DNA of 59,972 nt from Ignavibacteriota bacterium (GTDB taxonomy: Bacteria > Bacteroidota > Ignavibacteria > UBA10030 > SZUA-254), in contig JANYJZ010000024.1 of assembly GCA_025358305.1 (NCBI GenBank), positions 1 to 59,972 on the forward strand, read 5' to 3'. Shown here in pieces: positions 1 to 59,972 of the stretch. The position numbers and the translations under genes were made by a program. Every line of letters starts with the position of its first letter. Positions within the stretch are counted from its first letter, which is position 1. The notes under the pieces are model-generated. The model was not told the origin of the DNA and searched no databases. It was given only the letters and a program-made list of their open reading frames with translations.

Positions 1-197
1 TGCCAGTTCATGAATTCATTGAAGGCGAGATAGAGGCGTGTCCAGCCCCAGAGAAGGCCGTACGGGACAACGACCGCGCCCGCCAGGAAGAGGAAGAGCG
101 GCACGCCGAGGAGGTTCGCTCTGCCAAGGGAAATGGAAAAGTCTCCAGTGCCATCGGCGGACGCGGGGTCGGAGACATGCGCGGGCGCGGGCGGCAC
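1..197 (-). CDS. N-terminal fragment of a membrane protein, DUF3267-like (partial)
   Basis: A GTG at 197 opens a frame that runs off the window edge after 65 codons. The visible part has a polar start (residues 1-20), a short ISLGRAN stretch, and a strongly hydrophobic helix at about residues 29-50 ending in PYGLLWGW, followed by an amphipathic stretch. A polar start plus ISLxxAN followed by a helix resembles the beginning of DUF3267 (putative zincin peptidase) membrane proteins of Bacteroidota. The metal-binding motif would lie outside the window, so the family is a guess. It starts 6 nt after the stop of the VOC gene upstream and is likely co-transcribed. The other minus-strand frames here are arginine- and serine-rich shadows. 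Confidence 0.45.
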   Translation of the reverse strand, partial: MPPAPAHVSDPASADGTGDFSISLGRANLLGVPLFLFLAGAVVVPYGLLWGWTRLYLAFNEFMNW

Positions 198-203
198 GAT
201 GGA

Positions 204-590
204 TCAGCCTTTGAAGTGCGGGTTCTGGATGATCCCAAAGATGTTGCCGAAGGGGTCCTTCACCGTCGCGATCTTGATCCCGCTCCCGACATCCTGGAGC
301 GCTGTGTGCTTCTTCGCTCCGAGCCGGAGGAGCCTCGCGAGGGAGCGCGAGGCGTTCGCGACCCCCCAATAGACGATGACGCTCTCGTCGACCTTCCCGG
401 ATCCGCCCGTGCCCGGATGAAGGCCGAGTTCGAACCCGCCGACGTCGAAGCCGACGTAGAACGGTTCGTCGAAGTAGGGTTCCTTCCCGAGGATGGTCGC
501 ATACCAGTCGCGCGCCTTCTTCATCGACGGCACGTTATAGACCGCGGTGCGCAGTCCGAGGATCGGCCCCTGTTTGCGTTTTGCTGCCAT
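204..590 (-). CDS. VOC-superfamily (glyoxalase/bleomycin-resistance-like) protein
   Basis: The 128-aa protein is the size of a single VOC unit made of two beta-alpha-beta-beta-beta modules. The N-terminal module has LRTAVYNVPSMKKARDWYATILGKEP, shown here only as its pattern of a beta strand followed by the AxxWYxxxLG helix. The C-terminal module ends VKDPFGNIFGIIQNP, the usual 'DPdGN' turn. The start at 590 (MAAKRKQGP) was preferred because the longer frame adds an arginine/serine-rich, non-homologous extension that runs into the ompA-like gene. It begins 4 nt after that gene's stop, so it is the third gene of the MFS/OmpA run. The substrate cannot be told from sequence; VOC proteins include lyases, dioxygenases and resistance proteins. 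Confidence 0.8.
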   Translation of the reverse strand: MAAKRKQGPILGLRTAVYNVPSMKKARDWYATILGKEPYFDEPFYVGFDVGGFELGLHPGTGGSGKVDESVIVYWGVANASRSLARLLRLGAKKHTALQDVGSGIKIATVKDPFGNIFGIIQNPHFKG

Positions 591-594
591 AGCG

Positions 595-2103
595 TTACTT
601 CCCCTGTCTTGCCCCGGCGGGCGTGATGACGATGTCGATCCGGCGGTTCTTCGCCCGTCCTTCGGGCGTGTCGTTGCTCGCGACGGGCCGGCTCTCGCCG
701 TACCCTTGGGAGTTGATCGGGATCTCCACACCCATATTGGCCATGAGATATTCCGCGGTGGCCTTCGCGCGGCTCTCAGAGAGTGTCTGGTTGGCCTCGT
801 CGCTTCCCTGGCTGTCGGTGTGTCCTTCGATCATGATGCTGCAGCGCGGAAACTTCTTGATCGCCTCCTGGACCTTCGTCAGGAGCGTGTAGTACTGCGG
901 CTCGATGATGTTCTTGCCGACGGGGAAGCTCAGACCGTAGAGGCGGATGATGATGTTGTTCCCGTCGCGCAGGACGTTCCCTTCGTCGTCGGTGAACATG
1001 AGCCCCACCTGGTGGATCGTCTCCTCCTGCTCGTGCTGCGTGTTGAGCTTGTGCTGCAGTTCGGTCCCTGCCTCCTTCAGCTGCCGCTCGTTCTCCGTGA
1101 GGGACCCCACCCGGTTCTCCATCGACGCGACGCGCTGCTTCAAATTGTCGATCTCGCTCTCTTTGCCGTGGACGGCTTCGGCCGCATCGGTGAGCGCGCC
1201 GGCGTTGTCCTTGATCTTCGCGTCGCGTTCCTTGATCGCGGCCGTGATCGCCGCGACGGTCGGGCGGTAGCCCTCGTCGAAGCGCGCCACGAGCCCGGCA
1301 GCGCCGGCCGCAGACTGCAGGGAGGCTTCGGCATCAAGGATGGCGTCCTCGTACGTCTTGTCGCTTTGCTTCATCGACAGGATCGTCTTGTGCAGGTAGA
1401 TCGCATGCGCCGCTTCGTACTTCGACTCCTGGGCGAGATGCCGGGCCTCGTCCGTATCGTATCGGTTCTGCTTCAGGAGGGCTTCCACCTGCGCGGCAAG
1501 CGTTTGGGCGCGCGCATAGGTCTTCGGCGCGTTGTCCTTCGCGCCGATCTCCTCGGCTTGCTTCATGAGCGTGCGGGCGGGGGAGAGGTAGTTCGATTTG
1601 ATGGCTTCGAGCTCCGCGGACCGGTAGATCGATTCCGCGTCGGACGCCTTGCGCTTGGCGTCGTCGAGGCTTCCGTCCTCAAGCGCGCGGGCGGCGCGGT
1701 TGAACTGGTCCTCGGCCTTATTCCAGAGATCCGCGGAGTAGTTCGGCGCCCCGGCGCTCGTCGCGTCGGTCCGGGCTGCCATGGCGGCGCTCAAGCCGAC
1801 CTCGGCGATCTTGCACTGGTCGAGCGACTTTGCGATATAGATCTGCGCGCTTTTGACCTTCTCTTGTATGTCCTCGAGGCGTCCCTGGCGAGCGAACACC
1901 GCGGTCGCCTCATTATAGTACTCCATCCCCTTGGCGAAGCTGTTTGGGGCGATGAGATCGGCCTTCTTCTCCTTCGCCTGGGCGATGAGCGCATTGAGGT
2001 CGCCGAAAAGCTGGTTCTTGAGATTGTCCTGCGCGAATGCTCCCGACGCGGCGAAGACCAACGAAAGTGCCACAGTGAGCAACAGAAGATGTATCCGATT
2101 CAT
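595..2103 (-). CDS. OmpA-family outer-membrane/peptidoglycan-associated protein
   Basis: The 502-aa protein starts with a Sec signal peptide (MNRIHLLLLTVAL...GAFAQ, residues 1-25). Residues 30-290 are alanine-rich helical repeats resembling the DUF4398-like helical domain found beside OmpA domains. A coiled coil follows (about 290-360). The C-terminal OmpA/MotB peptidoglycan-binding domain (about 385-500) has the IEGHTDSQG motif and the SESRAKATAEYL and NRRIDIVI motifs that hold diaminopimelate. It should tether the outer membrane to the wall. ATG 2103 was chosen over ATG 2109 because a GGAG lies 8 nt upstream of it. A promoter (2151-2182) sits about 45 nt upstream, so the gene has its own start in addition to any read-through from the MFS gene. 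Confidence 0.88.
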   Translation of the reverse strand: MNRIHLLLLTVALSLVFAASGAFAQDNLKNQLFGDLNALIAQAKEKKADLIAPNSFAKGMEYYNEATAVFARQGRLEDIQEKVKSAQIYIAKSLDQCKIAEVGLSAAMAARTDATSAGAPNYSADLWNKAEDQFNRAARALEDGSLDDAKRKASDAESIYRSAELEAIKSNYLSPARTLMKQAEEIGAKDNAPKTYARAQTLAAQVEALLKQNRYDTDEARHLAQESKYEAAHAIYLHKTILSMKQSDKTYEDAILDAEASLQSAAGAAGLVARFDEGYRPTVAAITAAIKERDAKIKDNAGALTDAAEAVHGKESEIDNLKQRVASMENRVGSLTENERQLKEAGTELQHKLNTQHEQEETIHQVGLMFTDDEGNVLRDGNNIIIRLYGLSFPVGKNIIEPQYYTLLTKVQEAIKKFPRCSIMIEGHTDSQGSDEANQTLSESRAKATAEYLMANMGVEIPINSQGYGESRPVASNDTPEGRAKNRRIDIVITPAGARQGK

Positions 2104-2150
2104 ACGCATGTCTCCGGTGAATGTGTGGGCACAGTTCGAACGAATTTGAA

Positions 2151-2182
2151 AAAATATAGCGGAAAACTCCTCGACAATCAAG
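2151..2182 (-). promoter_or_regulatory. Promoter of the OmpA-family gene
   Basis: On the minus strand CTTG (2182-2179) is followed by 20 nt and TATATTTT (2158-2151). This matches the Bacteroidota-type -33/-7 pattern seen throughout the window. The predicted start of transcription is near 2145, about 40 nt before the ATG. Confidence 0.7.
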
Positions 2183-2245
2183 TGCTTGCGGGAAGTCTCA
2201 ACGGCAGCCCATCGGAGGTCCAGATGTGTGCGCCGCGAGGGGATG

Positions 2246-3517
2246 TTAGGGTGGGTCAAACCGCTGCGTCAGGAGCTCCGGCGATTTCACCGTCAGCCAG
2301 CCCACGATCACGAGTGTCATCACGCCACCGAACACTGCCGACGGTATGACGCCTAAGAGGCGCGCCGCCACGCCCGATTCGAACGCGCCGAGCTCGTTCG
2401 ACGACGAAACGAATATCCCGTTCACCGCCATCACCCGGCCGCGCATCGCGTCGGGAGTCAGGAGCTGGAGGAGCGTCTGGCGGATGACGACGCTGACCGA
2501 ATCGAACGCCCCGCTGAGAAAAAGTGCCGCCACCGAAAGCCCCATCCAGGGCGAGACCGCAAACACCAATACAGAGACGCCGAATCCCGCCACCGCGAAC
2601 AGGAGGTTGCGCCACGCGTACTGCATCGCGGAGAACCGGGAGAGAATGAGGAGCGTCAGCACCGCGCCCACCGCGGGCGCCGCGCGGAGGATCCCCAATC
2701 CTTGAGCCCCCACCTTCAGGATGTCCTGCGCGTAGATCGGCAGGATCGCCACCACGCCGCCGAAGAGAACCGAGAAGAGGTCGAGGGAGATCGCATAGAG
2801 GATCGGCTTCGTGCTCCAGACGAACCGGAGACCCTCTTTGACGCTTTCGATGACGTCGGTCTTCGACGGTTCGGCGCTCATCCCCTTATCGCTCACTCGA
2901 GTGAAGAGGAAGAGTGAAACGCAGAGAAGGGCGGCCACGACGAACAGCGTGTGGGAAAAGCCCAGCCACGAGAAGAGGAACCCTCCGGCGGCCGGCCCGA
3001 CGATCGAGCCCGCCTGCCAGGCGGAACTGCTCCAAGTCGCGGCGTTCTCGTACGCGTGGACAGGGACGAGAAAGGCCCGAAGCGAAGAGGCCGCCGGCGA
3101 CTGGAACGCCCTGCAGAGCCCGACGAGGAAGACCGTGGCGTACATGACCGCCACCAGATAAGAAGCCGGGATGCCGGTGGAGGTTTCGTATTCGTGGGCG
3201 AAGATATGGAGGAGGATCGATCCGACGGCGATCGTGCCGGTGGAGAAGAGGATGATCGTCCGTTTGCTTTTGCGGTCGGCGATGTGCCCGCCGTAAAGCG
3301 ACAGCCCGATGAACGGGAGGGCTTCGGCGAGTCCGATGAAGCCGAGGGCAAGGGGGTCCTTCGTGATGCTGTAGATCTCATAGCCGAGCGCGACCTCCTG
3401 GATGAGGAGGGCCACCGTCAAGAGGAACGAGGAGATGATGAAGTTCCTGTATTCCGGAAACCGCAGCGCGGCGTAGGGGTCGTGGACCAGACGCGGAGAA
3501 GATTTCACTGTTGTCAC
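2246..3517 (-). CDS. MFS transporter, EntS/MFS_3-like exporter
   Basis: A 423-aa polytopic membrane protein with about twelve hydrophobic helices, the usual size for the major facilitator superfamily. The first cytoplasmic loop has GGHIADRKSKR, the MFS motif A (GxxxDRxGRR-type) between TM2 and TM3. The N-terminus (YAALRFPEYRNFIISSFLLT) is typical of the MFS_3/EntS group, which exports siderophores and drugs. The substrate is not predictable. ATG 3517 is the first start and lies about 65 nt downstream of a good promoter (3588-3619). It precedes the ompA-like and VOC genes on the same strand, with a 140-nt gap that holds a second promoter. Confidence 0.85.
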   Translation of the reverse strand: MTTVKSSPRLVHDPYAALRFPEYRNFIISSFLLTVALLIQEVALGYEIYSITKDPLALGFIGLAEALPFIGLSLYGGHIADRKSKRTIILFSTGTIAVGSILLHIFAHEYETSTGIPASYLVAVMYATVFLVGLCRAFQSPAASSLRAFLVPVHAYENAATWSSSAWQAGSIVGPAAGGFLFSWLGFSHTLFVVAALLCVSLFLFTRVSDKGMSAEPSKTDVIESVKEGLRFVWSTKPILYAISLDLFSVLFGGVVAILPIYAQDILKVGAQGLGILRAAPAVGAVLTLLILSRFSAMQYAWRNLLFAVAGFGVSVLVFAVSPWMGLSVAALFLSGAFDSVSVVIRQTLLQLLTPDAMRGRVMAVNGIFVSSSNELGAFESGVAARLLGVIPSAVFGGVMTLVIVGWLTVKSPELLTQRFDPP

Positions 3518-3587
3518 TCTCGCACCGAGTCTTCCAGCACGCGACGATGGTACGTCATTCTTCGTATGTAATTTTAAACTAGCAGAT

Positions 3588-3619
3588 TAAATATACATAC
3601 TCTGTTGTGCGCTGTCAAG
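3588..3619 (-). promoter_or_regulatory. Promoter of the MFS gene
   Basis: Minus-strand CTTG (3619-3616), a 20-nt spacer and TATATTTA (3595-3588). It could also be read as a sigma70-like CTTGACA, but the spacing matches the other promoters in the window. Confidence 0.7.
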
Positions 3620-3812
3620 CGCGTCTTTGGGGCGAAAGAGGCACCTCCATCATGTTCTGTCATCAGTGTTCATATCGTGTCCTGCTGACACGTCGAGTCT
3701 CTTTCTATCGAGAAATCACATCCGCCGGATGAACGAGAACTTCCCCAGTGACACGCCAGTAACAATGCACGATGAATTTCAATTCTGAATTGACAACGAG
3801 ATACCTTCTCTC
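3620..3812. other. Gene-free AT-rich spacer
   Basis: No credible coding frame is seen. Base composition drops from GC-rich to AT-rich here. The stretch at 3746-3763 (AGTGACACGCCAGTAAC-like) recurs in diverged form at about 4673-4690, so the flanking repeat described next may once have been longer. Confidence 0.5.
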
Positions 3813-3882
3813 ACCTTGCAACTCAGCCTTTTTTATGCTAATTTTTAACTCAATCCCGCTCTCTTTTTGTGGGATTGCTTTT
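3813..3882 (+). repeat. 70-bp promoter/5'-hairpin repeat, copy 1
   Basis: This copy aligns without gaps to 4742-4811 (offset 929 bp; about 60 of 70 positions identical by eye). It contains CTTG (3815-3818), a 20-nt spacer, TAATTTTT (3839-3846), and a stem-loop at 3853-3875 (arms ATCCCGC and GTGGGAT, one G-U pair, 9-nt loop) followed by TTGCTTTT. The hairpin would be at the very 5' end of the transcript. Confidence 0.75.
3815..3846 (+). promoter_or_regulatory. Promoter of the AT-rich VOC gene
   Basis: CTTG (3815-3818), 20 nt, TAATTTTT (3839-3846). Transcription would begin near 3853, giving a leader of about 70 nt that opens with the stem-loop. Confidence 0.6.
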
Positions 3883-3922
3883 CGTACAAGAAATGAACTT
3901 ATTAAAAATAAATTGACAGACA

Positions 3923-4411
3923 ATGAAAAAAACAACATTGATTACGTTGCTCACTTTGGCATTAGCGACATCATTCTGTTTTGGTTTTGCTTTCAGATCA
4001 ATCATAACCAACAATTCAAAGGACAACACAAAAATGAAAAAAGTAACAGGCATTGGCGGCATTTTCTTCAAATGCAAAGACCCCAAAGCATTGAACGAAT
4101 GGTATAAGACACACCTTGGGTTTGACACAAGCCCGTATGGAACAAGCTTTGAATGGCGAGAAATGGATGACAGCACAAAAAAGGGACTTACCCAGTGGAA
4201 TCCTTTTGCAGAAAATACAAAATATTTTGAGCCTTCAACAAAAGACTTTATGATAAATTACCGAGTAGAGAATTTGGTGGACCTTGTTGAGCAACTTAAG
4301 AAGGAAGGTGTAACCATTGTGGACACGATTGAAGCCTCCGACTACGGTAAATTCGTCCATATCCTTGACTCCGAAAAGAACAAAATTGAACTATGGGAAC
4401 CCAAAGACTGA
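3923..4411 (+). CDS. Exported VOC-family protein on an AT-rich island
   Basis: The 162-aa protein has a signal-peptide-like start (MKKTTLITLLTLALATSFCFG), then from about residue 38 (MKKVTGIGGIFFK) a single VOC unit: KDPKALNEWYKTHLGF in the first module and FVHILDSEKNKIELWEP in the second, with the family's C-terminal 'DxexNkIELWEP' end. This differs in base composition and codon use (A/T-ending codons) from every neighbour, which suggests recent transfer. An internal ATG at 4034 would give a cytosolic version without the signal sequence. No Shine-Dalgarno is evident before 3923. The gene lies between two copies of a 70-bp promoter repeat. Its substrate is unknown. Confidence 0.82.
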   Translation: MKKTTLITLLTLALATSFCFGFAFRSIITNNSKDNTKMKKVTGIGGIFFKCKDPKALNEWYKTHLGFDTSPYGTSFEWREMDDSTKKGLTQWNPFAENTKYFEPSTKDFMINYRVENLVDLVEQLKKEGVTIVDTIEASDYGKFVHILDSEKNKIELWEPKD

Positions 4412-4741
4412 GTAGAAAAGACTCGGTGTCCCGGTGGGCGGCACGACGACCAAATGATTCTCCAACTTTCACAGACAGCGTTTGCGACATCAAACAGTTG
4501 TGCCCTGAACGAGCAGTAGCACGAACGCAGTACATACGATCAGGAGAAATTTAGAAATAGGGGGGCATCGACGGTGACCCGAACACTCGTGCATCGATCA
4601 CACTCGGCGGGTGTCATCGGCGATGACCATTTTCGAGCCTTGACAATGTACGACCTACGGACAGTAGCCTTGAGAGTAACACCCCAGTAACACATCTTCC
4701 CAGAAACCCCTTCAGTTCGAGCATCTCTACGCCTTCCCGAG
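4412..4741. other. Non-coding spacer downstream of the VOC island
   Basis: No convincing gene is seen. Composition returns gradually to intermediate GC. The segment at 4673-4690 resembles 3746-3763, upstream of the other repeat copy. A minus-strand frame here (4540-4755) has no recognisable protein features and is not called. Confidence 0.45.
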
Positions 4742-4811
4742 ACCTTGCAACTCACTCCCTTTTATGCTATATTTTAACCCATTCCCGCTCTCTTTTGGCG
4801 GGATTGCTTTT
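4742..4811 (+). repeat. 70-bp promoter/5'-hairpin repeat, copy 2
   Basis: Ungapped partner of 3813-3882. It contains CTTG (4744-4747), TATATTTT (4768-4775) and a stem-loop at 4783-4803 (TCCCGC/GCGGGA, 9-nt loop TCTCTTTTG) followed by TTGCTTTT. The G-C pair here replaces a G-U pair in copy 1, so the stem is kept while its sequence changes. Confidence 0.75.
4744..4775 (+). promoter_or_regulatory. Promoter of the lepA operon
   Basis: CTTG (4744-4747), 20 nt, TATATTTT (4768-4775). The expected transcript starts near 4782 with the stem-loop, about 75 nt ahead of lepA. Confidence 0.72.
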
Positions 4812-4856
4812 CTTGTGCTTGGAAATTGTACGTTTTTCCCCACATTCGGTCGTTGA

Positions 4857-6653
4857 ATGGAACAGGTTCGGAACTTTTGCATCATCGCGCATATCGATCA
4901 CGGCAAGTCCACGATCGCCGACCGCCTCCTTGAACGGACCGGCACCGTCACCGCGCGGGAGATGAAGACGAACCAGGTCTTGGACGACATGGAACTCGAG
5001 CAGGAGCGCGGGATCACGATCAAGCTCCACGCCATCCAGATGAAGTACCAGGCCCGCGACGGCAAGCCCTACACCCTTAATCTCATCGACACCCCCGGCC
5101 ACGTCGACTTCTCGTACGAGGTCTCCCGGTCCCTCGCCGCGTGCGAGGGGGCGCTCCTTGTCGTGGACGCTTCCCAGGGAGTCGAGGCGCAGACGATCAG
5201 CAACCTCTACCTTGCGATCGACGCGGGCCTCGAGATCATCCCCGTCATCAACAAGATCGACCTGCCAAGCGCGATGGTCGACACGGTGAAGCATCAGATC
5301 ATGGACCTGATCGGCTGCAAGGACGAGGAGATCATCCTCACGAGCGCGAAGATGAAGATCGGCGTCGACGAGATCCTCGAAGCCGTCGTGACGCGCATCG
5401 CTCCTCCGAAGGGCGACCCGGACGCGCCCCTGGCGGCTCTCATCTTTGATTCCATTTTCGACGGCTACCGCGGCTCGATCGTCTACGTCCGCGTCATGGC
5501 CGGAACGATCAACGAAAAAGACAAGATCCGGTTCTTCGCCACCGACAAGGTCTTCGAAGCCGAAGAGGTTGGGATCCTCGACATGCGCCGGGTCAGAACC
5601 GGTACTCTCTCGGCCGGCGACGTCGGATATATCATCCCCGGGGCGAGGGATGTCCACGACACGAAGGTTGGCGACACCGTGACGAACGCGGCGCGTCCCG
5701 CCGACGGGCCGCTTCCCGGCTACAAGGAAGCGAAGCCGATGGTCTTCGCCGGCCTATACCCGGTGAACTCCGACAACTTCGCGGACCTCAGGGACTCCCT
5801 GGAAAAACTCCGTATGAACGACGCTTCGCTCATCTTCGAGCCGGAATCGTCCGTCGCACTCGGGTTCGGTTTCCGCGCGGGGTTCCTCGGCCTGCTCCAC
5901 ATGGAGATCATTCAGGAACGCCTCGAGCGTGAATATGAGCAGGAGCTCATCACGACAGTACCGAACGTCGAATACCGCGTCGTGAAGCTTAACGGCGACG
6001 TCGTCCTCGTCGACAACCCTGCGTTCATGCCTGAAGCCGGCGACATCGAGCGTGTCGAGGAGCCGATCATCAAGGCGCAGATCATCGTTCCGACCGAGTA
6101 TATCGGCAACATCATGAAGCTCTGCACGGACCGCCGGGGCGTCTACAAGAACACGACGTACATCGATCCGACGCGCGCCGATCTGCGCTACGAGATGCCG
6201 CTCTCGGAGATCATCTTCGATTTTTACGACAAGCTCAAGTCCACCTCGCGCGGCTACGCCTCCCTCGATTATGAGTTCTTCGAGAACCGCGAGTCGGACC
6301 TTGTGAAGCTCGACATCCTTCTCAACGGCGAGCCGGTCGACGCGCTCTCGGTCATCGTTCACCGGGAACGGTCGTACGAGTGGGGGAAGAAGCTCTGCGC
6401 GAAGCTCCGGAAGCTCATCCCGCGGCAGATGTTCGAGGTGGTCATCCAGGCGGCTATAGGGAGCAAGATCATCGCCCGGGACTCCATCTCCGCGATGCGC
6501 AAAAACGTCATCGCAAAGTGCTACGGCGGAGATATCAGCCGAAAACGCAAGCTCCTCGAGAAACAAAAGGAGGGGAAACGGCGTATGAAACAGGTAGGAA
6601 GAGTGGAAATCCCGCAGGAGGCGTTCCTCGCCGTCCTCGCGATGGAAGAATAG
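4857..6653 (+). CDS. lepA: Elongation factor 4 (back-translocating GTPase LepA)
   Basis: The 598-aa length matches LepA/EF4. The GTPase motifs are all visible: AHIDHGKST (G1, about residues 11-19), the RGITI switch I, DTPGHVDF (G3) and NKIDLP (G4). The LepA-specific C-terminal domain is present, with [13 protein letters not shown] near residue 285 and the basic [17 protein letters not shown] tail near residue 560 that contacts tRNA and the peptidyl-transferase region. EF4 acts on stalled ribosomes in the cytoplasm and helps ribosome biogenesis. It is the first gene of a unit continuing into two signal peptidases, the usual lepA-lepB linkage. Confidence 0.97.
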
Positions 6654-6685
6654 TTCTCTCACAATCGGACAGGACACACGACCGT

Positions 6686-7588
6686 ATGGCAAAGGCAGGA
6701 GACCACAAGGGTACACCGGCGGAACAGGCGCAGCATCCGTCTGCGTTCGTCGCATGGCTGAAGGAACTGGGGATCATCTTCGGTGCGTTCCTTCTCTTGA
6801 ACAGCTTCGTCCTCGCGTCGTTCGAGGTCCCGACCGGCTCGATGGAGAACGAGATCATGACGGGGGATTTTCTCCTCGTCAACAAGTTCGTCTTCGGCGG
6901 TACGACCCCGAAGACCATCCCGTTCACAAATACGAAAATCCCCTCGTTCAAGCTTCCCGCCCTCTGGGATGTGGAGCGGGGCGACATCATCGTCTTCATC
7001 TTCCCCGGCATGAGGGAAGAGACCCAAGCGACGGACTTCGCGTACTATCTCAAGCGCTGCATCGCGGTCGCAGGCGACACCCTCCAGATCCGCGACCGGA
7101 TCGTCACCGTGAACGGCAAGCCGTTCCCGAACCCCCGGAACCTTAAGTTCAACTCCGCGATGATCCGCCCGCCCGGTCTGTCCGATCCGAGGATCTTCCC
7201 GAAGGGCTCCGGCTTCAATGAGGACAACTACGGGCCGGTCGTCATCCCGAAAAAAGGCATGGTCGTCGCGCTCAACGCGGAGACGTACCAGCGGTGGGAT
7301 ACGTTCATCAAGCGCGAAGGGCACCGCGTCGAGCTTGTCAACGGCGCCGTCCGCGTCGACGGCTCAGCCGCGGCGTCGTACACGGTCGAACGCGACTATG
7401 TCTTCGGCATGGGGGACAACCGGGATAACAGCCTCGACAGCAGGTTCTGGGGCTTCATTCCGAAGGAATCGGTCATCGGGACCCCGCTCATCGTCTATTG
7501 GTCATGGAACCCCGACGTGTCGCTCTTCACCATCGGCGACAAGCTCTCCACCGTCCGCTGGGTTCGGTTCGGGACCCTCGTGAGGTGA
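6686..7588 (+). CDS. lepB: Signal peptidase I (first of two)
   Basis: A 300-aa S26 peptidase that cuts signal peptides from exported proteins at the outer face of the inner membrane. An N-terminal membrane anchor (about residues 24-45) is followed by the catalytic serine in VPTGSMENE (S52), the lysine in YYLKRCIAVAGD (K123) and the box E motif GDNRDNSLDSRFWG near residue 245. ATG 6686 gives the normal N-terminus. The longer upstream frame overlaps lepA and is a shadow. It lies 32 nt after lepA and overlaps the second lepB by 4 nt (GTGA), so the pair should be translationally coupled. It carries an insertion between the Ser and Lys boxes (about residues 70-100), as in other FCB-group enzymes. 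Confidence 0.93.
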   Translation: MAKAGDHKGTPAEQAQHPSAFVAWLKELGIIFGAFLLLNSFVLASFEVPTGSMENEIMTGDFLLVNKFVFGGTTPKTIPFTNTKIPSFKLPALWDVERGDIIVFIFPGMREETQATDFAYYLKRCIAVAGDTLQIRDRIVTVNGKPFPNPRNLKFNSAMIRPPGLSDPRIFPKGSGFNEDNYGPVVIPKKGMVVALNAETYQRWDTFIKREGHRVELVNGAVRVDGSAAASYTVERDYVFGMGDNRDNSLDSRFWGFIPKESVIGTPLIVYWSWNPDVSLFTIGDKLSTVRWVRFGTLVR

Positions 7589-8415
7589 TCACGCCCGTGC
7601 AGCCTCCACGCGACATCCCCTCTCGGTTCACGGTCGTGAGACAGATCTGGGACGGCTACCAGGTCGTGTTGTTCGCGCTCGCAGGAGCGCTCGCGATCAA
7701 GCTTTTCGTCCTCGGCGCGGTCTACGTCCCCTCGCAGTCGATGGAAGGGACGCTCAGGACCGGGGACTACGTACTTGTCAACAAGCTCCTGTACGGGGCG
7801 CGGCTCCCCGAACACCTCGCGCCGTCGGAGTCCGGCCTTTCGTTCTTCCATCTTCCCGGCCTCGCGCCTCTCTCCCGCGGCGACGTCGTCGTCTTTGAAC
7901 TTCCGTCCAGCGCGTTTCCTGACACGCGGCCCGAGCGCGTCACGTTCGTGAAGCGCTGCGTCGCGCTCGCCGGCGACGAAGTGCGCATCGCCTCCGGCGA
8001 CATCGTGGTCAACGGCGACCGGCTCCAGATCGACGGCTGGTCGGGCGATCCCCGCATCGAGTTCGGTCCGGTCCGCGTCCCCCGCAAGGGCGAACTCTTG
8101 GCGCTCTCCCTCGGGTCGATGTCGCCGGCCATCGAGCGGATCATCGTGAACGAAGGACATGCGATCGCGTCGAGAGGGGATTCCGTCCTCATCGACGGGA
8201 CCCCCGCCCGGACATACCGGGTGGAGGAAGAGTATGTGTTCGTTCTCGGCGACAACCTCAACCACAGCTTCGACAGCCGGAGCTGGGGGTTCCTGCCCCG
8301 CAAGAACATCATCGGGAGCGCCATGATGGTCTATTGGTCGGTGGAGCCTTCTTCGGCCGACGCAGGACCGTTCGCCCGCGTCCGGTGGGACCGCCTCTTT
8401 TCGCTCATCCGCTGA
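7585..8415 (+). CDS. lepB: Signal peptidase I (second of two)
   Basis: A 276-aa S26 peptidase, paralogous to the gene just upstream. One membrane helix (about residues 24-46), the catalytic serine in VPSQSMEGTL (S52), lysine in TFVKRCVALAGD (K123) and GDNLNHSFDSRSWGF (box E) are all present, so both copies look active. GTG 7585 overlaps the preceding stop as GTGA; GTG 7597 is an alternative. The two enzymes differ most in the segment between the Ser and Lys boxes and in the C-terminal part, which could give different substrate ranges. This is an inference. Confidence 0.9.
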   Translation: MITPVQPPRDIPSRFTVVRQIWDGYQVVLFALAGALAIKLFVLGAVYVPSQSMEGTLRTGDYVLVNKLLYGARLPEHLAPSESGLSFFHLPGLAPLSRGDVVVFELPSSAFPDTRPERVTFVKRCVALAGDEVRIASGDIVVNGDRLQIDGWSGDPRIEFGPVRVPRKGELLALSLGSMSPAIERIIVNEGHAIASRGDSVLIDGTPARTYRVEEEYVFVLGDNLNHSFDSRSWGFLPRKNIIGSAMMVYWSVEPSSADAGPFARVRWDRLFSLIR

Positions 8416-9566
8416 TTAGGGCGATCCTTCTGGCCGGCCTCTACCTCCATATTCCCTTCTGCGAGCACAAGTGCATCTACTGCGACTTCTATTCCATCGA
8501 GTCGCTCGATCCGATAGACTCGTTCGTCGCGGCGCTCAAGCTCGAGATCGCGATGCAATCCGGGCGCAGCGCCGATCCGTTCGAGACCATCTTCTTCGGC
8601 GGCGGGACGCCGTCGCTTCTCGCCCCCCGGACCGTCGGCGAGATCCTCGAACTTCTCCATGCGACGTTCACGATCGACGCGGGCGCCGAAGTGACCCTCG
8701 AAGCCAATCCGGGGACGGTCGATGAGCGAAAACTCGCGGAACTTCGTTCCGTCGGGATCAACCGCGTGAGCTTCGGCGTGCAGTCATTCCACGAGGATGA
8801 CCTGAAGTTCCTCACGAGAATCCACTCCGCGGACCAGGCCCGCGACTCCGTGCGCGCCGCGCGCCGCGCCGGCTTCGACAACCTGAGCCTCGACCTCATC
8901 TTCTCCCTCCCGGGCCAGACCATGGAACGGTGGGACGCGAACCTCCGAAGCGCGATCGCTCTCGAGCCGGAGCACATCTCTTGCTACAGCCTCATCGTCG
9001 AGAAGGGAACCCCGCTCGCGCGGATGGTGGAATCGCATCAGGTCTCGACCCTGCCGGTCGAATCCGACGCGCGCCTCTACGAACACACGATGGACGTCCT
9101 CCTGTCTGCTGGGTTCGAACAGTACGAGATTTCGAACTTCGCACGACCGGGGCTGCGCTCCCGTCACAACAGCAACTATTGGAACCATACGAACTACGTC
9201 GGCTTCGGGCCCTCGGCGCATTCCTACTGGAACGGCCGCCGGTGGTGGAATATTTCGAACTTGCGGACATATCTGGAGAAGATCGATTCGGGAGAGCTCC
9301 CCGTCGCGGGCGAAGAATCGCTCACGAGCCAGCAGCTCCTGGACGAGGAGGTCATGCTCGGCCTGAGAAGCGGCGGGATCGACCTCGACGGCATCGAACG
9401 GCGCTACGGCGTGCGCCTTGAAGATGGGAGCGGCGAGGAACTTCTGCGGCTCGTCGCCGACGGCATGGCAGTCCGCGACGGATCGCATTTCCGCCTCACG
9501 TGCAGAGGTTATCTCATCAGCGACGAGGTCAGCGGGTCGCTTCTGTCACGGGTCGAGATGGTTTGA
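8385..9566 (+). CDS. hemW: HemW-like radical SAM haem chaperone
   Basis: A radical SAM protein of about 390 aa. GLYLHIPFCEHKCIYCDF holds the CX3CX2C cluster motif. The residue after the third cysteine is DF rather than xC, as in HemW (haem chaperone) rather than true oxygen-independent coproporphyrinogen oxidase HemN. Further family motifs are FFGGGTPSLL, GVQSFHEDDLKFL and SLDLIFSLPGQT, and a C-terminal HemN_C domain (EEVMLGLRSGGIDL). The start is uncertain: no ATG lies near the conserved N-terminus. GTG 8385 was taken, but CTG 8412 or ATT 8415, at the lepB stop, would give the usual short N-terminus. It overlaps lepB and belongs to the lepA operon. Confidence 0.88.
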   Translation: MGPPLFAHPLIRAILLAGLYLHIPFCEHKCIYCDFYSIESLDPIDSFVAALKLEIAMQSGRSADPFETIFFGGGTPSLLAPRTVGEILELLHATFTIDAGAEVTLEANPGTVDERKLAELRSVGINRVSFGVQSFHEDDLKFLTRIHSADQARDSVRAARRAGFDNLSLDLIFSLPGQTMERWDANLRSAIALEPEHISCYSLIVEKGTPLARMVESHQVSTLPVESDARLYEHTMDVLLSAGFEQYEISNFARPGLRSRHNSNYWNHTNYVGFGPSAHSYWNGRRWWNISNLRTYLEKIDSGELPVAGEESLTSQQLLDEEVMLGLRSGGIDLDGIERRYGVRLEDGSGEELLRLVADGMAVRDGSHFRLTCRGYLISDEVSGSLLSRVEMV

Positions 9567-9653
9567 ACGGTTGGAATTGAAGGCCGCTTCTGCAAAATTT
9601 CCATCAAAGCGAGCCGGCACGCGTCGTGTAAAGAAGAGTACCGGCTTTCATTC

Positions 9654-10184
9654 ATGTTTCCTATTTGGAGGGACCGCATCGTGACGTTACGAACTCTGAT
9701 CATTTCATGCTTCTCACATGTCATCTCGATCCTCGTGTCTGTCCTGGTCGTTGGAATGCTGGTGTCGATCTCCTGCGCCCCGAAGGTCGACACAGACGCC
9801 ATCTCGAAGGAATTGACGCGGCTCGATGACGATTGGTCGAAATCGGCGGCCGCGAAAGACGCCGAGAAGGTGGCATCATTTTATGCCGCGGATGCCATCG
9901 TCTATCCTCCGAATGCGCCCACCGTTCATGGCCAGGCCTCGGCGAAGAAGGCATGGGCGTCGTTCTTCACTGACTCGACCTTCACGATCTCCTGGAAGAC
10001 GGTGTTCGCAGAGGTTTCGAAGAGCGGGGATCTCGGATTCACGACCGGCACCTACGAGGATTCGTACCGCAAACCTGACGGTACCCTGGTCAGCGAGAAA
10101 GGCAAATATCTCTGTACCTGGGAGAAGCAGGCGGACGGGACGTGGAAGGCAACGCACGACATGTGGAACTCTGATTCCATGTAG
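9654..10184 (+). CDS. DUF4440/SnoaL-like lipoprotein
   Basis: The 176-aa protein has a long hydrophobic N-terminal segment (about residues 20-40) ending SISC, a plausible lipobox with Cys at about residue 41. The remainder is a single DUF4440 (nuclear transport factor 2-like) domain: DDWSKSAAAKDAEKVASFYAADA, then VYPPNAPTVHG and a C-terminal GKYLCTWEKQADGTWKATHD. Members form cone-shaped folds that bind small ligands; no enzyme activity can be assigned. It follows hemW by 87 nt. A weak GTTG at 9570 with a poor -7 is the only promoter candidate. Confidence 0.8.
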   Translation: MFPIWRDRIVTLRTLIISCFSHVISILVSVLVVGMLVSISCAPKVDTDAISKELTRLDDDWSKSAAAKDAEKVASFYAADAIVYPPNAPTVHGQASAKKAWASFFTDSTFTISWKTVFAEVSKSGDLGFTTGTYEDSYRKPDGTLVSEKGKYLCTWEKQADGTWKATHDMWNSDSM

Positions 10185-10478
10185 TTCCGTGCCGGTCGCA
10201 ACTTGGGTGGACCATGCCGGTCGATCCCGTACATGGCCGGATTTCTCCACACACATCCTATGATGAAGACGGCGGTCATTCGACGCTCTGAGCATCGAAT
10301 GAGCAATTCTCCGCAATCGAGAATCAGGCGGCGTCGATGCGCCGCGGTCAGTTTCACACCATCAGGCCCCGCAGGCGCATTTTGACCCAATTGGAATTGT
10401 TTCAATTTTCTTCTATATTTAATCCACTTTATTTGTTAAACGGGCTCAAAAACGCTTTTTCTTCTCTCCGAGGATGGA
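10185..10478. other. Intergenic region ahead of the DUF2723 gene
   Basis: No coding frame with family features is seen. The last 90 nt are AT-rich and hold the promoter described separately. No clear terminator for the DUF4440 gene was found. Confidence 0.5.
10390..10421 (+). promoter_or_regulatory. Promoter of the DUF2723 gene
   Basis: ATTG (10390-10393), 20 nt, TATATTTA (10414-10421), giving a leader of about 50 nt. Confidence 0.7.
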
Positions 10479-13253
10479 ATGTCTGACCACAAAATAAACA
10501 GATTCACGGCCATTGGTGTTTTCCTGATCACGGCCATCGTCTACTTCAAGACGCTCTCCGTGACAGTCGTGTTCTGGGACGTGGGCGAGTTCATCGCATC
10601 CGCGGTGCTCCTCCAGGTGCCCCATCCGCCGGGATCTCCGCTCTTCATCCTCCTTGGAAGGATCGTCTCGATCATTCCCTTTATGACCGACATCGCCGCC
10701 CGGGTCCACTCGATCTCCGCGACCGGGAGCGCACTGACGATCATGTTCCTGTATCTCAGCTGCGTGAAGGTGATCCTCAGGGTCCGCGGACCGATCACCA
10801 GCACGTATGACCGTCTTGTCACCTTCGGATCGTCGGCGATCGGCGCGCTCGCGCTCGCGTTCACCACGACCTTCTGGGACAACTCCATCGAGGCGGAAGT
10901 GTACGGCGTCAGCATGCTCTTCGTCTCGCTGATCATCTGGCTTGCCATGCGTTGGTGGGAGAAGGCGGACGAGCCCCACAACGAACGGTACATCCTCCTC
11001 ATCGCGTACCTCGTCGGATTGTCGGTCGGTGTCCACCTCCTGGCCGTGCTCGCGATCTTCTTCGTCCTCATGGCCTATTACTTCCGGACGTACGAGGTGA
11101 ACCGCCAAACGGCGCTGAAGTTCGCGGTGATCGGACTCGGTATCTTCTTCATCGTCTATCCCGGCGTCGTCCAGATCCTGCCGTCGCTCCTCGACGGCGA
11201 ATTCGCAGGCGCCCGGAGTGCGCTCATCTCGTTCGTCCCGCTCATCCTCATCGCGGGGGCCGTGTACGGCGTCTACAGTTCGCTCAAGACGAAGCAGAAG
11301 GTGCTTCATATCGCGTGCCTGTCGTTCCTCCTCATCGTTCTCGGCTACACGACGTATACGGCCGTTCTCATCCGCTCGAACGTGCCGAACCTCCCGATGA
11401 ACGAGAACACCCCCCGGGATCTCGCGAAGCTCACGAGCTACCTCGGACGCGAGCAGTACGGCGACACGCCGATGTTCAAGGGCCAGAGCTGGGACAACGA
11501 TCTCCAGAACTACCGCGAGAAGATCTTTCCGCGCCGCTGGTCCCAGGAAGCGATGCACGAGCCGACCCGGACGAACTACACGAGCGACGAGGATTTTCTC
11601 TGGCGCTATCAGATCAACCACATGTACATCCGGTACGTCCTCTGGAACTTCGTCGGCGCGGCCGGCGACACGCAGGATGCGGGCGTGAGTTGGAAGGACA
11701 CATGGGGGATCCCGCTCATCATCGGGCTCATCGGGCTCTACTACCACTTCCAGAAGGACTGGAAGATGGCGCTGAACTTCCTCACCCTCTTCACGGTGAT
11801 GGGCATCGTGCTGGCGCTCTATCAGAACCAGCAGGAGCCCCAACCGCGTGAGCGCGACTACTTCTACGTCGGCGCCTACTTCATCCTCGCGATGTGGATC
11901 AGCGTTGGCCTTGTGGCGATCTTGGACTCCCTGAAGAAGGTGCTGAAGTCGGAGAGCGGGATGACCGCCGCCGCCGCGGGCATCCTCATGCTCGGCGCCA
12001 TCGCCATCCCCGTCAACCTGGCCCGGATCAACTGGTTCGAACACGACCGGAGCGGCAATTACGTCGCCTGGGACTACTCGTACAACCTTCTGCAATCGTG
12101 CGACCAGGACGGGATCCTCTTTACGAACGGGGACAACGATACGTTTCCCGTCTGGTACCTTCAGGACGTCGAAGGGATACGCCGCGATGTCCGGGTCGTG
12201 AACTTGAGTCTCGTCAACACGCCCTGGTACATCGACCTGCTCAAGAATCAGATGCCGCACGGGACGAAGAAGGTCCCCATCTCGCTCTCCGACCAGCAGA
12301 TCGAACGGATCAGCCCCGTCCTCTGGAAGCCGCGCCAGCTCGAGCTGCCGGTCCCGAAATCGGTCGTCGACAAGTTCATGTCCGGGGACTACCCGACGCA
12401 GTCCGGCGTGTCGCTTCTCGACAGCAACGTCGCTGCGAAAGGAAAGATCCTCTATACGCTGAGTGGCGTCCAGATCAACCAGGATACGCGCATTCTCCGG
12501 GTTCAGGACATCATGGTTCGGGACATCATTACGGCGAACAACTGGGAGCGCCCGATCTATTTCGCGGTCACTGTTTCGCCGGATTCCAAGATCGGTCTCG
12601 ACAATTATCTCTGGATGCAGGGCCAGACGTACCAGCTCAAGCCGTTCCGGAACAACTCGACCGAAGGCGGGCTCGATGAGAAGATCATGGATGCGAACTT
12701 CATGGCCCAAAACACCGTTCCGTCGAAGACGCCGCAGCACGGGTTCATGTACCGGAACCTCAACAACCCGAAGGTGTACTACGACGAGAACGTGAGCCGC
12801 ATGATGATGAACTACCGCGCGGGATTCATCCGCCTCGCGGAGAACGCGAGCCGGGTCCACGGGGACACGGCGAAGGCGAAGATGATCATGTCGCGCATGG
12901 AGCAGACCGTTCCGCTCGACGTCGTTCCGATGCAGGACTGGCGCTATCTCGTCTACCTCATGCGGGTGTACCGCGACCTCGGCGACCAGGCGAACTACGA
13001 GAAGTACAGCAAGAAGGTCGAAGAGAAGGCGAACGAACTCGTCTCGACGGCGGGCGCCGACCCGCAGTCCCTCATCGAGCCGTACCAGGTCCTGTTGGAA
13101 CTCTATGACATTCGGAAGAACTATCCGGCCGCCCTTGAGATCCTCAACAAGATCTCCGAACAGTACCCGAACGATCCGGAAGTGAACCGCCGGATGGGGA
13201 TGTATCGCGAGCTGCTGAAGACCGGCATCGCCGATTCCGGCAAGAAGCAGTAG
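10479..13253 (+). CDS. DUF2723 (TMEM260/GT117-like) membrane glycosyltransferase with C-terminal TPR
   Basis: A 924-aa protein with many membrane helices in the first 520 residues, beginning with the DUF2723 signature FWDVGEFIASAVLLQVPHPPG (positions about 32-52). The WDxxE motif just after TM1 fits a GT-C active site, and P-H-P-P-G is highly conserved in the family. DUF2723 contains vertebrate TMEM260, an O-mannosyltransferase, and is grouped as GT117. Residues 520-740 form a soluble domain (GDNDTFPVWYLQDVEGIRRDVRVVN), and the last 110 residues look like TPR helices (YEKYSKKVEEKANEL; YPAALEILNKI). In this lineage it may O-glycosylate exported proteins. It precedes the glycan operon after a 223-nt gap. 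Confidence 0.9.
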   Translation: MSDHKINRFTAIGVFLITAIVYFKTLSVTVVFWDVGEFIASAVLLQVPHPPGSPLFILLGRIVSIIPFMTDIAARVHSISATGSALTIMFLYLSCVKVILRVRGPITSTYDRLVTFGSSAIGALALAFTTTFWDNSIEAEVYGVSMLFVSLIIWLAMRWWEKADEPHNERYILLIAYLVGLSVGVHLLAVLAIFFVLMAYYFRTYEVNRQTALKFAVIGLGIFFIVYPGVVQILPSLLDGEFAGARSALISFVPLILIAGAVYGVYSSLKTKQKVLHIACLSFLLIVLGYTTYTAVLIRSNVPNLPMNENTPRDLAKLTSYLGREQYGDTPMFKGQSWDNDLQNYREKIFPRRWSQEAMHEPTRTNYTSDEDFLWRYQINHMYIRYVLWNFVGAAGDTQDAGVSWKDTWGIPLIIGLIGLYYHFQKDWKMALNFLTLFTVMGIVLALYQNQQEPQPRERDYFYVGAYFILAMWISVGLVAILDSLKKVLKSESGMTAAAAGILMLGAIAIPVNLARINWFEHDRSGNYVAWDYSYNLLQSCDQDGILFTNGDNDTFPVWYLQDVEGIRRDVRVVNLSLVNTPWYIDLLKNQMPHGTKKVPISLSDQQIERISPVLWKPRQLELPVPKSVVDKFMSGDYPTQSGVSLLDSNVAAKGKILYTLSGVQINQDTRILRVQDIMVRDIITANNWERPIYFAVTVSPDSKIGLDNYLWMQGQTYQLKPFRNNSTEGGLDEKIMDANFMAQNTVPSKTPQHGFMYRNLNNPKVYYDENVSRMMMNYRAGFIRLAENASRVHGDTAKAKMIMSRMEQTVPLDVVPMQDWRYLVYLMRVYRDLGDQANYEKYSKKVEEKANELVSTAGADPQSLIEPYQVLLELYDIRKNYPAALEILNKISEQYPNDPEVNRRMGMYRELLKTGIADSGKKQ

Positions 13254-13476
13254 GACCGCCTGCCCGGCGCCGCTCTGTCGTTCTCAACGGACTGACGTCG
13301 CCGGGCCTGCCGTCAAAGGGAATTCGTCGAAAAATTTGAGAGGATGTTATCGGCCGCTTTTCATCATCGATGTCCCGTGACCGCCGATCCGTCCGCGCCG
13401 TCCATGCCCGGACATCCGCCCGCTTGCCGTTGTCCGCTGTTCCTCTGACCGCCCCCGTCCCGCCCGCCGCCTTCCA
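13254..13476. other. Intergenic region with a long inverted repeat
   Basis: GCCCGGCG (13262-13269) and CGCCGGGC (13299-13306) form a perfect 8-bp inverted repeat with a 29-nt loop just after the DUF2723 stop, without a T-tract. It may stabilise the mRNA end. No NTTG-N20-TATATT promoter is evident before the glycan operon, so read-through is possible. Confidence 0.4.
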
Positions 13477-14598
13477 ATGAACATCCTCATCATCAACTGG
13501 CAGGACCGGAAGAATCCGGACGCCGGGGGCGCCGAGGTACACCTCCACGAGATCTTCTCTCGCGTGGTCCGCATGGGCCACAGCGTGACGCTCTACTGTT
13601 CCTCGTTCGATGGCGCGCCACCGGAGGAGCTGGTCGACGGGATCCGCGTCGTGAGGGAAGGGGGGAGGCAGCTCTTCAATTACCATGTGCCGCTTCGGTA
13701 CATGAGGAGCTTCCGCCAGGAACGCTACGATATCGTCATCGACGATATGAACAAGATCCCCTTCTTCACGCCGCTCTTCGTCCGGGGCCCGCACATGGGG
13801 CTCATTCACCACCTCTTTGACAGGAGCATCTTTCTCGAAACGCTCTTCCCAATCGCGGTCTATGTCTATCTTATGGAGCGCTGGGCGATCGCGCTCTTCC
13901 GGCGAACGCGCACCAAGATGTTCGCGGTATCGCCCAGCACCAAGGCGGAGCTCGTCGCCAACGGCCTGCGCGCTGAGGACATCGCGCTCGTCCACAACTG
14001 CGTCGATCACGCGACGCACACCCCGGGCGAATCGGAGCGGAGCGCCGCGCCGCTCATCGGCTACTTCGGCAGGCTCAAGAGATACAAATCGGTCGACCAC
14101 CTTCTGAAGGCCTTCGCCGCGGTGCGCAAGGACGTTCCGGGCGTGAAGCTCCTCATCGTCGGGGAAGGGGACCACCGCAAGGATCTCGAAATGCTCGCTT
14201 CGTCCCTCGGCATCGCCGCCGACGTGCGCTTCACCGGCTTTGTCTCCGAGGAGGAGAAGGTACGGCTCCTCCGGCAGGTCTGGTTCGTCGTCAACACCTC
14301 CTCGAAGGAGGGTTGGGGTCTGACGGTCATCGAAGCGAACGCCTGTCGGACGATGGTCCTCGCCAGCGACGTGCCGGGACTCAGGGACGCGATCCAGGAC
14401 GGGGTAACAGGCCTGCTTTATCCCTACGGAGACGTCGGGGAACTTACGCGATCGATGGTTCGGCTTCTCTCCGACACGGAACTCCGCCGCCGGCTCTCAC
14501 AAGCGGCCTACACCTGGTCCCTCACTTTCGACTGGGCAAAGGTCGCCGAACTCACCGTCTCCCTCCTCGAGGAGGAGATCGGCCGGTGCGGCCGATGA
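13477..14598 (+). CDS. Glycosyltransferase family 4 (GT-B), first of the glycan operon
   Basis: A 373-aa GT-B retaining glycosyltransferase. The N-terminal domain begins MNILIINWQDRKNPDAGGAEVHLHEIF, in which NPDAGGAE is the glycine-rich donor loop. The C-terminal domain has YFGRLKRYKSVDHLLKAF and the EX7E motif EGWGLTVIEANACRTMVLASD. The enzyme would act at the cytoplasmic face to extend a lipid-linked glycan from a sugar nucleotide; donor and acceptor are unknown. ATG 13477 starts at the expected first beta strand. Its stop overlaps the next gene as ATGA, and this type of 4-nt overlap recurs for the next genes. Confidence 0.92.
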   Translation: MNILIINWQDRKNPDAGGAEVHLHEIFSRVVRMGHSVTLYCSSFDGAPPEELVDGIRVVREGGRQLFNYHVPLRYMRSFRQERYDIVIDDMNKIPFFTPLFVRGPHMGLIHHLFDRSIFLETLFPIAVYVYLMERWAIALFRRTRTKMFAVSPSTKAELVANGLRAEDIALVHNCVDHATHTPGESERSAAPLIGYFGRLKRYKSVDHLLKAFAAVRKDVPGVKLLIVGEGDHRKDLEMLASSLGIAADVRFTGFVSEEEKVRLLRQVWFVVNTSSKEGWGLTVIEANACRTMVLASDVPGLRDAIQDGVTGLLYPYGDVGELTRSMVRLLSDTELRRRLSQAAYTWSLTFDWAKVAELTVSLLEEEIGRCGR

Positions 14599-15596
14599 CG
14601 TCTTCCTCGCAGCCGCACCGAGACGTCAAGATCCTCTTCACGTCCGCATTCCCGGCGCCGTTCATCGAGGACGACCTGAAAGCGCTTTCCGCGGCCTACG
14701 ACGTCCGCGCGCTCACCGGCCACGGCGTGCGCCAGGCGCTCCGGATCTTCTTCAACGTCTTCCGCTCCGACCTTCTCTTTTGCTGGTTCGGTTCCGTCTA
14801 CGCCGGGGTCGGGGTATTCGCGTCGCGCATCGCCGGCATCCCTTCGATCATCATCGTCGGCGGCGTCGATGCTGCGAAGGACGCCGATCTCCAGTACGGC
14901 ATCTGGCTCAGCACGTGGAGGGCGAAGTTTGTTCGGTACGCGTTCCGCAGGGCGACGCACGTCCTCGTCGTCGACCCGAGCCTGAGCGAACCGGCCCGGA
15001 CCCTCGCGGGGTACGACGGCGCGAACATACGGTATGTCCCGACGGGGTACGACCCGGAGTACTGGCGGCCGATGGGGGAGAAGGAACGCGAGGTCCTCAC
15101 GGTGGCGGTGGTCAGGGAGGCGAAGAACCTCCGCCGGAAGGGGATCGACGTCTTGATCGATGCCGCCCGGCGCGTCCCGGAGATCCCGTTCACCGTCATC
15201 GGCGTGACCCCGGAGATCGTCCGGTTCCTCGAGGTCCCGGAGAATATGACGTTCGTCGCACCGATCCCGCGCCAGGAGATCCTTCCGTACTACCAGCGTG
15301 CGAAGGTCTACGCGCAGCCTTCGCGGCGTGAAGGGCTCCCAAACGCCCTCTGCGAAGCGATGCTCGCCGGCTGTATCCCCGTCGTCTCAGACGTCAACGG
15401 GAACCCGACGGCCGCGGGCGATACAGGCTTCGTCATCTCCCCTGGGGACGGGGAAAAGCTCGCCGCGGGCATCCTCCGCGCCATAATGCTCGGGGACGAG
15501 GAGTCCGCCAGGGCGCGTTCGCGGATCGTCTCGCTCTTCCCGCAACAAGGCCGCGTCGCCGAACTTCGCAGGCTCATCGAATCGTCCGTGCAATGA
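14595..15596 (+). CDS. Glycosyltransferase family 4
   Basis: A 333-aa GT-B glycosyltransferase with a shortened N-terminal domain (about residues 14-150). The C-terminal nucleotide-sugar domain is complete: VAVVREAKNLRRKGIDVLIDAA, VTFVAPIPRQEILPYYQRA-type helix and the EX7E motif EGLPNALCEAMLAGCIPVVSD. ATG 14595 overlaps the previous stop (ATGA); the longer frame upstream is a shadow. It is the second sugar-adding step candidate of this operon. The reduced acceptor domain may mean a small or membrane-bound acceptor; that is inference. Confidence 0.9.
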   Translation: MTSSSQPHRDVKILFTSAFPAPFIEDDLKALSAAYDVRALTGHGVRQALRIFFNVFRSDLLFCWFGSVYAGVGVFASRIAGIPSIIIVGGVDAAKDADLQYGIWLSTWRAKFVRYAFRRATHVLVVDPSLSEPARTLAGYDGANIRYVPTGYDPEYWRPMGEKEREVLTVAVVREAKNLRRKGIDVLIDAARRVPEIPFTVIGVTPEIVRFLEVPENMTFVAPIPRQEILPYYQRAKVYAQPSRREGLPNALCEAMLAGCIPVVSDVNGNPTAAGDTGFVISPGDGEKLAAGILRAIMLGDEESARARSRIVSLFPQQGRVAELRRLIESSVQ

Positions 15597-16987
15597 AACG
15601 GCTCTCTGAGAACATCCTGGCGATCACGGCGAGCGACCTCGGACGCCGCCTGTTGGGGTTCCTCGCCGTGGCGTACCTCGCGCGCACGGTCGGCGTCTCG
15701 GGATTTGGGACCGTCAATATCGGGTTCGCGGTCCTGTCGTACGCGATGATGGTGAGCGGGGGCGGCCTTGGGCCGTACGGCGCCCGCGCCATCGCGCGCG
15801 GTGATGCACCGACGCTCGCGTCGGCGGTCGCTGGGGTGCGGCTTGCCGCCTCGGGCGTCCTCTTCGTTATCGTTTCCGTTGGTGCGTTCCTCCTCATCCC
15901 GGAGAAGCAGACGGCGGCCCTCATCTCGGTCTTCCTCCTCTCGCAGTTCGCGAACGCCTTCCTCCTCGACTGGTATTTTCAGGGAAAGGAGCAGATGAGC
16001 GTCATCGGGGCCGCCCGGCTCATTTCGGCGGCGGTCTATCTTCTTTTTCTCGTCATGTTCGTCGGTTCCGCCGACAACCTTATCTGGGTCGCGATCGCTG
16101 CGGTCGCCGGAGACGCCATCGGAGCGATGGTCACCGTCGCACGGTTCCATAAGGTGTCGGGGTCAAGCATCGGCGTGAGGTTTCGCGGCGGCATGGCGCT
16201 CTTCCGGGAGGCATTCCCGATCGGCATCGGCTCGATGATCGCGCATATGACGGTGAATCTCCCGACGATCGTTCTCGGGATCTTCCTCACGAACGCGGAC
16301 GCCGGAACGTACAGTGCGGCAGCAAAGCTCGTCTTCTTCCTCCTTGTCTTTGACCGTCTGCTGTCGACGCTCCTCCTGCCGGCGTCCTCACGGTACTTTG
16401 CCGAAGCGCCGGAGAAGCTCTCCGACATGCTCACGACAGCGCTTCGGTGGGTTCTCCGGATCGCCCTCCCGGTCTGCGTCGGCGGAACGATCCTTGCGTC
16501 GCGGATCATCCCTCTGGTCTACGGCCCGGCATTCGCGGCGTCGGCGGACGTCCTGCGGATCCTCATCTGGTTTCTGCTCCTGACGATGGTGCACACGGTC
16601 TATACGGCGGGACTCATCGCCGCCGGCCGGGAGAAGCGGTACGGCCGGGTCATGATCATGAGCGGCGTCATCTATACGGTCTGCGTCTGCGGTTCCACAT
16701 GGTACTACGGCGTGGCGGGAGCCGCCGTCGGGATCGTGGTGTCGGAACTCGCGACGCTCGTCCTCATGCAGCGCGAAGCGGCGCAGTGCATAGAGGTCCG
16801 ACCCGACCGGTCGTCCTTCGTCGCCCTTATTGCCGCGGCCGCGATGGGCGGAGTGCTCGTCGCGCTGCCCCCGCTTCATCCGCTCATCCTGGTGGCGATC
16901 GGAGTGTTCGTCTATGCGGTCCTTCTTTTTATTCTGAAGGGGATCACACTCAAGGATTTCTCCGTCTTCGTGGACCAATCCGCATGA
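15593..16987 (+). CDS. Wzx-like oligosaccharide flippase
   Basis: A 464-aa membrane protein with about 12-14 predicted helices and few charged loops. Its N-terminus (LRRLLGFLAVAYLARTVGVSGFGTVNIGFAV, given as a pattern of RRLLGF...LARTxGxxxFG) is the hallmark of the polysaccharide-transport (PST/MATE-like) flippases that move lipid-linked oligosaccharide across the inner membrane. It overlaps both neighbours by ATGA, inside a run of glycosyltransferases, which supports that role. No Wzy-type polymerase is visible in the window. Confidence 0.9.
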   Translation: MKRLSENILAITASDLGRRLLGFLAVAYLARTVGVSGFGTVNIGFAVLSYAMMVSGGGLGPYGARAIARGDAPTLASAVAGVRLAASGVLFVIVSVGAFLLIPEKQTAALISVFLLSQFANAFLLDWYFQGKEQMSVIGAARLISAAVYLLFLVMFVGSADNLIWVAIAAVAGDAIGAMVTVARFHKVSGSSIGVRFRGGMALFREAFPIGIGSMIAHMTVNLPTIVLGIFLTNADAGTYSAAAKLVFFLLVFDRLLSTLLLPASSRYFAEAPEKLSDMLTTALRWVLRIALPVCVGGTILASRIIPLVYGPAFAASADVLRILIWFLLLTMVHTVYTAGLIAAGREKRYGRVMIMSGVIYTVCVCGSTWYYGVAGAAVGIVVSELATLVLMQREAAQCIEVRPDRSSFVALIAAAAMGGVLVALPPLHPLILVAIGVFVYAVLLFILKGITLKDFSVFVDQSA

Positions 16988-18534
16988 AGATCTCCGTCGG
17001 CATCCTCGCCCGGGACGTGTCCTCATGGCAGGCGCTCCTTCGGCAGATCGGTGTGCCGTCCCGGCCGGCTGCTGGAGCCCTCCTGGTCGAGGAGTACAGC
17101 GCGGTCATTGTCGCCGACGACGCCGGCGCGGAAGCCCTCGGCTCGGCCAGGGAGTATCTCCGGGCGGGAGGCGCCGTCCTCTGTTCTGGCACGGTTCACG
17201 CGCTCCTCACCGGAAGGGCGAACGACAAGCGCCCAATCAGCTACCTCGTCCAGGATGGGCGGGACGGGCCGTTCCCCGGCATCGGCATAATCGACATCTC
17301 CGCTCCGTGCGCGGTGCCTGCCGGAGCGCAGTGCGTCCGGGCGGCGGACGGACGCGCCTCCGTCGCGGTCGAACGTGTCGGCGAGGGCGCGCTTATCGCG
17401 CTCCCCTTCGACGCCCCTGCGCTCCTGGAGGACCGGCGCTGCACGTACAAGTCATTCTGGATGGATCGGCGCAGGCTTCCGTTCGAATATCTTTCGCGCG
17501 TTTCACGCGGCGGGGTTCGAAAGATCACCGCGCGCGCCCTCGAACTGCTCCACCACACCAGGGGCCTACCCTTCCTCCACCTCTGGCACTTTCCCGGGGA
17601 GGCGCGTTCGCTCTTCGCGTTGAGGATCGACACGGATTACGGGTCCGCCGCGGAGATCGAATCACTCTCTGCGCTCCTTCGGAAGAACGACATTCCCGCG
17701 ACCTGGTTCGTCCATGTCGGGGCCCAGCGGGAGCTCCTCCCGCGCTTCGCCGCGATGAAGGATCAGGAGATCGGCGTACACTGTTTCGAGCACAAGGCGT
17801 TCCTCACGCCCGGGGAGATGGGTCTTGACCTCGAGAAGGCGGAAGCCGCCCTTCGCGCAGCGGGTATCTCATTCGAGGGGTATGCCGGACCCTTCGGACG
17901 GTGGAGCATGACCCTTGCCCAGGTGCTCGCCCGCCGCGGCTTTGAATATTCCTCCGAATTTTCTTATGATTATGACGACCTTCCGTCCTTTCCCTCGCAC
18001 GGGGGGAGGCCGGAACCAGTCCTCCAGGTGCCGGTGCATCCGATGAGCATCGGCAGCCTCCGCCGCCAAGGATGCACGCCGGAGGAGATGCGGAAGTACT
18101 TTGCGGACGCCGTCACCCGGCTCCTCGGCGCTGGGGATCCGCTGTTCTTCTACCATCATCCGAAAAATCTCCATCCCGAAGTCCTCGAGGGGCTCTTTTC
18201 CCGAGTCCGGGAGGAGAAGATCGAAACGACCCTCCTGGGAGAGTACGCCCGGTGGTGGAAGGTCCGATCGTCGGTTGCTTTCGAAGCGGAGCTCGACGGC
18301 GGACTCCTGCGGCTCTCCGGCGCCGCCGAGAACGTTCGGTGCCGCATGACGCTGGCGGACGGCACGGAAGCCTGGGCGAAACTGGGAAGCGCGGTCGAGA
18401 CCCGGTCGCTCTCCTGGACGAGTGTGAGTGCGCCGCTTTCGCTCCCGGCACGGATCGGACGCATCAGGAAGTTCAACCCCTGGATCCCCCTGAACCGGCT
18501 GGAGGATGCGTTTCATCGGAAATTTCTATTGTGA
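16984..18534 (+). CDS. Polysaccharide deacetylase family protein (NodB-like)
   Basis: A 516-aa protein. Residues 1-200 are a domain without an obvious family. Residues 208-440 form a NodB-type CE4 barrel: ALRIDTDYGS (D216, D218) in place of the usual TFDD, HCFEH (H266, H270) as the metal-binding histidines, then GYAGPFGRWS corresponding to motif 3 and FFYHHPKNLHPE for motif 4/5. Residues 440-516 are a beta-rich tail. The predicted role is removal of N- or O-acetyl groups from the glycan made by the operon. No signal peptide is seen, so it may act in the cytoplasm. ATG 16984 overlaps the flippase stop. Confidence 0.85.
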   Translation: MKISVGILARDVSSWQALLRQIGVPSRPAAGALLVEEYSAVIVADDAGAEALGSAREYLRAGGAVLCSGTVHALLTGRANDKRPISYLVQDGRDGPFPGIGIIDISAPCAVPAGAQCVRAADGRASVAVERVGEGALIALPFDAPALLEDRRCTYKSFWMDRRRLPFEYLSRVSRGGVRKITARALELLHHTRGLPFLHLWHFPGEARSLFALRIDTDYGSAAEIESLSALLRKNDIPATWFVHVGAQRELLPRFAAMKDQEIGVHCFEHKAFLTPGEMGLDLEKAEAALRAAGISFEGYAGPFGRWSMTLAQVLARRGFEYSSEFSYDYDDLPSFPSHGGRPEPVLQVPVHPMSIGSLRRQGCTPEEMRKYFADAVTRLLGAGDPLFFYHHPKNLHPEVLEGLFSRVREEKIETTLLGEYARWWKVRSSVAFEAELDGGLLRLSGAAENVRCRMTLADGTEAWAKLGSAVETRSLSWTSVSAPLSLPARIGRIRKFNPWIPLNRLEDAFHRKFLL

Positions 18535-18573
18535 TCCATTCGCTCCCATCATCTTGAAACGGCACATTCTCGT

Positions 18574-19602
18574 ATGAACGTTTGCATTGCCTCCTACCAG
18601 TCCGCCATGCTCCTCAAGGGGGGGCCGAAGACGCAGATCCTCCAGACGAAGAGAGGTCTCGAGTCCCTCGGCGTCACCGTCACGCTGTTCGATTCGTGGG
18701 AGGAGATACGCAAGGGGCAGGTCGATCTTGTCCACCTCTTCGGCGCGAACATCGGGACGTACCACCTCGCCAGGGAGATCCACAAGCTCGGCATCCCGAT
18801 GGTCGTCTCGCCCATTTTTTTCAGCAGGCATTCGGCGCCGTTCATCCGGACGGCTGTCACCGCCCAACGGGTCCTCGGCGGAGTCTTGCGCGGCACGTGG
18901 ACCGATTACGGACTGGCGGCCGACATCTGTTCCTGGTCGAAGGCCGTTCTCCCGAATACTGCAGGCGAAGCTGCGCTCATCCGGAACGGCATCGGGATCC
19001 CCAGTGAGCGGCTCACCGTCGTCCCAAACGGCGTCGAGGAGCGGTTCCGATCGGCGACGCCCGACCTCTTCCGCGCCACCTACGGCATCGAGAACTTCGT
19101 CCTGAACGTCGGCCACGTCGGCCCGGGCCGGAAGAACGTCTTTCGGCTGATCCAGGCCCTGGAAAAGGTGAACGCACCCTCTGTCATCATCGGCCGGATC
19201 GAAGACAATGACTACGGCCGGCTCTGCGTCGACGAAGCGAAGAAGAACCCCCGGATCCTGCTGCTCGATGCGATCCCGAATGATTCGGAACTCCTCGCTT
19301 CCGCATACGCCGCGTGCGACGTGTTCGTCCTGCCATCCCTGTTCGAGACCCCGGGGATCGCCGCCCTCGAGGCGGCTCTTGCCGGCGCGAAGGTCGTGGT
19401 GACCAAGTTCGGCGGAACGGAAGAGTACTTTGGCGATGACGCCGAATACGTCGAGCCCACGTCCTGGGAGCTCATCCACCACGGCATCATGACGGCGATG
19501 AATAAACCGAAGAACACGCTCTTGCGCGACCGCGTCGCCGGGAAGTACCTCTGGCGGCACGTGGCGGAGCAGACGCTCGCCGTCTACCACTCCGTCGTGT
19601 GA
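18574..19602 (+). CDS. Glycosyltransferase family 4
   Basis: A 342-aa GT-B glycosyltransferase, the third GT4 of the locus. The N-terminal domain has GGPKTQILQTKRGLESLGV as the donor loop and helix. The C-terminal domain has LNVGHVGPGRKNVFRLIQAL and ETPGIAALEAALAGAKVV, which is the EX7E motif. It starts 39 nt after the deacetylase and its TGA overlaps the next frame as GTGA. Confidence 0.9.
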   Translation: MNVCIASYQSAMLLKGGPKTQILQTKRGLESLGVTVTLFDSWEEIRKGQVDLVHLFGANIGTYHLAREIHKLGIPMVVSPIFFSRHSAPFIRTAVTAQRVLGGVLRGTWTDYGLAADICSWSKAVLPNTAGEAALIRNGIGIPSERLTVVPNGVEERFRSATPDLFRATYGIENFVLNVGHVGPGRKNVFRLIQALEKVNAPSVIIGRIEDNDYGRLCVDEAKKNPRILLLDAIPNDSELLASAYAACDVFVLPSLFETPGIAALEAALAGAKVVVTKFGGTEEYFGDDAEYVEPTSWELIHHGIMTAMNKPKNTLLRDRVAGKYLWRHVAEQTLAVYHSVV

Positions 19603-19625
19603 ACGCGGGCAACGAAGACCATACC

Positions 19626-22600
19626 ATGATCTATCTCCTGATCCTGCTCTGTTCTGTCCTCCCCGCGTTCTCCCAGGACGTGTTCGAAACCCGTCCCATC
19701 ACGCTCGAGGAGCTCGTGATCGAGGTCCCCGCAGGCGCTTCCCGCGAGATCGGCTACACGAATACCCAAGCCGGCGTCCTTTACATGGAGACCAACGGCC
19801 GGTACCGCTCGGGCTGGCAGGGGTGGAGGATCATGTCGACCGAGATGATGAAGTCGTACGCCCTGACGCTTGACGGCACCCCGTTGCGTCCCGCCGACGC
19901 CGTTGGCGCGCGCGCGTACCCTCACCAGCTCGTGCGGGAGTACGCCGGAGGCGCGGAAGAGACGGTGACGCTCCTCGACTCCATCAACGTTCTCGCCGTC
20001 GAGGTCCGTCATCGTCCCGGACAGGTGCTCGAAGCGCGGCCGTTCTTCGCCGACGCCCAGTCAGCCTCGGATGTCGAGATGAAATTCGACCGGGGCGTCC
20101 TGGAGATCTCCAAAAAGAGGCACCCTGCCCGGTCCGCGAAGGAGGACTACCCCGTATGGCTCGCTCTCACCGCGACCGGCGCTCGCGCGCACGGTCCCGG
20201 CGCATCGGTGCGTGACGGTTCGTGGTTCTCGCCCGGATCGCTCGCTGGGTCCGGCGGCGATTCGGTCACCGTGATCGTCTTCGCATGGGGCGACTCGCGC
20301 TCTCTCGCCCGGCAGGCGGCCCGGAACGCCCTGGCGGGGTACGCCGCGCGCGTCCGCGCCCGGAAAGAACGGATGGAACGCCTCCTGAACGATTCATACA
20401 TTCGGACGAACGATGTGCGCCTCGACAAGGCTCTCGACTGGGCCAAGCTTTCGCTCGATGCGCTCGTGATGAACCAGGTGCGCAGAGGGATCTTCGCCGG
20501 CCTTCCCTGGTTCGACAATTACTGGGGGCGCGACACGTTTATCGCGCTGCCGGGAGCGACGCTGGTGACGGGAAGGTTCGCAGAGGCGAAGGAGATCCTC
20601 CGGTCGTTCGCCGCGTGGCAGTCGCGCGACGCGCGCGATCCGAACTACGGCAGGATTCCGAATCTCGTGACGACCGCATCGAGGGCCTACAATACGGCGG
20701 ACGGCACGCCCCGGTTCATCATCGCCCTCGACGCGTACCGTAGAGCCTCTGGCGACAGTTCGATCATCCGCGAGATGTACCCCGTCGTGAAGCGGTCGAT
20801 CGAAGGCACGATCCAGTACCATACCGACAGCCTCGCCTTTCTCACGCACGGCGACGCTGAATCGTGGATGGACGCGGTCGGGCCGTCGGGTGCGTGGAGC
20901 CCGAGGGGGAACCGCGCCAACGATGTGCAGGCGCTCTGGAGCCGGCAGCTCGAGATCGGCGCACGCTGGGCGGACGCCACGGGCGACATCGCGTCGGCCC
21001 GGGGATGGAGGCTCCTCCGGTCTATGCTGATTGGGAACTTCCGGGACAAGTTCGTCGACGCCCGCCGGGGCGTCGTCGCGGATCACCTCAATTCGGACGG
21101 CTCGCCTGACGGCCAATTCCGGCCGAACCAGCTGTTCACGCTTGACCTCCTAGAAGAAGCGGGGGAGAAGGGACTGGCGGTGCACGTCTTTGATTCTGTC
21201 ACGAGGACGCTCGTCTATCCCCACGGCGTCGCGTCGCTCTCGCAGGACGATCCTTCATTCCATCCGTACCATCACTACCCGCCGTACTACGTGCAGGATG
21301 CCGCGTATCATAACGGCATCGTCTGGACGTGGCTCGCGGGAGCCTGGATCGACCGCGCGCTCGAGTACGAACGCCCGGATCTCGCCTCGGTCGTCACGCA
21401 GAAGATGGTCGGACAGATCCTCGACCGGGGTGCGATCGGGACGCTCTCGGAGCTCTTGGACGCCGCGCCGCGTCCCGGAGATACCGATCCGAGGCTTTCA
21501 GGGACGTTCTCCCAGGCGTGGAGCCTCGCGGAGTTCCTGCGGTCGTTCTACGCGGGATACCTCGGGATCGATGCGAACGCGCCGGAACGCACCGTGTCGT
21601 TCGCGCCGCGGCTTCCGACGACCGTCTCCGAGGCGGAGTTTCGCGTGCCGTTCGGCGCCGGATACATCCGCGGCGCATATGGCGGTCTTAAGCAGGGGGG
21701 CATGGTCGAACTGCGTTGCTCCGACCAGGTGAAGGCTTCCCTCCGCCTGGCCTCCGCTCCCAGAAGCTGGATCGACGGACATTTCATGCTCGAACCGGGG
21801 GTTTACGCGCGGCTCTGGGACGAGTCTGGCAACATGAAGATGGCAAGCGCACGGGGCATCGACGACCTGCTGACGACCGCGGTCCCGAACGCAGGCGCGG
21901 CACTCCCGGCGAACCTCTCTCTCGCCACGCCGCGGGTCAGGGATGGTCTGGCGTCGCTCGCCGGCCCGTCGCACCGCATCTTAACCGGCAGCGAAGTGAA
22001 GCGGACGAACCCTTCCGCCGAGGTCCTTCTCGACGCCGTCGATCCCGAGGGAGACGACGTCGGTCCGGGGGGATATCTCTACCCGACGACGCCGAGCCTG
22101 AAAGCGGGGAGCCTCGATATCACCCGATGCACGATCTCGGCTGATTCGGCAAATCTCTATGTGCGCATGACCTTCCGGAACCTTTCGGATCCAGGCTGGC
22201 ATCCGGAATACGGATTCCAACTCACCTACGTAGCGATCGCCATCGACGAAGACGGCCTCGCCGGCTCAGGGCGAAGGACGGTCGGGATGAACGCGCAGTA
22301 CGAGCTTCGCCCGCGGGACGCCTACGAAAAGCTCATTCTCGTCGGCGGCGGACTGCGCGTCGAGGACACTTCCGCCGTCCTCGCGGAATACATTCCGCAG
22401 CCGGGGGACGAACGCGATCCCCTGGGAAGCGTCAACTCCAAAACGGTCGCGTTTTCGATCCCGGTTGGCGTGATCGGACGGCCTTCGAAGACGTGGCGCT
22501 ACAGCGTCCTCGTGGGCGCCCAGGACGACCACGGGGGGGCTGGATTGGGTGAATTTCGCGCCGTCGGCCGGTCCGCCGGAGAATGGTCCGGAGGAGGAAA

Positions 22601-22652
22601 GAAGGATCCCGCGGGTACGAACGTCTTCGATACGATCCTCCCGCGCGAATGA
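19626..22652 (+). CDS. Secreted debranching-type glucosidase (GDE_C/GH133-like) with glucodextranase-like C-terminus
   Basis: The protein has about 1008 residues. A hydrophobic signal segment (MIYLLILLCSVLPAFSQ) is followed by a GDE N-terminal-type beta domain (30-240). The (alpha/alpha)6 catalytic barrel (about 250-690) has LPWFDNYWGRDTFIALPG and GRIPNLVTT, the amylo-alpha-1,6-glucosidase signatures. The C-terminal region (about 805-1008) resembles the Glucodextran_C/PF09985 domain (DDVGPGGYLYPT...). It would cleave alpha-glucosidic branches outside the cytoplasm. GTG 19599, overlapping the previous stop, is an alternative start but would put acidic residues before the signal helix. Its place at the end of a glycan operon suggests trimming or turnover of the exported polymer. 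Confidence 0.87.
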   Translation: MIYLLILLCSVLPAFSQDVFETRPITLEELVIEVPAGASREIGYTNTQAGVLYMETNGRYRSGWQGWRIMSTEMMKSYALTLDGTPLRPADAVGARAYPHQLVREYAGGAEETVTLLDSINVLAVEVRHRPGQVLEARPFFADAQSASDVEMKFDRGVLEISKKRHPARSAKEDYPVWLALTATGARAHGPGASVRDGSWFSPGSLAGSGGDSVTVIVFAWGDSRSLARQAARNALAGYAARVRARKERMERLLNDSYIRTNDVRLDKALDWAKLSLDALVMNQVRRGIFAGLPWFDNYWGRDTFIALPGATLVTGRFAEAKEILRSFAAWQSRDARDPNYGRIPNLVTTASRAYNTADGTPRFIIALDAYRRASGDSSIIREMYPVVKRSIEGTIQYHTDSLAFLTHGDAESWMDAVGPSGAWSPRGNRANDVQALWSRQLEIGARWADATGDIASARGWRLLRSMLIGNFRDKFVDARRGVVADHLNSDGSPDGQFRPNQLFTLDLLEEAGEKGLAVHVFDSVTRTLVYPHGVASLSQDDPSFHPYHHYPPYYVQDAAYHNGIVWTWLAGAWIDRALEYERPDLASVVTQKMVGQILDRGAIGTLSELLDAAPRPGDTDPRLSGTFSQAWSLAEFLRSFYAGYLGIDANAPERTVSFAPRLPTTVSEAEFRVPFGAGYIRGAYGGLKQGGMVELRCSDQVKASLRLASAPRSWIDGHFMLEPGVYARLWDESGNMKMASARGIDDLLTTAVPNAGAALPANLSLATPRVRDGLASLAGPSHRILTGSEVKRTNPSAEVLLDAVDPEGDDVGPGGYLYPTTPSLKAGSLDITRCTISADSANLYVRMTFRNLSDPGWHPEYGFQLTYVAIAIDEDGLAGSGRRTVGMNAQYELRPRDAYEKLILVGGGLRVEDTSAVLAEYIPQPGDERDPLGSVNSKTVAFSIPVGVIGRPSKTWRYSVLVGAQDDHGGAGLGEFRAVGRSAGEWSGGGKKDPAGTNVFDTILPRE

Positions 22653-22662
22653 ATGACCGGTC

Positions 22663-22694
22663 GTTGATATTCGGAAAGGAACTCAGTATATTCC
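22663..22694 (+). promoter_or_regulatory. Promoter of the lipoprotein gene
   Basis: GTTG (22663-22666), 20 nt, TATATTCC (22687-22694); leader of about 35 nt to the ATG at 22733. It separates the lipoprotein/ABC genes from the glycan operon. Confidence 0.7.
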
Positions 22695-22732
22695 ATCCAC
22701 GCACGTATTGACGCCATGCATCTGAGCCGCCT

Positions 22733-23545
22733 ATGCCGCACGTGATACGATTTCACACGACCGCACGGACCATTCTCGGAGCGGTGGTGCTCGCAGGAGT
22801 CTTCATGGGATCCGGCTGCGCCAGTGCCTCGGTGGCGCTCTTTCCGGATTTTCCCTCCCAGAAGGCCTCGATCGGAAGGTCGATGCTCATCGCCGACTTC
22901 GTTATCGTGGATGCCACGATGGGCGACACGAACATCGTCGACATCGCCGGCAACAAGCAGATCGCAGTGGCGCTTATGGACGAGGTGAGCGACGAGCTGA
23001 ACGAGAAGTCATACCACATTGAGAACCGGCTCCTCTCCTCCATGGGGCTCCTCATGAACAAGAACACGACGGCGAAGGTCATGCGGACGCTCGATGAGAA
23101 GCATCTCGACGAGGACGAACTGACGCTGAAGAGCCCCCCGTTCTACCTCTACCGCGTCTTTGAGAAGGATACCCTCAAGCAATTGCTGGCCTCGTTCTAT
23201 TCCGCGCTCATCAACAGTTCCAAGGTCCGGGGGAAGCCGAACCCGATCATTGCGGAAGCCATTCCGCTCGGAAAGACCATCGGCGGAGGAACATGGTTCG
23301 TCCTCCTCACCGGAGGATACAACATCTCTGTGGGGAAGGAACTCGGAGCCTTCAGCCCGGCCGAAACGGCGACGCTTGAAAAGGCCGGGGTGCATCCGGT
23401 CACGCAGGTGACGATGATGCTCTACGTCCTGAACACCGAGACGGGAGAACTCCTCTGGAGCGACATGTGTCACGAAGTGGGCGGGACCGTCCACAGGGAC
23501 AGGGTCATGCGCATCGCGTCGAAGCTCGTCTCCTCCATGCCGTAG
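22733..23545 (+). CDS. Lipoprotein of unknown function
   Basis: A 270-aa protein with a basic N-terminus, a hydrophobic stretch and the lipobox GSGC (Cys at about residue 29), so an outer- or inner-membrane lipoprotein. The mature part alternates helices and strands; TGELLWSDMCHEVGG near the C-terminus resembles the 'T-G-e-l-lW' strand seen in GNA1162/CsgG-like and TolB-N-like envelope lipoproteins, where it forms the end of a beta sheet. No catalytic motif is seen. It is followed, after a weak hairpin (23610-23630), by an ABC transporter. The link to that transporter is only positional. Confidence 0.75.
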   Translation: MPHVIRFHTTARTILGAVVLAGVFMGSGCASASVALFPDFPSQKASIGRSMLIADFVIVDATMGDTNIVDIAGNKQIAVALMDEVSDELNEKSYHIENRLLSSMGLLMNKNTTAKVMRTLDEKHLDEDELTLKSPPFYLYRVFEKDTLKQLLASFYSALINSSKVRGKPNPIIAEAIPLGKTIGGGTWFVLLTGGYNISVGKELGAFSPAETATLEKAGVHPVTQVTMMLYVLNTETGELLWSDMCHEVGGTVHRDRVMRIASKLVSSMP

Positions 23546-23609
23546 CGTCCCCGCCGCCTTCGGCGCATCTAAATCCGCTCCCTGCCGTACACCCTTTCTA
23601 CAGGCCGCC

Positions 23610-23630
23610 CACCCGGGCTCAAAACGGGTG
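23610..23630 (+). terminator. Weak hairpin downstream of the lipoprotein gene
   Basis: CACCCG (23610-23615) and CGGGTG (23625-23630) with a 9-nt loop, followed by only a few T residues. It is a possible partial terminator. Confidence 0.3.
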
Positions 23631-23659
23631 TTCCCTTCACATTGAACGCCCGATGCGCA

Positions 23660-24544
23660 ATGCAGCTGACGATCGAACACGTTGGAAAGATCTACAAAGG
23701 GGGGCACCGCGGCCTCCAGGACTTTTCCCTGACGCTCGGACCCGGCGTCCTCGGCCTCCTTGGGCCGAACGGGGCCGGCAAATCGACGCTCATGCGCATT
23801 CTCGCGACGATCACGAAGCCGACCGAGGGTACGGTCCGCTGGAACGGGACCGACATCGCCGCATCTCCCGACGGGCTTCGCAACGTCCTGGGGTACCTGC
23901 CGCAGGATTTCGGCGTCTATCCGAATCTCTCCGCCGTGGAGTTCCTCGAGTACCTCGCGGCGGCGAAGGGGATGGGGGGATCGGCGGCGCGAACGAGGAT
24001 CGACGAACTTCTGACCATGCTCAATCTCGTCGAGGTGAAGGACCGCCCTCTCGGGGGTTTTTCTGGCGGGATGAAGCAGCGCGTCGGCATCGCGCAGGCC
24101 CTTCTGAACGATCCGCAGCTTCTCATCGTCGACGAACCGACCGGCGGCCTCGATCCGGAGGAGCGCGTCCGGTTCCGGAACCTCCTCTCGGAGCTCTCGG
24201 GCGAGCGGATCGTCATCCTTTCCACGCACATCGTCTCCGACGTCGAGGCGACGGCGACGTCCATCGCCATCATTCGACAGGGGAAACTCGTGGCGTCCGC
24301 GCTTCCCGAAGAGCTTCTCCGGAGCGTCGAGAACAGGGTCTGGGAATGGACGGTGCCGAGCGCCGACCTGCCCGCTCTCAAGCGGGACTACATCATCAGC
24401 GGGACGATGCGCAGGAGCGACGGCGTCAGAGTGCGGCTCATCCATGGCTCGGCGCCTTCGGCGGCGGCGCAGGCCGCGACGCCGACGCTCGAGGACGCCT
24501 ATCTCGCTTCCATCTCTCTCGTGAACGACGAAGCCGCCGCATGA
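23660..24544 (+). CDS. ABC transporter ATP-binding protein
   Basis: A 294-aa ATPase. Walker A is GPNGAGKS (residues 35-42), the Q-loop LPQDFGVYPNL follows, the signature is FSGGMKQR (about 134-141) and Walker B is LLIVDEPTGGLD, followed by the H-loop STHIVSDVE. It is closest in style to the CcmA/NatA-type exporters that carry a ~70-residue C-terminal domain. ATG 23660 (MQLTIEHVGKIYKGG) is preferred to the TTG 18 nt upstream. It overlaps its permease by ATGA. The substrate is unknown. Confidence 0.93.
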   Translation: MQLTIEHVGKIYKGGHRGLQDFSLTLGPGVLGLLGPNGAGKSTLMRILATITKPTEGTVRWNGTDIAASPDGLRNVLGYLPQDFGVYPNLSAVEFLEYLAAAKGMGGSAARTRIDELLTMLNLVEVKDRPLGGFSGGMKQRVGIAQALLNDPQLLIVDEPTGGLDPEERVRFRNLLSELSGERIVILSTHIVSDVEATATSIAIIRQGKLVASALPEELLRSVENRVWEWTVPSADLPALKRDYIISGTMRRSDGVRVRLIHGSAPSAAAQAATPTLEDAYLASISLVNDEAAA

Positions 24545-26118
24545 CCGCCACTGCTGTTGTCTGGCACATGATGCGGGCCGATATCCGCGAGCGAACGCGG
24601 CGGTACAGCTTCCTCATGACGATGCTCGGCGCCCTCTACCTCGCGTACGCCGTATACTCGGACCAGATCTTCATCGATCTGGACAATCACCGCGGCGTCT
24701 ACAACTCCGCGTGGCTCGGTATGACGCTCGCCATGGCGACGACGATGTTCGTCTCGCTCGTCGGGTTCTTCGTCATTAAGAACACGATCCAGCGCGACCG
24801 CCAAACCCGCGTGGGCGAGGTCCTCGCCACGACGCCGATGAGGAAGATCGACTACATTCTCGGAAAGGTGCTGAGCAATTTCGCGGTGCTCATGATCATC
24901 GTCGGCGTCCAGGCGGCCGCCGCCCTCCTCATGCAGATCCTTAAGACGGAGGACCGGCAGTTCGACGCGTTCGCGCTCTTCTCCCCGTTCGTGCTCCTGA
25001 CGATGCCTGCGATGGCGTTCCTCGCTGCGATGGCCGTCCTCTTCGAGAGCATCCGGTGGCTCCGGGGAGGGCTTGGGAACGTCGTCTACATCTTCGTCTG
25101 GAGCGCAATGCTCGCCTATCCGATCGAGGCGCAGGTGACGTCCGCCGACCTTTCGTTCATGCGTCCCGTACAGGAGTCGATGGAGAAGTCGATCCGGGAG
25201 CATTTCACCGATTACAAGGGCGGGTTCTCGCTCTCTGCCGGAGGCGGAAAGGAGCTTGCGAAGCGCGGCGTCTTCCTCTGGCGCGGGATGCAGTGGAACG
25301 CCGAGTTCATCGCGTACCGGGCCGCCTGGTTCGGCCATGCGCTCGTACTCGCCCTTCTGGCGTCGCTCCTCTTCGATCGGTTCGACATATCGCGGAGTTC
25401 AGGGTTCGAGCGGCTGAAACGGGGCGCCGAGGTTCCTGCCTCGCCGAAGGAACAGCGGCGGACGACGCGCCTCGCCAGGTGGCTGCGGTCCTCCGGCAGG
25501 CTGACGTTCCGGTCCCGATTTCTCCAGCTCACACTGGCCGAGTTCCGGCTGCTCGTCGTCGGGATCCCCTTCTGGTGGCACGCCGTGACCCTCGGCCTGA
25601 TTATCGCCTCGGTTGCGGCGCCGGTCGACGCAGTGAAGCAGGGGATCCTTCCCTGCCTCTGGCTCTGGCCCGTCCTGCGCTGGTCGGGGATGGGGATACG
25701 CGAGAAGCTCTACCGCACCGATCAGATGCTCTTCTCATCGCCGCGGATCATTTCGCGGCAGCTCCCGGCGATGCTCCTGGCTGGCGTTCTCCTGGCCGGG
25801 GCCACCGGCGGATGCTTCGCGTTGCGCCTCGCCATCGCCGGCGACTGGCCCGCGCTCGGCGGGATGGCGGCGGGCGCCCTGTTCATCCCGTCGCTCGCTC
25901 TTGCCTGCGGCGTATGGTCGGGAAGCTCGAAGACGTTCGAGGCGTTGTACACGTTCCTGTGGTACATCGGCCCGATGAACCACGTGCCGGCATGCGATTA
26001 TATCGGCGTCTCCCCGACGGCGATCGCTGCGGGAATGCCGGCCGTCTTCGCCGTCGTTGCGTTGCTCCTCATCGCCGTAGCGGTCGCCGGCCGGCGCCGC
26101 CAAGTCGCGATCTTGTGA
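24541..26118 (+). CDS. ABC transporter permease (ABC-2-like)
   Basis: A 525-aa membrane protein with about twelve helices in two halves, joined by a soluble loop (about residues 205-240) and a cytoplasmic linker (about 285-325). The first half has a type ABC-2 pattern: MADIRERTRRYSFLM-like N-terminal amphipathic helix, then NTIQRDRQTRVGEVLATTPMRKIDYILGKVLSNF, the coupling-helix region typical of these permeases. Such single-chain two-half permeases pair with one ATPase to make a heteromeric exporter. The long frame upstream of 24541 is a shadow of the ATPase gene. Confidence 0.87.
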   Translation: MTATAVVWHMMRADIRERTRRYSFLMTMLGALYLAYAVYSDQIFIDLDNHRGVYNSAWLGMTLAMATTMFVSLVGFFVIKNTIQRDRQTRVGEVLATTPMRKIDYILGKVLSNFAVLMIIVGVQAAAALLMQILKTEDRQFDAFALFSPFVLLTMPAMAFLAAMAVLFESIRWLRGGLGNVVYIFVWSAMLAYPIEAQVTSADLSFMRPVQESMEKSIREHFTDYKGGFSLSAGGGKELAKRGVFLWRGMQWNAEFIAYRAAWFGHALVLALLASLLFDRFDISRSSGFERLKRGAEVPASPKEQRRTTRLARWLRSSGRLTFRSRFLQLTLAEFRLLVVGIPFWWHAVTLGLIIASVAAPVDAVKQGILPCLWLWPVLRWSGMGIREKLYRTDQMLFSSPRIISRQLPAMLLAGVLLAGATGGCFALRLAIAGDWPALGGMAAGALFIPSLALACGVWSGSSKTFEALYTFLWYIGPMNHVPACDYIGVSPTAIAAGMPAVFAVVALLLIAVAVAGRRRQVAIL

Positions 26119-26137
26119 CCGAATGAAAGGAGCTGAT

Positions 26138-26497
26138 ATGACGGATAGCGAATGCAGGATGGTCGTCGCGCAGAGCGCGGCGCTCGAGCCGAAGCCGACC
26201 CGGAGGGCGGGCATCCGGGAACGGGTCCTCCTCTCGAAGGAGGAGTGCCCCCATCAGAATCTCGTGCTTCTCGATATCGACAAGGGGGCGGTGGTGGAGG
26301 AGCACCCGTTCTTCACGAGCGAGTCGTTCTTCGTCCTTGAGGGGACGATCGAGATCACGACGCCCGATGCCTGCGTGCTTCTCGGAAAAGGGGACCTCTG
26401 CCACCTCCCTTCCGGCGCCATTCACGGCCTGCGTTGCGTCGAAGGTCCGGGACAGATCCTCTGTATCTTCGCCCCCCGATTTACAGCGAAATCCTGA
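26138..26497 (+). CDS. Cupin-domain protein
   Basis: A 119-aa single cupin. The metal-binding motif 1 is weak (EHPFFTSESFFVLEGTIEI; E-H-x5-E-x3-L-x-G), and motif 2 is LCHLPSGAIHGL (P-x-G-x-x-H). Only some of the usual histidines are present, so a metal site is possible but not certain. ATG 26138 was chosen over 26123 because AAGGAG lies 5 nt upstream. It may be co-transcribed with the ABC transporter and is followed by a strong terminator. Confidence 0.82.
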   Translation: MTDSECRMVVAQSAALEPKPTRRAGIRERVLLSKEECPHQNLVLLDIDKGAVVEEHPFFTSESFFVLEGTIEITTPDACVLLGKGDLCHLPSGAIHGLRCVEGPGQILCIFAPRFTAKS

Positions 26498-26613
26498 ACA
26501 TTGTCACCCGGGGGCATGACGGGCAGCACACGGGTGTTTGATGCAGCGCACCGAATCCCTACCTTCGTGTGGGGATTGCTCCAGCTTCCCCGGGTATCCT
26601 ATCTCAATGCCCT

Positions 26614-26648
26614 AAGGGTGGCTCTCCCGGGCCACCCTTTAATTTTTT
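26614..26648 (+). terminator. Intrinsic terminator after the cupin gene
   Basis: Stem AAGGGTGGC (26614-26622) with GCCACCCTT (26631-26639), an 8-nt loop, then TAATTTTTT. It ends the lipoprotein/ABC/cupin unit. Confidence 0.85.
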
Positions 26649-26754
26649 GGTTCTTTCCCATACTTCCGTTGTAATCCCACAGGTTCAAAAGGATCTCCCG
26701 CTCTAAAGGGATTTCTGAGTCAATTCCAATCGAAACAGGGGAGAAAGGTGCGAC

Positions 26755-28167
26755 TTAGCGCCTGCCGAACCTGCCGACGGCCCAACATGTTAGGCTGACG
26801 GCAAGACCTGGGTACATCGGCTCGATGCCGAGGGGATACGAGGAATTGCCGCCCGCGTACGTCCCGGCGATGAGCCAGCCGAGCGAGACAAGCCAGCCGA
26901 AGGCCATGGCGCCGAATGCGTAGTGCGGGGCGATCGTCAGGCGCGGGAAGTACGATGCCATGAGGGGAACCAGGAGTCCGGGGATGACAACGGTCCCGAT
27001 CGTATACCACATCTGAATGACGCTCGGCATCCAGAGGGCAAGTGCGACCGAAAAACAGAACGATACGACGAGCCCGATGTTGATCATGCGCTTGACGGGG
27101 AGACCCGAGAACCTCTGCTGACTGTCGCGCCCGCCCGGACCCGTGAGCCGCAGGTAGATGTCGCGTCCAAGCGTCTGCGCGGAGACGAACGCAAGCGTAT
27201 TCAGCGTCGACATGATCGTCGCGAGCATCCCGCAGTAGAAGAGCCCCTTCGCCACCGGCGGCAGCACCGCCTCGGCGAGCATCGGATACGCCGTGAGTGG
27301 CTGGGCGAGGCCGGGGAGTGCGGCGCGCGCGTAGAGCCCTGCGGTCGCCGTCATGGCGTCGAAGATGAACCAGAAGATGATGGACACGAAGATCCCGTTC
27401 CGGGCGGTCTTCCCGTCCTGTGCGGCATAGCATCGCTGATGGAACGCCGGATCGACGAGCGTCCAGAGCGCGATGAAGAACCAGACGAGGATGAACTGCA
27501 CGGAATTGCCCCCGTGCCACGTGAGGTGGAGGGGCGGGAGGGACGAGCGCAGGAACTCCAACCCGCCGTACTGCATGTACGCGAACGGGAGGATGACGGC
27601 GAAGCCGAGGAACATGACGAAGAACTCGAATACGTCCGTCTGGACATCCGACCGAAAGCCCCCCACAAAGAGGTACGACATCGTCACCACGGCGGTCACG
27701 ACGATGGAGAGGAGCAGGCTCCAGCCGAAGAGCATCTGGAGGAAGATGCTCAGCATGAGGATGTACGGCGCCGGCGTCATGAGGATGAATGTGAGGAATG
27801 CGCCGAGAAGGGCGGTCTTCCGGTCATAGCTCGCTTCGAGCTTGTCGGGGATCGTGAAGAGGTTCGTTGCACGGACCCTGCCGGCAAGGAAGAACGCGAA
27901 CACGGCGGCGAAGATGTAGTACGGGACTCCTTGGATGACCCAGTTCGAGATGCCGTAGCGGTAGGAGAATTCTCCCACGCCGAGAATGCCGCCGTACCAG
28001 GTCGAGACGAGCGTCATGACGAAGATCGGGAGCGTGAGTGTGCGTCCGGCCAGGAGAAAGTCGTCCTCGCCGCCGGTGGCGCCCTTCGCGGAGCGGAACC
28101 CGACGACCAGGACGGCGCCGAAGTAGAGGACGAGGAGGGCGATATCCGGGAGTGCGAGGTGGATCAT
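26755..28167 (-). CDS. SSS-family sodium:solute symporter, probable thiamine permease
   Basis: A 470-aa polytopic protein with about 13 helices, the fold size of the solute:sodium symporter family. The TM1 region (residues 4-30, ending GFRSAKGATGGEDDFLLAGRTL) and STWYGGILGVGEFSYRYGI are SSS signatures. It is the last gene of a TPP-riboswitch operon with a TonB receptor and thiamine pyrophosphokinase, and its ATG overlaps the kinase stop (ATGA). This context points to thiamine (or a precursor) uptake across the inner membrane; SSS-type 'ThiV' permeases have been predicted as thiamine transporters by comparative genomics. The substrate is inferred from context only. Confidence 0.88.
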   Translation of the reverse strand: MIHLALPDIALLVLYFGAVLVVGFRSAKGATGGEDDFLLAGRTLTLPIFVMTLVSTWYGGILGVGEFSYRYGISNWVIQGVPYYIFAAVFAFFLAGRVRATNLFTIPDKLEASYDRKTALLGAFLTFILMTPAPYILMLSIFLQMLFGWSLLLSIVVTAVVTMSYLFVGGFRSDVQTDVFEFFVMFLGFAVILPFAYMQYGGLEFLRSSLPPLHLTWHGGNSVQFILVWFFIALWTLVDPAFHQRCYAAQDGKTARNGIFVSIIFWFIFDAMTATAGLYARAALPGLAQPLTAYPMLAEAVLPPVAKGLFYCGMLATIMSTLNTLAFVSAQTLGRDIYLRLTGPGGRDSQQRFSGLPVKRMINIGLVVSFCFSVALALWMPSVIQMWYTIGTVVIPGLLVPLMASYFPRLTIAPHYAFGAMAFGWLVSLGWLIAGTYAGGNSSYPLGIEPMYPGLAVSLTCWAVGRFGRR

Positions 28168-28796
28168 GCGCGCCGGGAGAGGTGCCTTCGGTAGACGAGG
28201 AGCGTGCCCGTCCGAACGCTCACAATGACCGCCCGGCCGGTCGCCCGGTTGCTCGTGCCTTCGCGCACGCCGAGTTCGAGCGCGCCGTTCCGCAGAGGGT
28301 AGAGGAGGTTCTTCGTGGTCACCCCCGTGCACCGTTCCAGCGGAATGAGGGATATGAGCTCCCGCTTCCGCGTCTGGAGAGAGATCCGCTTTCCCACCAT
28401 GGAGAGCTCGCCGTCGTCGTCGATGAACGTGAGGGCGCAGCGGTAGCCGAACTTCTTGAAACATCCGAGGTTCCCGGCGGTGTGATCGATCCTTCCTCCG
28501 GTGGCCCCGAGGACGTCGATGGAGGAGCATCGACGCCGGAGGCAGTAGCGGATGGCCTTTTCAAGATCGGTGCTGTTCTGGTCCGCGATCCGGAGCGTCG
28601 TCACGCCTGAGAAACGCTTTCGCACCGATGGCCGTATCGAATCGAGGTCCCCGAGAATGACGTCCGGCCGGAGCGCAAGGCGCCCGGCGTGGTTCGCGCC
28701 GCCGTCGGCGCAGACAACGAGGTCCGCTCGGCCGGCGATCCGCCGTGCGAGCGTTCTGGACGGGGGAACCCCGTTGGCGAAGATGAGGGCGTTCAC
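28164..28796 (-). CDS. thiN: Thiamine pyrophosphokinase
   Basis: A 210-aa enzyme that makes thiamine diphosphate from thiamine and ATP. The catalytic N-terminal domain has CADGGANH (about residue 33), PDVILGDLDSI (the GDxDS metal/ATP motif) and QNSTDLEKAI (DxxDxE-type motif), followed by LGATGGRIDHTAGNL. The C-terminal thiamine-binding beta domain has ISLIPLERCTGVTTKNLLYPL and TSNRATG, matching the ISLIP...GLkYpL...SN pattern of TPK. It overlaps the receptor gene and the symporter gene by 4 nt each, so all three are coupled. Its product is the ligand of the riboswitch upstream, closing a feedback loop. Confidence 0.95.
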   Translation of the reverse strand: MNALIFANGVPPSRTLARRIAGRADLVVCADGGANHAGRLALRPDVILGDLDSIRPSVRKRFSGVTTLRIADQNSTDLEKAIRYCLRRRCSSIDVLGATGGRIDHTAGNLGCFKKFGYRCALTFIDDDGELSMVGKRISLQTRKRELISLIPLERCTGVTTKNLLYPLRNGALELGVREGTSNRATGRAVIVSVRTGTLLVYRRHLSRRA

Positions 28797-31057
28797 AGGT
28801 GCACCGTCAAGCCGACGAGGTAGCTCCGCTCCGCCGCGGGGAAGAAGGCGGTCCCTTCGCCGCTCATGAAGTAGAGCGAGTTCAGGACGTTCCGGACCTC
28901 GCCCCGAAGCGTCAGCTCCGTTGTGCCGAACGGGGGAAGCGCGACGGACCCCGTCGCGTCGAGGACCGTGTAGGCGTCGTTCCGGCGCCCGTCGTTATTC
29001 GTGTTGTCGGTGTGGAACGCGCCGACATGCTTCAGGAGGACCGATCCGGCGCAGTCCCCGGAGCTGTACGTCAGCCGCAGGTTGCCGAGGAAGTCGGGGA
29101 ATCCCGCGATCGGATTGCCGTCAAGGGCGACAGGGACGCCGTTATCGTCGAGGACGGTGTACCGGATGAGCCTGTTGTGGGAAAAGGCGGCGTTGCCGCC
29201 GAGGGTGAGCGAGTTGGTCAGACGGACCTCTCCGTCGAACTCCACCCCCGCGTGCCGGGTATGCTCGGCGTTGCCGGTGACCGGCTGGCCGAAGATGTCC
29301 ACCTGGCCGCTCTTGACGAGTTCGTTGAAGAACTCCATCCAGAAGGCGCTGACGTTGAGCCTCGCGCCGTTCGCGCGCCACCCGGTCCCCGCCTCGAGGT
29401 CGAGGAGCCGCTCCGGCTTGGCCAACGGCCGGTCGAACCGGTACCGAACGGCGCCTCCGGCCGTGTCGGCCTCAAACTGCGGCGTCGCCCCGAAGTACGA
29501 GTCCTCGGCCGCGTAGAGGTTCCGGAGCGTCGGCTCCCGGGAGGTGTACGCCCCCGAGAAGTAGGCGTGCCACGCCTCGTCGATGTTATAGTTGAGGCCG
29601 ATTCTCGGGTTCACGAAGAAGTAATCGAGGCTGAAGTTGTTCCCCAGGAACTTCTCGGCGCGGATCGCGTAGCGGTTCCGGACGGCCTGAACATCGGTCA
29701 TGAGCGTCAGATTTGGGGTCAGTTCGCGCATGTTGTGCGCGAAGACGGAAAAGATGTCCCTCGCCCCTTCGTACTCGTAGAAGTGGTAGTCGGGATCGAA
29801 GTTCTGCGGGAGCGCTTCCGCGTACTGGATCTTCCCCCAGTGGGTCGAGCGGTGGACGCGGAGTTCCACGCCGAGCGTGAGCGTGTTGTCCTCTCCGCGA
29901 AGTTCGACGCGGGGGAGCCAGCCCCACTGGCGGTTGCCGACAAAGGCCCGGACGAGCGTGTTGGCGGGGTTCTGCGATGCGGGGATGCCGTAGGCCGAAC
30001 CGAGCCGGAGGAGCGACGTGTCCGCCCAGGAGGCGTCGTAATCAAAGTACCCTTCGCCGGTGTAGTAGAAGAGCGTCTGCGAGAGCGTCGCCGTCGCGCT
30101 CACTCGCCACTCTTGCATGAATTCGTAATGCGGCTGGGCGAATGACTCCGTCTCCTGGGTACGGCGCCGCTGTGCGGACTGGTACCCCGTCCCTGCGGAA
30201 TCGGTCTCCCATGCGGAGAGGTTTTGCCGGCGCAGGTCCGGGTCCCCGTTGACGAACTTCGGCAGACCTTCGTAGGCGAGGCCGTCAGTGATCGGTCCTC
30301 CGAAGAGGTGGAACCGGAGCGTCATGTCCTTGTAGATCCGGACGCCGCCGAGGAAGTAGGAGTCCATCGCGACCCAGGAGTTGTCGCGGTAGCCTTCGCT
30401 CAGGGTCCGGCCCAGCTTGCCGTAGAGCATGTACGCGCCGTCGATGAGACCCGAATTGATCGTCGCGGTGTACCTCCTCGTGGCGAGCGCCACACTCGGA
30501 TGGAGGCCGCCGCGTTCCTGGAAGCCGAACATCGATTCGAGTGCGATTCCCTTGGGCCGGGCGAACGGGTTCGTGACCAGGTTGATCGACCCTCCGATCG
30601 CCGGGGGGCCGTAGAAGGCGCTTCCTGCGCCGCGCTGGACCTGCATCTGCTCGGTGCTCGACATGAGGTCCGGGAAGTCGATCCAGTAGACGTTGTGGTC
30701 CTCCGGGTCGTTTTGCGGGACGCCGTTGACCATGACGGAAAGCCTCCGCTGGTCGAACCCCCGCAGAGTGACATAGTTGTATCCGATCGCGTTCCCGTTC
30801 TCGGAGTAAAAGGTCATCGATGGGAGTTCGGAGAGGGCGGCGGGGATGTCCTGCACGGAATAATGCAGCCGGAGCTCCTCAGCGCCGAGGTTGGAGAACG
30901 TCGCGGGCGTCGAACGCTCGGTCGCGAGCGTCGGATTGACGATCATCGGTGCGAGGATATAGACGGTGTCCCGTAGGGCGGTCGTGTCGGTTTGAGCGGC
31001 GGCACTGCCGCCAAGGGCCATCATGGCCAGCGCAATTCGAAGCAGGGAGGGTCTCAT
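28793..31057 (-). CDS. TonB-dependent outer-membrane receptor, probable thiamine importer
   Basis: The protein has 754 residues: signal peptide MRPSLLRIALAMMALGGSAAAQ, a plug domain from about residue 45 to 165 (GYNYVTLRGFDQRRLSVMVNG, QVQRGAGSAFYGPPAIGGSINLVT) and a beta barrel ending in a C-terminal aromatic strand (YLVGLTVHL). It lacks the CarboxypepD_reg N-terminal extension common in Bacteroidota glycan receptors. ATG 31057 has a GAAGG 8 nt upstream; the ORF can extend nine codons further into the terminator hairpin, which is unlikely. The TPP riboswitch ahead of it suggests it imports thiamine or a thiamine compound. The substrate is inferred. Confidence 0.92.
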   Translation of the reverse strand: MRPSLLRIALAMMALGGSAAAQTDTTALRDTVYILAPMIVNPTLATERSTPATFSNLGAEELRLHYSVQDIPAALSELPSMTFYSENGNAIGYNYVTLRGFDQRRLSVMVNGVPQNDPEDHNVYWIDFPDLMSSTEQMQVQRGAGSAFYGPPAIGGSINLVTNPFARPKGIALESMFGFQERGGLHPSVALATRRYTATINSGLIDGAYMLYGKLGRTLSEGYRDNSWVAMDSYFLGGVRIYKDMTLRFHLFGGPITDGLAYEGLPKFVNGDPDLRRQNLSAWETDSAGTGYQSAQRRRTQETESFAQPHYEFMQEWRVSATATLSQTLFYYTGEGYFDYDASWADTSLLRLGSAYGIPASQNPANTLVRAFVGNRQWGWLPRVELRGEDNTLTLGVELRVHRSTHWGKIQYAEALPQNFDPDYHFYEYEGARDIFSVFAHNMRELTPNLTLMTDVQAVRNRYAIRAEKFLGNNFSLDYFFVNPRIGLNYNIDEAWHAYFSGAYTSREPTLRNLYAAEDSYFGATPQFEADTAGGAVRYRFDRPLAKPERLLDLEAGTGWRANGARLNVSAFWMEFFNELVKSGQVDIFGQPVTGNAEHTRHAGVEFDGEVRLTNSLTLGGNAAFSHNRLIRYTVLDDNGVPVALDGNPIAGFPDFLGNLRLTYSSGDCAGSVLLKHVGAFHTDNTNNDGRRNDAYTVLDATGSVALPPFGTTELTLRGEVRNVLNSLYFMSGEGTAFFPAAERSYLVGLTVHL

Positions 31058-31081
31058 CGTTTCAGCCTTCACAAAAACGCA

Positions 31082-31120
31082 CATGCCGTTTCCTGACCTG
31101 AGGGATCAGAAAACGGCATG
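31082..31120 (-). terminator. Riboswitch expression-platform hairpin (intrinsic terminator)
   Basis: On the minus strand the 15-nt arms (31120-31106 and 31096-31082) pair with one G-U wobble around a 9-nt loop. The T-tract TTTTT follows about 4 nt after the stem. It lies between the TPP aptamer and the receptor start codon, so ligand-bound RNA would end here and spare the operon. The 4-nt offset of the T-tract weakens the call slightly. Confidence 0.7.
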
Positions 31121-31129
31121 AACATATCG

Positions 31130-31220
31130 TGCACCATTTCCCTACGCTGGTACTAACCAGGTCAGGTTCATAAGGGTATGCTCTCAGTCCCGCTGTTTGT
31201 TCGGGACACCCCTAACGGTT
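31130..31220 (-). promoter_or_regulatory. TPP riboswitch (THI element)
   Basis: On the minus strand the conserved thiamine-pyrophosphate aptamer can be read: AGGGGTG start, CTGAGA (31187-31182), ACCCTTATGAACCTGA with ACCTGA (31167-31162), and GCGTAGGGAA near 31146. The P3 arm is CCCG/CGGG-like (GTCCCGAACAAACAGCGGGAC). It begins only a few nt after the predicted transcription start and is followed by a terminator hairpin, so TPP is expected to switch off the thiamine uptake operon. Confidence 0.93.
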
Positions 31221-31228
31221 GAACAGGT

Positions 31229-31260
31229 GCAATATAGCGGTCGGAGCGTTGGAATGCAAA
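31229..31260 (-). promoter_or_regulatory. Promoter of the thiamine operon
   Basis: Minus-strand TTTG (31260-31257), 20 nt, TATATTGC (31236-31229). Transcription would begin near 31222, just ahead of the aptamer, giving a leader of about 165 nt. Confidence 0.75.
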
Positions 31261-31333
31261 CCTCAAGCGCGGTCACACCGAAAACCGCCCTGCGGCGCCC
31301 AGAAATGACGAGATCCGGAGTGAGAACTTTTTC

Positions 31334-31365
31334 GTTGCTCCGAATACGGAATATTTGTATATTAT
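31334..31365 (+). promoter_or_regulatory. Promoter of rpsT
   Basis: GTTG (31334-31337), 20 nt, TATATTAT (31358-31365). It is divergent from the thiamine operon promoter about 75 nt away. Confidence 0.7.
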
Positions 31366-31406
31366 TGCACGTTTTTTTTCACCCAATTTTGAAGGAATTT
31401 GAGGTA

Positions 31407-31661
31407 ATGGCACAGCATCTCTCCGCGGAACGTCAAGCGCGCAAGTCCGTCAAGCACCGCACACGCAACCGGGCGTACATGTCCAAGATGAAGACCTCCA
31501 TCAAGAAGGTCCGGGCGATGAAGGAAAAAGAGAAGGCGTCAGTGGAATTGAAGCAGCTCATGAAGCTGCTCGATCAGCTTGCCTCGAAGGGGATGATCCA
31601 CAAGAACAACGCGGCGAACAAGAAGTCGAGCCTTACGAAGTATGTGAACTCGTTGAAGTAA
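31407..31661 (+). CDS. rpsT: Ribosomal protein bS20
   Basis: An 84-aa, very basic protein. MAQHLSAERQARKSVKHRTRNR is the S20 N-terminus that binds 16S rRNA, followed by SKMKTSIKKVRA and the C-terminal NNAANKKSSLTKYVNSLK, given here only in part as IHKNNAANKKSSLTK. The length is within the normal 80-90 range. ATG 31407 was taken over an upstream frame start. GAGG lies 3 nt ahead and GAAGG 12 nt ahead. It is a single-gene unit with its own promoter and a strong terminator. Confidence 0.96.
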   Translation: MAQHLSAERQARKSVKHRTRNRAYMSKMKTSIKKVRAMKEKEKASVELKQLMKLLDQLASKGMIHKNNAANKKSSLTKYVNSLK

Positions 31662-31687
31662 GACGAGGGAGTCTGTTTTGGGACACG

Positions 31688-31723
31688 ATCCCTGTCAGGA
31701 GTAAGTTCCTGACAGGGATTTTT
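31688..31723 (+). terminator. Intrinsic terminator after rpsT
   Basis: A perfect 12-13 bp stem (ATCCCTGTCAGGA, 31688-31700, with TCCTGACAGGGAT, 31707-31719), loop GTAAGT, then TTTTT. Its 3' end touches the stop of the convergent TPR gene. Confidence 0.92.
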
Positions 31724-32396
31724 ATTTGCTGACGGCGATCTTCTGCTGGTTGAGCTTCGCCTGGAGCGCCTGCTCCAGTTCGGAGATCCGCAGGTCGCAT
31801 TCCGCGCTCATCTGCGGCCGATGATTCTTCAGCATCGTATAGGTGATGATCGCTTCGCCGTACTCTCCCTGCATCGCGTAGATCTCCGCAAGCGTCTTGC
31901 TCACGATGCGTCCGTCCTCGATACGGCCTGCGAAGGACGGGGACGGGCGTGCGGCGGGTATGACGGGAAGGGGAGGCGCTTCCGGCGGTCCGACCCCGGA
32001 AGCCGGTTCGGCCACCTCTGTAACGACCGCTTCAGCAATATCCTCGGCGAGTGCGGGAGATGCGATGGCGGGTATCGTGACCCGACGGCGGACATGCTCT
32101 TCCCACTCTACTTCGAGCTCGAGGAGATGGTCGACCTCTGGAAGGGCCGATGCGGCGATGCGCAGATGTTCGATCGCCTCGGGAAATTGCCGTCCTGCGG
32201 CGAAGCAGCGGGCGAGAATGAGGTGCGCGGTGGGGTAGGAGGGGTACTTTTCCAAGCCGGAGAGGAGGAGTTCCTTCGCGGCCTCGGTCCTTCCGTCACG
32301 CAGGTAGGCGTCCGCCAGCCTCGCGAAGAGGGGCGAGAAAGGTCTGCGGGCGAGTTTCTGCTCTATCTGTTCAGTGTCCACGCGCGAGGCCGTCAA
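31722..32396 (-). CDS. TPR-repeat protein
   Basis: A 224-aa protein. Residues 10-90 contain two or three TPR units (LFARLADAYLRDGRTEAAKELLLSGLEKYP; AHLILARCFAAGRQFPEAIEHL). A proline/alanine-rich stretch (about 110-160) links to a final TPR (ISKTLAEIYAMQGEYGEAIITY) and a helical end. It has no signal peptide. The TTG start overlaps the stop of the GT2 gene as TTGA, suggesting coupling. It may help assemble the synthase complex; that is inference. Confidence 0.78.
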   Translation of the reverse strand: MTASRVDTEQIEQKLARRPFSPLFARLADAYLRDGRTEAAKELLLSGLEKYPSYPTAHLILARCFAAGRQFPEAIEHLRIAASALPEVDHLLELEVEWEEHVRRRVTIPAIASPALAEDIAEAVVTEVAEPASGVGPPEAPPLPVIPAARPSPSFAGRIEDGRIVSKTLAEIYAMQGEYGEAIITYTMLKNHRPQMSAECDLRISELEQALQAKLNQQKIAVSK

Positions 32397-33961
32397 TCGA
32401 CAAGGACCGGTTCGGGGAGGACTTCCTCGGCCACAACGGGAATGGCGACGGGGATCGGCTCAAAGAGCACCGGCGCGGGAACCGGCTCGTCGGCCGCCGA
32501 GGGCCGCCGGGCGAGCCATGCATGCTTGATCGAAAGCCATGCGACGATGCCGAAGCCCATCGAAAAGAGCATCTGGAAGGGGACCGCGGCGAGCTCGAGA
32601 TAGTAGATCGACGCCGCGACGCCGAATATGCAGTAGAGCGCGAGTATGCACTCGATGATGACCGTGTAGTCGAATTTCTTGAAGACGTACTTTTTGTCGA
32701 GCCAGCTGTCCTTCCGGTTGACGACGGAATACTTGGGCGTGCGGACGAACTCCGATTTCTTCTTCAGGAGCCCTTCGATGACCGCCTTCGTGTTGTTGAC
32801 GGCGAACCCCATGCTCCCGGCCATGAAGAGGGGGAAGAGGAGCATGCGGCGCTGCCAGTCATGGTAGACGTCCTTCTGCGAATAGAGGTAGAAGAGGAAC
32901 GAGCCGATGAAGGCGAATGCGAAGACGGACATGACGGAAAAATAGTTCTCGTAGCCGCCCTGGTGCTTGATGAAGATCAACGGCACGTTGAGGATGGCCG
33001 CCGCGAGGATGAACGGGAATACGATGTTGTTCGACAGATGGAACGTCGCGTGGATCTTCTTCTCCAGGGGAAGCGAGGAGCGCCAGACTCGGGGGAGAAT
33101 CTTGCGGGCGGTCTCGATCGCCCCTTTCGTCCAACGGAACTGTTGGGACTTCAGCGCATTGATCTCCGAGGGGAGTTCGGCGGGGGAGGTCACGTCGTTG
33201 AGAAACTTGAACTTCCATCCCTTGAGCTGCGCGCGGTAGCTCAGGTCGAGGTCCTCGGTGAGCGTGTCCGACTCCCAGTTGCCGGCATCGTAGATGCACG
33301 ACTTGCGCCAGATGCCACCGGTGCCGTTGAAGTTGATGAAGAATCCCGCCTTGTTCCGGACGTTCTGCTCGATGACGAAGTGGCCGTCGAGCGCCATGGC
33401 CTGGACCCTCGTGAGGAACGAGTAGTCGCTGTTGAGATGCTCCCAGCGCGTCTGGACGAGGCCGATCTTCTCGTCGGTGAAGAAGTAGGGGAGAGTGTCC
33501 ATGAGGAACCGGGACTTCGGCACGAAGTCGGCGTCGAAGATCGCCACGAACTCTCCGCGCGCGGTGACGAGCCCTTCCTTCAGCGCCCCCGCCTTGTAGC
33601 CGTTGCGGTTCGTCCGGCGGACGTGCTTGATGTCGAACCCGAGGCTCCGGAAGTGCGCCACGCGGGCCGCGACGATGCCGACCGTCTCGTCAGTCGAATC
33701 GTCGAGGACCTGGATCTCGAGCTTGTCCTTCGGATACTCGATCCCGCAGGTCGCGTCGATCACCCGCTCGATGACGTAATATTCGTTGTAGAGCGGAAGC
33801 TGTATTGTCACGACCGGGAAGTTCTTGAGCTCGCCGGCCCCCGCGGGCTTGCGTCCGCGGTGCTTCATGTAGTAATAGATCATGACGAAGCCGCTCGACC
33901 CGAACACGAACAGGATGGTGAGGGAGGTGAAGTATGCGCCGATGATGAAGTCTTGCATCAC
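32393..33961 (-). CDS. GT2-family membrane glycosyltransferase (cellulose-synthase-like)
   Basis: A 522-aa processive-type glycosyltransferase. An N-terminal membrane helix (about residues 6-30) is followed by the GT2 domain: QLPLYNEYYVIERVIDA, VLDDSTDET (first D motif), FDADFVPKSRFL (DxD), TEDLDLSYR (catalytic D) and QQFRW (QxxRW). Four to five C-terminal helices make the translocation channel. The last 35 residues are a proline/valine-rich tail without charge pattern typical of PilZ or other known domains. The arrangement resembles CslA-type mannan or glucomannan synthases; the product cannot be predicted. It starts 30 nt after lptE in the miaB operon. Confidence 0.9.
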   Translation of the reverse strand: MMQDFIIGAYFTSLTILFVFGSSGFVMIYYYMKHRGRKPAGAGELKNFPVVTIQLPLYNEYYVIERVIDATCGIEYPKDKLEIQVLDDSTDETVGIVAARVAHFRSLGFDIKHVRRTNRNGYKAGALKEGLVTARGEFVAIFDADFVPKSRFLMDTLPYFFTDEKIGLVQTRWEHLNSDYSFLTRVQAMALDGHFVIEQNVRNKAGFFINFNGTGGIWRKSCIYDAGNWESDTLTEDLDLSYRAQLKGWKFKFLNDVTSPAELPSEINALKSQQFRWTKGAIETARKILPRVWRSSLPLEKKIHATFHLSNNIVFPFILAAAILNVPLIFIKHQGGYENYFSVMSVFAFAFIGSFLFYLYSQKDVYHDWQRRMLLFPLFMAGSMGFAVNNTKAVIEGLLKKKSEFVRTPKYSVVNRKDSWLDKKYVFKKFDYTVIIECILALYCIFGVAASIYYLELAAVPFQMLFSMGFGIVAWLSIKHAWLARRPSAADEPVPAPVLFEPIPVAIPVVAEEVLPEPVLVD

Positions 33962-33991
33962 TGATGAGTCCTTATGAGATACCTTGACGTA

Positions 33992-34504
33992 TTACCATCC
34001 CGAAACGGTCTCGAGGAGGATGTCCTCCGCGATCTTGCCGAGGGCGGCGTCGATGGCAGCCTGCCGCTGCTCAGGACCGCCGCTGATGTCGTAATCTCCC
34101 CATTCGGAATACTGCTTTTCGAACACCTTCTTCTTCAATTTCATGTCCTGGAACGCGACCTTGGCCGCGATCGTCACCCGGTTTCGCGTCACGGTTTCGC
34201 CCGCGTTGATGACATTCGGCTGCGATGACATCGAGACGATCGTCCCCTCGATCATCGAATCCGCGTGCGTCCGATCCGCGAGCTGGAGGCTGTTGTCCTG
34301 GCGGAAGCGGTCGATGAGCTTGTTCGTGAGCTGCTCGCGCAGCCCGGGCTCGCCCGACCCGCTCTGGTCGTCGAACAGCGGGACCGCGATCGTCTTCAGG
34401 TGCGCCGGCACCGACGAGCCCGTGAACGAATAGGGGCAGCCGGAGCAGCCCGAAAGTCCCGCCAGGACGAGAACGACGAGGAGGGCGCGCCATACCCGCC
34501 TCAT
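33992..34504 (-). CDS. lptE: LptE-family LPS-assembly lipoprotein
   Basis: A 170-aa protein with a lipoprotein signal peptide (lipobox LSGC, Cys about 20) and the start of the mature domain PYSFTGSSVPAHLKTIAVP, the signature of FCB-group LptE (secretin-like YSFTG pattern). LptE plugs the LptD barrel in the outer membrane during LPS insertion. Its ATG overlaps the sigma54 activator stop (ATGA). The neighbourhood of miaB, sigma54 activator and lptE recurs in Bacteroidota-type genomes, which supports the call. No lptD is visible in the window. Confidence 0.85.
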   Translation of the reverse strand: MRRVWRALLVVLVLAGLSGCSGCPYSFTGSSVPAHLKTIAVPLFDDQSGSGEPGLREQLTNKLIDRFRQDNSLQLADRTHADSMIEGTIVSMSSQPNVINAGETVTRNRVTIAAKVAFQDMKLKKKVFEKQYSEWGDYDISGGPEQRQAAIDAALGKIAEDILLETVSGW

Positions 34505-35640
34505 TCGAGCCCGTACTCCTTGATCTTCCGGTAGAGCGTCCGTTCGCTGATATTGAGCGCCTTTGACGCGAGTCGGCGGTTGTCGTTGAACCGCTCCAGC
34601 GCGCTCAAGATCATCCGCTTTTCCATCTCGTTGAGAGGCACGAAGTTCTCGCCTGTCGAGTGATTGTCCGTGTCAACGTGCGCCTCGACGTACTGGGAGT
34701 TCACCGCGACGGGGGAGCGAGGCTGCTGTGCGAGCATGCCTTTGATGTCCATGATGTCGCTCTTCACCTCGAGGAGCGCGCGGTAGATGAGTTCGCGCTC
34801 CACCTGCTCGGCGGACTTGTGCGTGAACACCGGCAGGTTGCGGTTGTGGCCGTCGTCGCCCGCCTCTTTCAGGTACTTCCGGATGCTCGCCGTGTCGATG
34901 AGCCTGCCGCGCTCGACGACGAGCATGCTCTCGACGGTGTTCCGGAGCTCGCGGACGTTGCCAGGCCACTGGTAGCCCTTGAGGTACTCCATCGCGTCGG
35001 GCGTGATCCCCGCGAACGAGATATTGTTCTTCTCGGCGACGTGCCGGGCGATCTCCTGGAAGAGGAGGGGAATGTCCTCGCGGTGCTCGCGCAGGGCGGG
35101 GATCCGAATGTTGATGGACCGGAGCCGGAAAAACAGATCCGCGCGGAAGTTGCCATGCTTCACTTCGGATTCCAGGTCCTTGTTCGTCGCGGCGATGACC
35201 CTCGCGTCGACCTTTCTCGCGGTCGAGGAACCGACGCGCATGTATTCTCCGTTCTCGAGGACGCGGAGGAACTTCACCTGCGTGCCGATCGGCAGCTCGC
35301 CGATCTCATCGAGGAAGATCGTGCCGCCGTCGGCGAGCTCGAAATAGCCCTTGCGCGTGTCGCTGGCCCCGGTGAAGGAGCCCTTCTCGTGGCCGAAGAG
35401 CTCGCTCTCCATGATGCCCTCGGGGATCGCTCCTGCGTTCACCGAGACGAGCGGGCGCAGCTTGCGTCTGCTCGCGCTGTGGATCGCCTTGGCGACGAGT
35501 TCCTTCCCTACGCCGCTCTCGCCCGTGATGAGAACGGTGATGTCGGTCGGCGCGACCTGGAGGACGACGTCGACGAGTTCCTTCATCTCGATCGACTCGC
35601 CGATGATCCCGGATTCCTTCTGGAAGAGGTCGCGATCCAT
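34501..35640 (-). CDS. Sigma54-dependent transcriptional activator without receiver domain
   Basis: A 379-aa bacterial enhancer-binding protein. The AAA+ domain starts almost at once: Walker A GESGVGKE (residues 40-47), GSFTGA (87-92) as the sigma54-contact loop in place of GAFTGA, Walker [12 protein letters not shown] (105-115), [11 protein letters not shown] sensor I and [10 protein letters not shown] sensor II. The C-terminal Fis-type helix-turn-helix is at about 340-379 ([25 protein letters not shown]). No receiver, GAF or PAS domain is present, so activity must be set by level or a partner. ATG 35640 is chosen since the upstream extension is arginine-rich shadow. It starts 5 nt after the SPOR gene. 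Confidence 0.93.
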
Positions 35641-35645
35641 GGCCG

Positions 35646-36404
35646 TTAGTACCTCTCCACGACGATGGAGTCGATATTGTATTTCGTTCGCACTTCCTTG
35701 CCGAACCGCCTGGCGTCCTCCGCCGTGGCGTAACTTCCGACCCAAACGAGGAATAGGCTTCTGCCGCCGCGGACCTTGTTCGTCACCTCGACGGTGAGAC
35801 CCTTGTCCTCGAAGAAGGACTTCTGCTTCTCGGCGTTCGCGGAGGTGGAGAAGGCGCCGGTCTGGATCGTGTAGGGGGCCTTCGGAGGCGCACCCTTCGC
35901 GGGCTCCGGCAGCGCAGCCGGGACGCTCGCGGTGTCGTCCTTGGAACGCACCCGGACTGCGGGTGCTTCGATCGCGGGCATGCGCGCGGCCTGCCCTCCG
36001 GCGAGGAACGGCGAAGACGGGTAGTCCTTCCTGAGGGCCTGCATCTTCAGTTCGGCGGTGCGGTAGAGCCCGAGCGCGTAGTAGTATTGGTAGATGTGGT
36101 AGAGCGCCGCGTCGGCGAATTCGCTCTTCGGGAAATTGTCGACGATGCTCTGGTAGAACTTCACTCCCTCGATCCCGTCGGCGGCGAGACGGCCCTGGAG
36201 GTAGAGGACGCCGGGGTCGTTCTGGAACCGCGCGGCGAGGTCGGGAAGGACGCGCTTGACGTCCTCGGCCTGGCCGTGTTCAACCTTGCTGATCGCGTCA
36301 CGGATCTCAGGGGCGGTCTCCTGAGCGTGCGATACGGCGATGCATGCGCCGAGAAACAGCACCAACCCGGCGGCTCGCCGGAGGATGGTCGCCAGCCGGA
36401 TCAT
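35646..36404 (-). CDS. SPOR-domain periplasmic protein with TPR
   Basis: A 252-aa exported protein. The signal peptide is residues 1-27, then a TPR-like helical part (about 30-125: VLYLQGRLAADGIEGVKFYQSIVDNFPKSEFADAALYHI in pattern), a proline-rich linker and a C-terminal SPOR domain (about 172-252: YTIQTGAFSTSANAEKQKSFFEDKG and VWVGSYATAEDA). SPOR domains bind denuded peptidoglycan at division sites. It overlaps miaB by ATGA, so it is translated together with that tRNA enzyme, an odd pairing that is probably chance of neighbourhood. Confidence 0.87.
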   Translation of the reverse strand: MIRLATILRRAAGLVLFLGACIAVSHAQETAPEIRDAISKVEHGQAEDVKRVLPDLAARFQNDPGVLYLQGRLAADGIEGVKFYQSIVDNFPKSEFADAALYHIYQYYYALGLYRTAELKMQALRKDYPSSPFLAGGQAARMPAIEAPAVRVRSKDDTASVPAALPEPAKGAPPKAPYTIQTGAFSTSANAEKQKSFFEDKGLTVEVTNKVRGGRSLFLVWVGSYATAEDARRFGKEVRTKYNIDSIVVERY

Positions 36405-37765
36405 GCGGCCGCCTCTTCGACGCGGCCGGGAGAAGCGACGACGGCGATCGATCCGAAGAGCGTTGCGGAGTTCACGCGCTCGATCCGAACGGGAACGTAC
36501 GTGCCCGCGGAATAGTCCCCCTTCGGGAAGATGACGGTCTTATTGCCGTCGGTGCGGCCCTGCCAGAAATCCTCCGACTTCTTGCTCGGCGATTCGGCGA
36601 GGACCTCGACAATCTGACCGACGATGGACTGGTTCTTCCGCAGCGAGATCGCGTTCTGCAGCATCACGATCTCATTGACCCGGCGCGATTTCACCACTTC
36701 GGCAACGTCGTCGGGCATGTTGAACGCCGGCGTGTTCTCGCGCGGGGAATACTTGAACATGTAGGCGCCGTCGTATCCGATCTCCGAGAGGAGATCCACG
36801 GTGCGCGCGTGGTCATCCTCGGTCTCCGTCGGGAATCCGGTGATCGTGTCGGTCGAGAGGGTGACGTCGGGGATGGCGACTTTGATCCGTTCGACGAGGG
36901 CGCGGTAGTGCGCGCTCGTATAGGTACGGTTCATGCGCTCCAGGATCCGGTCGGAGCCGGACTGCACCGGAAGATGGATGAAATTGCAGATGTTCCCGAG
37001 CGATGCGATCGTCCCGATGAGCTTGTCCGACATGTCCTGTGGGTGAGAGGTCGTGAAACGCACGCGGATGGACGGATCGACGGTCGCGACCGCCCCGAGG
37101 AGGTCCGCGAAATCGGCGTTCCCGTCCTTGTACGAGTTGACGTTCTGGCCCAGGAGGGTGACCTCCTTGAACCCCCGCGTGGATAGGACCTCGACCTCCT
37201 GGATGATGCTCGTGAGCGTCCGGCTTCGCTCGCGGCCCCGGGTGAAGGGCACGACGCAGAACGTGCAGAATTTATCACACCCCCGCATGACAGAGATCCA
37301 GGCGCTGATGCCGTCGGTCCGCAAGGGGAGGATGTCGTCGTACGTCTCGACGCGCGAGAGCTGGACCGCGACGCCCTTCTTTCCGTGCCAGGCGTCCTCG
37401 AGGAGCGCGGGCAGTTTTCGGTACTCGTCGGGGCCGACGATGAGGTCGGCGATCTGGCCCACCCCCCGGGCCTCCTCATGGGAGAGCTTCGAGCGGAGTC
37501 GTTCCGCCATGCATCCCAGGACGCCCACGATCACGCCGGGTTTCTCGCGCTTGAGGCGCTTGAACTCTCCCATCCGGCCGTAAATGCGCTGCTCGGCGTT
37601 CTCCCGGATGCTGCAGGTGTTCACCAGGACGACGTCCGCTTCGGCGATTTCGTTCGTTATATCGCATCCGTCATCCGCCAAAAGGCTTAAGACGACCTCG
37701 GAATCCGCCACATTCATCTGGCAGCCGTAGGTCTCGATGTAGACGCGTTTCTTTATCGTGCGCAT
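36401..37765 (-). CDS. miaB: tRNA-2-methylthio-N6-dimethylallyladenosine synthase
   Basis: A 454-aa methylthiotransferase that adds the 2-methylthio group to i6A37 of tRNA. The N-terminal UPF0004 domain has YGCQMNVADSE, NTCSIRENAE and LGCMAER (three cluster cysteines). The radical SAM domain has RGCDKFCTFCVVPFTRGRERSR (CX3CX2C). The C-terminal TRAM domain has GQIVEVLAESPSKKSE and YVPVRIERVNSATLFG. ATG 37765 is the natural start; the upstream extension lacks similarity. The 5' leader has a perfect 8-bp hairpin 9 nt ahead of the ATG. Confidence 0.97.
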   Translation of the reverse strand: MRTIKKRVYIETYGCQMNVADSEVVLSLLADDGCDITNEIAEADVVLVNTCSIRENAEQRIYGRMGEFKRLKREKPGVIVGVLGCMAERLRSKLSHEEARGVGQIADLIVGPDEYRKLPALLEDAWHGKKGVAVQLSRVETYDDILPLRTDGISAWISVMRGCDKFCTFCVVPFTRGRERSRTLTSIIQEVEVLSTRGFKEVTLLGQNVNSYKDGNADFADLLGAVATVDPSIRVRFTTSHPQDMSDKLIGTIASLGNICNFIHLPVQSGSDRILERMNRTYTSAHYRALVERIKVAIPDVTLSTDTITGFPTETEDDHARTVDLLSEIGYDGAYMFKYSPRENTPAFNMPDDVAEVVKSRRVNEIVMLQNAISLRKNQSIVGQIVEVLAESPSKKSEDFWQGRTDGNKTVIFPKGDYSAGTYVPVRIERVNSATLFGSIAVVASPGRVEEAAA

Positions 37766-37774
37766 GAGGGTAGA

Positions 37775-37795
37775 GGCTCCCCTTGCTGGGGAGCC
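37775..37795 (-). promoter_or_regulatory. 5'-leader hairpin of miaB
   Basis: GGCTCCCC and GGGGAGCC form a perfect 8-bp stem around a 5-nt loop, ending 9 nt before the miaB ATG. It covers the place where a ribosome-binding site would lie. There is no T-tract on this strand. Confidence 0.55.
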
Positions 37796-37838
37796 GTTAA
37801 ACTCCTTAAAAAGAGCGAAATTTGGGGAAAAGTCAGTT

Positions 37839-37870
37839 GAAAGATACCGATTTGCTGACAGAAAGTCAAT
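37839..37870 (-). promoter_or_regulatory. Promoter of the miaB-lptE operon
   Basis: Minus-strand ATTG (37870-37867), 20 nt, TATCTTTC (37846-37839). Expected start near 37832 gives a leader of about 65 nt including the hairpin. Confidence 0.62.
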
Positions 37871-38121
37871 GCGCGGTGTGGAATTCCCAGCGGATAAAAT
37901 CAACTCTCATGAACCACTTGACAAGAAGTCAGAGTGCGACTTGAGGAAGAGGGATCTCCCGGCACCACCGATCCCCGCTGCCCCCGAAAGCCCCCCGCGA
38001 GGTTCACTCGCGGACTGGCCGGAGGCGAAGGGGAGGGGCATTTGCTTTTCGCTGAAAAAAAAACGAATTTTGAACGCCGTCACTAACCACGCCGTCACCT
38101 CAGCACACTACCGCAGACCGT
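37871..38121. other. Intergenic region upstream of the small membrane protein
   Basis: This part of the 356-nt gap holds no convincing gene. CCGCGAG and CTCGCGG form a 7-bp hairpin near 37996-38014. A run of nine A follows. A weak TTTG (38041-38044)-N20-GAATTTTG (38065-38072) is a possible promoter for the plus-strand genes. Confidence 0.4.
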
Positions 38122-38445
38122 ATGCAACCGAATGTCTGGATGTACCTCTTCTTTTCCCTCCTCATCGTCGCGATCCTCACCATCGCGTACCAGGACATGA
38201 GACAGGCCGACGCTCCGCTCATCTTCTACAAGGATAAATACGAGGACCTGGAACGCTCGTACGTCGAACTAGCGAAATCCCATTCCTACATCCTGGAGAC
38301 GATCATGAAGAACGACGTCGACCTCCAGCCCTATCTGAAGGATCTTGCCGGCAAGCCCCGGGAAGAATACGAGGAATACCTCCGCCGGCGGATCGTCGCT
38401 ATGCAGCTCGATATCGAGCGCATTGACCGGTCCTATAAGAAGTGA
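38122..38445 (+). CDS. Small single-pass membrane protein of unknown function
   Basis: A 107-aa protein with one N-terminal membrane helix (about residues 7-23, [18 protein letters not shown]) and a charged, helical cytoplasmic or periplasmic part (residues 30-107; [41 protein letters not shown]) that may form a coiled coil. No family is recognised. It ends one nt before pta, so it is probably translated together with it. The codon use matches its neighbours and the frame is intact, which supports a real gene. Confidence 0.68.
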
Positions 38446-38446
38446 T

Positions 38447-39430
38447 ATGGCAGAGTCTGATCTCCTCCTTCGTATAAAAGAGCAGGCGGCGAAGCGGAAG
38501 AAGACCGTCGTCTTCCCCGACGCGACCGACCCACGCGCGATCCAGGCGGCGCGCGTCCTGACGGACATGGGCCTCGCCCATCCGGTTCTCGTCGGCAATA
38601 TGGCGGCCATCAGGGGCGCGGCTGAGACGGCGCAGGTGGCCCTCGGAAATATCCGTATCGTCGAGCCGACCTCCTCGGAGCAGCTGAGCGATTTTTCTCG
38701 ATTGTATTTTAACCTTCGGAAGTCGAAGGGCATCCTTCTCGAGGAGGCGCGGGCTGCGATGGAGCAGCCGCTCTACTTCGGGGCGATGATGGTCCGGGAA
38801 GGGATGGCCGACGGCAGCGTCGCCGGATCCCTCTCCACGACGGGCGACGTCTTGCGGGCGGCGATCCAGGTCATCGGCCTCCGTCCGGGGATCAGCGTCG
38901 TCTCGAGCTTCTTCCTTATGGTCTTCCCGCACACGGTCTATTCGTTCGCCGACTGCGCGGTCATCCCCGACCCCACGGCAGCGCAGCTCGCGGACATCGC
39001 CGTCGCCACCGCGGAGAACCACCGCAAGCTTACCGGACAGGAGCCGCGCGTCGCGATGCTCTCCTTTTCGACGAAGGGGAGCGCGGAGCACCCCCTCGTG
39101 GACAAAGTGCGGCAGGCCACCGCGCTCCTGAAGGCCAAGGCCCCCGGGCTCTGCGCCGACGGGGAGCTCCAATTCGACGCGGCCATCGTCCCGGCCGTCT
39201 GCCGGTCAAAGGCGCCGGGGAGCCCCGTCGAGGGGAACGCCAACGTGCTGATCTTCCCCGACCTCAACGCGGGGAACATCGGATACAAACTCGCCCAGCG
39301 GCTCGGCGGCGCGCAGGCGGTCGGGCCGATCGTCCAGGGTCTGAACAAGCCCGCCTTCGACCTTTCCCGCGGATGCAGCGTCGAGGACATCGTCAGTACG
39401 ACCGCGATCAACTGCGTCCTCTCCGCGTAG
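38447..39430 (+). CDS. pta: Phosphate acetyltransferase
   Basis: A 327-aa phosphotransacetylase (acetyl-CoA + Pi to acetyl phosphate + CoA) of the short PTA_PTB type. Family motifs are [17 protein letters not shown] at residues 18-34, [20 protein letters not shown] (the DG..GS loop) and [19 protein letters not shown], with [19 protein letters not shown] near the C-terminus. ATG 38447 gives the usual start; the longer frame upstream is a shadow of the previous gene. No ackA is visible in the window. Confidence 0.95.
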
Positions 39431-39443
39431 GTCCCTCTCCTCC

Positions 39444-40595
39444 ATGGCGGACCATGCCCACCCGCGTCACCAGTTCATCGACCTGTACCGGAGCGCCGTC
39501 ATCCTCCTCATGCTCGAAGGCCACGTCGTTCGGATGCTTCTTCCGCTCTCCCTCCAGCAGTCGATCCTCTTTCAGATTCATGAGTTCTTTCACGGGCTGA
39601 GTGCGCCGGCGTTCCTGTTCGGGTCGGGGCTGACGTTCGTCCTCTCCACGAAGAAGCGCTGGGAGGACTACCATCACTGGGGTCCGCCGCTCGCGCGGCG
39701 GGTACGGCGGCTGCTCTTCGTCATCTGTCTGGGGCTGTTCCTCCACCTGCCCTACTTCTCGTTCCGCAAGATCGTGAGCGACGGATCCCTCCAGGACACG
39801 CTCCAGCTCTTCCAGTGCGACGTGCTCATGTGCATCGGGATCGGACTCCTCGCCCTTCACGGGCTCGTGTTCTTCTTCAAGACGGAGGAGCGGTTCTACG
39901 GCCTCGTCCTTGCGGCGATCCTCGCCGTCTGCCTCCTGACGCCGCTCGTCTGGGACGTCGACTTTCTCAATTATCTCCCCCCGTTCGCAGCCCAGCTCTG
40001 CAACAGCATGCACGGTTCGCCGTTCCCCCTCTTCCCCTACGTCGGGTTCCTCTTCGCCGGCGTCATCGTCTCGTGGGAGTTCACCGTGGCGGCCAGCCGC
40101 CGACGCGAAGGGGTGTTCATGCGGCAGCTCCTCTTCCTCGGCGCGGGACTCGCCGCCGGGGGTGTCGCCATCGATCTTGTCCCCGTTCAGATCTACCCGA
40201 CGTACAACTTCTGGTTCACGAGCCCGAGCTACTTCTTCATCCGCCTCGGCTCGCTCATGGTGATGGTGTCGATCTTCTGGTATGCGTCGAGAAAGGTCTC
40301 GCGGCCCGGCAGGGTTCTGACCGTGTTCGGGAAGGAATCGCTCTTCGTCTACGTCGCGCATCTCCTCATCCTATCGGGATCGGTGGTCAACGTCGAGGAG
40401 AACCTTCGGACGATCTACGGGGGGACGTTCTCGGTGGCGGAAGCGATCGGGCTCTTCGCCGGATTGACGGCCGTCCTGCTCGTTCTCGCCCTGGCGTGGG
40501 AGTACTGCAAGGAAAAGCAGACGTCGTTCTACCGCTTCGTCCAGCTGAGCGGCGTGGGGATCTTTTTAATCTACTTCTTCCGGCGGGAATTCTAG
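39444..40595 (+). CDS. Membrane acyltransferase-like protein (DUF1624/HGSNAT-type)
   Basis: A 383-aa membrane protein with about ten helices. It begins with FIDLYRSAVILLMLEGHVV, a match to the DUF1624 / heparan-alpha-glucosaminide N-acetyltransferase core in which the histidine of 'LEGHVV' is the likely acetyl-accepting residue. Later helices include FPLFPYVGFLFAGVIVSW and GKESLFVYVAHLLIL, the conserved terminal motifs of this family. These proteins pass acetyl groups from cytosolic acetyl-CoA to sugars outside. It starts 13 nt after pta and probably shares its mRNA. Confidence 0.8.
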   Translation: MADHAHPRHQFIDLYRSAVILLMLEGHVVRMLLPLSLQQSILFQIHEFFHGLSAPAFLFGSGLTFVLSTKKRWEDYHHWGPPLARRVRRLLFVICLGLFLHLPYFSFRKIVSDGSLQDTLQLFQCDVLMCIGIGLLALHGLVFFFKTEERFYGLVLAAILAVCLLTPLVWDVDFLNYLPPFAAQLCNSMHGSPFPLFPYVGFLFAGVIVSWEFTVAASRRREGVFMRQLLFLGAGLAAGGVAIDLVPVQIYPTYNFWFTSPSYFFIRLGSLMVMVSIFWYASRKVSRPGRVLTVFGKESLFVYVAHLLILSGSVVNVEENLRTIYGGTFSVAEAIGLFAGLTAVLLVLALAWEYCKEKQTSFYRFVQLSGVGIFLIYFFRREF

Positions 40596-40596
40596 T

Positions 40597-41778
40597 TCAT
40601 GGCAGCGCAATGGTCCCGAGGATGGTCCTTCGTCCGGCCCCGGTAGCGCCCGGGATATTTCCGGGATGTCCGGCGATGGTCTCGTTCGCGAGGAGGGCGA
40701 AGCAGACCGCTTCCTTGGCATCCGGAGGGACCCCGATCATGCCGGTCGACCGGACCGGGGTGCGTCCGAAGTAGCGCGCGAGCGCGTCCATGAGATAACT
40801 GTTGTGTACGCCTCCGCCGCTGACAAAGAGTTCGTCGATGCGCGTCTTGCGTGCCCCATGGGCGAGGTACTGCTGGTAGACGCTGTAGGCGGTGAATTCC
40901 GTGGCGGTTGCGATGAGATCTTCGGGATGTGACCTGGGCGCAGAACGGAGGACGGAACGGAGAAAGTCGTCGCCGAACATTTCGCGACCGGTCGATTTCG
41001 GGATCGGCCGGCGGAAGTACGGATGGGCGCCCATCGACCGGAGAAGTCCCGGAAGGATGCGCCCGCTCCAGGCGACCGTGCCGTTCGTGTCGAAGGGACG
41101 CCCAAAATACTTCGCCATGAGAGCATCAACGACCATGTTGCCCGGCCCGGTGTCGAAGGCCCGCACGCCACTGGCCGAACAAGCCCGAGGAAGGATGGTG
41201 AGGTTCGCGATCCCGCCGACGTTCAGTATCCCCCGGCTGAAACGTGTCGAGCGCATCATCAGGAAATCGAAGAGCGGCACGAGCGGCGCCCCCGTCCCGC
41301 CGACGGCGATGTCGCCGGTCCGGAACCCGCCGACGGTCACGACGCCGGTGCGTTTTGCGATGACCGACGGATCCCCGATCTGCAGCGTTCCCCTGATGCG
41401 CCGGCCGAAGAGCGTCACGGTCTCGGGGAGGTGGTGGATCGTCTGGCCGTGGCTTCCGATGAGGTCGATCTCCGCAAGCCTGTGCCCACCCGCCCGGGCG
41501 ATCCGGCGGACCGCGTCGGCGGAGAATTCGGCGACGAGCATGTTGAGCCGGGTGATGTCCTCGATCCGCGCGGTCTCGGCGCCGGAGTGCCGAAGAAGAT
41601 GGTCCTTGTAGCCGGCGGGGTAGGGGAAAGTCCGGAAGGCGAGGAGGCGGACCGCCGTGGCGGTCCCCGAACCGGTGATCGACACCAGCGCGGCGTCCAT
41701 CCCGTCAGCCGACGTCCCGGACATCAATCCTACGACGAGTCTTCGTTTCTTGCGGAAAAGTCTTTCGAGCGTTCTCAT
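40597..41778 (-). CDS. anmK: Anhydro-N-acetylmuramic acid kinase
   Basis: A 393-aa sugar kinase of the ASKHA fold that opens and phosphorylates 1,6-anhydroMurNAc from cell-wall turnover. VVGLMSGTSADGMDAALV is the phosphate-1 motif near residue 14. GSHGQTIHHLP, GGIANLTIL and DTGPGNMVVDALM (phosphate-2/adenosine regions) follow, and FVSGGGVHNSYLMDALA is the ATP-binding end. Its stop is one nt after the acyltransferase stop (convergent). It is divergent from nfo with a gap of only 34 nt. Confidence 0.95.
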   Translation of the reverse strand: MRTLERLFRKKRRLVVGLMSGTSADGMDAALVSITGSGTATAVRLLAFRTFPYPAGYKDHLLRHSGAETARIEDITRLNMLVAEFSADAVRRIARAGGHRLAEIDLIGSHGQTIHHLPETVTLFGRRIRGTLQIGDPSVIAKRTGVVTVGGFRTGDIAVGGTGAPLVPLFDFLMMRSTRFSRGILNVGGIANLTILPRACSASGVRAFDTGPGNMVVDALMAKYFGRPFDTNGTVAWSGRILPGLLRSMGAHPYFRRPIPKSTGREMFGDDFLRSVLRSAPRSHPEDLIATATEFTAYSVYQQYLAHGARKTRIDELFVSGGGVHNSYLMDALARYFGRTPVRSTGMIGVPPDAKEAVCFALLANETIAGHPGNIPGATGAGRRTILGTIALP

Positions 41779-41812
41779 AGTTTTCGGGTCCCATCATTGC
41801 ATGAGGAATGGC

Positions 41813-42676
41813 ATGTCACAGATCGAACCGCTCATTGGCGCCCATGAATCGATCGCCGGCGGCGTCCACACCGCGTTCGAGCGAGCGCTCCGCGCGGGCT
41901 GCCGCACACTTCAGGTGTTCACGAAGAACTCGAACCAGTGGAAGAGCAGGCCGCTTGACGAAGCCGACATCGCAAACTACAAAACCGCCGCATCGGAGTC
42001 AACCATCGCTCCCGTGATCGCCCATGACTCGTATCTCATCAATCTCTGCGCCACCGACGCGTCGATCCTCATGAAGTCGCGCGAAGGGTTCGTGGACGAG
42101 ATCCGGCGCTGCGGCGCGCTCGGCATACCGTTCCTCAACTTCCATCCGGGGGCGCATATGGGCGCAGGCGAGGAGGAGGGGATCAAGCGCATCGTGGAGT
42201 CGCTCGATCTTGCGCACGAGGAGACCTCCGGAAGCCCGGTCATGAGCGTCCTGGAGACAACGGCGGGACAAGGCTCCGCGATCGGCTACCGGTTTGAGCA
42301 TCTGCGGGCGATCATCGACGGCGTCAAGGAGAAGGGGAGAATGGGGGTGTGCATCGATACATGCCACATCTTTGCGGCGGGATACGATATCAGCACCCCG
42401 CGAGGCTATGAGGAGACGTTCACGTTGTTCGACGAAGTGATAGGGCTCGGCCGTCTCGCCGCGGTCCACGTGAACGACTCGAAAAAGCCGCTTGGGTCGC
42501 GCGTCGACCGCCACGAGCACATCGGCAAAGGGGCGATCGGCGAGGAGGGGTTTCGATGTCTCATGAAGGACAGCCGCCTCGCGCTCGTTCCGAAGATCCT
42601 CGAAACGCCGAAGGGGGACGATCTGGAGGAAGACAGGGTGAATCTCGCGCTCCTTCGAAAGCTCGCGGCGTCGTGA
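41813..42676 (+). CDS. nfo: Endonuclease IV (AP endonuclease)
   Basis: A 287-aa TIM-barrel, three-zinc enzyme that cuts the DNA backbone at abasic sites. Motifs are VIAHDSYLINL, FLNFHPGAHMGAGEEEGIK (His ligand), VLETTAGQGSAIGY (Glu ligand), CIDTCHIFAAGYD (Asp/His) and HVNDSKKPLGSRVDRHEHIGKG (Asp, His). ATG 41813 has GAGG 6 nt upstream; ATG 41801 is an alternative. Because the gap to anmK is 34 nt, its promoter must lie within anmK. Confidence 0.96.
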   Translation: MSQIEPLIGAHESIAGGVHTAFERALRAGCRTLQVFTKNSNQWKSRPLDEADIANYKTAASESTIAPVIAHDSYLINLCATDASILMKSREGFVDEIRRCGALGIPFLNFHPGAHMGAGEEEGIKRIVESLDLAHEETSGSPVMSVLETTAGQGSAIGYRFEHLRAIIDGVKEKGRMGVCIDTCHIFAAGYDISTPRGYEETFTLFDEVIGLGRLAAVHVNDSKKPLGSRVDRHEHIGKGAIGEEGFRCLMKDSRLALVPKILETPKGDDLEEDRVNLALLRKLAAS

Positions 42677-42695
42677 CGAACCCCGGAGGACGCCG

Positions 42696-43373
42696 TCACT
42701 CCTCCGAGAGCTCCTCGCCGTCTGCGAAGCTCGCGATTCTCCGGGCCCGGGCGAATCGCTTCGCGTAGTAATGGCTGGCGAAGAGCGGGTCGACGCGCAC
42801 GCCGAATGTCCTGCTCGAATGGACGAAATATCCGTCCCCGAGGTAGATCCCCACATGGCTGATCCGCTTCCTCGTCCGGAAGAAGATGAGGTCGCCGAAA
42901 CGAAGCTCTTCCCGGTTGACCGGCGTCCCCATGTGCGACTGCTGCGCCGCCGAATGCGGCAGGTCGATCGACAGAGTTCTGCCGAACAGGGTCTTGATGA
43001 ACCCCGAGCAGTCGACCCCCTTCATCGAGATGCCCGCCCTGCGGTAGCGTACGCTGAGCCAGCGGGTCATCTCTTCGCGCATCGAGATCTCCAGGGGTTC
43101 GGGGTCTTCGCCCTCGCACGATGTGAGAGTGATCGTCCGGAAGCTGTCCACGAGCGCCGGCGAAAGGGTCTTCATCGCCGGGTGGCGACGCGCGAGGCGG
43201 CGCGATGCCGGGCGCGGCGACGCAGAGGTCTGGTGCTTCACCCGTTTGGCCGGATGGTGTTTCACGCGTCCGGCGTGACTGGTCTGGGCGGTTGCGATTC
43301 CGGAAAGGCAGATGAGCGCGAATAGGACGAGAGCGCATCCGCGGATCGCAGCATATGGAAATCGGGCGTGCAT
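42696..43373 (-). CDS. NlpC/P60-family peptidoglycan hydrolase
   Basis: A 225-aa exported cysteine peptidase that cuts peptide stems of the cell wall. The signal peptide is residues 1-30. A basic, proline- and histidine-rich linker (30-70) leads to the catalytic domain with VDCSGFI (C122), ISHVGIYLGDG (H173) and VHSSR (H185), a complete triad. The linker's positive charge would aid binding to the wall or to LPS. It has its own promoter at 43430-43461 and ends convergent to nfo. Confidence 0.9.
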   Translation of the reverse strand: MHARFPYAAIRGCALVLFALICLSGIATAQTSHAGRVKHHPAKRVKHQTSASPRPASRRLARRHPAMKTLSPALVDSFRTITLTSCEGEDPEPLEISMREEMTRWLSVRYRRAGISMKGVDCSGFIKTLFGRTLSIDLPHSAAQQSHMGTPVNREELRFGDLIFFRTRKRISHVGIYLGDGYFVHSSRTFGVRVDPLFASHYYAKRFARARRIASFADGEELSEE

Positions 43374-43429
43374 GGTGGATTGCGTCGGAGTCGGAACGTA
43401 TGGGACAACAATGGACTACGAGAGTGTAC

Positions 43430-43461
43430 GCAACGTAGGGAATTCGGTTGTGATAATCAAC
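43430..43461 (-). promoter_or_regulatory. Promoter of the NlpC/P60 gene
   Basis: Minus-strand GTTG (43461-43458), 20 nt, TACGTTGC (43437-43430); leader of about 50 nt. The -7 element is a weaker match (TAcgTT). Confidence 0.55.
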
Positions 43462-43494
43462 GCGCGGCGGGCCCCGGCTCCGCGTCCCAGAGGA

Positions 43495-43525
43495 CTTGAA
43501 TCTGATGGATTTTGAATTATATTAC
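43495..43525 (+). promoter_or_regulatory. Promoter of amrS
   Basis: CTTG (43495-43498), 19 nt, TATATTAC (43518-43525); transcription near 43532, a leader of about 18 nt. Confidence 0.68.
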
Positions 43526-43549
43526 CCAAATGAAGTGTGAGGTCCGCCA

Positions 43550-44623
43550 GTGAACAATCCGAGCACATCCCCGTTCCGAGACCGCCTTCTGGAACAGACC
43601 CGCCCTGGAGAACTCTTCCGTGATCTCGGAGGCGCCGTATTGGAATGCTATGCGTGCGGCCACCGGTGCCGCATCAAGGAGGGGAGCGACGGCATCTGCC
43701 GCGTTCGAGTCCATCGCAATGGAACGCTTCTGGTTCCGTGGGGATATGTCGGCGCACTCCAGCTTGATCCCGTCGAAAAAAAGCCCTTCTTTCACGCCAT
43801 GCCCGGAACCACCGCGCTCAGTTTCGGGATGCTCGGCTGCGATTACCATTGCGCCTACTGCCAGAACTGGCTCACCTCCCAGGCACTCCGGGATCCCGCC
43901 GCGGAGTCCTCGCTCGAGCTGATGGATCCTTCCGGGATCGTGGCTACAGCGCTCGCGCGCGGCGCGAAGATCGTAACGAGTACATACAACGAACCTCTCA
44001 TCACGAGCGAGTGGGCCGTGGCAGTCTTCCGAGAAGCGAGGAGTGCGGGACTGCTCACATCCTACGTCTCCAACGGGAACGGGACGGAGGAGGTCCTTGC
44101 ATATCTTCTCCCATGGCTCGATCTCTTCAAGGTCGATCTGAAAAGCTTCGACGAGAAGCGCTACCGGACGCTCGGCGGGAGGCTCGGACCCGTGCTCGAG
44201 ACGATCCGGTATCTCCACGAGCACGCGGTGTGGCTCGAGGTGGTGACCCTCGTGATCCCCGGGTGGAATGATTCGGAGGCAGAGCTCCGATCCGCCGCGA
44301 AATTTCTTGCTTCTGTCTCCCCCGACATCCCCTGGCATGTGACGGCGTTCCATCCCGACTACAAGATGCTCGAGCCTGAACGGACGGCGTCGGCGTCGCT
44401 CCGAAAGGCGGCCTCGATCGGCACACAGGAGGGGCTCCGGTACGTCTACGCGGGGAACCTCCCCGGGAGCGTGGGGCGGCACGAACACACTGTCTGCCAC
44501 CGCTGCGGCACGACGCTCATCGAACGCCGCGGATTTCAGGTGCTCAGCAATACCCTCGTCGACGGGCGCTGTCCGTCCTGCGGGGAAGCGCTGCCCGGCG
44601 TCTGGACGCCGCCCTCGCTTTGA
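43550..44623 (+). CDS. amrS: AmmeMemoRadiSam system radical SAM enzyme
   Basis: A 357-aa radical SAM protein of the PflA-related AmrS group. The N-terminal part has two cysteine pairs (CYACGHRCRIKEG...GICRVR). The SAM cluster motif is GCDYHCAYCQNW (CX3CX2C), followed by STYNEPLI, YVSNGNGTEEVL and KVDLKSFDEKRYR. A zinc-ribbon-like C-terminus has CHRCGTTLIERRG and CPSCG. AmrS is usually found with Memo and AMMECR1, neither of which is in the window; its reaction is unknown. GTG 43550 has GAGG upstream. The next gene, DUF309, has its own promoter. Confidence 0.92.
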   Translation: MNNPSTSPFRDRLLEQTRPGELFRDLGGAVLECYACGHRCRIKEGSDGICRVRVHRNGTLLVPWGYVGALQLDPVEKKPFFHAMPGTTALSFGMLGCDYHCAYCQNWLTSQALRDPAAESSLELMDPSGIVATALARGAKIVTSTYNEPLITSEWAVAVFREARSAGLLTSYVSNGNGTEEVLAYLLPWLDLFKVDLKSFDEKRYRTLGGRLGPVLETIRYLHEHAVWLEVVTLVIPGWNDSEAELRSAAKFLASVSPDIPWHVTAFHPDYKMLEPERTASASLRKAASIGTQEGLRYVYAGNLPGSVGRHEHTVCHRCGTTLIERRGFQVLSNTLVDGRCPSCGEALPGVWTPPSL

Positions 44624-44628
44624 GTGCA

Positions 44629-44659
44629 CTTGTGTATTATCTTTTTTTTTGTATTTTAG
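44629..44659 (+). promoter_or_regulatory. Promoter of the DUF309 gene, apparently leaderless
   Basis: CTTG (44629-44632), 19 nt, TATTTTAG (44652-44659). Only 4 nt separate the -7 element from the ATG at 44664, so transcription should begin at or inside the start codon. Confidence 0.6.
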
Positions 44660-44663
44660 TTTC

Positions 44664-45533
44664 ATGACGACAGTGCGACCAAAGAAGAAGAAACCCGAAG
44701 AGATCCAGCAAGAACCTCTCCGCGAACTCCCTCTCACGCCGGAAGATTGGCAGGCGTTCGAACACGGAGTGACGCTCTTCAATTCGGGAAAATTCTGGCA
44801 CGCCCACGAGGCATGGGAGCTCATCTGGCTGCGGCACGCGGAGGATGAACGCCTCTTCTTCCAGGGCCTCATCCAGCTCGCCGCCGCCTACCATCAGCTC
44901 GTCGTGAAGCGGAACTACCGGGCGATGTGCAACAACCTGGACAAGGCGGTCGAGAAACTCACCGTGTTCCAGCCCGAATACTGCGGGATCTGCGTGACTG
45001 AGGTGCTCGGCGCCATCGACGGGACCAGGGGGGAGGCCGACCGGGTCGACGGAAGCCGCGGCGCGGAGTTCGATTTCGCACTCATCCCGAAGCTGCAGTT
45101 CCATAAGCCGGGGAACCCCGACCTCCTCGTCGAGATCCGTGATATTCTCCGCGATGAACGCTTCTTCGAAGGGGTGAAGCTCTTCAACGGTGGGTACTAC
45201 TGGGAGGCACACGAAGCGTGGGAGGACATTTGGCGCGGCCGTGAAGGGGACGCGAAATCATTCTTACAGGCGTTCGTCGAAGGGGCGGCGGGTTGCAATT
45301 TTCTGAAGCAGGCCAAGCGGTCGAGCGCGCTCTACCTTCTCGGCAAATCAGTGGAAAAGTTTCGGCAGTTTGAGACCATCCAGGTAGGCTTTCCGCTCAG
45401 GGCATTCGTTGAACAACTCGCAAGCCTTCTCGCATTGCTGCAGTCCGGGGCCGAACCCCGCGCAGGGAACGGGAAGTCGATCGCACTCCCGAAGATCCCG
45501 TTCGTCCACCATCGCGATGCCCCGGGATCCTGA
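44664..45533 (+). CDS. Tandem DUF309 protein
   Basis: A 289-aa protein with two DUF309 units. The first (about residues 29-90) has FEHGVTLFNSGKFWHAHEAWELIW, then QGLIQLAAAYHQL. The second (about 165-240) has FEGVKLFNGGYYWEAHEAWEDIW, then QAFVEGAAGCNFL. DUF309 proteins are usually single-domain, four- to five-helix bundles with the conserved HEAWE (here both copies intact) and no proven function. The two units are diverged, so the duplication is old. The start at 44664 is preferred to 44649 because the promoter overlaps the earlier one. Confidence 0.85.
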   Translation: MTTVRPKKKKPEEIQQEPLRELPLTPEDWQAFEHGVTLFNSGKFWHAHEAWELIWLRHAEDERLFFQGLIQLAAAYHQLVVKRNYRAMCNNLDKAVEKLTVFQPEYCGICVTEVLGAIDGTRGEADRVDGSRGAEFDFALIPKLQFHKPGNPDLLVEIRDILRDERFFEGVKLFNGGYYWEAHEAWEDIWRGREGDAKSFLQAFVEGAAGCNFLKQAKRSSALYLLGKSVEKFRQFETIQVGFPLRAFVEQLASLLALLQSGAEPRAGNGKSIALPKIPFVHHRDAPGS

Positions 45534-45550
45534 CCGCCTGACCCGCGCGT

Positions 45551-46891
45551 CTATTTGCGGGCGTTGTCCTCCGTGATACCAAGTTCCTTCCGAAGCTGCG
45601 CGAGCATGGGTTCTGCGTCGGCTGCAGATGTGCCTGACGACGACGACTCGCTCACGGCTGTGGCATACGCTTTCTTTTTCGCTTCCAGTTCCGCTGCGGC
45701 GTGTTCCGCGTCGGTGATCCCGAGCTTGCTCCTGAGGCCGCCGAGGATGTCCGCAACCGATGCATCGGGTGTTCCCACGCTCCACGCGATCGCCAGGGCG
45801 TTCCGGTAGACGGCAATCGACGATTCCCGCGGAACCGCTTCGGCCTCCTTCAACCGCTCTTCCCACGACCTCTCCTGGATCTCGCGGATGCCGGTGAGCA
45901 TCTGCTGCGCTTCGGCATGCCCTTTCTCGATCGTCGTGATCTTCAGGAGCGGAATGACCGCTTCTGCGAAGTTCTTTTTGGCGACGAGATCCTTCGCCTC
46001 GATGAGGTAGTCGTGGAGCTTCTGCTCCTTCGCGCGCGCCTTTCCGTCGGCCTCGGCTGCACGTAGCGCGTCCGCTTCTTCGGAAGCCTTCTTCTGCCCG
46101 GCGCCCCGGGCTTCGATCTCTTCTTCAAGCTTCTTCCGGGCGGTTTCCTCCGACTTGTGCAGCGCTTCGGTCTCGAGCCGTGCGCGTTCCGCCTCAGCGG
46201 GACGGCGGCGTTCAGCTTCTTCCCGCTTCCGTTTCTCCCCATCAAGGGCCTTGCGCCGCTCGAGGCTCTCGGTGTTGTGCATCGCCTCGAGTTCTTGCGC
46301 ACGGCGGCGTAACTCCTCTTCAGCGCGACGGCGAGCTTCTTCGGACTGCTTGCGGAGCTCCTCCTCGGTCCTTCGTTTTTCATCGAGGAACTTCTTCCGT
46401 GACTCTTCCTGCGTCAAGGGCGCGCCGTGTTCCGGCTGTTTTGCGGGTGCGTGCCGGTCGGCGGGCTTCTCCGCAGGGGGTGCCGGGGCGGCCGACTTGG
46501 CCGGTGCGGCAGCCGCAGGAGTCGCGGTGGGTGCGGGAGCTTTCTGCACGGGCGGGGCCGAGGCCGGAGCGGGTGGCGCAGGTACAGCGGGAGGAGGTGC
46601 AGGCGCGGCTGTAGGGGCCGGGGTTACCGCCGGGGCCGGATGGGTCACTGATGGAGCCGGGGTTACTGCAGGGGCCGGATGGGCCGCCTGTTGCTGCTTC
46701 GATCTCAAGGCGATGATCCGCTCCTTGTACGCATGGGCGTAAAAATTCCCCGGATCGAGTTCGAGGCAGCGCTCGACGTCCTCGAGCGCTGCCTCGAACT
46801 CAGCCGCCTTCAGAAGCCTATCGGCGTTCTTGAGGTACTCGCCGGCCTGCTTCTTCTTCGGACTCTCCTGATTTTGCCCTGTGTTCTTCAT
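45551..46891 (-). CDS. TPR / Pro-Ala linker / charged helix protein of unknown function
   Basis: The protein has 446 residues and no signal peptide. A TPR-like hairpin (about residues 17-63; AEFEAALEDVERCLELDPG) is followed by a Pro/Ala/Val-rich linker (68-155) with a 13-residue repeat (HPAPAVTPAP twice). A highly charged E/K/R helix (about 160-290) follows. A C-terminal part (290-446) has a second TPR-like hairpin (AKKNFAEAVIPLLKITTIE) and two copies of LR(S/K)(K/E)LGIT(D/E) at 386 and 433. The architecture mirrors the upstream 861-aa gene without the membrane and TolB-N-like part, which suggests the two work together. The ends of the two genes are 85 nt apart. Confidence 0.8.
   Translation of the reverse strand: MKNTGQNQESPKKKQAGEYLKNADRLLKAAEFEAALEDVERCLELDPGNFYAHAYKERIIALRSKQQQAAHPAPAVTPAPSVTHPAPAVTPAPTAAPAPPPAVPAPPAPASAPPVQKAPAPTATPAAAAPAKSAAPAPPAEKPADRHAPAKQPEHGAPLTQEESRKKFLDEKRRTEEELRKQSEEARRRAEEELRRRAQELEAMHNTESLERRKALDGEKRKREEAERRRPAEAERARLETEALHKSEETARKKLEEEIEARGAGQKKASEEADALRAAEADGKARAKEQKLHDYLIEAKDLVAKKNFAEAVIPLLKITTIEKGHAEAQQMLTGIREIQERSWEERLKEAEAVPRESSIAVYRNALAIAWSVGTPDASVADILGGLRSKLGITDAEHAAAELEAKKKAYATAVSESSSSGTSAADAEPMLAQLRKELGITEDNARK
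46613..46681 (-). repeat. In-frame 39-bp tandem repeat in the Pro/Ala linker
   Basis: The coding strand repeats HPAPAVTPAP (residues 71-80 and 84-93) with a 13-residue period. Slippage here would change linker length by 13 residues without a frameshift. Confidence 0.7.
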
Positions 46892-46933
46892 TCTCGTTTC
46901 GTGCTGTCCCCGTTCTTTCGTTCGCCAGTTGTT

Positions 46934-46965
46934 ACACGGTATCGATTTCCGCGCTGAAAATCAAT
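46934..46965 (-). promoter_or_regulatory. Possible promoter of the 446-aa gene
   Basis: Minus-strand ATTG (46965-46962), 20 nt, TACCGTGT (46941-46934), in the gap after the 861-aa gene. The -7 element is weak, so read-through from 49600 may be the main source. Confidence 0.4.
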
Positions 46966-46976
46966 CCCGAAGCCCC

Positions 46977-49562
46977 CTATTTGAGGGGGAGCTGGATAAT
47001 GGATCGGAAATCGCTGTGTTCGTACATGTTGTAGAAATCCCCGTTCGCGATCTCGTCGACACGATAGTCGAGTGCGAGCGCTTCGCGCAGCGTCGCGACG
47101 CAAAGTTTCTTGATATCCTCGTCGACGCTCATCGTCTTTCCGGAATACATCTGGAGCGAGTAGGACTGTGCGATGCGGTACTTGATCTCCGCGTCGTTGG
47201 GATTCGCCGCCAGGATCCGCTGGTTCAGGACGAGCGCCTCGGGAAATTGTCCCGAGCGCGTCAGGGTCAGCGCGAGGTACGCAGCTGCGTCCGCATTCTG
47301 CGGGTGGCTCTGGATCTCCTCCTTGATCACTTTCTCGGCGCTGTTGAGCAGCGTCAGGGCTTCCATCCCCTTGCCGGCGCCCTGATACACCCTCGCGAGG
47401 CGGTACATGCTCTTGTAGTCGCGCGGATCGGCCGTCAGGATGCGCTGAAGGGCGGCAGCGACCCGGTCCGACTGGGAAAGCGAAAGGGACGCGTCCGTAA
47501 GGATCGCATCGGCGACGGGGCCTGCCAGGTAGGCTGTCGAGTCCGCGACGAAGTAGAGCGCCATCTCGTGGTACCAAAATCCTTCCTGCGTCGCGCGGGC
47601 AAGCTGATAGGTCTGGCCGATGAGCGTCAGGATCGCGGGGTCGCGCGGATTGATCCGGAATGCCGCAGTCAGGGCGTCCATACCTTGCTGATGCTGACCA
47701 AGCTTCAGATGCACCTTTGCCTTGAGGTACGATGCCCGGCTGCTCTTGGGCGCGCGCTGGAGGGCGTTGTCAAACTGCTGCAGCGCCATCTTGTACTGCT
47801 TCAATTCGTCGTAGACCATACCGCGGGCGATGTAGCCCTCGGCCTGTGACGGGTCGAGGGCGATGGCCTCGGCCGAAAAATTCTTCGCGTCGTCGAGCGA
47901 TCTGCCGGGCAGCGGCGAACCATGCTCGTACGACAGCGCGATCGCCTCCGCCTTTGCCGACAGGGCGTCGCCAAAATTCGCCTCCTGCGCGGTCGCCTGG
48001 TCCAAGAGCACAGAAGCGCTCTGAAGGTCCGCAAGGCCAGGGTGGTGGAGAAGTTCCAACGCCCGGAGAAAGAGAACATATGCTGCGCCGCCGGTCACAG
48101 TGCGGGCAGAGGCGGTTCCGGACGATTCGCGGATATGGAGGACCTCACGCACGTCATCGGCCACCTCGGCAGGGAGGGTCGCGAGCGCGTCCGCTGATCT
48201 TGCATACGCCTTTTCCCACGTCGTCTTGCCCGTCGAATCGACAAGCTGCAATCGCACGGAAAATGCCTCGCCTGAGCGTTCGATCGAGCCTTTGAGAACG
48301 ACGGTAGATCCGAGGCCAAATGCGGCATGCGACGGGTCCTGGGAGTGACGGGCAAGCCCGTATGTCGACGGATATCCGATGACATTCGCCTGTTGCGACC
48401 GTTCGAACTGCCGGACGACGAGTTCAGCGAGTGACGCACCGATGACGTTCTCATCGGCCAGGGAAGGGTTCCCCGACCAGGGAAGCACGGCGATGTTCGC
48501 CGTCGAAGGGAAGACTGATTTCTTCAGTTGGAAGAAAATGATCCCGCCGATGAGAAGCGCTCCCGCCACGATGACGGCGATGAGGAGGACCGGCACCCGG
48601 GCGGACTTCTTCGCGCGGGCGGCGGATTTCTTTGCACCGGCGGACTTGACCGGCTTCGCGTCCGCTGCCGGCTCCCTTGGGGCGGCCTCGTCTACCTTGA
48701 TCTGGGCGTCGAGGGCGATGGCTTCCGCGTTAGTCGGGTCATTCATGAGCACCTTGGCAACCTCGACGGTCGCGTCACGGAAGTTCTGTTCCCGATGAAA
48801 GGACTTCGCCCGCGCAAGGTGCGACTTGATGCGGTCTTCCCGCTCTTTCTGCTCACGGGCGCGCGCTTCCTCGGCGAGCTGTTCCTGTCGGCGTGCCTCT
48901 TCCTCCCGCTTCAGCTGTTCCGCCTCTTCCGCTTTGCGCTGTTCTTCCTGCTGGCGGTGAAGTTCCTCTTCGGCCTTTCTTCGGGCCTCCTGTTCGAGCC
49001 GGAGCCGCTCCTCTTCCTGGCGGCGCTTCTGCTCGATCTCATGTGCCTTGCGCTGTTCTTCTTCCTTCTTCCGGCGCTCGCCCTCCGCGCGTTGGCGCTC
49101 CTCTTCCTTCCGTTTGCGCTGCTCGGCTTCGGCTTTGATGCGGATCTCTTCATCGGACTTCTTTCGAACCGCTTCCTGCGAACGGCGTTGTTCCTCGTCG
49201 CGTTTGCGCAATTCGGTCTCGGCCTTGACGCGGGCCTCTTCTTCCGATTTCTTGCGCAGTTCGGCTTCCTCCCGGCGGCGGGATTCCAGACGCTTCTGGA
49301 TCGTTGCAGTGAGCTTCGTGGCGGCTTCGGATTCGATCGATCGCAGCGCGGTCTCGGCAGCCGTACGTCGCTCCCCGGCCTCGCGGAGCCTCTGCTGGAA
49401 TTGTGCGTCTTCCTCGGAACGGCGGGCGGCGACGAGATCGCTGACCTGGGATGCCGCGAACGCCTCGAGGCGTACGAGCTCGTCGGTCAACGTCTTCTGG
49501 CGGATCTCCTCCAGTTTTCGCTGGAATTCATCCGCGCGCTTCTTCTCGTCCAACTCCGGCAT
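46977..49562 (-). CDS. Membrane protein with long charged helix, TolB-N-like domain and TPRs
   Basis: The protein has 861 residues. Residues 1-95 are helical, then about 95-245 is an almost pure E/K/R/Q helix of the single-alpha-helix type. A TPR-like hairpin (246-290) and a Lys/Ala-rich linker come next, followed by one membrane helix (about 323-345) preceded by KKSAARAKKSAR, which puts the first part in the cytoplasm. Residues 355-475 resemble the TolB-N/FlgO-like domain common in adenylate cyclase- and CadC-type TPR proteins: IAVLPWSGN, VLKGSIERSGEAFSVRLQLVD, TTWEKAYA. At least five TPR units follow (480-850). The usual cyclase, kinase or winged-helix output domain is replaced by the helix. 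Function unknown. Confidence 0.85.
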   Translation of the reverse strand: MPELDEKKRADEFQRKLEEIRQKTLTDELVRLEAFAASQVSDLVAARRSEEDAQFQQRLREAGERRTAAETALRSIESEAATKLTATIQKRLESRRREEAELRKKSEEEARVKAETELRKRDEEQRRSQEAVRKKSDEEIRIKAEAEQRKRKEEERQRAEGERRKKEEEQRKAHEIEQKRRQEEERLRLEQEARRKAEEELHRQQEEQRKAEEAEQLKREEEARRQEQLAEEARAREQKEREDRIKSHLARAKSFHREQNFRDATVEVAKVLMNDPTNAEAIALDAQIKVDEAAPREPAADAKPVKSAGAKKSAARAKKSARVPVLLIAVIVAGALLIGGIIFFQLKKSVFPSTANIAVLPWSGNPSLADENVIGASLAELVVRQFERSQQANVIGYPSTYGLARHSQDPSHAAFGLGSTVVLKGSIERSGEAFSVRLQLVDSTGKTTWEKAYARSADALATLPAEVADDVREVLHIRESSGTASARTVTGGAAYVLFLRALELLHHPGLADLQSASVLLDQATAQEANFGDALSAKAEAIALSYEHGSPLPGRSLDDAKNFSAEAIALDPSQAEGYIARGMVYDELKQYKMALQQFDNALQRAPKSSRASYLKAKVHLKLGQHQQGMDALTAAFRINPRDPAILTLIGQTYQLARATQEGFWYHEMALYFVADSTAYLAGPVADAILTDASLSLSQSDRVAAALQRILTADPRDYKSMYRLARVYQGAGKGMEALTLLNSAEKVIKEEIQSHPQNADAAAYLALTLTRSGQFPEALVLNQRILAANPNDAEIKYRIAQSYSLQMYSGKTMSVDEDIKKLCVATLREALALDYRVDEIANGDFYNMYEHSDFRSIIQLPLK

Positions 49563-49595
49563 GCCGATCCCTTTCCTCTTTGCATGAAATCAGGC

Positions 49596-49627
49596 AAAAT
49601 ATAGAGAAATGCGCCTCGAATGTCAAC
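49596..49627 (-). promoter_or_regulatory. Promoter of the 861-aa TPR protein gene
   Basis: Minus-strand GTTG (49627-49624), 20 nt, TATATTTT (49603-49596); leader about 30 nt. Confidence 0.72.
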
Positions 49628-49765
49628 CGGTTTGTGACGGGTGTGACGCACGATAAGTTATTGAATATCATGCTATTCACCGGACCTGTGGATGTAGACG
49701 TTTCGCCGAATTTGTCCATCTTCTTTCGACTGCTGGGGATTCAACTCGTGTGGAGGGGGGTGGGA

Positions 49766-49797
49766 GTGGATTTCCCGCCGAAATTCACATATATTGG
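49766..49797 (+). promoter_or_regulatory. Candidate promoter of queF
   Basis: TATATTGG (49790-49797) is a good -7 element about 35 nt from the ATG. The -33 position holds only GTGG (49766-49769), so the match is partial. No preQ1 riboswitch was recognised in the leader. Confidence 0.45.
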
Positions 49798-49831
49798 TGG
49801 ACCAAATTTGACCCTATCAACGAGGAACCGC

Positions 49832-50269
49832 ATGGGTACGACGAACAAACGGGGGCGCCGTCCGCAGCCGATGACCGGCCTGGACAGGCGATACGACGTG
49901 GAAGGCCTGGAGGCGCTCGACGTGGATGTTCTTGAGACATTTCCGTACGAGCATCCGGGGAAGGACATCGCCGTCGAGATCGATACGGACGAATTTACGG
50001 CGGTCTGTCCATATTCGGGGCTTCCCGATTTTGCGACCATTAGGATCGCCTACATCCCCAAGAAGAAAATCATCGAGCTGCGGTCGCTGAAGTACTACCT
50101 GCTCTCCTACCGCAATGTCGGCATCTACCAGGAACACGCGGTCAACCGCGTTCTGGAGGACCTTGCGAAATGCTGCTCGCCGAAATGGATGAAGGTGAGC
50201 GCCGACTACAAGATCCGCGGCGGCGTCCATACTGTCGCGAGCAGGGAGTGGGGGAGGAGGAAGCCGTGA
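49832..50269 (+). CDS. queF: NADPH-dependent preQ0 reductase
   Basis: A 145-aa type I (short) QueF, a tunnelling-fold enzyme that reduces the nitrile of preQ0 to preQ1 in queuosine synthesis. EFTAVCPYSGLPDFATI holds the nucleophilic cysteine (C59) and catalytic aspartate (D66). ELRSLKYYLLSYRNVGIYQE is the QueF motif. ATG 49832 gives the normal short N-terminus; the longer frame overlaps the upstream promoter. The last bases overlap the DUF423 start as GTGA. Other queuosine genes are not in the window. Confidence 0.95.
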   Translation: MGTTNKRGRRPQPMTGLDRRYDVEGLEALDVDVLETFPYEHPGKDIAVEIDTDEFTAVCPYSGLPDFATIRIAYIPKKKIIELRSLKYYLLSYRNVGIYQEHAVNRVLEDLAKCCSPKWMKVSADYKIRGGVHTVASREWGRRKP

Positions 50270-50637
50270 CGCGGATATTCTTCATGCTGGGTTCCTGTTC
50301 GGCGTTCCTCGCAGTCGCGCTCGGAGCCTTTGGAGCGCACACGCTGAAGGACAGGCTGACGCCGGAGCTCCTCGCGATCTTCGAAGTGGGGGTCCGATAC
50401 GAGATGTACCACGCCCTCGGGCTGTTCGTCGTCGCGTGGTGCCTGGCGCAGTTCCCCGCGGCGAACGCGCAGGCCGCAGGGTGGCTCTTCGTCGCCGGGA
50501 CCGTGGTGTTCTCCGGAAGCCTCTACGCGCTGAGCCTCACGGGGATGCGATGGCTCGGAGCGGTGACCCCCCTCGGAGGGGTCTGTTTCCTCGCGGGATG
50601 GGCCTGGCTCGCCTGGGGGGTCTGGCGGGCGGCCTAG
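50266..50637 (+). CDS. DUF423 membrane protein
   Basis: A 123-aa protein with four membrane helices and the DUF423 (YwdK/YgdD-type) motifs: LAVALGAFGAHTLKDRLTPE in the first loop, FEVGVRYEMYHALGLF and LGAVTPLGGVCFLAGWAWL. Function unknown. GTG 50266 overlaps the queF stop, with a purine-rich GGAGGAGGAA upstream. Its stop overlaps the convergent rnr stop on the palindrome CTAG. Confidence 0.88.
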   Translation: MTRIFFMLGSCSAFLAVALGAFGAHTLKDRLTPELLAIFEVGVRYEMYHALGLFVVAWCLAQFPAANAQAAGWLFVAGTVVFSGSLYALSLTGMRWLGAVTPLGGVCFLAGWAWLAWGVWRAA

Positions 50638-52796
50638 CGCCGTTCCTGGACCAGCGTGAAGTCGATCTCCCGCTCTTCCGGATCGACGCGCGCCACGCGG
50701 ATCGTGACCTTGTCCCCGAGGCGGTAGCGTTTCCGCGTCTTCCGTCCCGTGAGGGCGTACTTCTTCTCGTCAAAGATGTAGTAATCGTCGTCCATGTCCC
50801 GGACGCGGATGAGGCCTTCTACCAGGAGGTCTGTGATCTCCACGAACATCCCGAAGTTCGTCACCCCCGAAATGATCGCATGGAACTCGTCCCCGACGTG
50901 CCGCTTCATGTACTCCACCTGCATGACCTTGACCGAGGCGCGTTCTGCTTCCGTCGCGACCTTCTCGCGGTCGCTCGCCTGTTTGCAGATGTCCGGCAGC
51001 TCCTTCGTCACTTGCTGCTGGCGCTTCATCGTCATGCCGTGCTCGTACTCGTTCAGCAATCGGTGCACCATGAGGTCGGGGTAGCGCCGGATGGGCGACG
51101 TGAAGTGCGTGTAGTACTGGAACCCGAGTCCGAAATGCCCCACGTTCTCCTCGCTGTAGACCGCCTTCGCCATCGATCGTATCGCCACCTCGTTGATGAC
51201 GTTCTCCTCCTCTTTTCCCTTGATGTCCTGGAGGAGCTTCTGGAGCGCGCGTGAGTTGAGCCCGCCGGTGATGTTGAGGGAATAGCCGAGGAGTTCGACG
51301 AACGACTTCAGGTCGCCGAGTTTTCCGGGCGGCGGGGAGTCGTGGATGCGGTAGATGAACGGCTTCGGGCCTTCATCCTTCTTCGGCACGGCGATGTGCC
51401 TCGCCACGATCTGGTTCGCGAGGAGCATGAACTCCTCGACGAGCCGGTGCGCGTCGAGGCGCTCCTTCTTGATGATCTGCGTCGGCTTGCCTTGGTCGTC
51501 GAACTTGAACTTCGTCTCGGTGGAGTCGAAGTCGATGCTCCCTTCCTTCATGCGCTTCTTCAAGAGCGTCTGGCTCAGTTCGTGCATGAGCCGGATGACG
51601 GACGCGTAATCCCCCTTTCCGGTCTTGATGACGGTCTGCGCCTCTTCGTACGTGAACCGGCGCTTGCTGTGGATGACCGACCTCACGATCTGGTGCTCCT
51701 TGACGATCCCCTTCGTCGTCAGCGTGACGAACGCGGTGTATGCGAGCCGGTCTTCATTCGGACGCAGGCTGCAGAGGTTGTTCGAAAGCTTCTCCGGGAG
51801 CATGGGGATGACTTCGTCGGCGAGGTATACGCTTGTGCCGCGAGCGAGCGCCTCCTCGTCGAGCGCGGTCCCTTCCTGCACGTAATGACTCACGTCGGCG
51901 ATGTGCACGCCGAGGCGCAGGTCGCCGCCGGGGAGCTCTTCGAGGGAGACGGCGTCGTCAAAATCCTTCGCGTCCTCCGGGTCGATCGTGAAGCAGACGA
52001 GGGACCGGAGGTCGAGCCGCTTCTTGATCTCCTCCTTCGGGATGGTGTCGCTGATGCTCTTGGTCTCGTCGAGGACCGCGTGGGGGAACTGCAAGGGGAG
52101 CTGGAACTCCCGCGCGACGGCCGTCATCTCTGCGCCGACGTCGCCGGACGTCCCGAGGATCTCGGTGACGTGTCCCTCCGGGTTCTGCGCGCGCGACTCC
52201 CACGCATCGATCCGTATCACCACCTTCTGGCCGGGTTTTGCTCCCTTCGTCTTTTCCTTGGGAATGTAGACGTCACGTCCGTGGCGCCGGTCGTCGGGGG
52301 AAACGATGAAGAAGTTCTTGCTCTTCTCGAAGACGCCGACGATGGGCCGGTCGCTCCGTTTGATCACTTCGACGATCTCCCCCTCGACCGGGGGCTCGAT
52401 CCCGTCCTTCTGCTCCGCCGACCGCGCGAAGAGGACCACGCTCACTTCGTCGCCGTGCAGCGCGTTGGCGAGGGACCGTGCGTTGATCGTGACCGTTCCC
52501 ACGGCCGGCGCGACGAGCCGGACGATGCCATTCCCCTGCTTCACGATGGAGAGGATCCCGGAGACCCGCTGCGACACGGGGGGTGGGGCGGCGTGGCCGT
52601 AGCGTTTCCGCTTGCCGCGCTCGATCGCCTTTGACTGAAACATCTCGTTGAGGACCTGGTTCAGCATGCGGATCTCCGCCTGTTCCCGGAGTCCGAGCCT
52701 GTGCGCGATGACCTGTGATTTGAACTGCTCCTCGGGATGCTTGCTGAAGAACTGGAGGAGCTTTGTTTTAAGCTGTGTTTCGTTGGGAGTCGACAT
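50634..52796 (-). CDS. rnr: Ribonuclease R
   Basis: A 720-aa 3'-to-5' exoribonuclease. An N-terminal winged helix (about residues 4-60) is followed by two cold-shock OB domains (about 75-235), the RNB catalytic domain (about 260-590; IDPEDAKDFDDAVS holds the metal-binding aspartates, and HFTSPIRRYPDLMVHRLL is the family signature) and an S1 domain (about 635-718; AIISGVTNFGMFVEI). It degrades structured RNA and helps rRNA and tmRNA quality control. ATG 52796 follows tamB after 4 nt, so it is the last gene of the rfaE1-tamB operon. Confidence 0.95.
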   Translation of the reverse strand: MSTPNETQLKTKLLQFFSKHPEEQFKSQVIAHRLGLREQAEIRMLNQVLNEMFQSKAIERGKRKRYGHAAPPPVSQRVSGILSIVKQGNGIVRLVAPAVGTVTINARSLANALHGDEVSVVLFARSAEQKDGIEPPVEGEIVEVIKRSDRPIVGVFEKSKNFFIVSPDDRRHGRDVYIPKEKTKGAKPGQKVVIRIDAWESRAQNPEGHVTEILGTSGDVGAEMTAVAREFQLPLQFPHAVLDETKSISDTIPKEEIKKRLDLRSLVCFTIDPEDAKDFDDAVSLEELPGGDLRLGVHIADVSHYVQEGTALDEEALARGTSVYLADEVIPMLPEKLSNNLCSLRPNEDRLAYTAFVTLTTKGIVKEHQIVRSVIHSKRRFTYEEAQTVIKTGKGDYASVIRLMHELSQTLLKKRMKEGSIDFDSTETKFKFDDQGKPTQIIKKERLDAHRLVEEFMLLANQIVARHIAVPKKDEGPKPFIYRIHDSPPPGKLGDLKSFVELLGYSLNITGGLNSRALQKLLQDIKGKEEENVINEVAIRSMAKAVYSEENVGHFGLGFQYYTHFTSPIRRYPDLMVHRLLNEYEHGMTMKRQQQVTKELPDICKQASDREKVATEAERASVKVMQVEYMKRHVGDEFHAIISGVTNFGMFVEITDLLVEGLIRVRDMDDDYYIFDEKKYALTGRKTRKRYRLGDKVTIRVARVDPEEREIDFTLVQERR

Positions 52797-52800
52797 AGGC

Positions 52801-55800
52801 CTAGAATGAAAATCTGTAATAGAGGCGCGCCTCGTTGGTGATGTCTTCGCGGTTTGCTCCGGTAAGATCACTTTCCACTCTGCGCTGGATTTCAAGAAAA
52901 AGGTTGCGGATCGTCGTGCTGTTGAAGATGTCCCCCATGCTGACCTGGTAGCTCACGTTCGTGCTGTTGATGCTGTTGAGGATCCTCCCGCCGACGCGCA
53001 AGTACCCGAGCCCTGGCGAGGCGCCGACGTTCACCGTCGGCGTGCCGTCTTTGTACGACACGTCGACGCTTCGAATGAAGGGGAACTCCTTCCGCACGAA
53101 GTTGTCGAGGATCCCGGAGAGGAGGTTGGAGGTGAAGCCGGAGACGACCGATGTCGTCGTCGAGGCGCCGACGTCCGCCGCGATCCCCGCCCGCTCCCCG
53201 GAGGTGAGGTCCTCGCGGAACTTGCCCGTGAGGATGAAGGAGATGGCGTCCGACTGGACGTCGCCGCCGCCCGCGGTGGTGGACCAGTCCGTCAGGTCGC
53301 CGCCCGGCGTCAGCTGCACCTGCATCGACATCTTGAGCTGCGGTTCGTAGCGCGTCCCGCCGATGTTCAGCGTGACCACGGTTTTGAGGTCCTTTCCCGT
53401 CGAGGCCGCCGCATCCGCCTCGCTGATCCGTCCCTGGCGGTATCCTTCATACGTCGCGACGATGTTGAGTTCCGGGTTGTCCCACGGACCGACGAACTTC
53501 AGGCTTCCCGTCGCGTCGAACTTCTTGAGGAAGTTGTAATAAGAGCGCGATGAGATGGCGATCTCGCCGTAGATGGCCGGCGTGCCCTGGTCGTTGATCG
53601 CGGAGACCTTGCCTTCCATCTCGGCGTAGAGCTCCTCGTTCGGGGTGAAGATCATCTTGACGGCCGTCGTCCCCTTCGTCTCGATGATGAGATTGTACCG
53701 GAGCCGATCGAGGAGCGCCGGTTCGTCGACGGCATTGCGCTGGGCGACGGTCTGGACCGTGGAATCGCCTGCGCTGTAGAAATTGCGAGGATACTTCAAA
53801 GGGGCCATCCGCCGGATCGTCGTGTCGTCGACGACGACGTAGCTGAGGGAGGTCTTCGCCCCGGATGTCTCATTGAGACGGGCGGGGGGGAAGACGATGT
53901 TCGCGTCGAGGACCTCGAGGTTCCCCGAGAGGAACGGTCTGCTGAGCGTGCCGCTGAGGTTGAGGCCGCGCGCGTCGGGGGCGGCGTAGAGCGTGCCGTA
54001 CATCGTCGGAATGATCTTCCGCGTCGCATCGGTCATGACGAGGAGGTTGCCGTACATGGTGATGTCGAACGTGCTGAGCGTATAGTCCTTGATCGTCATC
54101 GACCCCTCGAACCGGGCCTCCCCCTTGACGCGGTCCTCGGGCACGTTCTTGACGACGAGGTTCTTGAGGAGAAGCTTGTCGCCCGACGGTTCGAACGCCC
54201 CTTCCGCGGTGTACGCCACGTTGTTCGGCTTAAAGAGGAAGTGGAGGTCGTGGAGCGAGATCGTGCCGCGGTAGTCGGGAGATTGAGGCGTGCCGCCGAT
54301 CATCATGTCGCAGGTAAGCTGGCCGGAGAGCCGGTCAAGCTCCCAGATCAGCGGGTCGAGCACGCTGACGTCAAAACCGGCGGAGCGGACGGAGAGGTGC
54401 TGTTCCTTGTCGGGGAATCTTCTATCAACGCCGCTGAAGGCGAGGTTGATCGGCACGGTCCCCCGCACGGCGAGGTCTGGTATGGTATCTTTCTCGATCT
54501 CGTTCGCCACGAGATCGATCGTCGCAAGCTCACTCGCGTACGAGATCGTTGCATTGACCTGGCCGATGCGCGTGTGGCGGAAGAACGTGCTGTCGGTCTT
54601 CAGAGTGAAGCTGATCGAAGGGGAGGCGGTCGTTCCCGCCAAGAGCAGGGTCGCATCGGCCCGTCCGGAAAAGCCCTGGCCTTCCTGCGCCCGGCGGAGG
54701 TCGTGGATGAAAAGGTTGACCCCCCGGAGGTCGTAGTTGTGCGCCTCAGCCTCCATGTCGAATTCGCCCGTGTGCCGAAGGATCCCTGCCACCGACACTT
54801 CTTCGCTCCCGCGCTGCATCACCGCATGGAGGACGCGGACGCCTTCATGGTTGAGCCGGACCTGGACGTCCTGATTGTTCCGCCAGACGTACTGGTCCTT
54901 GCCGAGGACGAGATGGTCGACGTCGAACACATAGGTGTTCGGCTGGACGGAGGTCTGGCCGTCCATGCTCACCGACAGGACGGAGTCGACGAGACCGTTC
55001 AGCGCGAGGTCTCCCCGCAACTTGTCGTACCGGAGGCCGAGCCGCACGCTGTCGACCGTTCGGCCGTTGACGAAGCAACTGCCGATGTTCAGGGAGAGCG
55101 ATCCGGAGAGCCGCTCGAGCGTCTGTTCGCGCGTGATCGGGTTGACCTCGAGAGAGATGTTCGCCTCGTTGAAGATGATCCCCGATCCGATATTGCCCAC
55201 GAAGAAATGGTGGATGGTGCCGTTGCAGGAGAACGAGATCGTGTCCTCGTTCCCCCGGATGGAGCCGGCGAGATCGGCTTTCGCGTCGAACTGCGGGCCC
55301 TCGACGAGGGATGAGATCGAACCGAGATCCTTCACATGCACGATGTATGTGAAGTTCATATCCTTCGTCTCTGCTGAATGCGTCCAGGCGGCCTTTGAAC
55401 CGGCTGCCTCGCGCTCACTCGAGTCCGGAGGGAGGGCGTGTTCTCGGATCGCATTGACGAGGTGGACGGATTGGCGTGCGATGGTGGTGCCGGCGAGATC
55501 GAGGTTGAACATGCCTTTGAGGTCGATATCGGCGACATCGGAGGTCAGCGAAAGCCGCTTGTTCGCCCCGTCATGCTGGTCGAGCGTGAAGGTGACCTCC
55601 TGGGCAGGGAGCTCGTGCGATCCCACGGTCGAGGGGAGGAGATGCACTTTGAGCATCCCGCTGACGTCGGCGGCGGTGCGGCCGGTGCCGCGAACGGTGC
55701 CGCGCAGCGTGATCGAACTCTCGAACCGGCGGTCATTGAGGATGCTCGCGAGGTTGACGTTCTGGAGATCGAGGTCTCCCGAGAGTGCGGGGTGCTCGGG

Positions 55801-57327
55801 CACTGTCCAGTCCATTTCGCCGCGGAGCACGGCGGTCATCTCGCGGTCGTGGAGCGTCGAAACGACCTTGAAAAGCTTCCCCGCCGCATCGACGTGCACA
55901 TGGGAGGCGCCCAGCGTCATCGCGTTGATCCTCGACGAATCGATATCCATGTCGAGCGTCCCTGTGATGTCGTCGAGCGTAAATCCTTCTCCCGCGACGC
56001 TCCCGCGGGACGTCAGGAAGCCACGTGCGACCGTGTCGCCGATGACATCCTGGAACGAAAGGCGGTCGGTGAGGAACGTTGCGTTGTAGACCGGGTGCGG
56101 CTTCGTCAGATCAAGCGAACCGCGGACCTCGACCGCGCCGAACGGTCCCTTGAGCGTCGCAACGGCCTTGAAGTCGAGCGGTCTTCCGGAAAACTCCGTG
56201 GAGAACGATGCTGTCCCGGTCTGGGCGAATGCCGGGATCCCGAACTCGGGCATGAGGAGCGAGAGGTCCGAAGGCTGGATCTTGCTGTCACCCGCGATCA
56301 CGTTGAGGGTCAGGTTTCGCGGGTCGTGGAGGTTTTGCACGCTGCCCGAGAGGTTCAAGGAACTCCGGTAGGTGCGCAGATTCAGGTGCTGGACATTGAG
56401 TTTTCCGAACTCTCCGGCCGCTTCGAGGTCGAGCGAGGCGGAGCCCCTCAGGAAGCCGAGCGCAGGGAGAAGACTCTGCAGTTCCGCGAGGTCGACGTTG
56501 CCGGCCTTCAGCCGAAGCCGGACCGAATCTTCCTTCATCGACGCCAGCCGGATGCCGCGAAATGGATTCACACCCCGGAGCGATGCGTCGAGTTCGACGT
56601 ACGAGTGTCCCGTCTGGACGATGACGTTCTGCGCCGATATCTCGCCTTCCTTGGCGAGGAACGTCCCCTTCAGATGGGTGAGTTCTAACCCCGACTCAGG
56701 AGAGTAGAAGCTCATGTGCGGCACGGTGAATGCAATCTCCCGTGCGCGCAGCCGGCCAGTGAGCTGGAAGTTCAGGTCCCGGATCGTGAAGTTCCCGTAG
56801 TCGACCGCATGGTCGGAGGTGTCCGCGACTGCGTGCGTGGCCGTGGAATCGTAGAGCGTGACGGCACCGTTCTTGAGCTGAACGTCAGCGAGAGTGACGG
56901 TTCCCGTCCAGTCTTTCTGAGAGGTGTCGACGCGCGGCTTCATGAGGGTGCTGATGTTCCATGATCCGGACACGCCTCGGCGAAGATTGATGGAGGGACG
57001 TTCCACGATGACGTGCGAGAGGTCGAACTCTCCCCGGATGAGGCGGAGAATGTCGTACGAGACCGCGATCTTCCCGGAAGTGAGGGCGATGTCATCACCC
57101 TGGTAGATGGCGACGGAATCGATGGTGACGCCGGTAAGAAAATTTCCGTCGATCGCGCCGAGAATGATGGTCCCGTTGATCTGCTGGGAGATCTCTGAAG
57201 CAAGGATGATGCGAAGCCGGTTTTTAAAAAAACTTGTTTGGGTCAGTCCGGCGAAAAGGAGGGCCAGAACGAAGAGCGCTGCCGCGCTGTAACCAAGTAT
57301 GCTGAACGCACGCTTCATGACACGCAT
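52801..57327 (-). CDS. tamB: TamB-like envelope transport protein
   Basis: The protein has 1508 residues. A single N-terminal membrane helix (about residues 10-30, SILGYSAAALFVLALLFAGL) and the AsmA/TamB start QINGTIILGAIDGNFLTGVTIDSV are followed by more than 1,000 residues of repeating beta strands forming the groove. The C-terminal DUF490 (TamB) domain occupies about 1150-1508, ending RLYYRFSF with an aromatic terminal residue. TamB bridges the inner and outer membranes and moves phospholipid or assists outer-membrane protein assembly. It lies 18 nt after rfaE2. No TamA/BamA-type partner is in the window. Confidence 0.9.
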   Translation of the reverse strand: MRVMKRAFSILGYSAAALFVLALLFAGLTQTSFFKNRLRIILASEISQQINGTIILGAIDGNFLTGVTIDSVAIYQGDDIALTSGKIAVSYDILRLIRGEFDLSHVIVERPSINLRRGVSGSWNISTLMKPRVDTSQKDWTGTVTLADVQLKNGAVTLYDSTATHAVADTSDHAVDYGNFTIRDLNFQLTGRLRAREIAFTVPHMSFYSPESGLELTHLKGTFLAKEGEISAQNVIVQTGHSYVELDASLRGVNPFRGIRLASMKEDSVRLRLKAGNVDLAELQSLLPALGFLRGSASLDLEAAGEFGKLNVQHLNLRTYRSSLNLSGSVQNLHDPRNLTLNVIAGDSKIQPSDLSLLMPEFGIPAFAQTGTASFSTEFSGRPLDFKAVATLKGPFGAVEVRGSLDLTKPHPVYNATFLTDRLSFQDVIGDTVARGFLTSRGSVAGEGFTLDDITGTLDMDIDSSRINAMTLGASHVHVDAAGKLFKVVSTLHDREMTAVLRGEMDWTVPEHPALSGDLDLQNVNLASILNDRRFESSITLRGTVRGTGRTAADVSGMLKVHLLPSTVGSHELPAQEVTFTLDQHDGANKRLSLTSDVADIDLKGMFNLDLAGTTIARQSVHLVNAIREHALPPDSSEREAAGSKAAWTHSAETKDMNFTYIVHVKDLGSISSLVEGPQFDAKADLAGSIRGNEDTISFSCNGTIHHFFVGNIGSGIIFNEANISLEVNPITREQTLERLSGSLSLNIGSCFVNGRTVDSVRLGLRYDKLRGDLALNGLVDSVLSVSMDGQTSVQPNTYVFDVDHLVLGKDQYVWRNNQDVQVRLNHEGVRVLHAVMQRGSEEVSVAGILRHTGEFDMEAEAHNYDLRGVNLFIHDLRRAQEGQGFSGRADATLLLAGTTASPSISFTLKTDSTFFRHTRIGQVNATISYASELATIDLVANEIEKDTIPDLAVRGTVPINLAFSGVDRRFPDKEQHLSVRSAGFDVSVLDPLIWELDRLSGQLTCDMMIGGTPQSPDYRGTISLHDLHFLFKPNNVAYTAEGAFEPSGDKLLLKNLVVKNVPEDRVKGEARFEGSMTIKDYTLSTFDITMYGNLLVMTDATRKIIPTMYGTLYAAPDARGLNLSGTLSRPFLSGNLEVLDANIVFPPARLNETSGAKTSLSYVVVDDTTIRRMAPLKYPRNFYSAGDSTVQTVAQRNAVDEPALLDRLRYNLIIETKGTTAVKMIFTPNEELYAEMEGKVSAINDQGTPAIYGEIAISSRSYYNFLKKFDATGSLKFVGPWDNPELNIVATYEGYRQGRISEADAAASTGKDLKTVVTLNIGGTRYEPQLKMSMQVQLTPGGDLTDWSTTAGGGDVQSDAISFILTGKFREDLTSGERAGIAADVGASTTTSVVSGFTSNLLSGILDNFVRKEFPFIRSVDVSYKDGTPTVNVGASPGLGYLRVGGRILNSINSTNVSYQVSMGDIFNSTTIRNLFLEIQRRVESDLTGANREDITNEARLYYRFSF

Positions 57328-57345
57328 CGGGGGCGAACGCCCCTA

Positions 57346-57822
57346 TTATGAAAATCGTTCAATGATCCGCTCAATGATCCCTGACGTGGAGCGATCCGGC
57401 ACGAAATCGATCGTGGCGACCCTCCCTCCGGCGCGCTCCACGACCTCGCGTCCGACGATGTCCTCGACGTTGTAGTCCGCGCCCTTGACGAGGACGTCCG
57501 GCAGGAGCTGCGTGATCAGGGCGAGCGGCGTGTCCTCGCCGAAGAGGCAGACATAGTCCACCGGAAGCAGGTTCGCCAGGATGAAGGCGCGGTCGCGTTC
57601 CTGAACGACCGGTCGCTTCTCGCCTTTGATGCGACGGACCGAGGCGTCCGAATTCAGGCCGACGACGAGCGCGTCGCCGAGCGCCCGCGCTTTGAGGAGA
57701 TACTCGACGTGACCGCGGTGCAGGATGTCGAACACGCCGTTCGTGAAGACGAGCGACTTCCGCGCATCGCGAAGGTGGGTACGGATGACGGCCATTTCGT
57801 CCGGTTCGACGACCCTGCCCAT
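57346..57822 (-). CDS. rfaE2: D-glycero-beta-D-manno-heptose 1-phosphate adenylyltransferase
   Basis: A 158-aa nucleotidyltransferase (HldE C-terminal half, separate gene) that makes ADP-heptose from heptose 1-phosphate and ATP. FTNGVFDILHRGHVEYL holds the HxGH motif, followed by VVGLNSDASVRRIKGEKRPV and the ISSxxS-type end (DRSTSGIIERI). ADP-heptose feeds LPS core synthesis. It is one nt downstream of rfaE1, so the two steps of the bifunctional HldE are split into two coupled genes here. Confidence 0.95.
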   Translation of the reverse strand: MGRVVEPDEMAVIRTHLRDARKSLVFTNGVFDILHRGHVEYLLKARALGDALVVGLNSDASVRRIKGEKRPVVQERDRAFILANLLPVDYVCLFGEDTPLALITQLLPDVLVKGADYNVEDIVGREVVERAGGRVATIDFVPDRSTSGIIERIIERFS

Positions 57823-57823
57823 G

Positions 57824-58852
57824 CTAGCCCTTTCCCGGAGCGGTCTGGCCCGGTTGATGGTTCGGATGTTCGAGGATGAACGAGCGCAGCTCGGCCTTGT
57901 CGATCGGGACGATGCCCACGTATCCGCAGACGATCCCGCCGGCGTAGTTCGCGAGCGTCGCAGCCTCCTTCACGTTCGCCTGGGCGGCGAGCGCCATCGT
58001 CAGCGAGGAGATGACCGTGTCACCCGCGCCGGAGACGTCGGCGACCTTCCGGGCCCACGTCGGCACGTGGGAGACGGTCCCGTCCGCCTCGAACAGGGCC
58101 ATGCCGTTCTCTCCGAGCGTCAACAGGACGTTGCGCGCGTGGAGCTTCTTCATGAGGAGCTGGCCGGTCTTGTCGATGTCGTCCTGGTTCTTCATCCGGG
58201 CGCCGATGACGGACTCCGCTTCCTTGCGATTCGGTTTGAAGACGGTGACGTTCCTGTACTCGAAGAAGTTGTTGAACTTCGGGTCGACCGTGATGATCTT
58301 GCCGTTCTGGTTCGCCAGGTCGATCACCTGCTTGATGAGGTGCTCCACGACGACGCCTTTGTTGTAGTCCTCGAGGATGATCCCGTCGATCGAGTCGATG
58401 TTCGAGCGGAGCACGTCGAGGATCTTCTCCTGTATGATGTGGGAAATATCGGTCTTGAGTTCGCGGTCGATGCGCACGACGTGCTGTGCGTGTGCGATGA
58501 CGCGGGTCTTCACCGTGGTGGGCCGGGAGGGATCGACCACGATCCCGTCGGGGGAGAACTGGCTCTCCCGGATGATCTCAAAAAGCTGTTTTCCGCTGTT
58601 GTCGGGTCCGATGACGCCGACGAGGAGGGGGTCCCCGCCGAGGGACTTGATGTTCTTTGCGACGTTCGCCGCGCCTCCGAGCCGGGCCTGCTCGTTCTCC
58701 ATGTCGATGACCGGAACGGGAGCCTCGGGTGAGATCCTGCTGACGCTTCCCCAGATGTACCGGTCGAGCATCAGGTCGCCGATGACGGCGATCCGCTTTC
58801 CCTCCATTTTCCGGAACAGTTCGTCGATCCGGGCCTCAGTCAGTAGTACCAA
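57824..58852 (-). CDS. rfaE1: D-glycero-beta-D-manno-heptose-7-phosphate kinase
   Basis: A 342-aa PfkB/ribokinase-type kinase (HldE N-terminal half). Motifs: VIGDLMLDRYIWGSVSRISPEAPVPV near residue 24, LGGAANVAKNIKSLGG near residue 56 (sugar-binding glycines), DPKFNNFFEY and the C-terminal DVSGAGDTVISSLTMALA anion hole with catalytic aspartate. It makes heptose 1,7-bisphosphate; the phosphatase GmhB and isomerase GmhA are not in the window. It is the first gene of the heptose/tamB/rnr unit. Confidence 0.95.
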   Translation of the reverse strand: MVLLTEARIDELFRKMEGKRIAVIGDLMLDRYIWGSVSRISPEAPVPVIDMENEQARLGGAANVAKNIKSLGGDPLLVGVIGPDNSGKQLFEIIRESQFSPDGIVVDPSRPTTVKTRVIAHAQHVVRIDRELKTDISHIIQEKILDVLRSNIDSIDGIILEDYNKGVVVEHLIKQVIDLANQNGKIITVDPKFNNFFEYRNVTVFKPNRKEAESVIGARMKNQDDIDKTGQLLMKKLHARNVLLTLGENGMALFEADGTVSHVPTWARKVADVSGAGDTVISSLTMALAAQANVKEAATLANYAGGIVCGYVGIVPIDKAELRSFILEHPNHQPGQTAPGKG

Positions 58853-58888
58853 ACGCTTCTCCCTAAAGTATAAGTCTGCATTGTATGC

Positions 58889-58920
58889 CCAATATAGGCA
58901 GAACCGCTATGAGAATCAAG
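58889..58920 (-). promoter_or_regulatory. Promoter of the rfaE1-rfaE2-tamB-rnr operon
   Basis: Minus-strand CTTG (58920-58917), 20 nt, TATATTGG (58896-58889); leader about 35 nt. It is back to back with the promoter of the methyltransferase gene. Confidence 0.75.
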
Positions 58921-58938
58921 TGGTTACAGCGGCGGAGC

Positions 58939-58970
58939 TTTGATTTTACGTTCAATATTTTCTATATTCG
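58939..58970 (+). promoter_or_regulatory. Promoter of the TrmH-family gene, apparently leaderless
   Basis: TTTG (58939-58942), 20 nt, TATATTCG (58963-58970). The ATG at 58978 begins 7 nt after the -7 element, about where transcription should start. Confidence 0.72.
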
Positions 58971-58977
58971 CTTCATC

Positions 58978-59775
58978 ATGAAGGCACGCCAGAAGCTCTC
59001 CGCTCCCGCATTCCGCTCGCTCCTGAAACTTACCGAAAAGAAGTACCGGCAAGAATACGGCAAGTATCTTATCGAAGGAGTGCACCTCCTTGGAGAGGCG
59101 CTTGATGCGGGCGTGCCCCTGGAACTTCTCCTCGTGACGGACGCCGCCCTCAAGGGGCCCGAGGTGGCGGCGCTCGACGCACGGGCCGGGAGCATGGGCA
59201 TCGCGCGCTCGACGGCATCCGCCAAGGAGATGGAGCGGCTCTGCGACGCCGTCACTCCGCAGGGGATCCTCGGCCTCGCTCCGGTGACGGCCCCGTCGCT
59301 CGGCGCCTTCTGGCCCGGGCCCGGCACGCCGTCCCTCATCGTGGCACTGGAGCACGTCGCAGACCCGGGAAACGTCGGGACCATCCTTCGGACGTGCGAC
59401 TGGTTCGGCGTGGATGCCGTGTTCCTGAGCGGCGAGAGCGTCGAGCTGCACAACCCCAAGGTCGTCCGGTCGACCATGGGAGCACTCTTCCATCTTCCCG
59501 TGTTCGCCGGACTTGATCTTCCTCGCGTCCTGAAGGAAGCGAAGAAGCGGGGGTATCACGTCGCGGTCTCGGCCCTTGCGGGGGGGACAGCGTTCACCCC
59601 GGCGGTCCTTCCGCCGCGGTCGGTCGTCGTCCTCGGGAACGAGGCGTCGGGCGTCACCGGCGCGGTGACGGAGCTCGCGGACCGGATTGTGACGATCCCG
59701 CGGTTCGGCCGGGGGGAGTCCCTCAACGTCGGTGCAGCCTGCGCCGTCATCCTCGGCGGCATGAAACTCCGCTGA
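58978..59775 (+). CDS. TrmH/SpoU-family RNA 2'-O-methyltransferase
   Basis: A 265-aa SPOUT methyltransferase. The N-terminal substrate-binding domain (about 1-95) has TEKKYRQEYGKYLIEG, the typical 'kyR...f.vEG' start. The knotted SAM-binding domain (about 110-265) has LEHVADPGNVGTILRTCDWFGVDAVF (motif 1), VVLGNEASGVTGAV (motif 2) and IPRFGRGESLNVGAACAVIL (motif 3). Members such as RlmB methylate ribose in rRNA or tRNA; which nucleotide cannot be said. ATG 58978 is chosen from the family start and the promoter position. Confidence 0.92.
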   Translation: MKARQKLSAPAFRSLLKLTEKKYRQEYGKYLIEGVHLLGEALDAGVPLELLLVTDAALKGPEVAALDARAGSMGIARSTASAKEMERLCDAVTPQGILGLAPVTAPSLGAFWPGPGTPSLIVALEHVADPGNVGTILRTCDWFGVDAVFLSGESVELHNPKVVRSTMGALFHLPVFAGLDLPRVLKEAKKRGYHVAVSALAGGTAFTPAVLPPRSVVVLGNEASGVTGAVTELADRIVTIPRFGRGESLNVGAACAVILGGMKLR

Positions 59776-59972
59776 ACGCTCACTCGCCGGCGAACTCAGG
59801 CTCAACGGTCCCGAATTGCAAGCGCGCGGGCCTGTAGTAACTCGATAGATATGTCAGGTATCTTAACTCGATAGAAGTGTCAGGTTCGAGCAGGAGTTGA
59901 AGATACTACTTTTCCTTCTGTGGTGTTAGCTTTCCTCTGGGCCGCCTTGCTGGTCTTGTAGCGGCTCCGTCC
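59776..59972. other. Possible insertion-sequence end with C-terminus of a minus-strand frame
   Basis: The stretch after the methyltransferase has no plus-strand gene. On the minus strand a frame enters from the window edge and ends at about 59883, leaving a basic 30-residue tail (RSRYKTSKAAQRKANTTEG is a part). It is followed by a tandem repeat. The tail and repeat could be the 3' end of a transposase gene and an IS terminus, but too little is visible to prove it. Confidence 0.35.
59839..59884. repeat. Two 20-bp direct repeats, 26-bp period
   Basis: AACTCGATAGATATGTCAGG (59839-59858) and AACTCGATAGAAGTGTCAGG (59865-59884) differ at two positions. Repeated ends containing TGTCAGG are reminiscent of transposase-binding sites in DDE insertion sequences. 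Confidence 0.6.

Follow-up and report, generated by a model that had tools for sequence, protein, structure and literature searches.

The window, i.e., the whole 59,972-nt stretch of DNA analysed here, carries on its minus strand a TPP aptamer followed by a terminator and by genes for a TonB receptor, a thiamine pyrophosphokinase (TPK), and an SSS symporter, in this order and with successive genes overlapping by 4 nt. The features of this putative operon are as follows.

31231-31260, minus strand: promoter-like site, TTTGCA-18-TATATT (sigma-70-like pattern)
31122-31223, minus strand: TPP riboswitch aptamer, RF00059 (Rfam, 68.1 bits); P1 predicted between 31214-31219 and 31133-31138
31108-31142, minus strand: candidate antiterminator of 11 pairs, 31132-31142 (aptamer 3′ strand) with 31108-31118 (terminator 5′ arm)
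31082-31120, minus strand: predicted intrinsic terminator hairpin of 17 pairs followed by a T-run (expression platform; pattern and fold)
28793-31057, minus strand: TonB-dependent outer-membrane receptor, likely start at 31057 (the ORF opens at 31084)
28164-28796, minus strand: TPK, GTG start, 4-nt overlap with the receptor gene (domain matches)
26755-28167, minus strand: sodium:solute symporter (SSS/SLC5), 470 aa, 4-nt overlap with the TPK gene (Pfam match, structure model)

The receptor/TPK overlap is the GTGA at 28796-28793, with the GTG of TPK inside the receptor stop, and the TPK/symporter overlap is the ATGA at 28167-28164, with the symporter ATG inside the TPK stop. The receptor likely starts at ATG 31057, which is preceded by GAAGG and opens a signal peptide, because the first ATG of its frame (31084) falls within the terminator. 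Divergently upstream of the operon, on the plus strand, a gene for a small basic protein (31407-31661) resembles ribosomal protein S20 by eye.

Gene products of the operon

Both the Plug (E 1.8e-16) and the beta-barrel (E 4.2e-28) domains scored over their cut-offs in the product of the first gene, which on this domain pair is a TonB-dependent receptor. The second product matched the catalytic and B1-binding domains (PF04263 and PF04265) and reached 150.4 bits with TIGR01378, versus an equivalog cut-off of 76.4 bits; by its domains and this score, it is a thiamine pyrophosphokinase. The third product matched PF00474 (105.3 versus 22.8 bits) and scored under the cut-offs of all five NCBIfam models that it matched, including that of the SSS superfamily (TIGR00813; 105.8 versus 184 bits). 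Because TIGR00813 is stricter than the Pfam model, we kept the protein in the SSS/SLC5 family, on its PF00474 match and SSS fold, with no named subfamily. PanF, PutP, and other named carriers were rejected as identities, since all NCBIfam cut-offs were missed.

The AlphaFold2 model of the symporter had a mean pLDDT of 87, with values under 50 at residues 31-38, 59-61, and 347-351. Among the matches listed, SLC5 structures aligned to the model with Z scores of 24.7 to 39.6; the closest was human CHT1 (Z 39.6, rmsd 3.1, 455 aligned residues, 17% identity), and the best non-CHT structure was SGLT1 (Z 32.9). Aromatic cage residues of CHT include W62, Y91, and W406 (PMC11589582, PMC13220886). A phmmer alignment with the CHT chain 9rws (E 4.1e-15), which we infer to be sfCHT, placed W57, Y83, and W387 of the symporter on W99, Y126, and W445, in agreement with the cage numbering of the bacterial sfCHT, where these residues correspond to W62, Y91, and W406 of CHT1 (PMC13220886). 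Three of the five CHT cage aromatics thus align in the symporter, and none of the three varies among the 16 rows compared; W57 adjoins the weakly modeled stretch at 59-61. The CHT cage residues W141 and W254 lack an aromatic partner in the alignment, where W176 is matched to T131 and W298 to a gap. The thiazolium of thiamine may be held in such an aromatic cage. In TM8, S320 and T321 align to the serines of SMCT1 as a hydroxyl pair, which we take to be of the Na2 site; the first position is S, and the second T or S, in all 16 rows. The symporter is probably coupled to sodium.

The leader as a predicted TPP switch

The RF00059 match on the minus strand (31223-31122; 68.1 bits versus a gathering score of 54.3, E 2.7e-11) spans model positions 1-105, that is, a complete aptamer, and is the sole Rfam match above gathering in the whole 59,972-nt window. 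A genome-wide search found no other TPP riboswitch. By score and over its full length the element belongs to the RF00059 family, and it is predicted to bind TPP. Two-sided changes occurred at 7 of the 18 predicted aptamer pairs in an alignment of 29 sequences, which holds all but one (L030, left out for a long insert) of the 30 aptamer loci taken from the 36 genomes with an aptamer.

A terminator-like hairpin with a T-run at about 31077-31072 lies directly 3′ of the aptamer. Because shuffled sequences give 0.5 such terminators and 0.4 such promoter-like sites by pattern alone, both assignments rest on position and fold; several other members of the family also show TTTGC...TATATT at a similar spacing ahead of their aptamers, as judged by eye and unscored. 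The leader folded better than 200 of 200 dinucleotide shuffles (z -4.25). Within it, the aptamer 3′ strand (31142-31132) can form 11 pairs with the terminator 5′ arm, and part of the same strand makes P1 (6 pairs); this antiterminator pairing had a p of 0.025 against 200 mononucleotide shuffles. The folding energies given here include no ligand energy. The ligand-free transcript cut at the terminator loop, before the 3′ arm, formed 9 of the 11 antiterminator pairs at -35.6 kcal/mol versus -33.0 with P1, and the full leader adopted the terminator and P1 at -60.9 versus -44.7 kcal/mol with the antiterminator forced.

By prediction, then, the window holds a TPP riboswitch of the transcription-termination type, in which a terminator competes with an antiterminator that uses the aptamer 3′ strand. 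The direction of control would be that of the usual TPP-off transcription switch. At low TPP, the aptamer 3′ strand would pair with the terminator 5′ arm and allow transcription readthrough; at high TPP, P1 would close, the terminator would form, and the operon would be turned off. Of the 36 aptamer loci, 18 have a good terminator, versus 5 of 180 shuffles, and 14 show antiterminator pairing at p<=0.05; the shuffles preserved base composition but not dinucleotide content, which makes them the less stringent kind of control. The switch of other members may therefore differ, and relatives may use other expression platforms.

Conservation, wider occurrence, and probable thiamine need

A TPP aptamer was found in 36 of 40 genomes (the window's own and 39 relatives of the same order), one in each, with 29 over the gathering score; three of the four genomes without one are 79 to 83% complete, and the fourth is 91% complete. 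The receptor gene lies downstream of the riboswitch in 35 of the 36 loci, the remaining one (G001) stopping at a contig edge. The 35 readable loci (the window and 34 order relatives) comprise 29 with receptor, TPK, and SSS in this order, four with receptor, TPK, and a PnuC-family gene, and two with receptor and SSS, so that TPK is within the operon in 33. The aptamer and terminator ahead of receptor, TPK, and SSS genes with 4-nt overlaps, as described for the window by an earlier sequence-only reading, were thus confirmed by the Rfam score, the domain matches, and this recurrence. Gene overlaps are not universal among the 29 loci; in G033, about 1 kb separates receptor and TPK. At the four exceptional loci (G016, G017, G026, and G035), a PnuC/PnuT-family protein (PF04973, E 1.8e-53 to 1.9e-58) occupies the SSS slot; of the 5 genomes among the 40 with a PF04973 score above the cut-off, four have the match in that slot.

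Some loci of the order depart from this layout. In G020 (L053) and G030 (L064/L081), genomes listed as 99 to 100% complete, the riboswitch precedes a divergent receptor (33 to 34% identity) and an SSS gene, and no PF04263 (TPK) match was found anywhere in either genome. In G015 (L052) and G025 (L049), thiM-thiE-thiL lies between riboswitch and receptor in the same operon; the three proteins were identified by search for G015. Apparent fusions of TPK to SSS (G039/L075) and of receptor to TPK (L084) were discounted because of runs of N inside the joined ORFs.

A scan of species genomes yielded 533 stretches encoding SSS relatives, of which the best 80 were kept, a choice biased to close orthologues. 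Most of these stem from Ignavibacteria and further MAGs labelled Bacteroidota, with others from Kryptonia, KSB1, Neomarinimicrobiota, and Armatimonadetes. Among the best 80 of 533, TPK adjoins SSS in at least 73, the receptor is there too in at least 63, an aptamer (model R1, trained on relatives) in at least 59, and all parts occur together in at least 54. The counts are lower bounds, as L075 and L084 did not count because of their N-joined ORFs, and 59 of 60 aptamer matches were used, that of L135 having been dropped for lying some 7 kb off on the opposite strand. Where at least 3.9 kb was available upstream of the SSS ORF, all parts were present in 51 of 58 loci, again a lower bound. When 14 loci were rechecked at the Rfam gathering score, only L135 and L143 passed, and the R1 match of L140 failed. 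The sequence-only reading had called it rare for SSS-type thiamine permeases and a TonB receptor to share one unit; these counts and the locus of Caldithrix abyssi (PMC5317091) show otherwise. Two loci, L126 (a Neomarinimicrobiota MAG) and L138 (an uncultured bacterium), have a TPK-SSS pair with no receptor or TPP aptamer match in about 6 kb upstream.

Putative membership of the receptor in the OMthi (BT2390) subfamily was approached indirectly, through the receptor profile (A4). At E<=1e-60, this profile had matches in 128 of the phylum's 198 genomes, many of them covering only about the first 510 positions and perhaps not orthologues. Forty loci were chosen from the 128, excluding the order members already studied and preferring higher scores, and all 40 carry a TPP aptamer. 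Thirteen of them have the receptor-TPK-SSS layout (11 of the 20 chosen from the same class versus 2 of the 20 from beyond it), one has receptor and a PnuC-family gene, and 26 have no TPK, SSS, or PnuC match in the stretch, one of these running into masked N and one into a contig end. Beyond the order (L156-L195), receptor genes are thus often solitary, each with a TPP riboswitch of its own.

The window's own genome (3.2 Mb, 42 contigs) is listed as 100% complete. ThiC was matched in none of the 40 genomes, with 13 of 14 control genomes positive, and neither ThiE nor ThiG had a match in the window's genome, as expected from the dependence on uptake that the sequence-only reading had proposed to check by a search for thiC, thiE, and thiG; ThiE scored over its cut-off in 2 of the 40 genomes, both of family f2. 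Six matches to the transketolase pyrimidine-binding domain indicate that TPP enzymes are present. Since these enzymes coexist with a lack of ThiC, ThiE, and ThiG matches, TPP would come from salvage, and the source bacterium seems to be a thiamine auxotroph. The genome also encodes a full ThiL (311 bits versus a cut-off of 184; G000:C16:114091-115056, L150 and L152) on a contig other than that of the operon. ThiL scored over its cut-off in 16 of the 40 genomes, all of f1 (the window's family) and f2, and adjoins a thioredoxin-like gene in the three loci whose ORFs were read (L152, L153, and L154). Thiamine uptake plus TPK leaves this orphan ThiL unexplained.

Proposed function and comparison with known systems

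Sequence and comparison supply the aptamer, the predicted terminator, the gene families, their conservation, and the lack of biosynthesis gene matches. The best explanation of the locus is a TPP-repressed operon for thiamine uptake and activation in a bacterium, probably of the Ignavibacteria group, that is unable to make thiamine, an explanation to which we assign a probability of roughly 0.88. The receptor would take scarce thiamine across the outer membrane with energy from TonB, the SSS protein would move it through the inner membrane together with sodium, and a single step by TPK would then yield TPP. One TPP-controlled transcript for uptake through both membranes and pyrophosphorylation, as first proposed from the window, is hence supported as a prediction. 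Calling the operon self-contained is too strong, as TonB-ExbBD must be supplied from outside the operon. The substrates of receptor and symporter, which the sequence-only reading had left to inference, are here also assigned from context, thiamine being the probable one for each.

For the symporter, thiamine is suggested by its place in a TPK operon under a TPP aptamer, the lack of a precursor-pathway match, the exchange with PnuT-family proteins, and reported thiamine transport by a fungal SSS protein. The best evidence is the PnuT/SSS exchange in the same slot: a Bacteroides PnuT transported thiamine when expressed in E. coli (PMC5613172). The fungal SSS protein Dur31 was assigned as a thiamine transporter from the pyrithiamine resistance of deletion strains (PMC5997356). 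Counting against the explanation, thiamine reportedly left the expression of TPP-riboswitch transport operons in Bacteroides thetaiotaomicron unchanged, and deleting one transporter at a time did not affect growth (PMC5613172).

The orphan ThiL and the TPK-less genus would be accounted for if thiamine monophosphate were taken up. The receptor-symporter pair would then import it (or TPP cut to the monophosphate in the periplasm) for ThiL to convert to TPP, with TPK as a second route. ThiL is indeed over its cut-off in far more genomes of the order than ThiE, and G020 and G030 combine receptor and SSS under the riboswitch with a ThiL and no TPK match. However, TPK belongs to the operon at nearly all readable loci, families f3 to f6 share the operon and have no ThiL above the cut-off, the ThiL of the window's genome sits on another contig, and a phosphate group would be ill-suited to a choline-like aromatic cage, which makes this account quite improbable for the window. 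A restricted form, in which the pair of f1 and f2 imports the monophosphate in addition, or does so in the TPK-less genus only, with phosphorylation by the orphan ThiL, is somewhat less improbable but still unlikely; if true, the TPP riboswitch would control an operon whose SSS symporter takes up a phosphorylated vitamin. Import of the precursor HMP (or another pyrimidine) by the pair, as proposed for ThiV of SAR11, a TPP-riboswitch-controlled SSS protein that likely carries HMP (PMC11452348), would suit G015 and G025, where the thiM-thiE-thiL genes could make HMP usable if ThiD is present, but it is very improbable here, because HMP would be useless in a genome with no ThiE match and hence no known route from HMP to thiamine, ThiE is confined to two of the 40 genomes, the TPK of the operon acts on thiamine, and PnuC-family proteins stand in for SSS at four loci.

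Thiamine uptake under TPP control thus remains the preferred reading, and its layout is already described and common in relatives. No account of the operon in Ignavibacteria appeared among the titles and abstract openings of the open-access literature matches listed, and the consulted parts of PMC3766115 and PMC9530715 contain nothing on it. Caldithrix abyssi, of a different phylum, likewise has a TPP riboswitch before a TonB receptor, with SSS and TPK in the locus (Cabys_3975-3977), and like the window's genome has an incomplete thiamine biosynthesis (PMC5317091). The PnuT form, OMthi-pnuT-tnr3, also has a TPP riboswitch, and most of the gut Bacteroidetes genomes in the study that describes it carry the three genes as one operon; double mutants support a thiamine transport role. 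Its inner-membrane step is PnuT rather than SSS, and B. thetaiotaomicron synthesizes thiamine as well and has its operon in separate pieces (PMC5613172). The ThiV/SSSP/SSSQ symporters of SAR11, Methylobacillus, and algae resemble that of the window in being SSS proteins, many under TPP riboswitches, but are assigned to HMP or undecided and are described, in the parts consulted, without a TonB receptor (PMC11452348, PMC4260697). Whole-cell uptake data of SAR11 assign ThiV to HMP, and the ThiV/SSSP clade signature is Tyr/Asp/Phe at SiaT positions 78/139/254 (PMC11452348); the invariant Y83 is a candidate match for the clade Tyr. Dur31 is an SSS/SLC5 protein under a TPP riboswitch and a reported thiamine transporter, but it is eukaryotic and its riboswitch acts on splicing (PMC5997356). 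CHT1 (SLC5A7) offers the closest fold among the matches listed and three aligned cage aromatics, but its substrate is choline, identity is 17%, and two cage aromatics are unmatched. Against this background, the analysis predicts that the bacteria of this order, known mostly from metagenome assemblies, require thiamine for growth, and it singles out an SSS subfamily, backed by the PnuT-family exchange in its slot, as a likely inner-membrane thiamine carrier, for which the alignment with the choline cage points to candidate residues for mutation.
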